Positions 1-46,599 of a stretch of 46,599 nt of DNA are shown here, one piece after another. Numbering within the stretch: the first letter of the stretch is position 1; each line of letters begins with the position of its first letter. The stretch covers positions 1-46,599 of the forward strand of contig PAZF01000016.1 of the NCBI GenBank assembly GCA_002715505.1. The letters are read 5' to 3'. Source of the DNA: Candidatus Pelagibacterales bacterium. Lineage in GTDB: Bacteria > Pseudomonadota > Alphaproteobacteria > TMED109. The notes beneath the pieces were generated by a model that saw only the letters and a program-made list of their open reading frames with translations, had not been told where the DNA came from and ran no database searches. Position numbers and translations under genes: made by a program.

Positions 1-138
1 AGAAACGACATTAACTCGATTTAGGAAAACAGCCTTAAGGGCATCTTTCCATACCCATGTAGATAGAGGAAAATAGCTTAATGGCTGATAATCAGCATTT
101 AAAACTAAACAAGGACTACTATTTAAACTTCCACTCAC
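1..138 (-). CDS. HNH endonuclease family protein, N-terminal part (runs off the window start)
   Basis: Reading the minus strand from a GTG at 138 gives 46 codons with no stop up to the window edge. The residues include LVLNADYQPLSYFPLS and then WVWKDALKAVFLNRVNVV, which is how the small HNH endonuclease family common in Alphaproteobacteria begins (usually about 185 residues). The HNH catalytic part lies outside the window. GTG is the only possible start: an in-frame TAA sits directly before it, and a purine-rich AGAGAAG lies a few bases upstream. The hydrolase gene is upstream on the same strand with a 47-base gap, so the two may be co-transcribed. Seen: frame and motif. Inferred: nuclease identity, from the N-terminus only. 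Confidence 0.7.
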   Translation of the reverse strand, partial: MSGSLNSSPCLVLNADYQPLSYFPLSTWVWKDALKAVFLNRVNVVS

Positions 139-185
139 TTAAATCTTCTCTTTACTAAGGATTTTACAAGACTATTACAAATACA

Positions 186-824
186 TCAAAGTCTTTTTTT
201 AATAAAATCACATCCTAATATTAAACCGTCCTCATTTATTGAATGCTCTAAATCACTGTAAGATTTAGTTTGTATAGTATTACACATATTGCCCAACTTT
301 TTTTTTGCTTCTTCCATTTTTATTATTGGAACCACAGAATCTAGCTCTCCATGAATTAATAATATGTCATTTTTAATAATATTTTCTGGCAACTCCCCAT
401 CTAAAAATGCTCCAGAATACCCTATTATACCTTTGCATTTTTTTCTAATCGAAGTAAATAAAGAAAGCATAGTTCCTTGACTAAAACCTACTAAAAAAAA
501 ATCTTCTTTTCCTAGATTATAATTACTTAGTTGAGAATTTATATATTCATTTAAAAGTATATATGCTTTTTCAAGGCCCTTACTAATTTCTTTTTTATCT
601 TCTGTAAAAATATTAAACCATTGCTTACCACTTGGGTTTTCTGAACATACTTCCGGTCCATCTGGTGCAAAAAAGGAAATATTATTTAATTCATTTTCCC
701 AATGATGTGATATTTGAATCAAATCATTTCCATCTGAGCCCCAACCATGTAGAAAAAAAACTAAATTTTTGGTTAGGTTTTTAGATTGATTAACTGGCCC
801 TAATAATTTTTCTTGCATATTCAT
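186..824 (-). CDS. phospholipase/carboxylesterase-type serine hydrolase (alpha/beta fold)
   Basis: This is a 212-residue alpha/beta hydrolase of the phospholipase/carboxylesterase (Abhydrolase_2) family, whose members cleave carboxylic or thioester bonds in the cytoplasm. The nucleophile elbow is GFSQG with Ser115. The likely triad partners are Asp162 in GELDSVVP and His194 in DLEHS. HGWGSDG near residue 26 forms the oxyanion region. Length matches the family and there is no signal peptide. Translation could start at Met1 or Met3. It is divergent from the HIG1 gene with only 49 bases between the starts. The substrate cannot be deduced. Confidence 0.88.
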   Translation of the reverse strand: MNMQEKLLGPVNQSKNLTKNLVFFLHGWGSDGNDLIQISHHWENELNNISFFAPDGPEVCSENPSGKQWFNIFTEDKKEISKGLEKAYILLNEYINSQLSNYNLGKEDFFLVGFSQGTMLSLFTSIRKKCKGIIGYSGAFLDGELPENIIKNDILLIHGELDSVVPIIKMEEAKKKLGNMCNTIQTKSYSDLEHSINEDGLILGCDFIKKRL

Positions 825-873
825 ATTATATTTTTACATTTACAATTATAATACATAATTTATATTTTAAAGC

Positions 874-1071
874 ATGGAAATAATTTTAAATTACGGTATT
901 GTATTTTTTTCTATAGCAGTTTTTATAGTTTTGACACTAGGAGTTTTTGCTATGGCTCGAGGAGACTCTTTTAATAAAAACTGGTCTCAAAAGTTAATGA
1001 GAATGAGAGTTTTATTTCAGGCTGTTGCTATTCTTTTAATAGTTATCATATTTGGGTTTTGGAGCTCATAG
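874..1071 (+). CDS. HIG1-domain twin-transmembrane small protein
   Basis: A 65-residue protein with two hydrophobic helices (about residues 5-27 and 45-63) joined by a short basic loop, MARGDSFNKNWSQKLMRMR. The RMRVLFQA element before the second helix is the signature of the HIG_1_N (hypoxia-induced protein) domain. In mitochondria relatives bind respiratory supercomplexes and cytochrome oxidase; the bacterial role is less clear. In many Alphaproteobacteria this gene stands just before etfB-etfA, as here (an adenosyltransferase gene often sits between them but is absent). No strong ribosome site is visible before the ATG. Confidence 0.85.
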   Translation: MEIILNYGIVFFSIAVFIVLTLGVFAMARGDSFNKNWSQKLMRMRVLFQAVAILLIVIIFGFWSS

Positions 1072-1144
1072 TTAAATTTATTTAACTTTACTTGTAAAAA
1101 ATACATATATATAAATAAATAGATATATGTAGATTAAAATATTA

Positions 1145-1150
1145 TATAAT
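1145..1150 (+). promoter_or_regulatory. possible -10 element for etfB-etfA
   Basis: TATAAT at 1145-1150 lies 27 bases before the etfB start, inside the 106-base gap after the HIG1 gene. No convincing -35 is present 16-18 bases upstream, and the gap is so AT-rich that a chance match is likely. An AGGA at 1169-1172 is a suitable ribosome site for etfB. Confidence 0.25.
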
Positions 1151-1177
1151 GTAATAAAATTTATAATTAGGATATTT

Positions 1178-1930
1178 ATGAAAGCTTTAGTAGCAGTAAA
1201 AAGGGTAATAGACTACAATGTGAAAGTAAGAGTCAAAACAGATGAGTCTGGTGTAGAAAAAGATAATGTGAAGATGTCAATAAACCCCTTTGACGAAATT
1301 GCGATTGAAGAGGCTGTGAGGCTTAAAGAAAAAAATATATTAGATGAAGTAGTTGTTGTATCAATAGGAGACAATTCTGTAAAAGAAACCATACGATCAG
1401 CTTTAGCAATAGGTGGAGATAGAGGAATACATGTAATGGCTAACATTGATTTGGAGCCATTAGGAGTTGCTAAGATATTAGCAGAGTTTTGTAAAAGAGA
1501 ACAAGTTGACGTTGCTTTTTTAGGAAAGCAAGCTATAGATGATGACTTCAATCAAACAGGTCAGAAACTGGCAGCTCTATTAAATTGGCCGCAAGCTACT
1601 TTTGCATCCAAGGTGATTATTAAGGAAAAGAAAGCTTTAGTTACTAGAGAAGTAGATGGAGGATTAGAAACATTGGAGGCTAATTTGCCAGTAGTAATTA
1701 CCTCAGATCTCAGATTAAATGAACCTAGATACGCTTCTTTGCCTAATATAATGAAAGCAAAGAAGAAGGAAATTTTAGAAGTTTCTGCTGATGAATTAAA
1801 TATTGATTATAAACCACGTCTAAAAATTGTTAAAGTTTCAAGTCCAAAAGAAAGAGGTGGAAATGTTACAATGTTACCTGATGTAGAAGAACTTATTAAA
1901 ACTTTAAGAGAAAAAGAGGGATTGATATAA
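1178..1930 (+). CDS. etfB: electron transfer flavoprotein subunit beta
   Basis: A 250-residue ETF beta subunit. With EtfA it forms the soluble FAD/AMP heterodimer that takes electrons from acyl-CoA and other flavin dehydrogenases and passes them to ETF-ubiquinone oxidoreductase. The family signature is clear at about residues 160-200: VDGGLETLEANLP, LRLNEPRYASLPNIMKAKKK. The last part is the recognition loop that docks on partner dehydrogenases. Length matches the family. The stop codon shares one base with the etfA start (TAATG), so the two subunits are translationally coupled. No partner dehydrogenase lies in the window. Confidence 0.97.
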   Translation: MKALVAVKRVIDYNVKVRVKTDESGVEKDNVKMSINPFDEIAIEEAVRLKEKNILDEVVVVSIGDNSVKETIRSALAIGGDRGIHVMANIDLEPLGVAKILAEFCKREQVDVAFLGKQAIDDDFNQTGQKLAALLNWPQATFASKVIIKEKKALVTREVDGGLETLEANLPVVITSDLRLNEPRYASLPNIMKAKKKEILEVSADELNIDYKPRLKIVKVSSPKERGGNVTMLPDVEELIKTLREKEGLI

Positions 1931-2853
1931 TGAGATGTCTTTTAATTCTAGAACTAGAAAATGGAAAGCCTAGCAGATCTAGCTTAGCAACAGTAACAGC
2001 TTCCAAAAAACTTGCTGAGGATATTGATATTCTTATACTTGATACTGAAGTAAATGACGATGTGTTGAATTCAATAGATGCTGAAAATGTTTATCATTTT
2101 TCAGCAAGTCCAAAAAACTTATTGGCTGAAGAGATTGTAAAAATTTTAGAAACGCTTTCTATTAAATATGATTTTATTTTATCTCCATCTGGAACTTTTT
2201 CTAAAAACTTTATGCCTAGACTAGCTGCCAATTTAGATAAACAAATGATATCTGATGTAACAAATATTCATGATAAAAACACTTTTGATAGACCAATTTA
2301 TGCTGGTAACGCAATAGCTACAATCAGATCTGATGAAAAAATTAAACTTATTACTATTAGATCTACTGCTTTTGAGCCATATTCCAATGAAAATAGTAAT
2401 AAAAATGCTAAGCTTATTTCTTTAAATCTTCCTGAAGAAGCAAAGTTTAATAAATTTGTTAGTAAAGAAGAGTCAAAGAGCGAAAGACCTGAACTATCGT
2501 CTGCTAGAATAGTTGTTTCTGGAGGTAGAGGAATAGGCTCAACTGAAAATTTTAAAATAGTAGAAAGTCTTGCTGATAAACTTGGTGCAGCAGTAGGTGC
2601 AAGCAGAGCAGCAGTAGATGCGGGATATATATCAAATGATTATCAAGTAGGACAAACAGGTAAAGTAGTAGCACCTGAGTTATACATTGCTATTGGAATT
2701 TCAGGAGCAATACAGCATTTGGCAGGAATGAAAGACAGCAAAGTAATTGTGGCGATAAATAAAGATGAAGACGCACCAATTTTTCAAGTAGCTGATTATG
2801 GATTAGTTGGTGATTTATTTAGTACTATTCCAGAAATTACTAAATTAATTTAG
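1930..2853 (+). CDS. etfA: electron transfer flavoprotein subunit alpha
   Basis: A 307-residue ETF alpha subunit, the FAD-carrying partner of EtfB. The N-terminal domain is variable. The C-terminal FAD domain starts near residue 195 with [14 protein letters not shown] and continues with [44 protein letters not shown] and [21 protein letters not shown], all characteristic of the family. Length is normal (about 310). It overlaps etfB by one base and is followed after 8 bases by the ThrH-type gene. In many relatives the next gene is 3-hydroxybutyryl-CoA dehydrogenase, which is missing here. Confidence 0.97.
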
Positions 2854-2861
2854 AGGTTATT

Positions 2862-3488
2862 TTGCATTTTATTGGCATTGATTTAGAAGGTGTATTGGTT
2901 CCAGAGATATGGCAAACTTTAGCAAAAAAAATAAATATTAAAGAACTAGAACTCACAACTAAAGATATTCCTAACTATCAGAATTTAATGAAGAACAGAA
3001 TAAAAGTTCTTAAAAGAGAAAATATCAAAGCAAAAGAACTGTTTGAAATAGCTAAGAATATTAATCCTTATAAAGGAGCAGAGAAATTTTTATCAGAGAT
3101 ACGAAAGAATCATCAAGTAATTATTTTATCAGATACTTTTTTTAATTTGTCTCGTCCAATATTCAAAAAATTAAATTTTCCTACAGTTTTCTGTCACCAC
3201 TTAGAAGTAGATAAGGATGGAATGATTTCTGGCGTGAATAGATGTGCGACTGATCACAAAAAAAAAGTTATAAGATTTATGAATAATTTAAGTTCTAATA
3301 CTATTGCAATAGGAGATAGTTACAATGATTTAGCTATGCTTAAAGAAGCTAATCTTGGAATACTATTTAAGTCAACTAAAGAGATAATATCCAAAAACCC
3401 TAATTTTTTTAATTGTGAAACTTACAAAGTATTACTAGATACTATTAATAAAAACCATAAAGAATGGAGTAATCGATATGTTAAGTAG
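2862..3488 (+). CDS. thrH: ThrH-type phosphoserine phosphatase / phosphoserine:homoserine phosphotransferase
   Basis: A 208-residue HAD-superfamily enzyme close to Pseudomonas ThrH, which dephosphorylates phosphoserine and can transfer the phosphate to homoserine. Motif I is IDLEGVLVPEIW (nucleophile Asp7; the usual second Asp is Glu9, as in ThrH). Motif II is ILSDTFF near residue 89 and motif IV is AIGDSYNDLAML near residue 144. The start is TTG at 2862, supported by a GAGGT ribosome site 7 bases upstream and by alignment to the family N-terminus. It follows etfA by 8 bases and overlaps the nicotinamidase gene by 11. Serine synthesis is the likely role; the phosphotransferase activity is inferred from the family only. 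Confidence 0.88.
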   Translation: MHFIGIDLEGVLVPEIWQTLAKKINIKELELTTKDIPNYQNLMKNRIKVLKRENIKAKELFEIAKNINPYKGAEKFLSEIRKNHQVIILSDTFFNLSRPIFKKLNFPTVFCHHLEVDKDGMISGVNRCATDHKKKVIRFMNNLSSNTIAIGDSYNDLAMLKEANLGILFKSTKEIISKNPNFFNCETYKVLLDTINKNHKEWSNRYVK

Positions 3489-4212
3489 AAGAAGTCTTTT
3501 ATTTAGTACTTTAGCAAGCACTATTTTTTTTAAAAAAAAATTATTATTGTCGCACGAATCTTCTTCCAAACCCTATGATAAAGAATTCAATCGTACTGAT
3601 GAAGACATTTTAATAATAGTAGATGTGCAAAATGATTTCTGTCCGGGAGGTTCGTTGGCCGTGAAAGATGGGGATAAAATAATTAAAGAAATAAATATAA
3701 TTCAAGAAAAATTTAAATATATAGTTCTTACTCAAGATTGGCATCCAGAAGACCACACTTCTTTTTCCTCGACGAATCCTGAAAAAAAAGTATTCGAAAT
3801 CAAGGATATGCCTTATGGAAAACAAGTGATTTGGCCTCCTCACTGTATCATAGGTACAAAAGGTGCTGAGTTTCATAAAGATTTAAATATTGAAAAGGCT
3901 AATTTTATAATTAGAAAAGGATTTAGAAAAAATATTGATTCTTATTCCGGATTTTATGAGAATGATAAAGTCACTTCTACAGGATTAGATGGTATTTTAA
4001 AGTCCCTACAAATAAAAAGAGTTTTTGTTGTAGGATTGGCTTTAGATTTCTGTGTTCAATACACAGCAATTGATAGTGCAAAGTTGGGTTACAAAACTTT
4101 CGTTATTAAGAACGCTACAAAGCCTGTAGATATTGGTAGTTCTGTTAAAGATACACTAAATAATTTTAAAAAGCATAAAGTTAACTTTGGAAACTTAGAT
4201 GGGTTTATTTAG
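3478..4212 (+). CDS. pncA: nicotinamidase/pyrazinamidase with possible Tat signal peptide
   Basis: A 244-residue isochorismatase-fold amidase that hydrolyses nicotinamide to nicotinate for NAD salvage. The catalytic triad is visible: Asp49 in IIVDVQNDF, Lys147 in IIRKGF, Cys192 in LALDFCV. Metal ligands are Asp87, His89 and His93 in DWHPEDHTSF and His122 in WPPHC. The core starts near residue 43, so the protein carries about 40 extra N-terminal residues compared with the usual cytoplasmic enzyme (about 210). These begin MLSRRSLLFSTLAS, a twin-arginine-like motif. The only other in-frame start before the core is a TTG at codon 24. It overlaps thrH by 11 bases. Function is well supported; export is an inference. 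Confidence 0.9.
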   Translation: MLSRRSLLFSTLASTIFFKKKLLLSHESSSKPYDKEFNRTDEDILIIVDVQNDFCPGGSLAVKDGDKIIKEINIIQEKFKYIVLTQDWHPEDHTSFSSTNPEKKVFEIKDMPYGKQVIWPPHCIIGTKGAEFHKDLNIEKANFIIRKGFRKNIDSYSGFYENDKVTSTGLDGILKSLQIKRVFVVGLALDFCVQYTAIDSAKLGYKTFVIKNATKPVDIGSSVKDTLNNFKKHKVNFGNLDGFI

Positions 4213-4727
4213 AATTTTATTAACCAATTTACAAATTCTTCTGACTCCCACTCTATTATCCCTTCAACTTTTGCAAAAGCTTTAAACTCTTTATTAAAAA
4301 TAAACGTTGTAGGCAAACCTCTTAGAGCGAAGTTTTTTGATATTTCTTTTTTATAATCATAATACTTTTCTAAATTATCATATTTATTTTTAGTAAAAAA
4401 TTCCTTTGCATCCTCAATATCTTCATCTTGATTAATGGTAAGAATTTTTACATTAGGAAATTTTTTCTTTAAATGGTTTAGACTACTCATTTCTTTTATA
4501 CAAGGCGCACACCAAGAAGCCCAAAAGTTTATAATATAATAGTCTATTTTTTTATCTATTACATTAATTAAGTTTTTTTTATAGTCATAAAATTTAATTT
4601 TATTCAAATAAGTTTTATTTTCTATTATTTTTATTTTTTCTAAATTACTTGACCAAACTGTAACTGATTTTAAAATTATAATTATAAAAAATAAAATAAG
4701 AAAAAGCTTTGATGATATTGACTTCAT
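4209..4727 (-). CDS. TlpA-like thiol:disulfide oxidoreductase, membrane-anchored
   Basis: A 172-residue thioredoxin-fold protein. An N-terminal hydrophobic helix (about residues 7-25) anchors or exports it to the periplasm. The redox site is WASWCAPC (Cys73, Cys76) and the cis-proline loop is LRGLPTTFIF. Such proteins reduce disulfides in the periplasm, for example during cytochrome c maturation. In many Alphaproteobacteria this gene is divergent from argH, as here, with only 25 bases between the two start codons. Its 3' end overlaps the convergent nicotinamidase gene by 4 bases. The client protein is unknown. Confidence 0.87.
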   Translation of the reverse strand: MKSISSKLFLILFFIIIILKSVTVWSSNLEKIKIIENKTYLNKIKFYDYKKNLINVIDKKIDYYIINFWASWCAPCIKEMSSLNHLKKKFPNVKILTINQDEDIEDAKEFFTKNKYDNLEKYYDYKKEISKNFALRGLPTTFIFNKEFKAFAKVEGIIEWESEEFVNWLIKF

Positions 4728-4752
4728 TGAATATCCTTAAATAAGAGGTTAA

Positions 4753-6153
4753 ATGAAAAATAAAATAAATAAAAGAAAAAAAAATCTTTGGGCAGGTAGG
4801 TTTAGCGAAACGCCTAGTGAGATTATGTCTGATCTAAATGCTTCTATAGGCTTTGATAAAAAGCTTTATGAGGCAGATATAAAAGCCTCAATTCATCACG
4901 CTGAAATGTTAGCAAATCAAAATATTATCAAAAAAAGTGAATCAAAGAAAATAAAGGATGGACTTCTGAAAGTTAGAGAAGAAATAAAAAATAACAAAAT
5001 GATATTTAAGAATGACTTAGAGGATATTCATACACACATTGAGGCTAGACTTATAGAAATAATAGGATCTACAGGAAAGAAGCTTCATACAGCAAGATCT
5101 AGAAATGATCAAGTTGCTACAGCGACAAAAATCTGGGCTAGAGAAGAATGTAAAAATATAAATAATCTATTAAAAAAATTACAGAAGGCCTTATTAGATA
5201 AGGCAACATTACACATAAATGATATTATGCCAGGGTTTACCCATTTACAGCCTGCACAGCCTGTATTATTAGCACATCATTTACTAGCCTACGTTAATAT
5301 GTTTGGCAGAGACAGAGAAAGCTATTTTAGTCTTAGTAGGCATAACCTATCTCCCTTGGGTAGTGCAGCATTAGCAGGTACTAATTACAATATCAATAGG
5401 GAAGAAACAGCAAATAAAATGGGTTTTGAGGGAATAATGAGGAATTCTTTAGACGCCGTGTCAGATAGAGATTTCGTGTTAGATATTTTAAACTTGTGTT
5501 CTCTAATATTTATACATTTAAGTAGGTTATCTGAAGAAATAATAATTTGGAGCTCGCCAGGATTCAATTTTGTAACTTTGTCTGATAAGTATTCAACTGG
5601 ATCATCCATAATGCCTCAGAAAAAAAATCCTGATGCGGCCGAGTTAATAAGAGGGAAAAGTGGAAGAATAATAGGAAATTATGTAGCCTTATTTACTGTA
5701 ATGAAGGGGCTACCTTTGGCCTATTCAAAGGATATGCAGGAAGACAAAGAGCCTTTATTTGACAGTATTGAAACAACAAAAAGTTGCTTGAATGCAATGA
5801 TAGGCATGATTGAGACAATTAAGTTTATACCTAAAGAAATGAAATTAATGTGTTCTATAGGATTTTTGACTGCTACCGATATGGCAGATTGGTTTGTCAA
5901 AGAACTTAATATGAATTTTAGAGACTCTCATAAATTGACTGGAAAAATAGTTAAAATTGCTGAAGAAAAAGGATTGTCTTTAGAAAAATTAAGTCTTAAA
6001 GATTTAAAAAAAATCAATCCAAAAATTTCCAAAAATTTACTTGCTGCTATTAGTTTAGAAAGGTCTATTAATAGCAAAACTAGTATAGGTGGAACTGCTC
6101 CCTTAAACGTAAAAAAAGAAATTTTATTAGCAAAGGAAAAATGGCTAAAATAA
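4753..6153 (+). CDS. argH: argininosuccinate lyase
   Basis: A 466-residue enzyme that splits argininosuccinate into arginine and fumarate, the last step of arginine synthesis. It belongs to the fumarase/aspartase superfamily, whose signature GSSIMPQKKNPDAAEL is present near residue 285 and carries the catalytic Ser loop. Other typical blocks are LWAGRFSE near the N-terminus, HTARSRNDQVAT and PGFTHLQPAQPV. Length matches the family. The ATG is preceded by AAGAGG, a good ribosome site. It heads a run with lptM, lysA and the DUF4175 gene. Confidence 0.97.
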   Translation: MKNKINKRKKNLWAGRFSETPSEIMSDLNASIGFDKKLYEADIKASIHHAEMLANQNIIKKSESKKIKDGLLKVREEIKNNKMIFKNDLEDIHTHIEARLIEIIGSTGKKLHTARSRNDQVATATKIWAREECKNINNLLKKLQKALLDKATLHINDIMPGFTHLQPAQPVLLAHHLLAYVNMFGRDRESYFSLSRHNLSPLGSAALAGTNYNINREETANKMGFEGIMRNSLDAVSDRDFVLDILNLCSLIFIHLSRLSEEIIIWSSPGFNFVTLSDKYSTGSSIMPQKKNPDAAELIRGKSGRIIGNYVALFTVMKGLPLAYSKDMQEDKEPLFDSIETTKSCLNAMIGMIETIKFIPKEMKLMCSIGFLTATDMADWFVKELNMNFRDSHKLTGKIVKIAEEKGLSLEKLSLKDLKKINPKISKNLLAAISLERSINSKTSIGGTAPLNVKKEILLAKEKWLK

Positions 6154-6278
6154 TTTTTTCATTTTTGTTGCTCTCTCTTTCTCTTGCCTGTGGCAAGAAG
6201 GGAGATATTCCTGTTTCTAAAATAAAAGAACAAAGTAATCCAGCAAAAATAGAAAAAGAAAGGAGTTACAACTTTTAA
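6141..6278 (+). CDS. lptM: small LptM/YifL-like lipoprotein (45 residues)
   Basis: A short gene lies between argH and lysA. Its ATG at 6141 overlaps the last 13 bases of argH and it ends 3 bases before lysA. The product begins MAKIIFSFLLLSLSLAC and continues GKKGDIP: a lipoprotein signal peptide with Cys17 as the lipidation site, followed by the CGxKG start that marks the LptM (YifL) family. LptM helps form the disulfides and assembly of the LptDE lipopolysaccharide translocon at the outer membrane. A small lipoprotein gene in this same argH-lysA slot is common in Alphaproteobacteria. The lipobox is near-consensus. Seen: frame, signal and motif. Inferred: LPS function. Confidence 0.8.
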   Translation: MAKIIFSFLLLSLSLACGKKGDIPVSKIKEQSNPAKIEKERSYNF

Positions 6279-6281
6279 ATA

Positions 6282-7550
6282 ATGGAAGGTTTTTCATATA
6301 ATAATAAAAAGCTGCATTGCGAGCAGATTTCTATAGAAAAAATTTGCAAAAAAATTGATACGCCTTTTTATCTCTATTCTAGTAAAGGAATTTTAAGTAA
6401 CTTCAATGCATTATCAAATAAGTTAAAAAACTGTAATGTTTTGATAGCGTATGCAGTAAAAGCTAATTCCAATATATCAATTTTGAGGTTGCTAGCAAAA
6501 AAGGGCGCAGGAGCAGATGTTGTATCATATGGAGAGCTAATCAGAGCTATAAAAGCTGGTATTCCTGGAAAAAAGATTGTTTTTTCAGGAGTAGGGAAGA
6601 CAGATTTAGAAATTTCTAAAGCTATAGATCATAAAATTTTACAATTTAATATTGAGTCATTACATGAGCTACATACAATAGAGAAAATTTCTAGAGAAAA
6701 GAATATAAAAGCCAATATTGCTGTAAGGATTAATCCAGATATAGAAGCCGGAGGTCATCCTAAAATATCTACAGGTAAAAAAACAGATAAGTTTGGTATA
6801 TCCATAACCGAAGCTCTAAAAGTATACAAGCTGGCTTCAGATAGTTCATTTTTAAATATAGTTGGGGTTGATATGCATATAGGATCTCAAATTTTACAAA
6901 TTAAACCATTTAATAATTCTTTTAAAAAGATTGAAAGATTTTGCAAAAAATTAGAAAGTATAAACATAAAAATCAAAAATATTGATTTAGGAGGAGGCCT
7001 AGGAGTTAACTACTCTGATAAAAAAAATGTTGATTTAACAAAAGAATATACAAACTTAATTAAGAATATATATAGCAGCACTAAAAAGAAAATAATAATA
7101 GAACCAGGAAGGTTTATTGTAGCTAATGCCGGTATTTTAGTAACAAAAGTAATTTATAAAAAAAAAAATGATAAGAAAAATTTCATTGTAGTGGATGCTG
7201 GTATGAATGATTTCTTAAGACCAGCACTTTATGATGCTAGGCACAATGTAAAGCATGTTATAATCAAATCAAATAAGTCAAATTCTGATTTTTTTGATAT
7301 TGTCGGTCCAATTTGTGAATCAGCAGATGTAGTTGCTGAAAATGCTAATTTGGATAGCGATATTAAAAAAGATGACCTTCTGTTTATAGATAATGTAGGA
7401 GCTTACGGAGCCACTATGTCATCAACTTATAATAGCAGGAGTTTAATTCCAGAAATACTAGTCCATAAGAAAATGTTTTATAAAATTAGAAATAAAATGG
7501 AAGCAGATGATTTTATAAAATTAGAGAAAATACCTAATTGGTTAAAATAA
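6282..7550 (+). CDS. lysA: diaminopimelate decarboxylase
   Basis: A 422-residue fold-type III PLP enzyme that decarboxylates meso-diaminopimelate to lysine. The PLP-binding lysine is Lys60 in IAYAVKANSN. Further family blocks are GAGADVVSYGEL, RINPDIEAGGHPKISTGKK..DKFGI, DMHIGSQI, the glycine-rich DLGGGLGVNY, EPGRFIVANAG, and the C-terminal GPICESADVVA and GAYGATMSSTYNSR that complete the active site. Length is normal. It follows the lptM-like gene by 3 bases and precedes the DUF4175 gene by 3, consistent with one operon. Confidence 0.97.
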   Translation: MEGFSYNNKKLHCEQISIEKICKKIDTPFYLYSSKGILSNFNALSNKLKNCNVLIAYAVKANSNISILRLLAKKGAGADVVSYGELIRAIKAGIPGKKIVFSGVGKTDLEISKAIDHKILQFNIESLHELHTIEKISREKNIKANIAVRINPDIEAGGHPKISTGKKTDKFGISITEALKVYKLASDSSFLNIVGVDMHIGSQILQIKPFNNSFKKIERFCKKLESINIKIKNIDLGGGLGVNYSDKKNVDLTKEYTNLIKNIYSSTKKKIIIEPGRFIVANAGILVTKVIYKKKNDKKNFIVVDAGMNDFLRPALYDARHNVKHVIIKSNKSNSDFFDIVGPICESADVVAENANLDSDIKKDDLLFIDNVGAYGATMSSTYNSRSLIPEILVHKKMFYKIRNKMEADDFIKLEKIPNWLK

Positions 7551-7553
7551 TTT

Positions 7554-9944
7554 ATGTTATACAATTTTCTTAAAATTAGAACTATTCAGTTATTATTAAA
7601 CTTAAATAAAAACCTCAAATATATCTTTATATCTTTTTTATCTCTATTATTTTTATTTACATTTTCTACATTTGGATTTTGGAATTTATTATCAGGTTAC
7701 TATCATTTAACTACTCTAATTGCTTTATTGGCCTTTATGATCTTTATTTTAATCTTTTATAAAAAAAAGCTTAGTTTTATTTCTATTAAAAGCACTATAG
7801 TTTGGTTGGAGAGTAAAAACTATACAAATATAAACCCTTTATCAGCAATTAAAGACATTCCTGCAGGAGATAAAACTAATTTATTAATGTGGGATGCTCA
7901 CATAAAGCAAACAAGAGCAAGTCTTAAAGATCTGGTTTATTATTTTCCAAAAATAACCTTAGAAGCAGTAGATCCTTTAAAAGTTAGGTTTATTTTTATT
8001 TTGTTTTTTATTTTATCTATTTTTTGGGGATTAAATAATAACGTATTGAAACAAAACTTAGTAAAAATATATGTTATTAATTTAAACAAAGTAGATAAAT
8101 TGAAAGAAAAATATAATGTATTAGCACGTTTAAAGCCACCTGCATATACAATGTTGCCACAAAGAAAGATTGAGATAAAAAATTTTAATAATGAGGAAAC
8201 AAGAAAAATTAATGTTCCTTTTTCAAGTGAATTATTATTACAAACATTTGGTGAGAGTTCCAAAAAAATGAAAATTACTATAGATAAAAAAAACGAATAT
8301 TATAGTAAAGATAATGACAATTTAAATATAAATTATAAATTAATGTATAGTCAAAACCTCAAAATTGAAACAAAAGATAATACTGAAATAAATATTTATC
8401 TTAATATAATTGAAGATGAAAAGCCTGAAGTAAAATTTTTATCTAATCCAGAAGTAGTCAATGGGGTTAGTTTAAAGTTTTTAACAGAAGCTAAGGATGA
8501 TTACGGAATAGTAAAAGGTTATGTTACTTTCACCAAACCATTTGGTTTTGAACATTTTATAGAAAAACAATTAAGATATGATTTGCCAGTTTCGAAAGAT
8601 AATAAAAATTTATTTAAGAGTATGTTTTTTAAAAACATGTCTAGTCATATATGGGCAGGAAATAATTCAAATATAAATATTAACTTTTATGATGATTTGG
8701 ATCAAAAAGGAACAATTTACAAAAATATTTTTATACCTGAAAAAAAATTCACCTCCTTAAAAGCAAAATTAATTTATGAGGTAAGAACCGACCTAGCAAA
8801 AAGAAAAATATCTTTATATGAAGCAAAGAAAATCATAGATAATATTATATTAGAAGAGAAAGATTTTGAGTTCGATGAGTTAATAAAGGAAAAATACTTT
8901 ACTGTTATTTCTAAATTAAATGAGCTTAAAAAGATTCCTATATCTTATAAAAGCTCGTTCTATAAAGACTTGTGGGAGTTAGCAATTGCTGTAGAAGAAG
9001 GAGAGGTTTTTTCAGTAAAAAAAAATTTAGAACAAATAGAACAAAACTTATTTGACAGTATAAATCAAAGAGACACAGAAAAAGTAAGCACCAATGTTGA
9101 TAAATTTAAAGAGTCCATTCAGAGTTTGTTAGATATCAATAAACAAGATAGACGAAACTCTTTTTCTAATAATGAAAATAATATTAAAGAGCAACTAAAA
9201 AAAGCGACCAAAGATTTAGAGGATTTACTTAAAACAGGAACTAAGGAGAATCTGGATGAAAAAGTTCAAGAATTAAGGCAATTAGCTGATTCTATAAAAA
9301 ATCCAAAAAAATTAGACAAAAATCAGCTTTTTAAAGAGCAAAAAAAAAGGGAATTTATCAATAAGTTATCAGAACTTCTTAATGAGCAAGAGCTGATAAT
9401 GGAAGAAACATTTAATGAGGCTGCAAACAGAGGAAAGTTTAAGCAAAGTTCAGAGGGAAGTGGGGGCAGAACGTCAAAGGAAAGACAGGAAAATTTAAGA
9501 AATACATTAGGAAATATCATGCGAGATATTGGTGAGTCAGAAAATGAAATTCCTCAGGAACTCGGAAGGGCTGATAGAGCTATGAGGCAGGCAACAAGAG
9601 AGTTAGAAGGTGGAAGACCTGATCAAGCCTCAAATGCTCAAGGTAGAGCTACAGAAATGTTACGTAGAGGAATGGAGAGAATGAGGTACAATAATAATTT
9701 TGCACAAAACTCTTCATCTCAAAAAGAAAATAATATAGAAAATCAATATGAAAAAAACTTTAGTGACTCGAATAATAACTTAGAATACCAAGGAACTTCA
9801 TTAGGGGGAACTATAGAAATTCCCAAAAAAGTTAAAATTCAAAAAGCTCAAAAAATAGCTAAGGAACTTTATACTAGATATAATCAAAAGGGTAGAAGTA
9901 TTAAGGAAAAAGAATACATTAAAAATTTACTTGATTGGTATTAA
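7554..9944 (+). CDS. DUF4175 / TIGR02302 family large membrane protein
   Basis: A 796-residue protein of unknown function, recognised as the DUF4175/TIGR02302 family by position after lysA and by layout. Two or three N-terminal membrane helices (about residues 24-45, 52-70 and 148-164) precede a long periplasmic-type region. The C-terminal third is charged and helical, including ELLNEQELIMEETFNEA near residue 610 and ELGRADRAMRQATRELEGG near residue 665, followed by a low-complexity Asn/Ser-rich segment and a short conserved tail. It overlaps the convergent zinc-ribbon gene by 18 bases. An envelope role is plausible but not shown. Confidence 0.82.
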   Translation: MLYNFLKIRTIQLLLNLNKNLKYIFISFLSLLFLFTFSTFGFWNLLSGYYHLTTLIALLAFMIFILIFYKKKLSFISIKSTIVWLESKNYTNINPLSAIKDIPAGDKTNLLMWDAHIKQTRASLKDLVYYFPKITLEAVDPLKVRFIFILFFILSIFWGLNNNVLKQNLVKIYVINLNKVDKLKEKYNVLARLKPPAYTMLPQRKIEIKNFNNEETRKINVPFSSELLLQTFGESSKKMKITIDKKNEYYSKDNDNLNINYKLMYSQNLKIETKDNTEINIYLNIIEDEKPEVKFLSNPEVVNGVSLKFLTEAKDDYGIVKGYVTFTKPFGFEHFIEKQLRYDLPVSKDNKNLFKSMFFKNMSSHIWAGNNSNININFYDDLDQKGTIYKNIFIPEKKFTSLKAKLIYEVRTDLAKRKISLYEAKKIIDNIILEEKDFEFDELIKEKYFTVISKLNELKKIPISYKSSFYKDLWELAIAVEEGEVFSVKKNLEQIEQNLFDSINQRDTEKVSTNVDKFKESIQSLLDINKQDRRNSFSNNENNIKEQLKKATKDLEDLLKTGTKENLDEKVQELRQLADSIKNPKKLDKNQLFKEQKKREFINKLSELLNEQELIMEETFNEAANRGKFKQSSEGSGGRTSKERQENLRNTLGNIMRDIGESENEIPQELGRADRAMRQATRELEGGRPDQASNAQGRATEMLRRGMERMRYNNNFAQNSSSQKENNIENQYEKNFSDSNNNLEYQGTSLGGTIEIPKKVKIQKAQKIAKELYTRYNQKGRSIKEKEYIKNLLDWY

Positions 9945-10235
9945 ATTTAAGAAAAAATTATATAATTCTGTCCAATATACGTCTATATAAACAAGTTTAT
10001 CTTTGTAAAGCACTATTACAATAATTGTAATAATGATTAATATAAAGTTTAGAATTAATATATGCTTGAAAGCTTTTTCTGATTTTTTCTTTGCAGGTAA
10101 TTTTGGATTTTTTATTTTTATATTTTTTTCCCAAATATGGTTACAAATACTGCATTTAAATTTAGAAAAGCTTAATTTTCCTTTTTCCTCAGGAACTCTG
10201 AAAGTGGATTTACATTTTGGGCATTCAACTAGCAT
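9927..10235 (-). CDS. MJ0042-type zinc-ribbon membrane protein
   Basis: A 102-residue protein with an N-terminal zinc ribbon: CPKC at residues 5-8 and CSIC near residue 32 supply four cysteine ligands, in the MJ0042 pattern VECPKCKSTFRVPE. A lysine-rich linker leads to one transmembrane helix (about residues 58-80) and a short tail. In Alphaproteobacteria this gene is commonly divergent from ftsE, as here with a 70-base gap, but its job is not established. The tail that follows the helix is short compared with many relatives. Confidence 0.8.
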   Translation of the reverse strand: MLVECPKCKSTFRVPEEKGKLSFSKFKCSICNHIWEKNIKIKNPKLPAKKKSEKAFKHILILNFILIIITIIVIVLYKDKLVYIDVYWTELYNFFLNLIPIK

Positions 10236-10305
10236 AATTTTTGTATTTAACTTCTTAATTATTTTGAATTAAAATATAACAAATAAGTGCTAAAGGGTAA
10301 ATAAA

Positions 10306-10962
10306 TTGATAAGGCTAGAAAATATTTTTATAAAACTTAATGAAAACAAAACATTAATAAGTAATATTAATATTTTTATACCATCTGGAAGCTTAATTTC
10401 TATTGAGGGAAAGGCAGGATCAGGAAAAACCAAGCTTTTTAAAATATTGGGACTTAAAGATAAAGTTGATACTGGAAATCTTTACATATTGGGTAAAAAT
10501 GTTAATAAGTTAAGTAGAACTGAATTGTCAGCATTGCATAGCGAAATTAGTTTAGTTTTTGAAGATAATGATTTAATAGATAATCTAAGTGTAGAAGCAA
10601 ATATTATACTACCCTTAATAATGACAAATAAAAGTAAAGATGAAATAGAAATAGCAGTTAATGAGCTAGTTTCTTGGTTAAATATAAATCAAATTTTAGA
10701 AAAAAACATACTCCATTTAAGCAATTATGAAAAAAAAATGGTACAATTCGCCAGGGCTATAATAACAAGGCCTAGAATTCTACTTTTAGATAATTTTTTT
10801 AATGGATTAGATCGTGAATATGAAAAAAAAATATCTTACTTACTATTAGCTTTAAAAAAAATAGGAACTACTATCATCTCATTTAGAAGTATAAATAATT
10901 CAGCTATATTAAGTTACAATGAGAGTTATAAAATAGAGAATTTTAATCTTGTTAGACAATGA
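10306..10962 (+). CDS. ftsE: FtsE-like cell-division ABC ATPase, degenerate motifs
   Basis: A 218-residue ABC ATPase whose size, MIRLENI start and position before an FtsX-like gene identify it as FtsE, partner of FtsX in regulating cell-wall hydrolases at the septum. Walker A is intact (GKAGSGKT, residues 35-42). Other key positions have changed: the Q-loop Gln is Glu86 (VFEDND), the signature LSGGE is LSNYE (138-142), the catalytic Glu after Walker B is Asn163 (ILLLDN), and no H-switch His is present (ISFRSINN, 191-198). Nucleotide may bind, but normal hydrolysis is doubtful. The start is TTG. It overlaps ftsX by 4 bases. Confidence 0.8.
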   Translation: MIRLENIFIKLNENKTLISNINIFIPSGSLISIEGKAGSGKTKLFKILGLKDKVDTGNLYILGKNVNKLSRTELSALHSEISLVFEDNDLIDNLSVEANIILPLIMTNKSKDEIEIAVNELVSWLNINQILEKNILHLSNYEKKMVQFARAIITRPRILLLDNFFNGLDREYEKKISYLLLALKKIGTTIISFRSINNSAILSYNESYKIENFNLVRQ

Positions 10963-11768
10963 ACTATAAATTTATCAAATATTTAGGAATTAAATGCTTT
11001 CCTTCTAACTTACTAGACTACTTAGGGCATTGTATTTTTAATTTTTTCTTTTCTTTAGTAATTATAATAAATATTCCCTTTTTAAATAATATTTTATTTC
11101 ATGAACATAAAACCTCTTATATTCTTTTAGTTCCTAAAATATCTAATAATTTTGAAGAAAAGAAAGATTTAATATTTTCTGGGCTGAGTCTCAATACAAA
11201 TATTATTTCAGTTAGGGAGGTAGAAAAAAAAATTATTCTTGAAAAATTAAAAAAAAAAATAGAATTGATCGATGAGGATTTAGTTCCTGAAGTTTTTGAA
11301 GTAACTCTTAAGAAAAATAAGAAACTCGATTTAGAAAAAGAAAATAAAAAAGTTGATGAAGTTCTTCAAGGAGCACAAATACTTGATAAAAAAATAGATT
11401 ATCATAAATATAATTCAGATAATTATTTTTTATTAGGATTTTCAGTTTTTTTATTTCTATCTATTTTAGTTGTCTTGCAAATTGACTTTGTTAAAAAATT
11501 AAAAGTATTCTTGGAGAAGTCTAGAAATTTTGGGGCGAAAGATAGAGATTTGCTTTACAATATAAGTTTAGGATATTTATTATTTCAATTCTTAGGGATA
11601 TTTTCTGCATACTTTTCTTTTAATTTTTTTGAAAGCAATTTTAAAAAACCCTCAATCTTTACAGTAGAAAATTATGAGACAATTATTATTTTTATATTTC
11701 TACAAAATATGATTTGCTATTTGAACTTAATATTTACTCTAAGGTATACTTTGAGGAGAATTTTTTAA
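10959..11768 (+). CDS. ftsX: FtsX-like cell-division membrane protein, divergent
   Basis: A 269-residue membrane protein with four predicted helices: one near residues 28-47, a periplasmic segment rich in Lys and Glu (about 48-150), then helices near 153-172, 205-225 and 245-262. This is the FtsX topology, and the gene overlaps ftsE by 4 bases (ATGA). Sequence resemblance to well-studied FtsX is weak, so the name rests mainly on topology and neighbourhood. FtsX normally transmits the FtsE cycle to periplasmic amidase activators. The stop shares one base with the DUF218 gene start. Confidence 0.7.
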   Translation: MNYKFIKYLGIKCFPSNLLDYLGHCIFNFFFSLVIIINIPFLNNILFHEHKTSYILLVPKISNNFEEKKDLIFSGLSLNTNIISVREVEKKIILEKLKKKIELIDEDLVPEVFEVTLKKNKKLDLEKENKKVDEVLQGAQILDKKIDYHKYNSDNYFLLGFSVFLFLSILVVLQIDFVKKLKVFLEKSRNFGAKDRDLLYNISLGYLLFQFLGIFSAYFSFNFFESNFKKPSIFTVENYETIIIFIFLQNMICYLNLIFTLRYTLRRIF

Positions 11769-12325
11769 TGGCTATGTTTAGAAAATTCTTATTTATAACA
11801 GTTGCACTAATAATAATTTTTCTAATAGTGGGTTTTGTTAGGTTTTATTTTTCTATCAAGAGTTATCAAAAATCTGACAACTACAATATTGATGGAATCG
11901 CAGTTTTAACTGGGGGAAAAGGAAGAATAGCTGAAGGAATTAAAATTTTTAAGGAAAATCCAGAAAGCTATTTATTGATATCTGGAGTGGATAAAATTGT
12001 AGAGATAGAAGAAATAATCCCTGTAGATTTTTTAAAGATGAGAAGAGTATTTATTGATAAAAAATCAGAATCTACATTAGAAAACGCAAATGAAATAATT
12101 ACCTGGTCTAATAAAAATAAAATTAAAAATATATTAATTATAACTTCTGACTATCATATGCCAAGAAGTATGCTAATACTTTCTAAAAGAGGGGATGGCC
12201 TAAGTTTTTATGCTAATCCTGTTAATAGCAATATAAGATTTGAAAAAAATTTTATTAAAGATATTAAATTAATACAGTTTTTACTGGTAGAGTACTTTAA
12301 GTATTTGTTATATTTGGTTATATAA
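11768..12325 (+). CDS. DUF218 / YdcF-like membrane-anchored protein
   Basis: A protein of 185 residues with one N-terminal membrane helix (about 6-26) and a DUF218 (YdcF/SanA-like) domain. Domain marks are AVLTGGKGRIAEGIK, a SESTLENANE block and ITSDYHMPRSM. The start chosen is the ATG at 11768, which overlaps the ftsX stop (TAATG) and has GAGGAGA about 10 bases upstream. An in-frame ATG at 11714 would add residues encoded inside ftsX and lacks such a site. In Alphaproteobacteria this gene often sits between ftsX and plsC. Function is unknown, probably at the envelope. Confidence 0.82.
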   Translation: MAMFRKFLFITVALIIIFLIVGFVRFYFSIKSYQKSDNYNIDGIAVLTGGKGRIAEGIKIFKENPESYLLISGVDKIVEIEEIIPVDFLKMRRVFIDKKSESTLENANEIITWSNKNKIKNILIITSDYHMPRSMLILSKRGDGLSFYANPVNSNIRFEKNFIKDIKLIQFLLVEYFKYLLYLVI

Positions 12326-12329
12326 TTCA

Positions 12330-13031
12330 ATGATATTAAGATCTATAGTTTTCAATTCAATATTTTATTTTACTATTTTCTTCTTTGGTATTCTGTTTTT
12401 GCCACTTTTAGTCTCAAAAAAATTGACAAGTTTTGCTGTTAAATTTTGGGCGAATTTAATAATTTTTTCATTCGAAAAAGTTATAGGAGCTGAGGTAATA
12501 TATGAAAATAAATATATATTTAAAAATAAAGGGTATTTAATTGCAGCAAACCATCAATCAGCTTTTGATACTATTTTTTTTTTAAAAAAATTTGATAAAG
12601 CTATCTACGTAGTTAAAAAAGAGCTTAAATTTATACCTATTTATGGATGGTATGCAATGAGACTTGGAAATATTTTTATAGATAGAAAAGAAAGAATTAA
12701 GTCTATTAAAAATCTTTCGGAAAAAGTTTGGTATTCTTTAAATAACAACTACAAGGTAATAATTTTTCCTGAAGGAACCAGGCAAACTGATAATAAAATT
12801 GGAAATATGAAGCCTGGTATTTATGCTTTACAAAGGTTTTGTAAACATCAAGTCTATCCTGTTTATATTGGTTCTAGCTTAGCATGGCCTAAAAATTCAT
12901 TTATTAAAAATAATAGGAAAGTTAAAGTTAAAATATTAAAACCTATTAAATGTGACTATACAAAAGCTGAATTTCTAAATAAACTGCAAAATGAACTTCA
13001 GAATGAACATCAAAAGACTTATACAATATGA
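12330..13031 (+). CDS. plsC: 1-acyl-sn-glycerol-3-phosphate acyltransferase
   Basis: A 233-residue PlsC-family acyltransferase that makes phosphatidic acid from lysophosphatidic acid at the inner membrane. The catalytic HX4D motif is NHQSAFDT and the glycerophosphate-binding motif is FPEGTRQ. A hydrophobic N-terminal helix (about residues 8-29) anchors it. It follows the DUF218 gene by 4 bases and overlaps the RND adaptor gene by 4 (ATGA), so envelope lipid synthesis and efflux are transcribed together. Substrate preference cannot be read from the sequence. Confidence 0.92.
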   Translation: MILRSIVFNSIFYFTIFFFGILFLPLLVSKKLTSFAVKFWANLIIFSFEKVIGAEVIYENKYIFKNKGYLIAANHQSAFDTIFFLKKFDKAIYVVKKELKFIPIYGWYAMRLGNIFIDRKERIKSIKNLSEKVWYSLNNNYKVIIFPEGTRQTDNKIGNMKPGIYALQRFCKHQVYPVYIGSSLAWPKNSFIKNNRKVKVKILKPIKCDYTKAEFLNKLQNELQNEHQKTYTI

Positions 13032-14236
13032 ATATACGTTATAAATATAAACTTTATTTATACCCACTCCTTGTATTTTTTATTTTAGTTTTAGTATTAT
13101 TCCTATTAAAAATTTTGAAATCAGATAACGTAAGTTTGGTAGAAGAAGAAAAAAAAATACCCGTCAAAACCAAAATTCTCTATCCTGAGCCAATTAACCA
13201 AGAATTTTTATTTTTTGGAAGAATAACAGGAAAAAATGAAATCAGCATCGTTTCAAAGTTAAGTGGAAAGACAGTATTTATTTCACCAAAGTTATTTAAT
13301 TCTGATGAGGTAAAAAAAGGAGAAGTTTTATTCAAGATAGACTCTTTTGAGTTTGAGCAAGATTTAATTAGGAAAAAAGCTTATTTAGATGATCTTAAGA
13401 TTGAGTTAGATAAAACTAAGCTTTTATTAAGAGAATCAGATAAACAATTGCAATTGGCTGAAGAGGACTTTCAAAGAAAAAAAAAGCTATTTGGAAATAC
13501 TGTTTCTCAAAAAGCTTTAGATGATGCTGATCTTAAGTTATCTAAGTCAAAAACACAATACTCTCAACAAGAATACAAAGTAAATTCTATAAAAATTAAT
13601 ATTAAAGATGCAGAAGCCATGTTAAAAATTGCAAAAAAAAATCTATCTTTTACAAATTATAAAGCACCATTTGCAGGAAAAGTAACAGACAATTCAATAG
13701 ATCTGGGAAGTGAAATTATATCAGGAGACTCAATCGCCAAGCTAATTAATACTTCAGAATTAGAGGTAAAGTTTTTTGTAGGTGAAGGAAAGTTTACAGA
13801 ATTAGGAAATAATAAAGAATTAATAGGAAGAAAAATAAAAATAAGATGGAAAAAATCAAAATTTAATGAAATTTATGAAGCTAAGCTTAATAGAATAGAT
13901 AGTGTCATAAATGAGGATTTAGCAGGCCTTAATATGTATGCAAAACTAAGTAATATTTCTAAAGATGACCCTATAAGACCAGGAGTATTTGTAGAAGTTA
14001 TATTTCAAGGAAAAACAATAGCAGAAGCTATTAAAGTTCCTGAGAGCTCGGTTTACCAGGAAAAATATATTTTTGTTTTAAAGGATAATAAACCAATAAG
14101 GGTAGACGTTAATGTTGAGGGATATATAGGAAATGAACTTATATTATCAGGAGAATTTATTCCAGGCTCTTTAATGATATTAACTAGATTAGATAGTTTT
14201 CAGAGTAGAAACAATTATTATTCCATTACAGATTAA
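13028..14236 (+). CDS. RND efflux adaptor (membrane fusion protein, HlyD/AcrA type)
   Basis: A 402-residue periplasmic adaptor. It has an N-terminal membrane anchor (about residues 10-29), a split biotinyl-lipoyl-like domain (FFGRITGKNEISIVSKLSGK and YKAPFAGKVTDNSIDLGSEI), a coiled-coil hairpin between them (about 115-200, rich in Leu/Lys/Glu), and C-terminal beta-barrel domains ending in KVPESSVYQEKYIFVL. It links the inner-membrane pump encoded next door (3 bases away) to an outer-membrane channel, which is not in this window. The substrate is unknown. Confidence 0.92.
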   Translation: MNIRYKYKLYLYPLLVFFILVLVLFLLKILKSDNVSLVEEEKKIPVKTKILYPEPINQEFLFFGRITGKNEISIVSKLSGKTVFISPKLFNSDEVKKGEVLFKIDSFEFEQDLIRKKAYLDDLKIELDKTKLLLRESDKQLQLAEEDFQRKKKLFGNTVSQKALDDADLKLSKSKTQYSQQEYKVNSIKINIKDAEAMLKIAKKNLSFTNYKAPFAGKVTDNSIDLGSEIISGDSIAKLINTSELEVKFFVGEGKFTELGNNKELIGRKIKIRWKKSKFNEIYEAKLNRIDSVINEDLAGLNMYAKLSNISKDDPIRPGVFVEVIFQGKTIAEAIKVPESSVYQEKYIFVLKDNKPIRVDVNVEGYIGNELILSGEFIPGSLMILTRLDSFQSRNNYYSITD

Positions 14237-14239
14237 AAT

Positions 14240-17200
14240 ATGAAAAAAACATTATTTCATTCAATGCTTAACCATAAAACAGCAGCAAACTTATTTCTTT
14301 TATTGATGGTTATATTAGGATTTTATGCGAGTAAGGTTTTAAATACTCAATTTTTCCCTAATTATTCAATAGACTATATTACTATTAATGTAGAATGGCC
14401 AGGAGCTAGTCCAAAAGATATAGAGAAGTCAATTATTAAGCCGATAGAGGAGAAGGTAAGGTACATTGATAAAGTTAAGCACACTAAATCTACTGCAAAA
14501 GAAGGAATTGCAAATATTCTTTTAGAATTTAGGAATAATACTAATATGCAGAGAGCTTTGACAGATGTTGAGAGAGCTATTAATTCTTTAAATAATTTAC
14601 CAGAAGATTCTAAAGATCCAGAAAGTAAAGTTATTACACCATATGAACAAATTGGACTGATTTTAGTAACAGGCGAGACTTCAGAGTATCAATTAAAAAT
14701 TATTGCTAAAGATATTAGGCAAGTTTTGCTAGACAAGGGTATAGATAAAGTAGATATAGATGGTCTCAGAAAGCAAGTTATATATGTGGATACAGATCCA
14801 GTTGCAATGTTTTCTAATAAATTAGATATAAATGACTTAAATAACGAAATTTTTAAAAATTTAAAAAGTATTCCTTCTGGTGTTTTGAAGGATGATAAAT
14901 TACTGCAACTTAGAACCTCTGGTACAAATGATACAATAAGCAAAATAAAAAAAATTATATTTAATTCTTCCAACACAAAAAAAGATATAAAGATAGGAGA
15001 TTTAGCTAATGTATACGAAGCTTCAAAAGAGGATGAAAGTTTTGGCATAAGCAATTCAAACCCAGCCTTAACCTTAAGGGTATTTAGATCGTTAGGTACT
15101 GATGTTTTAAAAATGACAAAAGTATTAGAAAATACTATTGAGGATTATAATTCTCAGATTAATCAAAATATTAAAATTCAAATATATGATTTATCGTCAC
15201 AACTAATTAGAGATAGAATTAATTTATTACTTAAAAATGGTATTGGAGGACTAGTACTAGTTTTAATTATACTTTTTTTATTTTTGAGATTTAGAGTTGC
15301 GATTTGGGTGGCTTTAGGTATTCCAGCTGCAATATCTGCTACTTTGGCAATTATGTTAGTTACAGGACAGTCTATAAATATGATCAGCCTGTTCGCTTTA
15401 ATTATGATGTTAGGAATAATTGTTGACGACTCAATAGTAGTTGCAGAACATATAGATTATCAATATGAAAAAAATCATGATGCTTTCAAAGCTTCTTACA
15501 TAGGAGTTTCAAAAATGTTAGGGCCTGTTACAGCTGCGTCCTTAACTACTGTAGCAGGTTTTGCACCAGTTTTTTTAATCACTGGTGTTATAGGACAAGT
15601 TATAGAAGCAATTCCTTTAGTAGTAATAAGTGTTATTTTGGCAAGCTTATTTGAATGCTTTTTTGTTTTACCAGGGCATTTGAGTCATTCATTGTCAGCC
15701 AATAATTTAAATACAAACAAAAAATTTTTAAATTTAAATATATATTTAACTTATTTAAATAATAACTATTTTTATTTTTTATTAAAAAAATCTATTGAGT
15801 TTAGATATACAACTTTATCCTTAGCATTTTCTCTTCTTATCTTTTCTGTTTTTTTATTAAAGATGGGATTAGTAAAATTTTATTTTTTCCCTTCCCCGGA
15901 AAGTAATATAATCTTGGTGAATTACAATTTTTTTCCAGGCAATCTTAAAAAGGATACAATTGAATTTTCCGAAACATTAGAAAATTCGCTAGAGATAATA
16001 GATAAGGCAAAAGTAGTAAAGAACGTTTATGGAACAATAGGAAAGCCAATGTGGGGAAGCAGAGATTCTACAAAAGAGAAAGGGGATCACATAGGTGGTA
16101 TGATAGTAGAGCTAAAACCTTCTGAAGAAAGGGAGATTAGAACAACTGATCTTATAGAAGCATGGAAAGAAGTTATACCAGAGAAAGAGGGCCTTAAAAG
16201 TTTAATTATAAAAGAAAGAAAAGGAGGACCACCTGGATTGGATATAGATATTAGGTTAATGTCAAAAAGCTCGAGTTTAGGAGAAATGAAAATTGCATCA
16301 GAATTTATTAAAGAGAAACTTAAATTATACCAGGGAGTTTCTTATGTAAAGGATAACTTACCAATCGGAAAAAGAGAAATATCTTTTTCAGTAACCGAAA
16401 AAGGAAAAAGCCTAGGGTTTGATACAAAGTATACCGCAAAAAAAATTAGAGAAAATTTTGATGAAGTTTCAGTTGCTAGTTTTTTTAGAGGTCAGGAAGA
16501 AATAGAACTAATTATTAGAACTGACCCGAAAAATTTAAATATGTCTAATATAAACTCCTTTCTTATAAAGTCTCCTAAAGGCATTTTAGTCCCTTTAGGT
16601 GAAGTAGTTGAAATATCAAAAAAACAAGACTTTTCAATAATTAAGAGAAGAAATGGCTTTAGAGAAATTTCAATTACTGCTGAAATAAATGAAGGCATAT
16701 TAAATCCTGATTATTTTTTTAGTGACTTTGAAAAAAAGGTGTTAAGTAAAATAGAAGATAATTACAATTTAAATTGGAAATTAGCAGGCAGATCTGAAGA
16801 GCAAGCAGACACATTCGAAGATATGAAAAGAGGTGCATTTCTCGCCTTAGGTGTAATATTTGTAATATTAGCATTTATATTTCAGTCATACATTCTTCCT
16901 CTTAGTATAATGTCAATAATTCCCTTTATACTGATAGGAGTAATATTAGGACATTGGGTAACAGGCTTTGATATTACCATATTATCATTAGTAGCTGTCT
17001 TAGGTTTGGCAGGAATAGTTATAAATGATTCTATAATTTTAGTTGCAAACATATTTGAGAAAATTAATAAGGGTGAAGAAATTTTAGAGTCTGTCATAAA
17101 GGGGGCACAAGAAAGATTAAGAGCAGTTTTGCTAACATCATTTACAACTATTGGAGGATTAACACCTTTACTATTCGAAAAAAGCATGCAAGCTCAATTT

Positions 17201-17356
17201 TTAAAGCCAATGGCAATAACAATTGTTTTTGGGTTGTTATCGTCTACATTCCTAGTTTTAATTCTAATCCCATCATTAATTATTATTGGTTCAGAGTTAA
17301 AAAATATTACTTTTGGCGCCAAAAGCTTGGCAGTAATAAGACAAAGAAAGCAATAA
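14240..17356 (+). CDS. RND family efflux transporter permease (AcrB/HAE1-like)
   Basis: A 1038-residue inner-membrane RND transporter that exchanges protons for export of small molecules. It has the duplicated layout: helix 1 (about residues 12-30), a large periplasmic loop, helices 2-6 near 330-480, helix 7 near 525, a second loop, and helices 8-12 near 860-1020. The helix-4 proton relay pair is present in MLGIIVDDSIVVAEH. The opening NTQFFPNYSIDYITINVEWPG-type block and GLAGIVINDSIILVAN in the second half are typical. Its 3' end overlaps the convergent trkH gene by 50 bases. Drug, lipid or signal export cannot be told apart. Confidence 0.93.
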   Translation: MKKTLFHSMLNHKTAANLFLLLMVILGFYASKVLNTQFFPNYSIDYITINVEWPGASPKDIEKSIIKPIEEKVRYIDKVKHTKSTAKEGIANILLEFRNNTNMQRALTDVERAINSLNNLPEDSKDPESKVITPYEQIGLILVTGETSEYQLKIIAKDIRQVLLDKGIDKVDIDGLRKQVIYVDTDPVAMFSNKLDINDLNNEIFKNLKSIPSGVLKDDKLLQLRTSGTNDTISKIKKIIFNSSNTKKDIKIGDLANVYEASKEDESFGISNSNPALTLRVFRSLGTDVLKMTKVLENTIEDYNSQINQNIKIQIYDLSSQLIRDRINLLLKNGIGGLVLVLIILFLFLRFRVAIWVALGIPAAISATLAIMLVTGQSINMISLFALIMMLGIIVDDSIVVAEHIDYQYEKNHDAFKASYIGVSKMLGPVTAASLTTVAGFAPVFLITGVIGQVIEAIPLVVISVILASLFECFFVLPGHLSHSLSANNLNTNKKFLNLNIYLTYLNNNYFYFLLKKSIEFRYTTLSLAFSLLIFSVFLLKMGLVKFYFFPSPESNIILVNYNFFPGNLKKDTIEFSETLENSLEIIDKAKVVKNVYGTIGKPMWGSRDSTKEKGDHIGGMIVELKPSEEREIRTTDLIEAWKEVIPEKEGLKSLIIKERKGGPPGLDIDIRLMSKSSSLGEMKIASEFIKEKLKLYQGVSYVKDNLPIGKREISFSVTEKGKSLGFDTKYTAKKIRENFDEVSVASFFRGQEEIELIIRTDPKNLNMSNINSFLIKSPKGILVPLGEVVEISKKQDFSIIKRRNGFREISITAEINEGILNPDYFFSDFEKKVLSKIEDNYNLNWKLAGRSEEQADTFEDMKRGAFLALGVIFVILAFIFQSYILPLSIMSIIPFILIGVILGHWVTGFDITILSLVAVLGLAGIVINDSIILVANIFEKINKGEEILESVIKGAQERLRAVLLTSFTTIGGLTPLLFEKSMQAQFLKPMAITIVFGLLSSTFLVLILIPSLIIIGSELKNITFGAKSLAVIRQRKQ

Positions 17357-18752
17357 ATTCTAATCTTCCCATAATCATTGCTCCTGATAAAATAATTTTA
17401 AGGTTTGAGGGTAAAGTATAAAAGCTTTCTTCGGGTCCAATTATATTTCCTAATCCAGGACCTACAACACAAATTGAAGTTATAGCAGCAGATACACTTG
17501 TAATAAAATCATATCCATACATATAAAAAATTAAAGAAATTACAAAAATACCGCCAAGAAATAATAAAATAATCACCATTACTGAATTTATAATATCATC
17601 ATTTATAACTTGATTTTTATAGTTAGAAGAAAAAACTGACCTTGGGGAATTAATTTTTTTAAGCTCCTTTATCAAAACAAAATATAGTAACTGAATTCTA
17701 AATATCTTTATTCCACCAGTAGTTGATCCAGTACAGCCACCTATAAGCATCATTATTAATAATAATGCACTAGGAAAAGAACCCCAACTAGAAAAATTCG
17801 CTGTTGAATATCCAGTTCCAGTTATTACAGAAACTCCATTAAATAAGGCTATTCTTAAAGAAACAAAAAAATTTAAATTACTTTGAAAATAATTCCAGCT
17901 AGAAAGAGCTAAAGTAAAAAAAAGTATCAATATTAAAAATATGAATACTTGAGCATCTTTAAAGGCTTGTATGCCTTTTTTAAATGTTGATAAATATAAA
18001 GTGAATGGAAGGCTTGCTAATATCATTCCTATTATAATAGTTAGTTCTATTGGAAGGCTATTATAATGAGCTATTGAATTATTATTAGTAGAGAAACCGC
18101 CAGTCGCCACAGTAGTTAGTGAATGACAAAAAGCTTGAAAGGCAGGCATTCCAAGGAACCACAGGCATAAAAAAATAAAAAAAGTAAAAGATAAATATAC
18201 TATTCCTACTAATTTTGCTAATTCTTTAGATCTATAATGCAAATCAAAGTCTTTTTCTTTCCAATCTTGAGTAAACAATTGCATTCCACCAATATTTAAA
18301 ATAGGTAAGATTGCTATAGCAAAAATTATTATACCTATTCCTCCTAACCATTGTATTAAAGATCTCCAAACCAATAATCCCAACGACAAATTTTCTACAT
18401 TATCGTAAATACTTGCACCTGTAGTTGTTAGACCAGATGTGGCTTCAAAAAATGCGTCTGAAAATTTTAAGATATTATGATCAAAATAAAAAGGAAGGCT
18501 TGCAAAAAAGCATAACACTGGAAGTGAGAGTACAGTTACAATTATAGTGTCATTAACCCCTATTTTTTTATCATTATTTCTAAAAGCTAATATTAAACTA
18601 AATCCAAAAAAAGAAGAAATTAAAAAACTTGAGAAAAATACATAAAAACTTCCATAAACAAAGAAGTTCAAGGCTAAAGGAATAATCATACTTAAACTAA
18701 GCACTGAGACGAGAACACCCAAAATAAAAAAAATAATTTTTAAATTAATCAT
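17307..18752 (-). CDS. trkH: TrkH-family potassium uptake protein
   Basis: A 481-residue membrane protein of the Trk/Ktr potassium transporter family. The four pore loops that form the selectivity filter are visible: GLTTTGASIY, VATGGFSTNN, ITGTGYSTAN and CVVGPGLGN. The C-terminus MGRLEFIAFFVLLLPSFWR is also typical, so the stop at 17307 is credible even though it overlaps the RND gene. TrkH normally works with the cytoplasmic regulator TrkA, which is not in the window. The gene stands alone on the minus strand, divergent from the glycan cluster. Confidence 0.94.
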   Translation of the reverse strand: MINLKIIFFILGVLVSVLSLSMIIPLALNFFVYGSFYVFFSSFLISSFFGFSLILAFRNNDKKIGVNDTIIVTVLSLPVLCFFASLPFYFDHNILKFSDAFFEATSGLTTTGASIYDNVENLSLGLLVWRSLIQWLGGIGIIIFAIAILPILNIGGMQLFTQDWKEKDFDLHYRSKELAKLVGIVYLSFTFFIFLCLWFLGMPAFQAFCHSLTTVATGGFSTNNNSIAHYNSLPIELTIIIGMILASLPFTLYLSTFKKGIQAFKDAQVFIFLILILFFTLALSSWNYFQSNLNFFVSLRIALFNGVSVITGTGYSTANFSSWGSFPSALLLIMMLIGGCTGSTTGGIKIFRIQLLYFVLIKELKKINSPRSVFSSNYKNQVINDDIINSVMVIILLFLGGIFVISLIFYMYGYDFITSVSAAITSICVVGPGLGNIIGPEESFYTLPSNLKIILSGAMIMGRLEFIAFFVLLLPSFWRQK

Positions 18753-18826
18753 TTAAATAAGTCTTAAAAAAAAACTTTGTTTTTAGAAATTTATTTTTTA
18801 TCATAATTTAATAAGCATAATATTTC

Positions 18827-18831
18827 GAGGA
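18827..18831 (+). promoter_or_regulatory. ribosome binding site pointing to a non-canonical start
   Basis: GAGGA at 18827-18831 is 7 bases before an ATA codon at 18839 that is in frame with the glycosyltransferase. It is the only good Shine-Dalgarno sequence upstream of the gene, and no ATG, GTG or TTG lies downstream of it in frame until a TTG at 18938. It decides the start proposed for that gene. Confidence 0.5.
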
Positions 18832-18838
18832 AAATATA

Positions 18839-19834
18839 ATAGAAAAATTTAATTTAAACCAAAAAAATAAAAACTTTGTAACTTATATAATTACTTTATA
18901 CAATAAAAAAAATTATCTGTTATCAGTCATAAAAGCTTTGTCTAAAGAAGGAGGTTCCCACAAAAGGGAATATATCTTTGTAGATGATGGTTCTAATGAT
19001 AACAGTTTTTTAATAATTAAAAGCTTAAAAAGCAAACTTCCAGGAGAAGTTAAAATAATTAAAAGAAGAAATATGGGTGCCTCTTATTCAACAAACGAGG
19101 CTATTTATATTGCAAAAGGGTATTGGATTAGGTTATTGGATGGAGATGATAAAATTTCATATCAATCTACATCCAAAATGCTATTAATTGCCAGGCAAAC
19201 TAAAGTAGAGTTTATCTATGGTTTAATTCATGAAGATAAAGTAACTAAAAGTAATAAAAAAATTTATAATTATAGAATTCAAACTAAAAAAGAAGGATTA
19301 AAAAAATTTATAAAAAATTGTCCTGCAAACTCTAGTTGTGTTCTAGTTTCTGTTAAAAGATTCTTAGATTCAGGAGGTTGCGACGAAAATTTTGTTTCAC
19401 CAGATCAAGTTCTTTTTTTAAGACTTTTTGCATCAGGTAGAGGAGTTTTTGTAAAAGAAATAGTCGCAAGGATGCCAATCCAAGGGTCTTCAGTCAGCTT
19501 ATCCTCGCAAATAAGAAGAAGTAGATATGAGTCAATTTTGGCACTTATTAGATTTTGTGAAGAAAATAAAGGTATTGATAAAGAATTAATAAAAATGGCT
19601 TTTAAGAGGTCTTTGTCTAGAGCAAATACTTACAATAAGTTCTTAAATAAGCAAGCTTTTTCTATTTATTTAATTTTGTATTTAGTATCTAAATTTTATT
19701 TTCCTAGTAATTATTTAGTATGGATGTATAGATGTTTAAAAGTGTTTACTAAAATGGATATAAATAAACCTAGAAATTGGCTAACGGGTTTCGAAAAAAA
19801 AATAACCAGTAAAAAACAAGTTAACCAATATTAA
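18839..19834 (+). CDS. glycosyltransferase family 2 (GT-A fold), apparent ATA start
   Basis: This enzyme of about 331 residues transfers sugars from nucleotide donors. The frame is open from a TAA at 18818. Upstream of the first standard start (TTG 18938) it encodes VTYIITLYNKKNYLLSVIKA, the first beta strand of the GT-A nucleotide fold, so a start at 18938 would lose essential residues. Family motifs follow: VDDGSNDNS, KRRNMGAS and the metal-binding LLDGDDKIS. The best start is ATA at 18839 behind GAGGA. That is a rare initiation codon, or the base may be a sequencing or population variant of ATG. The asnB-type gene begins 1 base after the stop. Confidence 0.78.
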   Translation: MEKFNLNQKNKNFVTYIITLYNKKNYLLSVIKALSKEGGSHKREYIFVDDGSNDNSFLIIKSLKSKLPGEVKIIKRRNMGASYSTNEAIYIAKGYWIRLLDGDDKISYQSTSKMLLIARQTKVEFIYGLIHEDKVTKSNKKIYNYRIQTKKEGLKKFIKNCPANSSCVLVSVKRFLDSGGCDENFVSPDQVLFLRLFASGRGVFVKEIVARMPIQGSSVSLSSQIRRSRYESILALIRFCEENKGIDKELIKMAFKRSLSRANTYNKFLNKQAFSIYLILYLVSKFYFPSNYLVWMYRCLKVFTKMDINKPRNWLTGFEKKITSKKQVNQY

Positions 19835-19835
19835 A

Positions 19836-21725
19836 ATGTGCGGATTTGTCGGATATATTTTAAGTGATAAGGTTTGGCAGAATTGGGAGTATACAGTTCA
19901 AGACCTTATAAATATGTCCAAAAAAATATATCACAGAGGTCCAGATGACAAAGGTCATATAGCTGACTCAGAAAATAAATTGGGAATTGCTTTTCAGAGA
20001 CTAAGCATTCTTGATTTATCTAAAGATGCTAAACAACCAATGATTTCTTCTTGCAAAAAATGGATCATAGTTTTTAATGGAGAAATCTATAATTTTAAAG
20101 ATCTTAAAAAAGGGGTATTAGAAAAAAATATAATTTGGAAAACTAATTCAGATACAGAAGTAGTTTTAGAACTGATTAGTAAATTTGGTTTTACAAAGAC
20201 AATTTCGATGTTAGATGGAATGTTTGCTATTGCCGCATATAGTCTAGAAGATAAAAATTTATGGTTGGCAAGAGATAAATTTGGAGAAAAGCCTCTCTAT
20301 TATAGTAAAGATAAAAATAATAATTTTTTTTTTAGCTCTGATATTAAAGCTTTAATGTCATCAAGGTACTATGAAAAAAAAATTGACTATAATATTTCTA
20401 ATGATTATATACGATATGGTTATGTACCTGATCCGCTTTGTATTTTAGATAGAACAAATAAATTAAGTCCAGGCAAGATCCTCAAATTTAATTTTTACAA
20501 AAAAATTAAAATAGAAGAATATTGGAATACATTTTCAGAATTTGCAAAAAAAAGAGAAAAACCTTTTAAAGGTACTTATAGAAATGCTTTAGAAGAAGTT
20601 AAATTAAGAGTAGGAAAAGCAACTCAGACTAGATTAGTATCAGATGTACCTGTAGGCGCATTTCTATCAGGAGGAATTGATAGCTCTAATTTAGTGTTAT
20701 CATTAAAGGAAAGAGAAAAAAAAATAGATACATTTTCCATAGGATTTGAAGATAAAACTAAAGATGAGTCTTCTTTTGCCAAAGAAGTATCGCTTAAATT
20801 AAAAACTAACCATCATGAAAAAGTTCTAAATAGTAATGATTGCGTGGATATTATTCCCAATATAGTCAAATACTATGATGAACCTTTTTCAGATCCTTCG
20901 CAGATACCTACTTTCTTGTTATCAAAATTTGCTAGAGAAAAAGTTAAAGTTGCCATGTCTGGAGACGGTGCTGATGAATTATTTGGAGGTTACCCCCGAT
21001 ATAAAAATATCTCAAATTTATGGAGCAAATTGGAGGATGGCCCCAGTTTTTTGTTAAAAAATATAGATACGCTATCTTATATTTTCAGTTCTAGTAGAGT
21101 AAAAACATTAAGGTCATTAGGAAAGAAAATTAGAAAAATCAGTCATCCTAATATAGAAAGCATGTATAATGACGAGCTTTCAAGGTGGAGGCCGGATGAA
21201 GGAGTTTATATTTTCGATAATTTTAGTGATAGTTATTTTAACAAAGTTTTTAAGTTTAAAAAAAATAATATTTCAAATTATAGATATCTGATGCTAAGAG
21301 ATTTATTAACCTACCTACCTAGCAATTTACTAGTAAAAATAGATAGAGCTTCTATGGCAAATAGCTTAGAAGTAAGGTGTCCTTATCTGGATCCCGATCT
21401 TGTAAAGTTCGTATGGAGTTTGCCTGATGAGTATTTAAATTATAATAATATGGATAAAGCAATATTACGAGATATATTAGCATTAAAATTTCCAAAAAAA
21501 ATTTATGCTAGAAAAAAACAAGGATTTGAACCACCATTAGATTTATGGTTAAAAGGACCACTTAAAGACTGGGCTTATGATATAATATCAAAGAATGACG
21601 ATATTATCAGTCACAAAAAATTAAAATTTTTCTTTCAAGCTTTTTTAAAAGGTGATAAAAAATTGACTTACAAATTATGGAGTTTAATAATGTTTAAGGC
21701 ATGGAGAGAGCAAAATGAAATATAA
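19836..21725 (+). CDS. asnB: asparagine synthetase B-type amidotransferase (first of two)
   Basis: A 629-residue glutamine-hydrolysing AsnB homologue. Cys2 of MCGFVGYI is the glutaminase nucleophile. The class II amidotransferase domain covers about residues 2-210 (YHRGPDDKG, FNGEIYNF, RDKFGEKPLYY). The synthetase domain contains the ATP PP-loop FLSGGIDSSN near residue 280, AMSGDGADELFGGYPRY and KIDRASMANSLEVRCPYLD. All motifs look intact. It sits between a GT2 gene and lepA inside a glycan cluster, so besides making asparagine it may amidate a sugar carboxylate, as proposed for WbpS-like enzymes. The sequence alone does not decide. Confidence 0.92.
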   Translation: MCGFVGYILSDKVWQNWEYTVQDLINMSKKIYHRGPDDKGHIADSENKLGIAFQRLSILDLSKDAKQPMISSCKKWIIVFNGEIYNFKDLKKGVLEKNIIWKTNSDTEVVLELISKFGFTKTISMLDGMFAIAAYSLEDKNLWLARDKFGEKPLYYSKDKNNNFFFSSDIKALMSSRYYEKKIDYNISNDYIRYGYVPDPLCILDRTNKLSPGKILKFNFYKKIKIEEYWNTFSEFAKKREKPFKGTYRNALEEVKLRVGKATQTRLVSDVPVGAFLSGGIDSSNLVLSLKEREKKIDTFSIGFEDKTKDESSFAKEVSLKLKTNHHEKVLNSNDCVDIIPNIVKYYDEPFSDPSQIPTFLLSKFAREKVKVAMSGDGADELFGGYPRYKNISNLWSKLEDGPSFLLKNIDTLSYIFSSSRVKTLRSLGKKIRKISHPNIESMYNDELSRWRPDEGVYIFDNFSDSYFNKVFKFKKNNISNYRYLMLRDLLTYLPSNLLVKIDRASMANSLEVRCPYLDPDLVKFVWSLPDEYLNYNNMDKAILRDILALKFPKKIYARKKQGFEPPLDLWLKGPLKDWAYDIISKNDDIISHKKLKFFFQAFLKGDKKLTYKLWSLIMFKAWREQNEI

Positions 21726-21739
21726 GTTACATTTAATTT

Positions 21740-23548
21740 ATGAGATTGATATTGACTGATACTTTTATAAGAAACTTTGCTATTATTGCCCACATTGATC
21801 ACGGAAAGTCTACTCTAGCTGACAGATTGATAGAATATTGCGAAGGTGTATCTAAGCGAGAAATGAAAGAGCAAATATTGGACTCAATGGAAATTGAAAG
21901 AGAAAGAGGAATAACAATAAAAGCTCAAACTGTAAGATTAGAGCATGTAAATAATGATAATAAATATACTCTAAATTTGATAGATACTCCTGGACATGTT
22001 GATTTTAGTTATGAAGTATCAAGATCTATGGCAGCATGTGAAGGAGCTTTATTGATAGTTGATGCAACTCAGGGAGTAGAGGCACAAACACTTGCAAACG
22101 CATGGTTAGCAATAGAAGCTAATCTAGAAATTATTCCTGTTTTGAACAAAGTGGACTTAGCATCTTCAGATGTAGATAGGGTAAAATCTCAAATTAAAGA
22201 ATTAATTGGTATAGAAACAGATGATACAGTTTCAGTATCTGCTAAAACTGGTCAAGGTATTAAAGATTTATTGCAGAAAATTATTTATAAATGCCCTTAC
22301 CCTAAAGGAAAAGATAATGGCCCTCTGAAAGCATTATTAATAGATTCATGGTATGACTCTTACTTAGGTGTTATGGTTCTGATAAGAGTCAAAAATGGCT
22401 TTCTTAAAAAAAATATGAAGATAAAATTGTTAATTTCAAATACTGAGTATCAAATTGAAAAAGTCGGAGTTTTTACTCCTAAGCCAATTGAAGTAGATTT
22501 ATTGAAAGCAGGTGAAGTTGGTTTCATTACAGCAAATATAAAAGAGACTTCCCAGGCTTGGGTAGGTGATACCATAGTAGAGAGCAGAAACCCAAATAAA
22601 CTAGAACCTCTCCCTGGGTTTAAACCTAGTGTTCCTGTAGTTTTTTGCGGTTTATATCCTTTAGATGCCAACGAATACGACTCTTTAAAAGTTTCTTTGG
22701 GAAAACTTAAGTTAAACGACAGTTCATTTACATTCGAAAATGAGTCTAGCGCTGCTTTGGGTTTGGGATTCCGATGTGGATTTTTAGGCTTGCTTCATTT
22801 AGAAATAATACAAGAAAGACTAAAAAGAGAGTTTGGTTTAGACTTAATAGTTACACCGCCAAGTGTAGTTTATAAAATAATTAAAACTGACAATGAGCAA
22901 AAATCAATTCATAATCCAGCAGAATGGCCAAATCAAACAAAAATAAAACAAATTAAAGAGCCTTGGATTAAAGCTAGTATTTTTTCTCCAGAGACATATA
23001 TAGGACCTATTATTCAACTCTGCAGCGAAAAGAGAGGAATTCAAAAAGAAATAAATTTTACTGGAAATAGAGTCTTGCTTGAATATTTTTTACCTTTAAA
23101 TGAAGTAATATTTGATTTTCACGACAAATTAAAATCTATAAGCAAAGGTTATGGAAGCTTTGATTATGAGATGTCTGATTATAGAGATGGAGCTCTTCAA
23201 AAGGTAAGCATATTAGTAAATGGAGAAATAGTCGAAGGTCTATCCTTTATTACGCACATTGACAAAGCCACAGCAAGAGGAAGAGTAATTTGTAATAAAT
23301 TGAAGGAGAGTATTCCTAAACAACTTTTTAAAATAGCAATACAAGCATCTATAGGATCAAAAATTATAGCAAGGGAAACCTTAAGCTCTTTAAGAAAAGA
23401 TGTGATTGCTAAGTGTTATGGGGGAGATGTTACAAGAAAAAGAAAGCTATTGGATAAACAAAAAGCTGGGAAAAAAAAGATGAAGCAGGTAGGAAATGTT
23501 AATATACCCCAAGAAGCTTTTTTAGCAGCTATAAAACTAGATAATTAG
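21740..23548 (+). CDS. lepA: elongation factor 4 (LepA), ribosome-associated GTPase
   Basis: A 602-residue translational GTPase. G1 is [11 protein letters not shown]3 is DTPGHVDF, G4 is NKVDL and G5 is VSAKTGQG. The switch region carries the [13 protein letters not shown] block. Domains III to V and the LepA-specific C-terminus ([21 protein letters not shown]-type block) are complete; length matches the family (about 600). It is a housekeeping gene that aids ribosome function under stress. Placement 14 bases after an asnB-type gene and 1 base before a sugar oxidoreductase gene makes it an outsider inside the glycan cluster. Confidence 0.97.
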
Positions 23549-23549
23549 A

Positions 23550-24527
23550 ATGAAAAATAAAAAATTTTTAGGATTAATAGGATGCGGATATTGGGGAAAA
23601 AATCTTGCTAGAGATTTTAATTCTTTTGGTGTTCTAAAAACTGTAAGTGATATAAATTCTAAAGCTAAAAATCAAATAATGAAAATTTCCAAAAGTATTT
23701 TATTTACTGATAATTATAAAGAAATTTTAGAAGACAAGGATATTACAAGCGTCGCTATTGCTACTCCTGCTAAGTCTCATTATAAACTAGTTCAAGAGTC
23801 TTTAATTGCAAAAAAAAATGTCTTTGTAGAAAAACCTCTATGTTTAAATTATAATAACGGAAAAATTCTGGTGTCATTGGCGAAAAAAAATAAGGTAAAA
23901 TTAATGGTAGGACACTTAATGTTATATCATCCAGCATTTATAAAAATGAAAGAAAGTATAAAAAAAGGAAAAGTCGGAAAAATTAGATATATTTATTCAA
24001 ATAGATTAGCTTTAGGAAAACTTAGAAGAGAAGAAGATGTTTTATGGTCATTTGCGCCTCATGATATCTCTATGATAATGGAGTTAATTAATGAAAAGTT
24101 GATAACGGTGAGGGCTTTTGGGGCGCGGTATTTAAATAAAAAAGTTGCTGATACAACCATAACATTATTAAAATTTAAGAACAAAATAAAGGCGCATATA
24201 TTTGTCTCTTGGCTGCACCCTTATAAGGATCAAAGATTAGTTGTAGTAGGAGATAAAGGAATGTTGGTATTTGCTGATGTTCTTAAGAGTAGAGAAAAAT
24301 TAGTGTTTTATAATCATAAGGTGGGATGGGTAAAAGATATACCTAAAGTTCATAAAGCAGAAGGAAAAAGCATAGCCTTTGATTATGATACTTCTCCATT
24401 AAAAGAAGAATGCAGAGCATTTATTAATTGGATATTAACTGGGAAAGAGCCTATTTCTAATGGAGAAGAGGGTTTGAGGGTATTAAAGGTATTAGAAATG
24501 GCAAGAAAGGATTTAAATAAGTGGTGA
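23550..24527 (+). CDS. Gfo/Idh/MocA oxidoreductase, WbpB-like sugar dehydrogenase
   Basis: A 325-residue NAD(P)-dependent oxidoreductase. The Rossmann start is [16 protein letters not shown], followed by [10 protein letters not shown] and the EKP motif in [10 protein letters not shown] (the catalytic lysine region). The [10 protein letters not shown] block is typical of WbpB/WlbA enzymes, which oxidise C3 of a UDP-sugar uronate before amination. The next two genes encode the acetyltransferase and aminotransferase of such a pathway, in the order seen in Pseudomonas wbpB-D-E. The exact substrate is inferred. Confidence 0.87.
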
Positions 24528-24531
24528 ATTA

Positions 24532-25083
24532 ATGTTTATTCATGATACAGCTGTTATAGATCAAAAAGTTACTTTAGGATCAAACATTTCAATATGGCAT
24601 TTTTGTCATGTAATGTCCGGCAGTAATATAGGTGATAATACTGTACTAGGACAGAATGTCATGATAGGAAAAAATGTCAAAGTAGGAAAAAATTGTAAAA
24701 TTCAAAATAATGTATCTGTTTATGAAGGAGTAGAAATAGAAGAAAACGTATTTTGTGGACCGTCTTGTGTCTTTACAAATGTTATTAATCCAAGAGCATT
24801 TGTAAATAGAAAAAGTGAATACAAGAAAACACTTCTTCAAAAGGGATCCTCTATAGGAGCTAATGCTACCATTATCTGCGGAGTAACAATAGGAAAATTT
24901 TCATTAATTGGAGCAGGAGCTGTCATAACCAAAGATGTTAAAGATTTTGCTATTATGGTTGGAAACCCTGCAAAAAAAATTGGATGGGTATCAACAAAAG
25001 GATATAAACTTGATAGTAATTTAAAATGTCCAGAAACAGGAGAGGAGTTTATTTTGGAAGATGAAACTCTAAGAAAGAAATAA
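24532..25083 (+). CDS. left-handed beta-helix N-acetyltransferase, WbpD-like
   Basis: A 183-residue hexapeptide-repeat transferase. The protein is built of turns such as [20 protein letters not shown], then [20 protein letters not shown] and [20 protein letters not shown]-like repeats. These form a trimeric left-handed beta helix that binds acetyl-CoA. The tail [12 protein letters not shown] is typical of WbpD/WlbB, which N-acetylate a 3-amino group on a UDP-sugar. It ends 2 bases before the aminotransferase gene, its expected partner. Confidence 0.88.
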
Positions 25084-25085
25084 AA

Positions 25086-26213
25086 ATGGAAGATATTAAA
25101 TTTTTAGATTTATCTAAACAGCAAAAAACAATAGAAAAAAAACTAAAATCCAATTTAGATAAAGTACTTTATGATAATAAATTCATAATGGGACCTGAGG
25201 TTAAAGAGTTAGAGTCAAAACTTCAAGTATATACCGGGTCAAAATACTGTGTTACTTGCTCTAGTGGTACTGACGCACTTATTCTGTCTCTTTTAGCATT
25301 AAATATTGGAAAAGGAGATATTGTTTTTTGTCCAAGTTTTACATTTCCTGCAACTGCAGAAGCCATTTTGATGGCAGGAGCAAAACCTGTTTTTATAGAT
25401 GTAGGAAAAAATACGTTTAATATTTGTCATAAAAATCTTCTTGATTCCATAGAAAAATGTAAAAAGAAAAATTTAAATATTAAAGCAATAATGCCAGTAG
25501 ATTTATATGGTTTGCCAGCAAACTACGATAAAATTAATAATATAGCAAAAATTTATGATTTAAAAGTTATTGCAGATTCTGCACAAAGTTTTGGAGCGGT
25601 ATTTAAAAATAAAAAAGTAGGAAACCTTACTGAAATAACCACTACTTCATTTTTCCCAGCCAAGCCACTTGGTTGTTATGGAGATGGAGGAGCTGTTTTT
25701 ACTGAAAGTGTTAAGGTTAAAGAGAAATTGGAAAGTTTGAGAGCTCACGGAAAAGGGAAAGGAAAATATGACATTAATTACATGGGTATGAACGCAAGGT
25801 TAGATACGATTCAGGCCGCAGTTTTATTGGCAAAATTAGAAGTTTTTGATTGGGAATTAAAAGAGAGAAATCGAATAGCTAAAATTTACTTAGATGAGCT
25901 TTCTAATGTTTTTCATATTCCTGTAGTTCCCAAAAATACTGTAAGTGCTTGGGCCCAATTTACCTTACAAACTAAAAATAGAGAAAAACTACTTAATTAT
26001 TTAAAAGAACATAAAATTCCAGCAATGGTATATTATCCAAAACCCATGCATCAACAAGCTGCTTATAAAGAATTTAATTTTAATGAAAATTTAACTGTCA
26101 GTTCTGATTTATCAAGAAATGTTTTTAGTATACCAGTGCACGCTTATCTAACTGATTTGCAGCAAGAATTTATCATTGAAACTATAAAGAAAGCAAAAAA
26201 ATTATTTTTATAA
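25086..26213 (+). CDS. DegT/DnrJ/EryC1 sugar aminotransferase, WbpE-like
   Basis: A 375-residue PLP enzyme that adds an amino group to a keto sugar nucleotide, using glutamate. Family blocks are FIMGPEVKELE, CSSGTDALILSL, CPSFTFPATAEAI, VDLYGLPANYD, ADSAQSFGA, and TTSFFPAKPLGCYGDGGA with the PLP lysine. MNARLDTIQAAVL forms part of the active site. The enzyme sits after WbpB-like and WbpD-like genes, so a 3-acetamido sugar uronate (2,3-diacetamido type) is the likely product. The dehydrogenase and epimerase that complete the Pseudomonas pathway are not in the window. Confidence 0.9.
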   Translation: MEDIKFLDLSKQQKTIEKKLKSNLDKVLYDNKFIMGPEVKELESKLQVYTGSKYCVTCSSGTDALILSLLALNIGKGDIVFCPSFTFPATAEAILMAGAKPVFIDVGKNTFNICHKNLLDSIEKCKKKNLNIKAIMPVDLYGLPANYDKINNIAKIYDLKVIADSAQSFGAVFKNKKVGNLTEITTTSFFPAKPLGCYGDGGAVFTESVKVKEKLESLRAHGKGKGKYDINYMGMNARLDTIQAAVLLAKLEVFDWELKERNRIAKIYLDELSNVFHIPVVPKNTVSAWAQFTLQTKNREKLLNYLKEHKIPAMVYYPKPMHQQAAYKEFNFNENLTVSSDLSRNVFSIPVHAYLTDLQQEFIIETIKKAKKLFL

Positions 26214-26217
26214 AAGA

Positions 26218-27291
26218 ATGAAAAAAAAAAATATATTAGGTGTTTTACCTTCGTATTCTGCTGGAGGCGCAGAAAAAATAATGCTAATATATTTTAGTAG
26301 TATTATTAAAAGACCCTTTTCTCTAAATTTATTTGTAGTAAATAAATTAGGCCCTTTTAAAACTAATATATATAACACTATTGAATGTAGTTACAAAAGA
26401 TTTTTATACTCAGTACCTAAACTATTGATTACAATTAAAAAAAAAAACATAGAAATAATTTTTTCCACATTTCCTCATATTTCTATTATTTTATTAATTA
26501 CTAAAATGTTAAAATTACATAATTGCAAGATAGTAATTAGACAACCTAACATGTTATCTTCTTCTCTAAATACATCTTATAAATTAAAATTTATAAAATT
26601 TATATATTTAAAAGTAATCAATAAGGCTAATATAATTATAGTAACATCAAAAGCGATGAGGAAAGAAGCTTACGAATATAAATTAAAAAAAAATAAGCTC
26701 TTTCTTTTGCCTAATCCAGTTAATGTATTAAAAATTAGAAAAAAAACAGTTCCAAGGAGGACTAAAGGTTATGGATTAAAACTAGTCTTTGTAGGAAGGC
26801 TAAGTTTCCAAAAAGGATTAGATAGAGTTTTGGAGTTATTTTCAGAATTAAATAGCATAGAATTTTTAATTATTGGAGAAGGTAATCAAAAAGAAACTCT
26901 AAAAAATATAATTACTAAACATAAATTACAAAGTAAGGTTTCATTTTACGGATTTATGGAAAATCCTTACAGTTTAGTAGCTGGAGCTGATTACTTCCTT
27001 CTACCCTCAAGATGGGAGGGATTACCAAATTGTGTTCTTGAGTCTTTAGCGCTGGGAACACCTGTGATATCCTTTAAGGACGTGGTCTCTTTGAAAGACT
27101 TTAGTCATAATATAAAAAATAAGACCATTACCTTAATTGAAAACAAAAACAGTTTATTAAAATTATTAAAAAAACTTAAACCAAGGAAGGATTATTTAAA
27201 GCCTCAGCTCAGAAAAAGTTTGCTAACCAACCCATTGAATGAAGAGGATTATAGAAACAAATTAGATAAAATCATATTAAAATCATTATGA
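26218..27291 (+). CDS. glycosyltransferase family 4 (GT-B fold), first
   Basis: A 357-residue retaining glycosyltransferase. The N-terminal glycine loop is YSAGGAEKIM near residue 13. The C-terminal donor domain includes LVFVGRLSFQKGLDRVLE, FLIIGEGNQKE and the EX7E motif in RWEGLPNCVLESLALGTPVI. It likely adds a sugar to a lipid-linked surface glycan on the cytoplasmic side. It overlaps the next glycosyltransferase gene by 4 bases (ATGA). Donor and acceptor are unknown. Confidence 0.9.
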   Translation: MKKKNILGVLPSYSAGGAEKIMLIYFSSIIKRPFSLNLFVVNKLGPFKTNIYNTIECSYKRFLYSVPKLLITIKKKNIEIIFSTFPHISIILLITKMLKLHNCKIVIRQPNMLSSSLNTSYKLKFIKFIYLKVINKANIIIVTSKAMRKEAYEYKLKKNKLFLLPNPVNVLKIRKKTVPRRTKGYGLKLVFVGRLSFQKGLDRVLELFSELNSIEFLIIGEGNQKETLKNIITKHKLQSKVSFYGFMENPYSLVAGADYFLLPSRWEGLPNCVLESLALGTPVISFKDVVSLKDFSHNIKNKTITLIENKNSLLKLLKKLKPRKDYLKPQLRKSLLTNPLNEEDYRNKLDKIILKSL

Positions 27292-28382
27292 AAAATACAT
27301 CAAAAGTAGTTCATGTTATAGCAGATTTAGGAAATGGTGGAGCAGAGAGGCAGTTAATAGAATTGTTAAAATATAATCCATCTCATGGACTCTTGATTTT
27401 AAAAAACGCTGGAGTGTATAAAAAAGAATTACAAGATTACAAGATTAATTATTTAGAATTAAATATAAATAACCCTTTATTTATTATTTTTAATTTATTT
27501 AAGATTCGCAATGCTATTAAATTTTTTGATGCTTTAATCATCCAATGCTGGATGTATAATGCATGCTTTATTATAACCTTCATAAAATTAGTGACGCAAA
27601 TTCCTCATTCCATTGTCTGGGGGATAAGATGCTCCGATATGAATTTAAGTTATTATTCTACTAGTCTAAAATTAATATTTAAATTATGCAGACTTCTTTC
27701 ATTTAAAGCTAATGCTATAATTTATAATTCTAATGCAGGATTAGAATATCATAAAAAACTTAATTTTTTATCAGGTTTTAATAAAGTAATTTATAATGGC
27801 ATAGATTATAAAAAATTTAAATTTTCAAAATATTATAGATATAAATTAAGAAATAATTTAGGAATTAAAAAAAATGTAACGGTTATAATTTTTGCTGCCA
27901 GAGTAGATCCAATGAAAAACCATATAAGCTTGCTAAAGGCATTTGAAACTATTAGAAGAAAAAACAAAAAAACTATACTCCTATTAATCGGAAAAGGAAC
28001 AAATAAATTAAATAGCCAAGAAGGTGTAATTAAGTTGGGAATGAAAATGCCCATAGAAAATTATTACAGTGTAGGTGATATTATTATACTTCCTTCAAAA
28101 TTTGGAGAAGGTTTTTCTAACACACTAGCAGAGGGCATGCTATGTGAGCTTTTTCCAGCAACTACTGAAGTTGGAGATTCATTAGAAATTATATCTAATA
28201 TAGGAGTAACTTTTAAAAACCCTACAATAAAAGAATTAACAATTGGATTACAGAAGACATTAAGTTTAAAAAAAAACGAACTATTAATCTTGAAAAAAAA
28301 ATCAAGGAAGAGGATTATAAAAAAATTTAATCCTAAAAAAATGTCAGATGAATATAATAATTTTTATAAAGAGTTGATTTAA
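27288..28382 (+). CDS. glycosyltransferase family 4 (GT-B fold), second
   Basis: A 364-residue GT4-family enzyme. It shows DLGNGGAERQLIELL at the N-terminus, IIFAARVDPMKNHISLLKAF at the start of the donor domain, and the EX7E motif in FGEGFSNTLAEGM. Compared with the previous gene it is a different subfamily rather than a duplicate. It ends 1 base before the second AsnB-type gene. It likely adds a different sugar of the same surface glycan. Confidence 0.9.
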   Translation: MKNTSKVVHVIADLGNGGAERQLIELLKYNPSHGLLILKNAGVYKKELQDYKINYLELNINNPLFIIFNLFKIRNAIKFFDALIIQCWMYNACFIITFIKLVTQIPHSIVWGIRCSDMNLSYYSTSLKLIFKLCRLLSFKANAIIYNSNAGLEYHKKLNFLSGFNKVIYNGIDYKKFKFSKYYRYKLRNNLGIKKNVTVIIFAARVDPMKNHISLLKAFETIRRKNKKTILLLIGKGTNKLNSQEGVIKLGMKMPIENYYSVGDIIILPSKFGEGFSNTLAEGMLCELFPATTEVGDSLEIISNIGVTFKNPTIKELTIGLQKTLSLKKNELLILKKKSRKRIIKKFNPKKMSDEYNNFYKELI

Positions 28383-28383
28383 A

Positions 28384-30243
28384 ATGTGTGGATTCGTCGG
28401 GACAGTAAATATAAAAAATATAATTGATAGGGAGTTTCAAGAAAAAAGATTTAAGAAGGCAAGTCTTTTTTTAAAACAAAGGGGGCCGGATGAGCAAGCT
28501 GTATGGAGTGACAAAAATTCTTATTTTTTACATACAAGACTTAAAATATTAGATCTTAAAAATACTGGCTCTCAACCCATGGAATATGGTGATTATGTTA
28601 TTTGCTATAATGGGGAGATTTATAATTTCCAAGATTTAAAAAATAAGCTTATAAAAAAAGGATATCGATTTAAATCATCAGGTGATACAGAAATTTTATT
28701 AGCAAGCTGGATATGTTGGGGGCCAGATATTTTAAAAAAATTAGATGGGATGTTTGCTTTTTCTATATGGGATAAAAAGAAAAAAACTCTTTATTTGGCT
28801 AGAGACAGATTTGGGAAAAAACCTCTAGTATTTTCTGTATTAGAGAAAACTATATCTTTTGCGTCTGATATAAGAAGTTTAAAGGAAATAGCATATGCAG
28901 GAAAAATTGATAAATTAGCTGTAGAGAGTCTTTTTAGGTTTAGGTTTATTTATGAGCCACTAACTATTTATAATAATTTTAAAAAACTTCCAGCAGGCTG
29001 TTACCTTAAGTTCTCTTCAAATGGTATTGAGATAAAAAAATGGTTCAGTTTAAATAAAAAAACGAATTTTTTTCTTGAAGAAGAAAGCAAGAAAAAAATT
29101 GTAGATTTAACTACTAAAGCAGTTGAAAAAAGGCTAATATCAGATGTTTCTATAGGGGTATTTTTATCAGGCGGTATTGATTCTGGTATAATCAGTGCCT
29201 GTTTAGCTAAATTAAATAAAAAAATTCCTCATTTTACAGTAGGTTTTAAAAATCAAGGAAATTATTATGATGAAGCGAGTAGTGCTTCAAAACTTTCCAA
29301 ATACTTTGGTTTTGAGCACAACATTATTTACCTTGATTCTAACAAAATTAAACCTCAGATAGAAGAGATCATTTCAACTTGTGACGAACCATTTGCAGAC
29401 TCTAGTTCGATAGCAACTTATATGATAGCAAAGGAAACCAGTCAGCATATAAAAGTTGCTCTTTCAGGCGACGGAGGTGATGAAATTTTTGGAGGTTATA
29501 GAAAATATATGGCCTATAGATGGTATATTTTTACCCATATTTTTCCTCATTTTTTAAGAAAAAAATTTGGAGCAAGCCTGCCAAATTTTAAAAAGAACTT
29601 CTTTAGTGACAAAAGTAGAAAAATAAAAAGGTTTTTACTCAATGCTAGTTCAGATTTTAATAAAATGCAGATTAATTTTTTAGATCAACTTTCTAATAAC
29701 GAATACAGTAGACTTTTTGGGATTGAAAAAACAAACTTGGAGGAAGATATCTTTGATGATAACACTGAGTTTGATGATGATCTTAATCATGTTTTAGCTA
29801 GAGATATTAAGTTTTCTTTATCAGGAGATATGTTAGTTAAGGCTGACAGATTTTCAATGAGACATAGCTTAGAGGTAAGGTCACCCTTTTTGGACAAGGA
29901 TTTAGTTAATTATGCATTTAGTATATCAGGCAAAGAAAAAATAGGATTCTTCAAAGGAAAAAAAATTCTTAGGAAAGCATTTCTTGAAATATTTCCAGAA
30001 AAATATTTAAACTTGCCTAAAAAAGGATTTGAAGTTCCTTTAGATAAGTGGTTGCTAAATGACCTTAAATATTTAGTAAATAAGTCTTCTTCAAATAAAG
30101 TCTTAGATAGCTTAGGGATTAAAGATAAAAAAATAGTTGAAATTTGGAAAAACGAATTTTTTAGTGGTAAATCTGATAATTCTTGGAAACTATGGACTTT
30201 AATTAGTTACGCAAAATGGGCGGAATTTAATAGATTTGTATAA
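28384..30243 (+). CDS. asnB: asparagine synthetase B-type amidotransferase (second)
   Basis: A 619-residue AsnB homologue, clearly different in sequence from the one at 19836. Cys2 of MCGFVGTV is the glutaminase nucleophile. CYNGEIYNFQDLK and ARDRFGKKPL mark the glutaminase domain. The synthetase domain has the PP-loop FLSGGIDSGI near residue 263, VALSGDGGDEIFGGYRKY and KADRFSMRHSLEVRSPFLD. It ends the glycan cluster, right after two glycosyltransferases. One of the two copies may serve asparagine supply and the other amidation of a sugar acid; which is which cannot be told from motifs. Confidence 0.9.
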   Translation: MCGFVGTVNIKNIIDREFQEKRFKKASLFLKQRGPDEQAVWSDKNSYFLHTRLKILDLKNTGSQPMEYGDYVICYNGEIYNFQDLKNKLIKKGYRFKSSGDTEILLASWICWGPDILKKLDGMFAFSIWDKKKKTLYLARDRFGKKPLVFSVLEKTISFASDIRSLKEIAYAGKIDKLAVESLFRFRFIYEPLTIYNNFKKLPAGCYLKFSSNGIEIKKWFSLNKKTNFFLEEESKKKIVDLTTKAVEKRLISDVSIGVFLSGGIDSGIISACLAKLNKKIPHFTVGFKNQGNYYDEASSASKLSKYFGFEHNIIYLDSNKIKPQIEEIISTCDEPFADSSSIATYMIAKETSQHIKVALSGDGGDEIFGGYRKYMAYRWYIFTHIFPHFLRKKFGASLPNFKKNFFSDKSRKIKRFLLNASSDFNKMQINFLDQLSNNEYSRLFGIEKTNLEEDIFDDNTEFDDDLNHVLARDIKFSLSGDMLVKADRFSMRHSLEVRSPFLDKDLVNYAFSISGKEKIGFFKGKKILRKAFLEIFPEKYLNLPKKGFEVPLDKWLLNDLKYLVNKSSSNKVLDSLGIKDKKIVEIWKNEFFSGKSDNSWKLWTLISYAKWAEFNRFV

Positions 30244-30306
30244 AAATTATTTATTAAATTTATTTTTTAAGTTAATTTAATGCATTGAGGCAGTGTGCTA
30301 ATTTAG

Positions 30307-31275
30307 ATGATATTTAGATTCAAAAAGTACTATATAATATTATTTTTAGTCTTAGTATCCCTTAAAGGGACTTCTAATGATTTGAGAATTGCGGTATTAA
30401 AGTTTGGTTCAGTTAATTGGGAGTTAGATGTCCTAAAATATCATGGCTTAGATAAAAAGTATGATTTGAACATAAAAAAAATACAAATGACTAATAAAGA
30501 TGCAGCAGCTATTGCTTTTCTATCTGGTAGCGTAGATATTTTTGTTACTGATTGGATCTGGGTGAGCAAGCAAAGATATGAAGGAAAAAAATTTACACTT
30601 TTACCATATTCTTCAGCGGTAGGTGGTTTAGTCATGAAAGAAGAAACAAAAGTAAATAGTTTAAAAGATTTAAAAGATTTGAAGGTAGGTGTAGCTGGCG
30701 GCTCTATTGATAAATCATGGTTGTTTTTTAGAGCTTTCTTTAAAAAAGAATATGGTGAAGATCCTACTAATTTTTTTAATACCTCCTTTGCCTCACCGCC
30801 TTTAATTAATGGGCTTTTAAAAACTGGCAATTTAGATGCAGGAATAAACTACTGGAATTACATAGCTAGACTAGAGTCGCAGGGATTTAAAAGTATCCTA
30901 TATATAGAAGACATTTTTCCTGCATTAGGAATTAAAGGAGACCTTCCCTTAATAGGATATGTTTTCAAAGAAGATTTAATTGCCAAGGAGAATAATTTGT
31001 TGAGAAGGTTTTTTCAAGCTACAAAAGAGTCTAGGAAAATTTTAGAAAAATCTGATGATGAGTGGAATAGGATTAGGAAACTTACTGGAGCTGAAGACGA
31101 TAAAATGCTTGAAACTATAAGAGAAGGTTTTAGAAAAGGCATTCCTAAAAGTGAAGAAAATGTTTTAATCGAAAATATTTCTAAAGCATATACTATTTTA
31201 AAAGATATTGGAGGAAAAAAACTGGTAGGAGAAGGAACAAGTTTAGCAAAGGGAACTATCTGGTATGATAAATAA
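30307..31275 (+). CDS. NitT/TauT-type ABC transporter substrate-binding protein
   Basis: A 322-residue periplasmic binding protein of the NMT1/THI5/SsuA-like group. An N-terminal signal peptide (about residues 1-23) precedes LRIAVLKFGSVNWELDVLKY, and the DAAAIAFLSGSVDIFVTDWIW block is typical of this fold. Family members bind nitrate, sulfonates, taurine or pyrimidines; the ligand here is unknown. It begins a run of nine closely spaced genes. The 63-base gap before it is the only place for their promoter, but no clear promoter boxes are visible there. Confidence 0.85.
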   Translation: MIFRFKKYYIILFLVLVSLKGTSNDLRIAVLKFGSVNWELDVLKYHGLDKKYDLNIKKIQMTNKDAAAIAFLSGSVDIFVTDWIWVSKQRYEGKKFTLLPYSSAVGGLVMKEETKVNSLKDLKDLKVGVAGGSIDKSWLFFRAFFKKEYGEDPTNFFNTSFASPPLINGLLKTGNLDAGINYWNYIARLESQGFKSILYIEDIFPALGIKGDLPLIGYVFKEDLIAKENNLLRRFFQATKESRKILEKSDDEWNRIRKLTGAEDDKMLETIREGFRKGIPKSEENVLIENISKAYTILKDIGGKKLVGEGTSLAKGTIWYDK

Positions 31276-32032
31276 TAAGTTAAAATCAAAAAAATATTTA
31301 TTTTTAATAAAAGTTTTATCTTTTTTTGCCTTATTTTTATTTTGGGAGATAGTATCTTTAATTTCTAATCAAAATACCTTTCCTTCTATTATAAATGTTC
31401 TAAAAACTTTGTTGATCGAAATTTCTGATGGAGAATTATTTTTTCACTTAGGAATGACTCTTTATAGAGTTTTTATTTCTTTTATTATAGCAATGTTAGT
31501 AGGAATATTTGTAGGAATTTTAATGGGAAACTATAGAAGATTCGATGCGTTTTTAGATAGCTGGAATATATTATTTTTGAATATACCGGCTCTAGTTTTA
31601 ATTATTTTATCTTATATTTGGTTTGGGTTGACAGAAATTGCTGCAATTATTGCTGTTAGCTTAAATAAAATTCCTAATGTCATTGTTACAATCAGAGAAG
31701 GAGCAAAATCTATCGATAGAAATCTATTACAGGTGGCATTAATCTATAAAGTATCTAAAACTAAAAAATTTTTTGTTTTTTACTTGCCTCAACTATATCC
31801 TTATATTATAGCGGCAGCAAGAGGAGGTATAGCTTTAATCTGGAAGATAGTATTAGTAGTAGAACTATTGGGAAGAAGTAATGGAGTAGGATTTAAAATC
31901 CATGAGTTTTTTCAATTTTTTGATATTAAATCAATTTTAGCTTACACAATAGCTTTTGTGGTTGTCATGATATTTTTAGAACTATTTTTTTTAAAACCAT
32001 TAGAAAATTATGCAAGAAAATGGAGAATTTAA
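31265..32032 (+). CDS. NitT/TauT-type ABC transporter permease
   Basis: A 255-residue inner-membrane permease with about six helices (near residues 11-30, 60-85, 100-118, 125-140, 188-205 and 222-245). The cytoplasmic coupling loop (EAA-like) is seen around LIYKVSKTKKFFVFYLPQLYP followed by GIALIWKIVLVVELLG, typical of SsuC/TauC proteins. It overlaps the binding-protein gene by 11 bases and abuts the ATPase gene without a gap. Confidence 0.9.
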   Translation: MINNKLKSKKYLFLIKVLSFFALFLFWEIVSLISNQNTFPSIINVLKTLLIEISDGELFFHLGMTLYRVFISFIIAMLVGIFVGILMGNYRRFDAFLDSWNILFLNIPALVLIILSYIWFGLTEIAAIIAVSLNKIPNVIVTIREGAKSIDRNLLQVALIYKVSKTKKFFVFYLPQLYPYIIAAARGGIALIWKIVLVVELLGRSNGVGFKIHEFFQFFDIKSILAYTIAFVVVMIFLELFFLKPLENYARKWRI

Positions 32033-32800
32033 TTGGCAACTAGCATTAAAATAAATGTAAACTCTAAAATTTTTCCTACAAAAGATAAAGAAGATCAAAC
32101 GTATGCTGCCATAAAAGCATTGAATTTAAATATTTCTAAAGGAGAGTTTTGTTCTGTAATAGGACCCTCCGGGTGTGGAAAAACAACATTGCTTAACTTA
32201 ATCGCAGGCTTAGATAAAGATTTAAAAGGAGAAATTTTATTTGATGGGGGGAAAAAATTGGATGACATAAGAATTGCTTATATGTTTCAAAACTCAAGAT
32301 TATTACCTTGGTTGAATGTTTTAGAAAATGTCGAAGTTGTTTTAAGCAGAGATCAGAAGCTTAAACATAGAGCAAAAGAAATTTTATCTGTAATGGGTTT
32401 AGAAAAATTTCTTAAATTTTATCCAAATCAATTATCAGGTGGAATGCAACGTAGAGTAGCCTTAGCCAGATCATATTCAAGTCAACCAGAATTATTTTTA
32501 TTAGATGAGCCTTTTATATCCCTTGATGAAAAAATGGCAAATAAATTGAGAGAAATGCTAATTAATTTATGGACAAATGAACCCACTACAATAGTCTTTG
32601 TCACACATGATCTGAGGGAAGCAATTTATTTATCAGATAGAATTATATTTTTATCCAAAGCCCCTTCTAAGGTAATTTTAGATAAAAAAGTTAATATAAG
32701 AAGACCTAGAAAATTAGAAGATAAGAAAATTGAAACCTTAAGAGAAGAAATTTTAAAAACTACTAAGGATATTTTTGATGGAGAAGAAAAAAATGCTTAA
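32033..32800 (+). CDS. NitT/TauT-type ABC transporter ATP-binding protein
   Basis: A 255-residue SsuB/TauB-type ATPase. Walker A is GPSGCGKTTL, the Q-loop is YMFQNSRLLPW (typical of this subgroup), the signature is LSGGMQRRVALARS, Walker B is LFLLDEPF and the H-switch is FVTHDLREA; all are intact. The start is TTG, directly after the permease stop. It powers the importer formed with the two preceding genes and overlaps the next ATPase gene by 8 bases. Confidence 0.92.
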   Translation: MATSIKINVNSKIFPTKDKEDQTYAAIKALNLNISKGEFCSVIGPSGCGKTTLLNLIAGLDKDLKGEILFDGGKKLDDIRIAYMFQNSRLLPWLNVLENVEVVLSRDQKLKHRAKEILSVMGLEKFLKFYPNQLSGGMQRRVALARSYSSQPELFLLDEPFISLDEKMANKLREMLINLWTNEPTTIVFVTHDLREAIYLSDRIIFLSKAPSKVILDKKVNIRRPRKLEDKKIETLREEILKTTKDIFDGEEKNA

Positions 32801-33530
32801 GAATAAACTAGTATTAGAAATTAATAATGTAAAAAAATATTATAATTCTTTTCTAGCCTTAAATAACATTTCATTAAAAATAAATTCTGGAGAGCTAGTT
32901 GTTCTTTTAGGCCCTAATGGGGCAGGAAAATCTACTTTGTTTTCAATTATTACAGGCCTTATGAGAGCAGATAGTGGAGCGTGTTTAATCAATGGTTATA
33001 ATATAGCGGACAATACAATTAGTGCCTTAAAAAATCTTGGGGTTGTGTTTCAACAGCCAACGATAGATTTAGAACTTACTGTAAAACAGAACCTCTTATT
33101 TCACAGTAGATTACATGGAATTGATTTAAATCTTGTAAAAAAAACTATTTATGAAGAATTAGTTAAAACAGGACTAGAAAAAAAAATAAATAATAAAGCA
33201 AGAACATTGTCTGGTGGAGAAAGAAGAAAAGTAGAGTTAATAAGATCGTTGCTTCATAAACCTAAAATGCTTTTAATGGACGAACCAACAGTAGGCTTGG
33301 ACCCTGGAAGTAGAACAGATCTTTTAAGGAAAATACTTAATCTAAAAAAAACTAAATCTTTATCTATATTATGGACTACTCATTTGGTAGACGAAGCTGA
33401 AAAAGCTGATAAAATTATAATTCTTAACAAAGGTATAATTAAAACTGCTGGAACCCAATCTGAGATATTGAGTTTGGCAAAAGAAAAAAATTTAGCCAAT
33501 GCTTTTTTAAAAATAGTGAAAGGAGAATAA
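32793..33530 (+). CDS. ABC ATPase of the PQQ-alcohol-oxidation-associated set (PedB-like)
   Basis: A protein of about 245 residues with a complete ABC ATPase: Walker A GPNGAGKSTL, VVFQQPTIDLELTV at the Q-loop, LSGGERRKVELIRSL, Walker B LLMDEPTVGLDPGSR and TTHLVDEAEKAD. The PTIDLELTVKQNLLFHSRLHG block resembles the TIGR03864 type found with PQQ-dependent alcohol dehydrogenases. The start is ATG 32793, with GGAGAA 7 bases upstream; an upstream TTG at 32775 is less likely. It pairs with the ABC-2 permease at 35695, although two periplasmic-protein genes lie between them. Confidence 0.87.
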   Translation: MLKNKLVLEINNVKKYYNSFLALNNISLKINSGELVVLLGPNGAGKSTLFSIITGLMRADSGACLINGYNIADNTISALKNLGVVFQQPTIDLELTVKQNLLFHSRLHGIDLNLVKKTIYEELVKTGLEKKINNKARTLSGGERRKVELIRSLLHKPKMLLMDEPTVGLDPGSRTDLLRKILNLKKTKSLSILWTTHLVDEAEKADKIIILNKGIIKTAGTQSEILSLAKEKNLANAFLKIVKGE

Positions 33531-33531
33531 G

Positions 33532-34509
33532 GTGCAAAAGCTTTTAATATTTTTTATTCTAATTTTTAATTTTTTCATTCTATCTATTTTTATTCATGCT
33601 AATAATATTTTTATTAGCAATGAAAATAGTGACACTGTGGTGGTATTAGATGCTGCTACTAAAGAATTAGTAAAAACGATTGATACAGGGGGGAGACCTA
33701 GGGATTTAAAGTTTAATAAAAATTTTTCTAAATTATACGTAGTTATAAGTGAAGAAAACCATATACTAGAGATTGATACAGAAAAACTAGAGATAATAGA
33801 TAAAATTGAAACAGGAGATGACCCTGAGATTTTTGATATAGATTTTAACAATAATCTAATTGCTGTTTCTAATGAAGATGATAATGAGTTAACTCTAATT
33901 GATCTTAATAAAAAAGAGATAATTCAGAGTATTAAAGATGTAGGAGTAGAACCCGAGGGAGTTAATTTTACACCAGATGGTAATCTTGTTTATGTAACTT
34001 CAGAAGGTACTAGCTCAGTATTGATAATTGATGTCCCTAAAAGAGAGATAGTTAATGAAATATTAGTTGAAAATAGGCCAAGAAGGGGATTGTTTGTAAA
34101 TAATGGAAAAGAATATTGGGTTAGCAACGAATTAAGCGGAACTGTTTCTGTTATTGATACCAAAATGCAAGAATTAATAAAAACAATAAAATTTTCTATT
34201 AAAGGGATAAGGAATCAACAAATAACTCCAGTAGACTTTGCTTATGCTAAAAATAAAAATTTAGTCTTTGTTACTTTAGGAAGTGCTAATCACGTAGCAG
34301 TTGTAGATGCTTTAACACATAAAATTATTGAGTACATACTAGTAGGTAAAAGGGTTTGGGGTGCAGACGTAGACCTGGCTGAAGAAGAATTAATTGTTAC
34401 AAATGGAAATAGTGATGATATTTCTGTTGTTGATCTCAACAGATTATTAGCTATTAAATCCATTCCTGTGGGAAAAACACCACATAGTGTGAGAATAAAA
34501 AATAAATGA
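33532..34509 (+). CDS. YVTN-type beta-propeller protein, PQQ-associated (PedA2-like)
   Basis: A 325-residue secreted protein. A signal peptide (about residues 1-23) is followed by seven or so blades of the pattern found in YVTN repeats, for example NENSDTVVVLDAATKELVKT, VTSEGTSSVLIIDV, VSNELSGTVSVIDT and VTLGSANHVAVVDA. This fits the beta-propeller family (TIGR03866 type) linked to PQQ-dependent catabolism. The start is GTG with AGGAG 5 bases upstream. It lies between the ATPase and binding-protein genes of the same set and overlaps the latter by 4 bases. Its ligand, perhaps a metal or a dehydrogenase, is unknown. Confidence 0.85.
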   Translation: MQKLLIFFILIFNFFILSIFIHANNIFISNENSDTVVVLDAATKELVKTIDTGGRPRDLKFNKNFSKLYVVISEENHILEIDTEKLEIIDKIETGDDPEIFDIDFNNNLIAVSNEDDNELTLIDLNKKEIIQSIKDVGVEPEGVNFTPDGNLVYVTSEGTSSVLIIDVPKREIVNEILVENRPRRGLFVNNGKEYWVSNELSGTVSVIDTKMQELIKTIKFSIKGIRNQQITPVDFAYAKNKNLVFVTLGSANHVAVVDALTHKIIEYILVGKRVWGADVDLAEEELIVTNGNSDDISVVDLNRLLAIKSIPVGKTPHSVRIKNK

Positions 34510-35693
34510 AAATTTTTATTATAAGTTTTTTCTTGTTTATCTTTCATTTATCTTTGGTAGCCGAAAATAAATACTTTAGAATTGGTTTTATTGATTTAGA
34601 AAATGATATCAGATATGTAGATTGGGGAAGACATCCAGTAGATATTAGATCAAATCATAGTAAGGAAAATAGAGGAGTAGACGGAGCAAAGTTAGGTATA
34701 ATTGACTCTAAAAAATTAGAAAGAATAACAAAGACTAAAATTACTCTTGATCATTTAAGGGTAAAAAATGAAAATGATCTATATGATTTATTAAACTCAG
34801 ATAGAATAAAAAACTATAAATCTATTTTACTTGATCTAAATTTAGAAGAATTTACTAAACTAAATAGCATTTTGAGAAAAAGTAAAAGTATTATATTTTT
34901 TAATATTTCTGACCCAAATAATTTATTAAGATCTCAAATTTGTTTAGAAAATTTATACCATACCTATCCCAGTAATATGATGAAAACTGACTCTATAGCT
35001 CAGTTTTTAGTGGAAAAAAAATGGAATAAAACATTGCTTTTAACAGGAGGGCTAAAATATGATAAGGAATTCAGTAAATCTTTTAAGGTATCGTCTGAAA
35101 AGTTTGGTGTAAAAATAGCTGGAGAAAAATATTTCGTAAACTCTAATGATCCTCGTGCTAGAGAAAAAAATGACCTATCTTTTTTAACTAAAGGAAAAAA
35201 TTATAAAAGTATTTTTATATCAGATCTAGATGGTGAATTCGCTTTGGGAGTTCCAAATTCTTCAGTTAGCCCTGCTTCTGTATCTGGATCAGCAGGGCTG
35301 AGACCTCTAGCGTGGCATTGGTCTTATATGAGGCATGGGGCTCCTCAAGTGAATGGAAGATTTGAAAGGGAATTTGGAAGAAGAATGACTGAAAGAGATT
35401 GGAGTGCTTGGATAGCAATAAAGAGTTTAACAGAAAGTATTTTAAGAACTAAGGAAATTGAAACTAGTATACTTAAAAAATTTTTAAAAGATTCTACATT
35501 TAAAGTAGACGGTTCAAAAGGAATTAGCTTAAATTACAGAGATACTACAAAACAGTTAAGGCAGCCCATTTTTCTTGTATCTTCTGATAACTGGGTAACC
35601 TCTGTAACTCCTATTGAGAGTTTTCAAAATAGGGAAAATAATTTGGATACTATTGGTATAATTAAAAAAGAAATTAATTGTGAGAGTAAATAA
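34506..35693 (+). CDS. ABC-type substrate-binding protein, PQQ-associated (PedA1-like)
   Basis: A 395-residue periplasmic protein with an N-terminal signal peptide (about residues 1-18), related to branched-chain amino-acid-type binding proteins of the TIGR03863 group. Recognisable stretches are RIGFIDLENDIRYVDWG near the N-terminus, LLLTGGLKYDKEFSKSFK, and RPLAWHWSYMRHGAPQVNGR followed by RDWSAWIAIKSL, which are strongly conserved in that group. Pseudomonas PedA1 is the comparison. In P. putida the PedA1A2BC transporter is needed for growth at low lanthanide levels. A similar role here is inference. Confidence 0.85.
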   Translation: MKIFIISFFLFIFHLSLVAENKYFRIGFIDLENDIRYVDWGRHPVDIRSNHSKENRGVDGAKLGIIDSKKLERITKTKITLDHLRVKNENDLYDLLNSDRIKNYKSILLDLNLEEFTKLNSILRKSKSIIFFNISDPNNLLRSQICLENLYHTYPSNMMKTDSIAQFLVEKKWNKTLLLTGGLKYDKEFSKSFKVSSEKFGVKIAGEKYFVNSNDPRAREKNDLSFLTKGKNYKSIFISDLDGEFALGVPNSSVSPASVSGSAGLRPLAWHWSYMRHGAPQVNGRFEREFGRRMTERDWSAWIAIKSLTESILRTKEIETSILKKFLKDSTFKVDGSKGISLNYRDTTKQLRQPIFLVSSDNWVTSVTPIESFQNRENNLDTIGIIKKEINCESK

Positions 35694-35694
35694 T

Positions 35695-36531
35695 ATGATT
35701 TTTCGTCATTACATATTAGCATTATTGGGTCTATCCTTAAGAGAAATTATAAAGTTTTCAAATCAGAAAGGTAGATTATTTTCAGCAATAGTTAGACCAG
35801 CTCTATGGCTTTTTGTCTTTGCAGCAGGAGTAGGCTCAGCTAAAGGAATAGATCCAGGAGTATTAAATTTTTATCCAACCCAAAATGTTAATTATTTTGA
35901 GTACATCACTCCAGGTCTTTTAGGAATGGTTCTATTGTTTAGTGGTATGCAGTCTTCTTTATCTATGGTTTATGATAGAGAGATGGGAGTAATGAAAATT
36001 TTATTAACAGCTCCTTTGCCAAGATGGTATATGCTTTTAGCTAAGCTTATTTCGGGAACAGTATTATCGATATTGCAAGCCTATTGCTTCCTAATTATCT
36101 GTATTCCAATAGTAAATATTTATACTCCTTTTTTGACCAATTATACTGGTTGGTTATTAGCTTTTCCTTTTATAGTTTTATTCGGTTTAATGTTGGGATC
36201 CCTAGGATTATTATTATCTGTTCATATAAAGCAATTAGAAAACTTTGCTGGTACAATGAATTTTGTTATTTTTCCAATGTTTTTTATTTCCTCTGCTTTG
36301 TATCCTTTATGGAGGCTTGTTGATAACGGTGCTATCTTTGTTTATTATTTGGCAAATGCTAATCCATTTACTTATGGAGTAGAAATGATAAGAGCGGCAA
36401 GTTTAGGAACATTTTATCTAAATGGATTTATAGTTTGTATAGTTTGTACAATTATTTTCTTATTTTTAGCTATTAGAGGCTATAATCCACAAGTAAGTTT
36501 AATAAAAAAATCAAAAGCAAAGAATGGATAA
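35695..36531 (+). CDS. ABC-2 type permease, PQQ-associated (PedC-like)
   Basis: A 278-residue ABC-2 permease with six helices. Family blocks are LRPALWLFVFAAGVGSA-like, YFEYITPGLLGMVLLFSGMQSS, MVYDREMGVMKILLTAPLPRW and FPMFFISSALYPLW. ATG 35695 is chosen because MIFRHYILALLGLSLREIIKF matches the usual family start; a GTG at 35680 inside the preceding gene is the alternative. It would pair with the ATPase at 32793. ABC-2 proteins are often exporters, so the direction of transport is an open question. It overlaps the cysteine synthase gene by 8 bases. Confidence 0.88.
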   Translation: MIFRHYILALLGLSLREIIKFSNQKGRLFSAIVRPALWLFVFAAGVGSAKGIDPGVLNFYPTQNVNYFEYITPGLLGMVLLFSGMQSSLSMVYDREMGVMKILLTAPLPRWYMLLAKLISGTVLSILQAYCFLIICIPIVNIYTPFLTNYTGWLLAFPFIVLFGLMLGSLGLLLSVHIKQLENFAGTMNFVIFPMFFISSALYPLWRLVDNGAIFVYYLANANPFTYGVEMIRAASLGTFYLNGFIVCIVCTIIFLFLAIRGYNPQVSLIKKSKAKNG

Positions 36532-37516
36532 AAAATTAAATTTTTTTTCTGAAAGTATAATTAACGAAGTAGGCAATACACCTTTAATAAAGCTTAAAAA
36601 AGCATCAGAAATTACAAAATGTAATATTTTGGGAAAAGCAGAATTTTTAAATCCTGGACAGTCTATTAAAGATAGAGCAGCACTATACATATTAAAAGAA
36701 TTCGAGAAAGAAAAGTTTTTTGATAATAAAGTTGTAGTTGAAGGAACAGGAGGCAATACAGGTATAGGTCTAACCATAATAGGAAGTGCAATGGGCTATA
36801 AAACTGTAATTGTTATGCCAAATGATCAAAGCAAAGAAAAGATAGAGACCCTTAGGCATTTAGGAGCCGAAGTTGTTTTGACAGAAAAAGCTCCATACAC
36901 TGATAAAAAAAACTATATTCAGCTATCGAAGCAAATAGCTAAAGACAGAAAAGCAATTTGGGCCAATCAGTTTGACAACTTAGCAAACAGAAAAGCGCAT
37001 ATTGAAACTACTTCAGAAGAGATATGGCAACAAACACAAGGAAAAGTAGACGCTTTTATTTGTTCAATAGGAACCGGTGGAACATTAGCAGGAAATTTCA
37101 TAGGGTTAAAAAATAAAAAAAAAGGAATAAAAATATATTGTGCAGACCCTTATGGATCTGGAATGTTTTCTTATATAAGAAAAGGGGTATCTAAAGCTGC
37201 CTATGCATCTATTACGGAAGGAATTGGCCAAAGTAGAATAACTAAAAATATTGAAGGAGTAGATTTTGACGGAGCATTTAAGGTTTCAGACCAGAATGCA
37301 TTAAATATTATATATGATTTAATTAGAGAAGAAGGCCTTTATTTAGGACCAAGCAGTGGGATAAATATAGGAGGAGCAATAAAGCTTGCAAAATATATGG
37401 GGCCTAATAAAACTATAGTTACTGTTTTGTGCGACTATGCTAATAGATACTCTAATAAGATATTTAACAAAGATTATTTAGCATCAAGAAACCTTATATA
37501 CCCCGACTGGCTATAG
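36524..37516 (+). CDS. cysK: cysteine synthase A (O-acetylserine sulfhydrylase)
   Basis: A 330-residue fold-type II PLP enzyme that makes cysteine from O-acetylserine and sulfide. The PLP lysine is Lys49 in NPGQSIKDRAA, the phosphate-binding loop later in the sequence is SIGTGGTLAG, and GTGGNTGIGLTII and WANQFDNLANRKAHIETT are typical of the alphaproteobacterial form. SITEGIGQSR-like and GPSSGINIGGAI complete the site. It overlaps the upstream permease gene by 8 bases and is followed by the sulfurtransferase gene after 2. Confidence 0.93.
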   Translation: MDKKLNFFSESIINEVGNTPLIKLKKASEITKCNILGKAEFLNPGQSIKDRAALYILKEFEKEKFFDNKVVVEGTGGNTGIGLTIIGSAMGYKTVIVMPNDQSKEKIETLRHLGAEVVLTEKAPYTDKKNYIQLSKQIAKDRKAIWANQFDNLANRKAHIETTSEEIWQQTQGKVDAFICSIGTGGTLAGNFIGLKNKKKGIKIYCADPYGSGMFSYIRKGVSKAAYASITEGIGQSRITKNIEGVDFDGAFKVSDQNALNIIYDLIREEGLYLGPSSGINIGGAIKLAKYMGPNKTIVTVLCDYANRYSNKIFNKDYLASRNLIYPDWL

Positions 37517-37518
37517 AT

Positions 37519-38334
37519 ATGTTAATAAATGCTCATTGGCTTAAAAAAAATATTAAGAAAAGTAATCTAAAAATTTTAGATTGCTCTTGGTACCTACCCA
37601 ATTCTAAAAGAAATGCAAAGAAAGAATTTATTAACATGAGAATACCCGGAGCAATTTTTTTTGATATTGACGATATTTGTGACAAAAAGTCAAATTTTCC
37701 CCATATGTTACCTAGTTATAAATATTTTGAAAATAAAATTTCTGACTTAGGAATCAATACAGAAGATATTTTAGTAATTTATTGTAAAGAAGGAGTACTC
37801 AGCTCTCCCAGAGTTTGGTGGATGTTTAAATATTTTGGACATAAAGAAGTGTTTGTGTTGAATGGTGGCCTAAAAGCATGGATGTTAGCTAACGGAATGA
37901 TAAATTATGGACCTATTAATATTAAAAAAACAAAATACAAAGTAAAAAGAGTTAACGTTAATTTTAATTCTACTTATGAAGAAATAATGGAAATGAAAAA
38001 ATATAAAGAGAGATTTAATATTTTAGATGCTAGGCCTAAAAATAGATTTCTAGAATTAGAAGAAGAACCTAGAGAAAATATTGGGAGAGGAAAAATAGAA
38101 GGAAGCTTAAATTTAGATTTTAACTTATTAGATACAAGAGGATTTTTTAAATCAAAGAAAACAATTAGAAGCGTTTATAAAAACATATTAAAAAAAAATT
38201 ATAAAGTAATTTGCAGTTGTGGCTCAGGAGTAAGTGCATGTGCTTTAGCACTTACGTTATCTTATATAGGAAATTATAATTGGAGTGTTTATGATGGATC
38301 TTGGACAGAATGGTATTTGAAAACTAAGAGTTGA
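37519..38334 (+). CDS. sseA: 3-mercaptopyruvate/thiosulfate sulfurtransferase
   Basis: A 271-residue protein with two rhodanese domains. The active-site loop is CGSGVSA with Cys234, the pattern of mercaptopyruvate sulfurtransferases. The first, inactive domain carries IPGAIFFDIDDICD and FPHMLPS; the second has LDARPKNRF and GRIEGSLNL-like sequence. The C-terminal DGSWTEW is a family mark. The enzyme moves sulfur from mercaptopyruvate, a cysteine breakdown product, so pairing with cysK fits cysteine turnover. The 3' end overlaps the convergent symporter gene by 11 bases. Confidence 0.92.
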   Translation: MLINAHWLKKNIKKSNLKILDCSWYLPNSKRNAKKEFINMRIPGAIFFDIDDICDKKSNFPHMLPSYKYFENKISDLGINTEDILVIYCKEGVLSSPRVWWMFKYFGHKEVFVLNGGLKAWMLANGMINYGPINIKKTKYKVKRVNVNFNSTYEEIMEMKKYKERFNILDARPKNRFLELEEEPRENIGRGKIEGSLNLDFNLLDTRGFFKSKKTIRSVYKNILKKNYKVICSCGSGVSACALALTLSYIGNYNWSVYDGSWTEWYLKTKS

Positions 38335-39547
38335 TTTTTTTTATATCTAGTTTTTTTTCAGCTAAAGCAACCACGCAAGATACTGTAGCATCCCCAGTTA
38401 CATTTACAGCAGTTCTGGTCATGTCCAAAATTCTATCAATACCTATAATTAACGCAATTCCCTCAGCTGGTAGACCTACCTGACTCAAGACCATAGTAAG
38501 CATTATAAGGCCAACTCCTGGAACGCCTGCAGTTCCAATTGAAGCCAATGTAGCAACTAATATTACTGACAAATAATCTACTATACTTAAATCAACTCCG
38601 TAAGTATTAGCTATAAAAACTGTAGCTACCCCTTGCATTATCGCGGTTCCATCCATATTTATAGTAGCGCCAAGAGGCACAGTAAAGGAAGCAACAGATT
38701 TCTGTACTCCTAAACTTTCCTCAACAGTTTTAAGGTTAATAGGAATTGTTGCTGCGCTACTAGCCGTAGAAAAAGCAAATAGTATAGAATTTTTCATTTT
38801 ATAAAAAAATTTCAGAATATTAATTTTTCTTGTAAGTAATAGAATACCACCGTAGGTAAAAACTAAATGTAAAAATAGCACCAATAATACTGTAAAAAAA
38901 TACTCTCCTAATTCAAAGATCGCAGTAAATCCTTGTGTAAAAAAAGTTTTAAATATAAGAAAAAAAACACCATAAGGAGCAAAATACATTATAACTTCAA
39001 TCATTTTTAAGAAAATATCGTTTAATGTTAATGTTGCTTCTTTAATTTTAGAACTTTTCTCCTTTATTAAATTAAGGGTAATCCCAAAAAGAACAGCAAA
39101 GAATATTACTTGCAACATATTCGCTTCAGTAAAAGCCTTAAATATATTGCTGGGAATAATATTTATGATTACATTTTTCAATTCAGGAGCTTCCTTTTTA
39201 ATAAATGTTCCAACATCTGTAACATCCTTTTTAACTCCAGGATCTATTAAACTTGAAAATATTAGTGCTAAAGTGATAGCTATACAGGTAGTGATTAAAT
39301 AAAACAAAACAGAGATACTGCCTATTCTTCCTAATGTAGCAATATTAGTTAAATTTGAGACTCCGCAAACTATAGAAAAAAATACAACAGGAACTATCAG
39401 CATTTTCAGGGAAGATATAAATAAGCTTCCTGGGATTTCAATAAAGTTTAAAAATACTTCTCCTCCAAAAAGGTTGAGATAGTTAAATAGTGATCCTAGT
39501 AGCAATCCAAATCCTAGGGACAAAAAAATTTTTTTTGATAAATTCAT
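38324..39547 (-). CDS. dicarboxylate/amino acid:cation symporter (DAACS family)
   Basis: A 407-residue GltPh/DctA-type transporter that takes up C4-dicarboxylates or acidic amino acids with sodium or protons. The hairpin 1 serine-rich motif is FSTASSAATIP, the NMDGT motif is INMDGTAIMQG, and hairpin 2 shows ATLASIGTAGVPGVGLIML. DRILDMTRTAVNVTGD near the C-terminus binds substrate and supports a function with acidic substrates. Its start is 29 bases from the divergent DUF192 gene. Glutamate, aspartate and succinate cannot be distinguished. Confidence 0.94.
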   Translation of the reverse strand: MNLSKKIFLSLGFGLLLGSLFNYLNLFGGEVFLNFIEIPGSLFISSLKMLIVPVVFFSIVCGVSNLTNIATLGRIGSISVLFYLITTCIAITLALIFSSLIDPGVKKDVTDVGTFIKKEAPELKNVIINIIPSNIFKAFTEANMLQVIFFAVLFGITLNLIKEKSSKIKEATLTLNDIFLKMIEVIMYFAPYGVFFLIFKTFFTQGFTAIFELGEYFFTVLLVLFLHLVFTYGGILLLTRKINILKFFYKMKNSILFAFSTASSAATIPINLKTVEESLGVQKSVASFTVPLGATINMDGTAIMQGVATVFIANTYGVDLSIVDYLSVILVATLASIGTAGVPGVGLIMLTMVLSQVGLPAEGIALIIGIDRILDMTRTAVNVTGDATVSCVVALAEKKLDIKKINS

Positions 39548-39576
39548 ATAAAATAGTTTATAAAAGAAAAAATAAT

Positions 39577-40020
39577 ATGCACCTAAAAATAATAAATTTT
39601 TTTTTCTATTTATTTTTAATACATTTGAATGTTAATGTTTTAAATGCCTCTAATATAATCTATGGTGCAGTTGAGCTTAAAAAAAGCAATACTTTTTTGA
39701 AAGTAGAAATAGCAGATACTATTGAAAAAAGAAGAAAAGGTTTAATGTTTAGAAAGTTTTTAGACAAAGAAAAAGGAATGCTTTTTGTGCTTCCTTCAGA
39801 AGACTTGGCTAGTGTATGGATGAAAAATACATTATTTAGTTTAGATATCATTTTTATATCTAAAGATAAATTGATTGTTGATTTTATTGAAAAGACAATT
39901 CCCTTGAGTGAAAAAATTTATACTACAAAAAAAAATATTAAGTATATTTTAGAAGTAAATTCAGGATTGATAGAAAGCCTAAAAATTAGATTGGGGGATG
40001 AAATAAATATTGAATATTAA
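39577..40020 (+). CDS. DUF192 secreted protein
   Basis: A 147-residue protein with a signal peptide (about residues 1-25) and one DUF192 domain: RRKGLMFRKFLDKEKGMLF, VWMKNTLFSLDIIFIS and YILEVNSGLIES are its hallmarks. The role of the family is unknown. ATG 39577 is chosen because it starts a proper signal peptide; an upstream start at 39490 would lie in the divergent symporter gene. It overlaps the ModE-type gene by 11 bases. Confidence 0.87.
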   Translation: MHLKIINFFFYLFLIHLNVNVLNASNIIYGAVELKKSNTFLKVEIADTIEKRRKGLMFRKFLDKEKGMLFVLPSEDLASVWMKNTLFSLDIIFISKDKLIVDFIEKTIPLSEKIYTTKKNIKYILEVNSGLIESLKIRLGDEINIEY

Positions 40021-40366
40021 TAAAAAAAATTTAATTAAAATAAGAATTCAATTAAAGAATAACTTAAATATAGGTCCTGGAAAAGTTTTGTTGCTAGAAA
40101 AAATTGAAGAAACTGGCTCAATCTCAAAAGCAGCAAATGAAATAGGTCTTTCTTACAGAAAAGCCTGGAGATTAATTAATGAGTTGAATAATCTTTCTAT
40201 TAAAAAACTGGTGCATGCTAAAGCTGGAGGAAAAGGTGTAAGAGGTTCTCAACTAACTATAGAAGGAAAAAGCTTTATTAGGCTTTACAGAAAAATTGAA
40301 ACTAAACTAAAAAAAATAACTTTAAAAGAAAAAAATGATTTAGAAAAACTATTTGGAGAGATATAA
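40010..40366 (+). CDS. ModE-type winged helix DNA-binding protein (no molybdate domain)
   Basis: A 118-residue protein consisting only of the N-terminal winged helix-turn-helix domain of ModE. The helix-turn-helix is GSISKAANEIGLSYRKAWRL, and the wing follows in AGGKGVRGSQLTIEGK. The C-terminal molybdate-binding MOP domains are absent, so it may not sense molybdate itself. The start is TTG inside the DUF192 gene end. No mod transport genes are present in the window, and its target is unknown. Confidence 0.87.
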   Translation: MNINKKNLIKIRIQLKNNLNIGPGKVLLLEKIEETGSISKAANEIGLSYRKAWRLINELNNLSIKKLVHAKAGGKGVRGSQLTIEGKSFIRLYRKIETKLKKITLKEKNDLEKLFGEI

Positions 40367-40372
40367 TAAATA

Positions 40373-41104
40373 ATGCTATCAAATAATTATAAAACAGCTC
40401 TAGTTACTGGAGCATCTAGCGGAATAGGCGAAGCTACAGTAAAGATGCTTAGCAGCAAAGGTTATAAAGTTAGTGCACTTGCCAGAAGAAAATCAAAACT
40501 TAAAAAGCTTTCTACAGAAACTGGTTGTGAAGTTATAATCATGGATATTAGGAATACAAAAGAAATAGAAAAACTTAAAAACTACAGTTTTGATGTTTTT
40601 ATAAATAATGCAGGATTAGGTAGAGGTTTTACGAAAATATACAAAACTAAGGCTGAAGATATACTAACTACCATTGATACTAATGTACAAGCTTTTCTGC
40701 AGTTGCTAAGATGTGTTACTCCGAGTATGGTAAAAAAAAAAAGGGGGCATATAATTAATATTGGTTCTATTGCTGGGTTATATCCTCTTTCTAGCTCGGT
40801 TTATGGTGGATCTAAAGGTGCAGTTCACCTAATTAGCCAAAATTTAAGATTAGAACTTTCAGGAACAGGAGTTAGATGTACAGAAATAAATCCAGGTAGA
40901 GTTGATACAGAGTTTTTTGATGTAGCATTTGATAGTAAAAAAGAGGCTATGAAAATGAAAACAGGTTTGAAAATGCTAGAGTCAGTGGACATTGCAGAAT
41001 CTATAATGTTTGCTTTAGAGTCACCAGCACACGTGAACATATCTTCTATTGAAATCACTCCTACAGAACAAGCTCCTGGAGGAGTAAAAATAGAAAGCAT
41101 CTAA
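40373..41104 (+). CDS. short-chain dehydrogenase/reductase (YdfG-like)
   Basis: A 243-residue classical SDR. The cofactor motif is TGASSGIGEAT, the structural motif is NNAG, and the catalytic Ser (NIGSIAG), Tyr and Lys (YGGSKG) are all present. ARRKSKLKKL after the second strand suggests NADP. C-terminal similarity (GVRCTEINPGRVDTEFF) points to the YdfG group, which oxidises serine and 3-hydroxy acids, but the substrate is uncertain. It follows the ModE-type gene by 6 bases. Confidence 0.9.
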   Translation: MLSNNYKTALVTGASSGIGEATVKMLSSKGYKVSALARRKSKLKKLSTETGCEVIIMDIRNTKEIEKLKNYSFDVFINNAGLGRGFTKIYKTKAEDILTTIDTNVQAFLQLLRCVTPSMVKKKRGHIINIGSIAGLYPLSSSVYGGSKGAVHLISQNLRLELSGTGVRCTEINPGRVDTEFFDVAFDSKKEAMKMKTGLKMLESVDIAESIMFALESPAHVNISSIEITPTEQAPGGVKIESI

Positions 41105-41108
41105 GGAA

Positions 41109-41216
41109 TTAATTTAAAAGAGTTACTATTAAGTATATTATGCCAGCTGAAGCTGCTAAAGTTATTAATGTTACAACTGTAATACTTCCATAATTTTTAT
41201 TATCTTCTTTATCCAT
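41109..41216 (-). CDS. 35-residue single-helix membrane protein
   Basis: A short open frame on the minus strand. It begins MDKEDNKNYG, then a hydrophobic segment (about residues 11-34) that would cross the membrane once. An AGGA lies 7 bases before the ATG, and the gene starts 9 bases after the lipoprotein gene, so it is plausibly translated from the same transcript. Its stop is 4 bases from the end of the convergent dehydrogenase gene. No family was recognised. Evidence is the ribosome site, the position and the membrane pattern. Confidence 0.55.
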   Translation of the reverse strand: MDKEDNKNYGSITVVTLITLAASAGIIYLIVTLLN

Positions 41217-41225
41217 ATTTAATTC

Positions 41226-41654
41226 CTACTGTTTTTTGGGAGACATATTAATTAAGCATATTGTTTGACCATATGAGTTAGAAATTTGTATGGTAACTAC
41301 TCTCTGTTCTTTTTCATATGACAAAACACTACTAGTAGATCTAACATTTGTTATTTCTTTCCAGGACAGGTTTGGCATTTCATACCTAAAAAAATCAAAA
41401 GTTTCTGCATGATTCAGTCTTGGATTTATAGCAAGTCTTCCAAACCATTCATCATCACTTCCAAAAATAACTGTATTCTCCATATCCATCACCGCTCCAT
41501 CAGGTATAGCAATATCTTTGAATTTAGCAAAACTTAGTTGTTCAGGAGGAAGTCCTTCGGATCCTGAGACCCCACTACTTAATAACGGTACACCAGTTTT
41601 ATTACATCCCTGCAATAAAATTAAACTAATAATGGTGAATAATAATATTCTCAT
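41226..41654 (-). CDS. putative lipoprotein of unknown function
   Basis: A 142-residue protein with a lipoprotein signal peptide: hydrophobic residues 3-14 followed by QGC, so Cys17 would be lipidated (Gln at -2 is unusual). The mature part has a Gly/Ser-rich stretch and then a compact domain with DEWFGRLAIN, FFRYEMPNLSWKEITNVRS and VVTIQISN. I do not recognise the family with confidence. It is read away from the tRNA gene. The 120-base gap upstream contains the tRNA promoter on the other strand. Confidence 0.75.
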   Translation of the reverse strand: MRILLFTIISLILLQGCNKTGVPLLSSGVSGSEGLPPEQLSFAKFKDIAIPDGAVMDMENTVIFGSDDEWFGRLAINPRLNHAETFDFFRYEMPNLSWKEITNVRSTSSVLSYEKEQRVVTIQISNSYGQTICLINMSPKKQ

Positions 41655-41733
41655 ATTCTTTACTTATATCATAATTTTTAAAATGAAATAAAGATAATTT
41701 TACCTTAAAGATTCTTATTGGGTTTTAAAGTAT

Positions 41734-41760
41734 TTGCCTTTAATCTAAAAAAATTATAAT
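41734..41760 (+). promoter_or_regulatory. sigma-70-type promoter of the tRNA-Arg gene
   Basis: A consensus -10, TATAAT at 41755-41760, is preceded by TTGCCT at 41734-41739 with a 15-base spacer (16 if TTTGCC is used). The predicted start would be about 7 bases before the mature tRNA. Two elements at near-correct spacing directly before a tRNA gene make this better supported than a chance match in AT-rich DNA. The promoter could also serve tpsB, since no terminator is visible after the tRNA. Confidence 0.5.
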
Positions 41761-41774
41761 TTAATAGTTATTTA

Positions 41775-41851
41775 GTCCTCGTAGCTCAGCTGGATAGAGC
41801 ATCTGCCTTCTAAGCAGAGGGTCGCAAGTTCGAATCTTGCCGAGGACGCCA
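41775..41851 (+). tRNA. tRNA-Arg (anticodon TCT)
   Basis: A 77-base cloverleaf including an encoded CCA end. The acceptor arms pair GTCCTCG with CGAGGAC. The D-arm is GCTCAGCTGGATAGAGC. The anticodon stem TCTGC/GCAGA encloses CTTCTAA, so the anticodon is TCT (reads AGA and AGG). The T-arm contains GTTCGAATC. AGA is a heavily used arginine codon in this AT-rich genome. The tpsB ATG lies 37 bases downstream. Confidence 0.96.
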
Positions 41852-41888
41852 TTTTATAAGACGCTATTATTATAATTGGAGAACTAGT

Positions 41889-43640
41889 ATGTGTTTAGGA
41901 AAAGATAATATTAATATTAAAGTATTATTTATTATTGTAATTATTAAAACTTTAATGATTAAACAAGTCTTTTCTGTTCCTAATGCAGGAAGCTTGCTAA
42001 ATTTCGAAGAAGAAATAAAAAAAGTAAATATTTTACCAACACAGGTTCCTGAAAATAATGATTTAATTAATGGCGTAAATGGTTTAAATGGAGAAAAAAT
42101 TAAAATAAATGCCTTTAAATTTGAAGGACAAACTAACGGTTTTACTAATGAACAATTAACTGCAGTTATTGAAGATTTAGTTGGAAAAAATCTAACATTT
42201 AATGAAATACAAAATGCAGCTAAAAGAATTCAAAACTTTTACCGAGATAAAGGATACTTTCTAGCTCAAGCATTTATACCAGAACAAGAAGTTAAGGAAG
42301 GAATTATTGTAATATTTATATCAGAAGGTAAATTAGATAGTAAAGAACCTGTTAAAATAAAAAAGAATAACCTTCGTTTAAAAGAAAATATTCCAGAAAG
42401 TTACTTTATAGAGGGAATGAGAGGAAAATTTACTCAAAAAGGTCTGGAAAGGGCTATATTAAATTTTAATGCAATCCCAGGAGTTGAAGGTAAAGTTACG
42501 CTAAAGCCAGGAGAAGATGAGTATTCTACCAAAATAATTTTAGAAGCTAATGAAGGAAAGTTAATTAATGGAAAGGTATCTATTGATAACTATGGGAATA
42601 GATACACAGGGCAAAATAGAGTTTCAGGGACTGCATATATTAATAATCCTTTAAAAATAGGTGATCAGATAATTTTTAATATGATCAGTGCTCCCACAGG
42701 AGACTTTGATCTAATAAAGCTAGACTATAATTTACCATTAAGGAGAAATGGAGCTAGAGTGTCGTTGTCTGCAAACCAATTAGATTATAAGATAGGAAAA
42801 GATCTTGAAACAAGCCCAAAGTCAGAAGGTAACGCTTTTACTTACAATATAAATATTAATTATCCAATTTTGAGAAATGCTTTAAGATCAGTGCTCATAT
42901 CTAGCAATTATAACTTTAAAGATATGTACAATGAAACTACAGGCGTTGAAACTAGTGATAAGAATATAGAAAGCTTAAATGCAAGTTTGTTGTTTCAAAA
43001 TGTAGACGATTACTTTTTAGGGGGGTACATGCAAAGTATAGTTTCTCATTCTTATGGTGAACTTGACTTGTCAGGTGCGGCATCAGATTTATCTAGCGAC
43101 CAAGGATCTAGTGGGGCAAAAACAGATGGTAACTATAGTAAAACAAATATCCAGTTTTTACGTATTCAGCGAATCGCTGAGTTAATTGATCTACAGATAT
43201 TAGCATCAGGACAAATTTCAAGTCAAAATCTTGATAGTTCGGAAAAGTTTACTTTAGGAGGTATAGGTGGTATTAGAGCTTTCCCTTCCGGTGAAGCTAG
43301 TGGAGACGAAGGTAGAAAAATTAGTTTTGATTTAAAATACAAACCAGGTAGTTCATATGTTAATTTATTCGAAGAAATGCAATTTGGTCTCTTTTATGAC
43401 TACGGCAATATCAAGCAATATAAGGATTTGTTAAATATTAACATGACAACTCCCAATAAATATTCTTTAAAAGGTTGGGGAGCATTTTTAGATATGTTTT
43501 CAGGTAACTATTATAGTATGAAATTAGGCGTAGCCGATTCGATTTCTGGCAACCCAGGAAAGACTAGCTCAGGCAACAATAGTGATGGAAAAGATAATAC
43601 TTGGAGATATTGGTTTTTAGGAGTTTTTAACTTAAAATAG
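41889..43640 (+). CDS. two-partner secretion transporter TpsB (ShlB/FhaC/HecB family)
   Basis: A 583-residue outer-membrane protein. A long signal peptide (about residues 1-31) is followed by POTRA-type domains (FTNEQLTAVIEDLVGKNLTF and YRDKGYFLAQAFIPEQEVKEG, about 75-150) and a 16-strand barrel (about 210-583). The conserved L6-loop motif is seen in GGIGGIRAFPSGE (RAFP in place of the usual RGY). It exports the large protein encoded 36 bases downstream. ATG 41889 has GGAGA 6 bases upstream. The C-terminus ends in Lys rather than Phe, which is uncommon for barrels. Confidence 0.93.
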   Translation: MCLGKDNINIKVLFIIVIIKTLMIKQVFSVPNAGSLLNFEEEIKKVNILPTQVPENNDLINGVNGLNGEKIKINAFKFEGQTNGFTNEQLTAVIEDLVGKNLTFNEIQNAAKRIQNFYRDKGYFLAQAFIPEQEVKEGIIVIFISEGKLDSKEPVKIKKNNLRLKENIPESYFIEGMRGKFTQKGLERAILNFNAIPGVEGKVTLKPGEDEYSTKIILEANEGKLINGKVSIDNYGNRYTGQNRVSGTAYINNPLKIGDQIIFNMISAPTGDFDLIKLDYNLPLRRNGARVSLSANQLDYKIGKDLETSPKSEGNAFTYNININYPILRNALRSVLISSNYNFKDMYNETTGVETSDKNIESLNASLLFQNVDDYFLGGYMQSIVSHSYGELDLSGAASDLSSDQGSSGAKTDGNYSKTNIQFLRIQRIAELIDLQILASGQISSQNLDSSEKFTLGGIGGIRAFPSGEASGDEGRKISFDLKYKPGSSYVNLFEEMQFGLFYDYGNIKQYKDLLNINMTTPNKYSLKGWGAFLDMFSGNYYSMKLGVADSISGNPGKTSSGNNSDGKDNTWRYWFLGVFNLK

Positions 43641-43676
43641 AGTACGTAATGAAACAATTATTTTTATATTATTTAG

Positions 43677-46599
43677 ATGAAAACTTTTACAAAAATATCG
43701 CTGTCTCTAGTTGTCTCTGCGGCGCTATTTTTGTCAAAATTAGCTTCCCAAGAAGTTCATGATAATGCACTCCCAGAAGGAGGAAAAGTTGCGAGTGGAA
43801 GTGCAACAATACAAAAAACAGAAAATAATTTATCAGTAAACCAAAGCTCAAATAAATTAATATTGAATTGGGAAACTTTCAATATTGGAAAAAATGCTAG
43901 CGTTGAGTTTTTTCAGCCTGACAGTTCTTCTACAGCCTTGAATAGAGTTCATACTAGCGATCCATCCCATATTTATGGAAGTTTGAAGGCAAATGGAACT
44001 TTAATTTTTATCAACCCAAGCGGTGTAATATTTCAAGGTGGCTCTAAAGTAGACGTAGGAGCAATGATTGCAAGCTCCCTTAATATGAGCGACGATAACT
44101 TTTTGAATGAAAATTATTTTTTTGAAAAAGACAATAATTACAATGCTTTAATAAAAAATAAAGGAGACATGAGTTCATTTGAAGGAGGAGCTATAGCATT
44201 AATCTCTAACAGAGTTGAAAATAATGGAAATATAAGTACTCCAGGCGGAAAAACAGCGCTTTTATCAGGAGAAAAAATAAATTTATCTTTAGATGGAAAT
44301 AAATTAATTAACTACAGTATTGAAGAGGGATCATTAAACTCATTAATAGAAAATAACCACGCTATAGCTGCCAACGATGGAGCTGTAATACTGTCTTCAG
44401 AGGGTAAAGATGAAGTATTATCTGCAGTTATAAATAATAAAGGAACTATAAAAGCAAACGGAATAACTAAGAAAGGTGGAAAGATATTTTTATCATCTAA
44501 AAAAGGAAAAATAAAAAACTCAGGGACTCTGATAGCTTCTTCAGAAATTTCTATAGGAGGCAAGGTAGAAATTACAGCCGACGAGATAAATATTAAAACC
44601 GGTTCTATAATTAACGTATCAGGAAAAACCGGCGGAGGAAGGGTTTTGGTAGGTGGAAGTTGGCAAAATACAAATCCAGAGGTATACCAAGCTAAAAATG
44701 TAGTTGTAGAGGAAAATACAAAAATTGATGCATCTTCTATAAAATACGGAATTGGAGGAGAGATTGTAGTATGGTCAGATATTCACAATAAATCAGGAAA
44801 AACCATTGTAAAAGGTACTTTGCTAGCAAAGGGTGGACCAAAAGGTGGAGATGGAGGAAAAATTGAAACTTCTGGAAATAGTTTAAATATAAATAATTCT
44901 AAAGTTTCTACAAAATCCTTTACTGGTAAAGATGGCGAATGGTTATTAGATCCATATAATATAGAAATTACTGGAAGTGGCGGGTCTGATTATACAGCTA
45001 ATGAAGATGATGAAGAAATAAGCGCATCTACTCTGGTATCTGCTTTGGCAAGTAGCAATATCACAGTTAGAACAGATGGAGGAGGCTCTCAAGATGGAAA
45101 TATAACAGTTTCATCAGCTATATCATCTTCCAGTGGTAATGATCTTACACTGCAATCAAATAACGATATATTCATAAACGCTAATATAACAAGAACTGGT
45201 TCAGGAGGATTGGTACTGACACCAGGCTCTGGTTCAGTATCTGGCTCAGGTACTATAAGTTTGGGAGGAGGATCCTCAATAAGTTCTGCAAGTGGAAGCA
45301 CTATTTCAAATAGTATTTCACTTGCAAGTGGGGATGCGACTTTTGATCAATCTGGAACTGCTACATATTCTGGAGTATTGTCGGGATCAGGAAATTTCAT
45401 AAAGTCAGGATCAGGAACATTAACGCTAAGTGGGTCTAATACTTTTACTGGTGATACAACCATAAGTGCTGGAACTTTAACACTTTCAGGTACCTTATCT
45501 GATAGCACTGATGTAATCGTAAATTCAGGAACAACTTACGATGTAAATGCAAATGATACCATTCAATCACTAACAGGTAGTGGAACAATCGATATTGCGG
45601 CTTCTAGAACTTTAACTGCCGGCGGTGACGATGGAAGCGAGAATATTTCAGGAAATTTTACAGGAAGTGGTAATTTTGTTAAACAAGGCTCAGGAACCTA
45701 TACTTTACAAGGAGGGAGTAATAGTATATCCGGAGTTTTTACTTCCTCAGCTGGAGAGCTAGTTTTTAAAGGAACATTTTCTGGCAGTCCTCATTTAACT
45801 AATAATGCGACTTCTACTTTGGATAATGATGTTACTTTCGCATCCGTTCAAGGGTCGGGAGCTTTTTCTATACCCGATACTCTAACTCTTACTACGGGAG
45901 ATAATGGAAATAATACAATTTCAGGAACCCTTTCTGGAAATGGTACTCTTGTTAAACAAGGAAATGGAACCCTAACATTATCTGGAACAAACTCATCATT
46001 TACGGGAGCTATAAATATTAATGCAGGAACAATAGCAGTTTCAGATTCAGCTAATCTAGGTGCAACGCCTGGAAGTGCTGAAACAGATATAGTTCTTAAT
46101 GGAGGAGCTCTACGAGCTACAGCAGCATTTACTTTGGGAACCAATAAAAGCATATCCTTAACCAACAATAGTACAATAAATGTTGATACTAGTGATACTT
46201 TAACCTATGGAGGCGTAATATCTGGATCTTATGGTTTAACTAAATCAGGGGCGGGTACATTAGTTCTTACTGGAAATAATAGTTATACCGGTAGCGCAAC
46301 TTTATCTGCCGGAACGCTTCAAGTTGCTTCCGATGCAAATATAAGCGGAAGTCCAGGTTCTACAGATGCAGATAACATTATATTCAGCGGAGGAACTTTA
46401 AATAATACCTCTGGATTTACTTTAGACTCAAATAGAGGAATTACATTAAGCAGCACGGGAACTATAAATACAGATAGTAGTACAACCTTAAGCTATGGTG
46501 GAGTGGTTGCTGGTGCTGGTGCAATTACTAAATCAGGTGATGGAACTTTATCATTGTCTGGAGCAAATACTTACACAGGTGATACTACAATTTCAGCAG
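43677..46599 (+). CDS. TpsA-type filamentous hemagglutinin-like exoprotein (runs off the window end)
   Basis: At least 974 residues, open to the window edge. It begins MKTFTKISLSLVVSAALFLS, a signal peptide, and then has a TPS secretion domain (about residues 30-290) with LNWETFNIGKNASVEFFQP, NPSGVIFQGGSKVDVGAMIA and GGAIALISNRVEN. This is the part that TpsB recognises. DGEWLLDPYNIEI near residue 420 marks the end of the haemagglutination region. The rest is Gly/Ser/Thr/Asn-rich beta-helix repeats of the autotransporter-associated type. Few charged residues and no cysteine are evident in the repeat part. Role is probably adhesion or surface structure; the C-terminus is missing, so the full size is unknown. 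Confidence 0.93.
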   Translation, partial: MKTFTKISLSLVVSAALFLSKLASQEVHDNALPEGGKVASGSATIQKTENNLSVNQSSNKLILNWETFNIGKNASVEFFQPDSSSTALNRVHTSDPSHIYGSLKANGTLIFINPSGVIFQGGSKVDVGAMIASSLNMSDDNFLNENYFFEKDNNYNALIKNKGDMSSFEGGAIALISNRVENNGNISTPGGKTALLSGEKINLSLDGNKLINYSIEEGSLNSLIENNHAIAANDGAVILSSEGKDEVLSAVINNKGTIKANGITKKGGKIFLSSKKGKIKNSGTLIASSEISIGGKVEITADEINIKTGSIINVSGKTGGGRVLVGGSWQNTNPEVYQAKNVVVEENTKIDASSIKYGIGGEIVVWSDIHNKSGKTIVKGTLLAKGGPKGGDGGKIETSGNSLNINNSKVSTKSFTGKDGEWLLDPYNIEITGSGGSDYTANEDDEEISASTLVSALASSNITVRTDGGGSQDGNITVSSAISSSSGNDLTLQSNNDIFINANITRTGSGGLVLTPGSGSVSGSGTISLGGGSSISSASGSTISNSISLASGDATFDQSGTATYSGVLSGSGNFIKSGSGTLTLSGSNTFTGDTTISAGTLTLSGTLSDSTDVIVNSGTTYDVNANDTIQSLTGSGTIDIAASRTLTAGGDDGSENISGNFTGSGNFVKQGSGTYTLQGGSNSISGVFTSSAGELVFKGTFSGSPHLTNNATSTLDNDVTFASVQGSGAFSIPDTLTLTTGDNGNNTISGTLSGNGTLVKQGNGTLTLSGTNSSFTGAININAGTIAVSDSANLGATPGSAETDIVLNGGALRATAAFTLGTNKSISLTNNSTINVDTSDTLTYGGVISGSYGLTKSGAGTLVLTGNNSYTGSATLSAGTLQVASDANISGSPGSTDADNIIFSGGTLNNTSGFTLDSNRGITLSSTGTINTDSSTTLSYGGVVAGAGAITKSGDGTLSLSGANTYTGDTTISA
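45405..46599 (+). repeat. autotransporter-associated (PATR, TIGR02601-like) beta-strand repeats within the TpsA gene
   Basis: Four clear copies of a motif resembling GxGTLTLSGxNTYTGxTTI are encoded at about 45405-45480, 45954-46031, 46245-46317 and from 46534 to the window end, with a weaker copy near 45681-45750. They are 210-300 bases apart with looser beta-helix sequence between. The copies differ at the DNA level, so they are old protein repeats and not recent tandem duplications. Confidence 0.8.

Follow-up and report, generated by a model that had tools for sequence, protein, structure and literature searches.

FtsE normally burns ATP to control, through FtsX, the splitting of the wall at cell division, and the two proteins form an FtsE2X2 assembly. 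It is disputed between species whether FtsEX must hydrolyse ATP, only bind it or do neither in order to activate wall hydrolases. The window analysed here (the whole stretch of 46,599 nucleotides) carries a motif-poor ftsE (10306..10962, plus strand), read from its translation as 218 aa with a TTG start. What, then, is an FtsE without most of its catalytic motifs kept for?

The motifs were located in the translation and by alignment with 108 other FtsE from many families across Alphaproteobacteria. Walker A (GKAGSGKT, residues 35-42, 10408..10431) and the Walker B Asp162 (10789..10791) are retained. At A-loop position 11 (10336..10338), Leu replaces a near-invariant Tyr; the Q-loop Gln86, also Gln in E. 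coli, has become Glu (VFED, 10561..10563); and the signature LSGGE reads LSNYE (residues 138-142, 10717..10731). The catalytic Glu163 is Asn (LLLD-N163-FF, 10792..10794) and the H-switch His195 is Ser (10888..10890), with FRS at 193-195 where ATH is expected. The preliminary description had listed Glu86, LSNYE, Asn163 and FRS, and all are present in the translation; it had overlooked the A-loop Tyr11 and Pro164, which is Phe here and Pro in 107/108 of the other sequences. It had also called the altered positions near-invariant, and the alignment agrees: Gln86 and Gly38 occur in 108/108, Glu163, His195 and Gly141 in 107/108, Tyr11 in 105/108 and Gly140 in 98/108. The ATGA overlap that joins ftsE to ftsX at 10959 is real, as had been claimed, and the opposite strand is rich in stops.

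The window ORF is a syntenic, foldable and genuine FtsE. TIGR02673 (FtsE) is its best NCBIfam family, though its score of 123.4 bits is less than half the curated cut-off of 264.85 bits. In the tree, its clade (support 1.0) groups with FtsE to the exclusion of LolD (0.99), and not with the LolD or MacB paralogs; the gene sits at the position orthologous to ftsE within the lineage's ftsE-ftsX operon. The AF2 model is a complete NBD (pLDDT 88.9), whose best PDB matches in Foldseek are the FtsE chains of the FtsEX complexes 8ymc and 8hd0. None of the 28 genomes of the window's family (eight genera, some genomes incomplete) encodes an FtsE above the cut-off. The possibility that the genome encodes an additional, intact FtsE was rejected, since the best other FtsE-like matches in the 28 family genomes were LolD or MacB, ten of the top matches having been named by family search.

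The motif losses are not confined to the window. Nine complete orthologs from three genera were compared, namely the window gene, three congeners (genus g1), one g3 genome and four g8 genomes; all nine frames are intact, and the eight others share 44-67% identity with the window protein. Position 163 is Asn or Ser in all nine. His195 is gone from every one of them, its place being taken by Ser, Ala, Glu, Lys or Asp with no consistent substitute, and both signature glycines and the A-loop aromatic are missing throughout. Gln86 is retained only in the four g8 sequences, and no new acidic residue is invariant at positions 163-164 of the nine. Conversely, G35, G40, K41, T42, S139, E142 and D162 are invariant. 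Thus, the P-loop and Walker B have been kept while the residues for hydrolysis and for the ATP sandwich have been lost. As these losses are common to nine complete orthologs, chance or sequencing error is ruled out. The comparison with relatives proposed in the preliminary description therefore finds the changes kept in congeners and in two further genera. Its statement that Walker A is intact holds for the window genome but not beyond it, Gly38 being Ala, Ser or Asn in the other eight orthologs.

Compared with canonical FtsE (TIGR02673; E. coli, P. aeruginosa, Caulobacter), the clade proteins are alike in adjoining ftsX, in length, fold, P-loop and Walker B Asp, and in a tree position within FtsE and apart from LolD. 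They differ in lacking the A-loop Tyr, Gln86 (in most), the signature Gly-Gly, the catalytic Glu and the switch His, and the window protein differs in its score (123 against a 265-bit cut-off).

Codon models indicate that the gene is nevertheless maintained. For ftsE, omega was 0.053 in g1 and 0.027 in g8, and the three closest genomes gave 0.092 (0.041-0.128 over 25 codon bootstraps); this last set deserves most trust, because synonymous sites are saturated in the deeper ones. Canonical ftsE in three other groups gave 0.051-0.058, and neighbouring genes were similar. Given that the clade values resemble those of canonical FtsE, ftsE is not decaying, and these models gave no sign of relaxed selection on it. 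The dN/dS check suggested earlier thus points to purifying selection (omega 0.03-0.09), and the earlier view that this is not a dying pseudogene stands; a pseudogene or frameshift reading was rejected on omega and the nine intact frames. A tenth copy (genome G019, L039:6120-6145) is broken where a run of A is one nucleotide too long. Since its frame is otherwise conserved, the break is probably an assembly error.

The partner gene, ftsX (10959..11768, plus strand, 269 aa), is diverged. It has no Pfam or NCBIfam match, and its sequence profile had no match in the PDB, so structure was used to identify it. The top seven Foldseek PDB matches of its AF2 model (pLDDT 72) are all FtsX chains, and AF2 secondary structure and Foldseek describe a four-TM type VII subunit with a periplasmic domain between TM1 and TM2. 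In the conservation comparison, the periplasmic domain (residues 51-147, 11109..11399) and the coupling-helix region (residues 181-200, 11499..11558, containing SRNFGAKD) reach a mean identity of 0.44, against 0.27-0.37 in the membrane segments, and the coupling region is the most conserved part of the protein. The gene follows ftsE wherever the clade ftsE occurs.

The surrounding operon, established by locus comparison and family searches, is anchored upstream by argH (4753..6153), lysA (6282..7550) and a DUF4175/TIGR02302 gene (7554..9944), all on the plus strand, then by an MJ0042 zinc-ribbon gene on the minus strand (9927..10235). Downstream, on the plus strand, lie a DUF218/ElyC-like gene (11714..12325, true start probably 11768) and a plsC-like acyltransferase gene (12330..13031). 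The order argH-lysA-DUF4175-(MJ0042, reverse)-ftsE-ftsX-DUF218-plsC-RND is kept in every relative having ftsE, and a distant alphaproteobacterium has argH-lysA-ftsE-ftsX-DUF218-plsC.

Within the family, motif-poor ftsE and ftsX occur in g1, g3 and g8, which the family tree places in one monophyletic group with 100% support. The corresponding operon of g2, g4 and g5 has the DUF218 gene directly after the MJ0042 gene, with no ftsEX in between, and FtsX is missing from every genome of g2, g4, g5 and g7. Profile searches of the g2, g4 and g5 operons found no remnant of ftsE or of ftsX; weak tblastn candidates did not survive profile search and comparison with shuffled controls. The family has lost ftsEX once or twice, given the unstable placement of g7, which is basal in the family tree and falls elsewhere with wide sampling. 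It should be noted that the g7 genomes (L138-L142) are larger and richer in GC, and that their position in argH+lysA trees varies with sampling, which suggests that composition bias is probably behind the shifting placement.

Moreover, 3/3 readable g1 and 6/6 readable g8 genomes have an EnvC/LdpF-like gene between rsfS and ctpA (one of the six g8 copies being cut by a contig end), so that this gene accompanies motif-poor FtsEX in all nine readable genomes. Its product consists of a coiled coil and a degenerate LytM domain with a profile match to EnvC structures, a likeness to EnvC and Caulobacter LdpF; unlike those, it was read in congeners, since it lies outside the window and the local copy falls in an assembly gap. 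The locus is also unreadable in g3, where ctpA is at a contig edge. In the window's genome (97.6% complete), nadD, envC and ctpA are all missing, apparently as one unassembled block; as nadD and ctpA are missing too, the envC stretch was simply not assembled. There is no envC in g2, g4 and two g5 genomes, where rsfS and ctpA are immediate neighbours. Two other g5 genomes, also without ftsEX, contain stop-bearing EnvC/LdpF LytM remnants (E 1.8e-26 and 4e-10) at L226:1188-1361 and L227:1045-1413, on the reverse complement of the locus, and g7 gave no EnvC match. The presence or absence of EnvC/LdpF thus follows that of ftsEX at readable loci, a pattern resting on one or two losses.

M23 peptidases occur in 8/8 genera and Amidase_3 in 7/8, with or without ftsEX, the exception being the g4 genome (82% complete), in which no Amidase_3 was found. 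The earlier proposal that wall hydrolysis is controlled differently in this lineage holds in part, as the four sister genera without ftsEX keep M23 and all but g4 show Amidase_3. That sister genera have lost ftsEX together with envC shows that the whole module is dispensable even where amidases and other LytM factors are retained.

When E. coli FtsE binds ATP, FtsX shifts and the restraining arm of EnvC is freed, and hydrolysis resets the complex (PMC12505981). An E. coli FtsEX carrying the hydrolysis-dead FtsE-D162N recruits EnvC and supports cell separation if NlpD is present, while this form blocks constriction through FtsA (PMC7343993). According to a passage citing the work in PMC11139282, activation of AmiB in V. 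cholerae is reported to be nucleotide-independent, and modes vary among species. The EnvC counterpart of Caulobacter, LdpF, binds the FtsX loop via its coiled coil (PMC5607218). Changes of the kind seen here occur in asymmetric ABC exporters, one of whose two sites is degenerate, with Glu replaced by Asn, His lost and, in Pdr5, the signature LNVEQ (PMC7756269). NBS1 of Pdr5, TAP and TM287/288 thus resemble the clade FtsE in the Glu to Asn change, the lost His and the broken signature, but they have one degenerate site of two, whereas an FtsE homodimer of the clade would have both. The literature searched turned up no natural FtsE described as lacking its catalytic residues.

We strongly infer from the aligned residues that the clade FtsE has lost hydrolysis. 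Operon context, FtsX and the co-occurrence of EnvC support a complex that is retained and functional. From the E. coli D162N data, the variation of activation among species and the binding of LdpF to FtsX, we hypothesize, with a probability of roughly 0.6, that FtsE here has given up ATP hydrolysis and has been kept as a non-hydrolysing FtsEX subunit that scaffolds EnvC. The loss of the hydrolysis machinery would date back to an ancestor shared by the three genera, which are marine Alphaproteobacteria; FtsE would still fold and dock on the coupling helix of FtsX, with K41, T42 and D162 perhaps holding nucleotide passively, and would lock FtsX in one conformation. FtsX would then recruit or hold EnvC/LdpF at the division site, and amidase activation would be set by localisation rather than by ATP cycling. 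The first suggestion, of an FtsE that holds ATP in a static role, is no more than plausible: K41, T42 and D162 are invariant, and the P-loop and D162 are under selection, but stable binding of ATP is doubtful now that the A-loop aromatic and the signature glycines, which clamp the nucleotide, are gone.

The E. coli laboratory mutants FtsE-D162N and E163Q are similar in giving an FtsEX that is predicted to be hydrolysis-deficient and able to recruit EnvC. They differ in that the clade losses are natural, clade-wide and affect many motifs at once, and in that the mutants are expected to be ATP-locked and to inhibit constriction. It speaks against the scaffold reading that a hydrolysis-dead FtsE blocks constriction via FtsA in E. 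coli, so that the coupling to FtsA would have to differ in the clade.

Another explanation is that FtsEX is on its way out, its ATPase lost as the pathway waned, so that the clade genes would stand partway along a slow path to the complete loss observed in sister genera. The absence of ftsEX and envC from the syntenic sites of g2, g4 and g5 and of FtsX from g7, the envC remnants in the two g5 genomes and an ftsX omega of 0.08-0.12, faster than that of neighbouring genes, are in its favour. We consider it unlikely, because ftsE evolves as slowly as canonical ftsE and the genes around it, keeps an invariant P-loop and core across the nine diverged but intact frames, and has its sole broken copy off by a single A.

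It is improbable that the clade FtsE still hydrolyses ATP using substitute residues. The invariance of K41, T42, D162, S139 and E142 and the Gln86 of g8 would fit such residual activity, but it would have to proceed with Asn or Ser for Glu163, nothing consistent for His195, no invariant new acid at 163-164 and neither signature glycines nor A-loop aromatic in any of the nine. A recruitment of FtsE to a role outside division, with FtsX as a membrane anchor, is very improbable: an FtsX so diverged that no family matches it, with variable membrane segments, would suit that idea, but its structural matches are FtsX, the locus is ancestral, and presence or absence tracks EnvC/LdpF. Pairing of the degenerate FtsE with an intact LolD-like ATPase subunit, for which the exporters above and the other NBDs of the genome (e.g., LolD) offer a precedent and candidates, is hardly credible, since the operon contains no second NBD gene, FtsEX is known as FtsE2X2, and LolD-like genes occur in genera without ftsEX as well and so are not specific to it.

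Returning to the scaffold reading, a second motif-poor FtsE was found among the 108 other sequences, in a genome of another alphaproteobacterial family (G373, L298:7923-8615). It has LSPSE and VADDLL, with Asp in place of the catalytic Glu, and it lacks the switch His and the A-loop aromatic; its ftsE gene order is standard, and the three relatives listed as closest to it have canonical FtsE motifs. In the FtsE tree it branches with the window's clade (0.96), a placement that dissolves when either is removed, whereas the argH+lysA tree separates the two. An independent origin is therefore favoured, although not proven.

The motif-poor FtsEX is a new form of a known system and is wider than one genome. 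The clade offers a natural experiment in which catalytic residues have been deleted while the complex and its EnvC partner are kept; it allows what FtsEX does as a scaffold to be told apart from what it does as a motor, and it provides ready-made proteins for in vitro tests. We suggest tentatively, at slightly under even odds, that it represents a natural FtsEX-EnvC system activating septal amidases without ATP hydrolysis, with both sites of the FtsE homodimer dead, selected across genera and, to judge from G373, probably evolved more than once.

Finally, TTG is the start codon of all nine complete clade ftsE genes, ATG or GTG being common elsewhere, and a conserved stretch resembling AAAGGGTAAATA precedes the TTG in several of them (10286-10308 in the window, and in orthologs).
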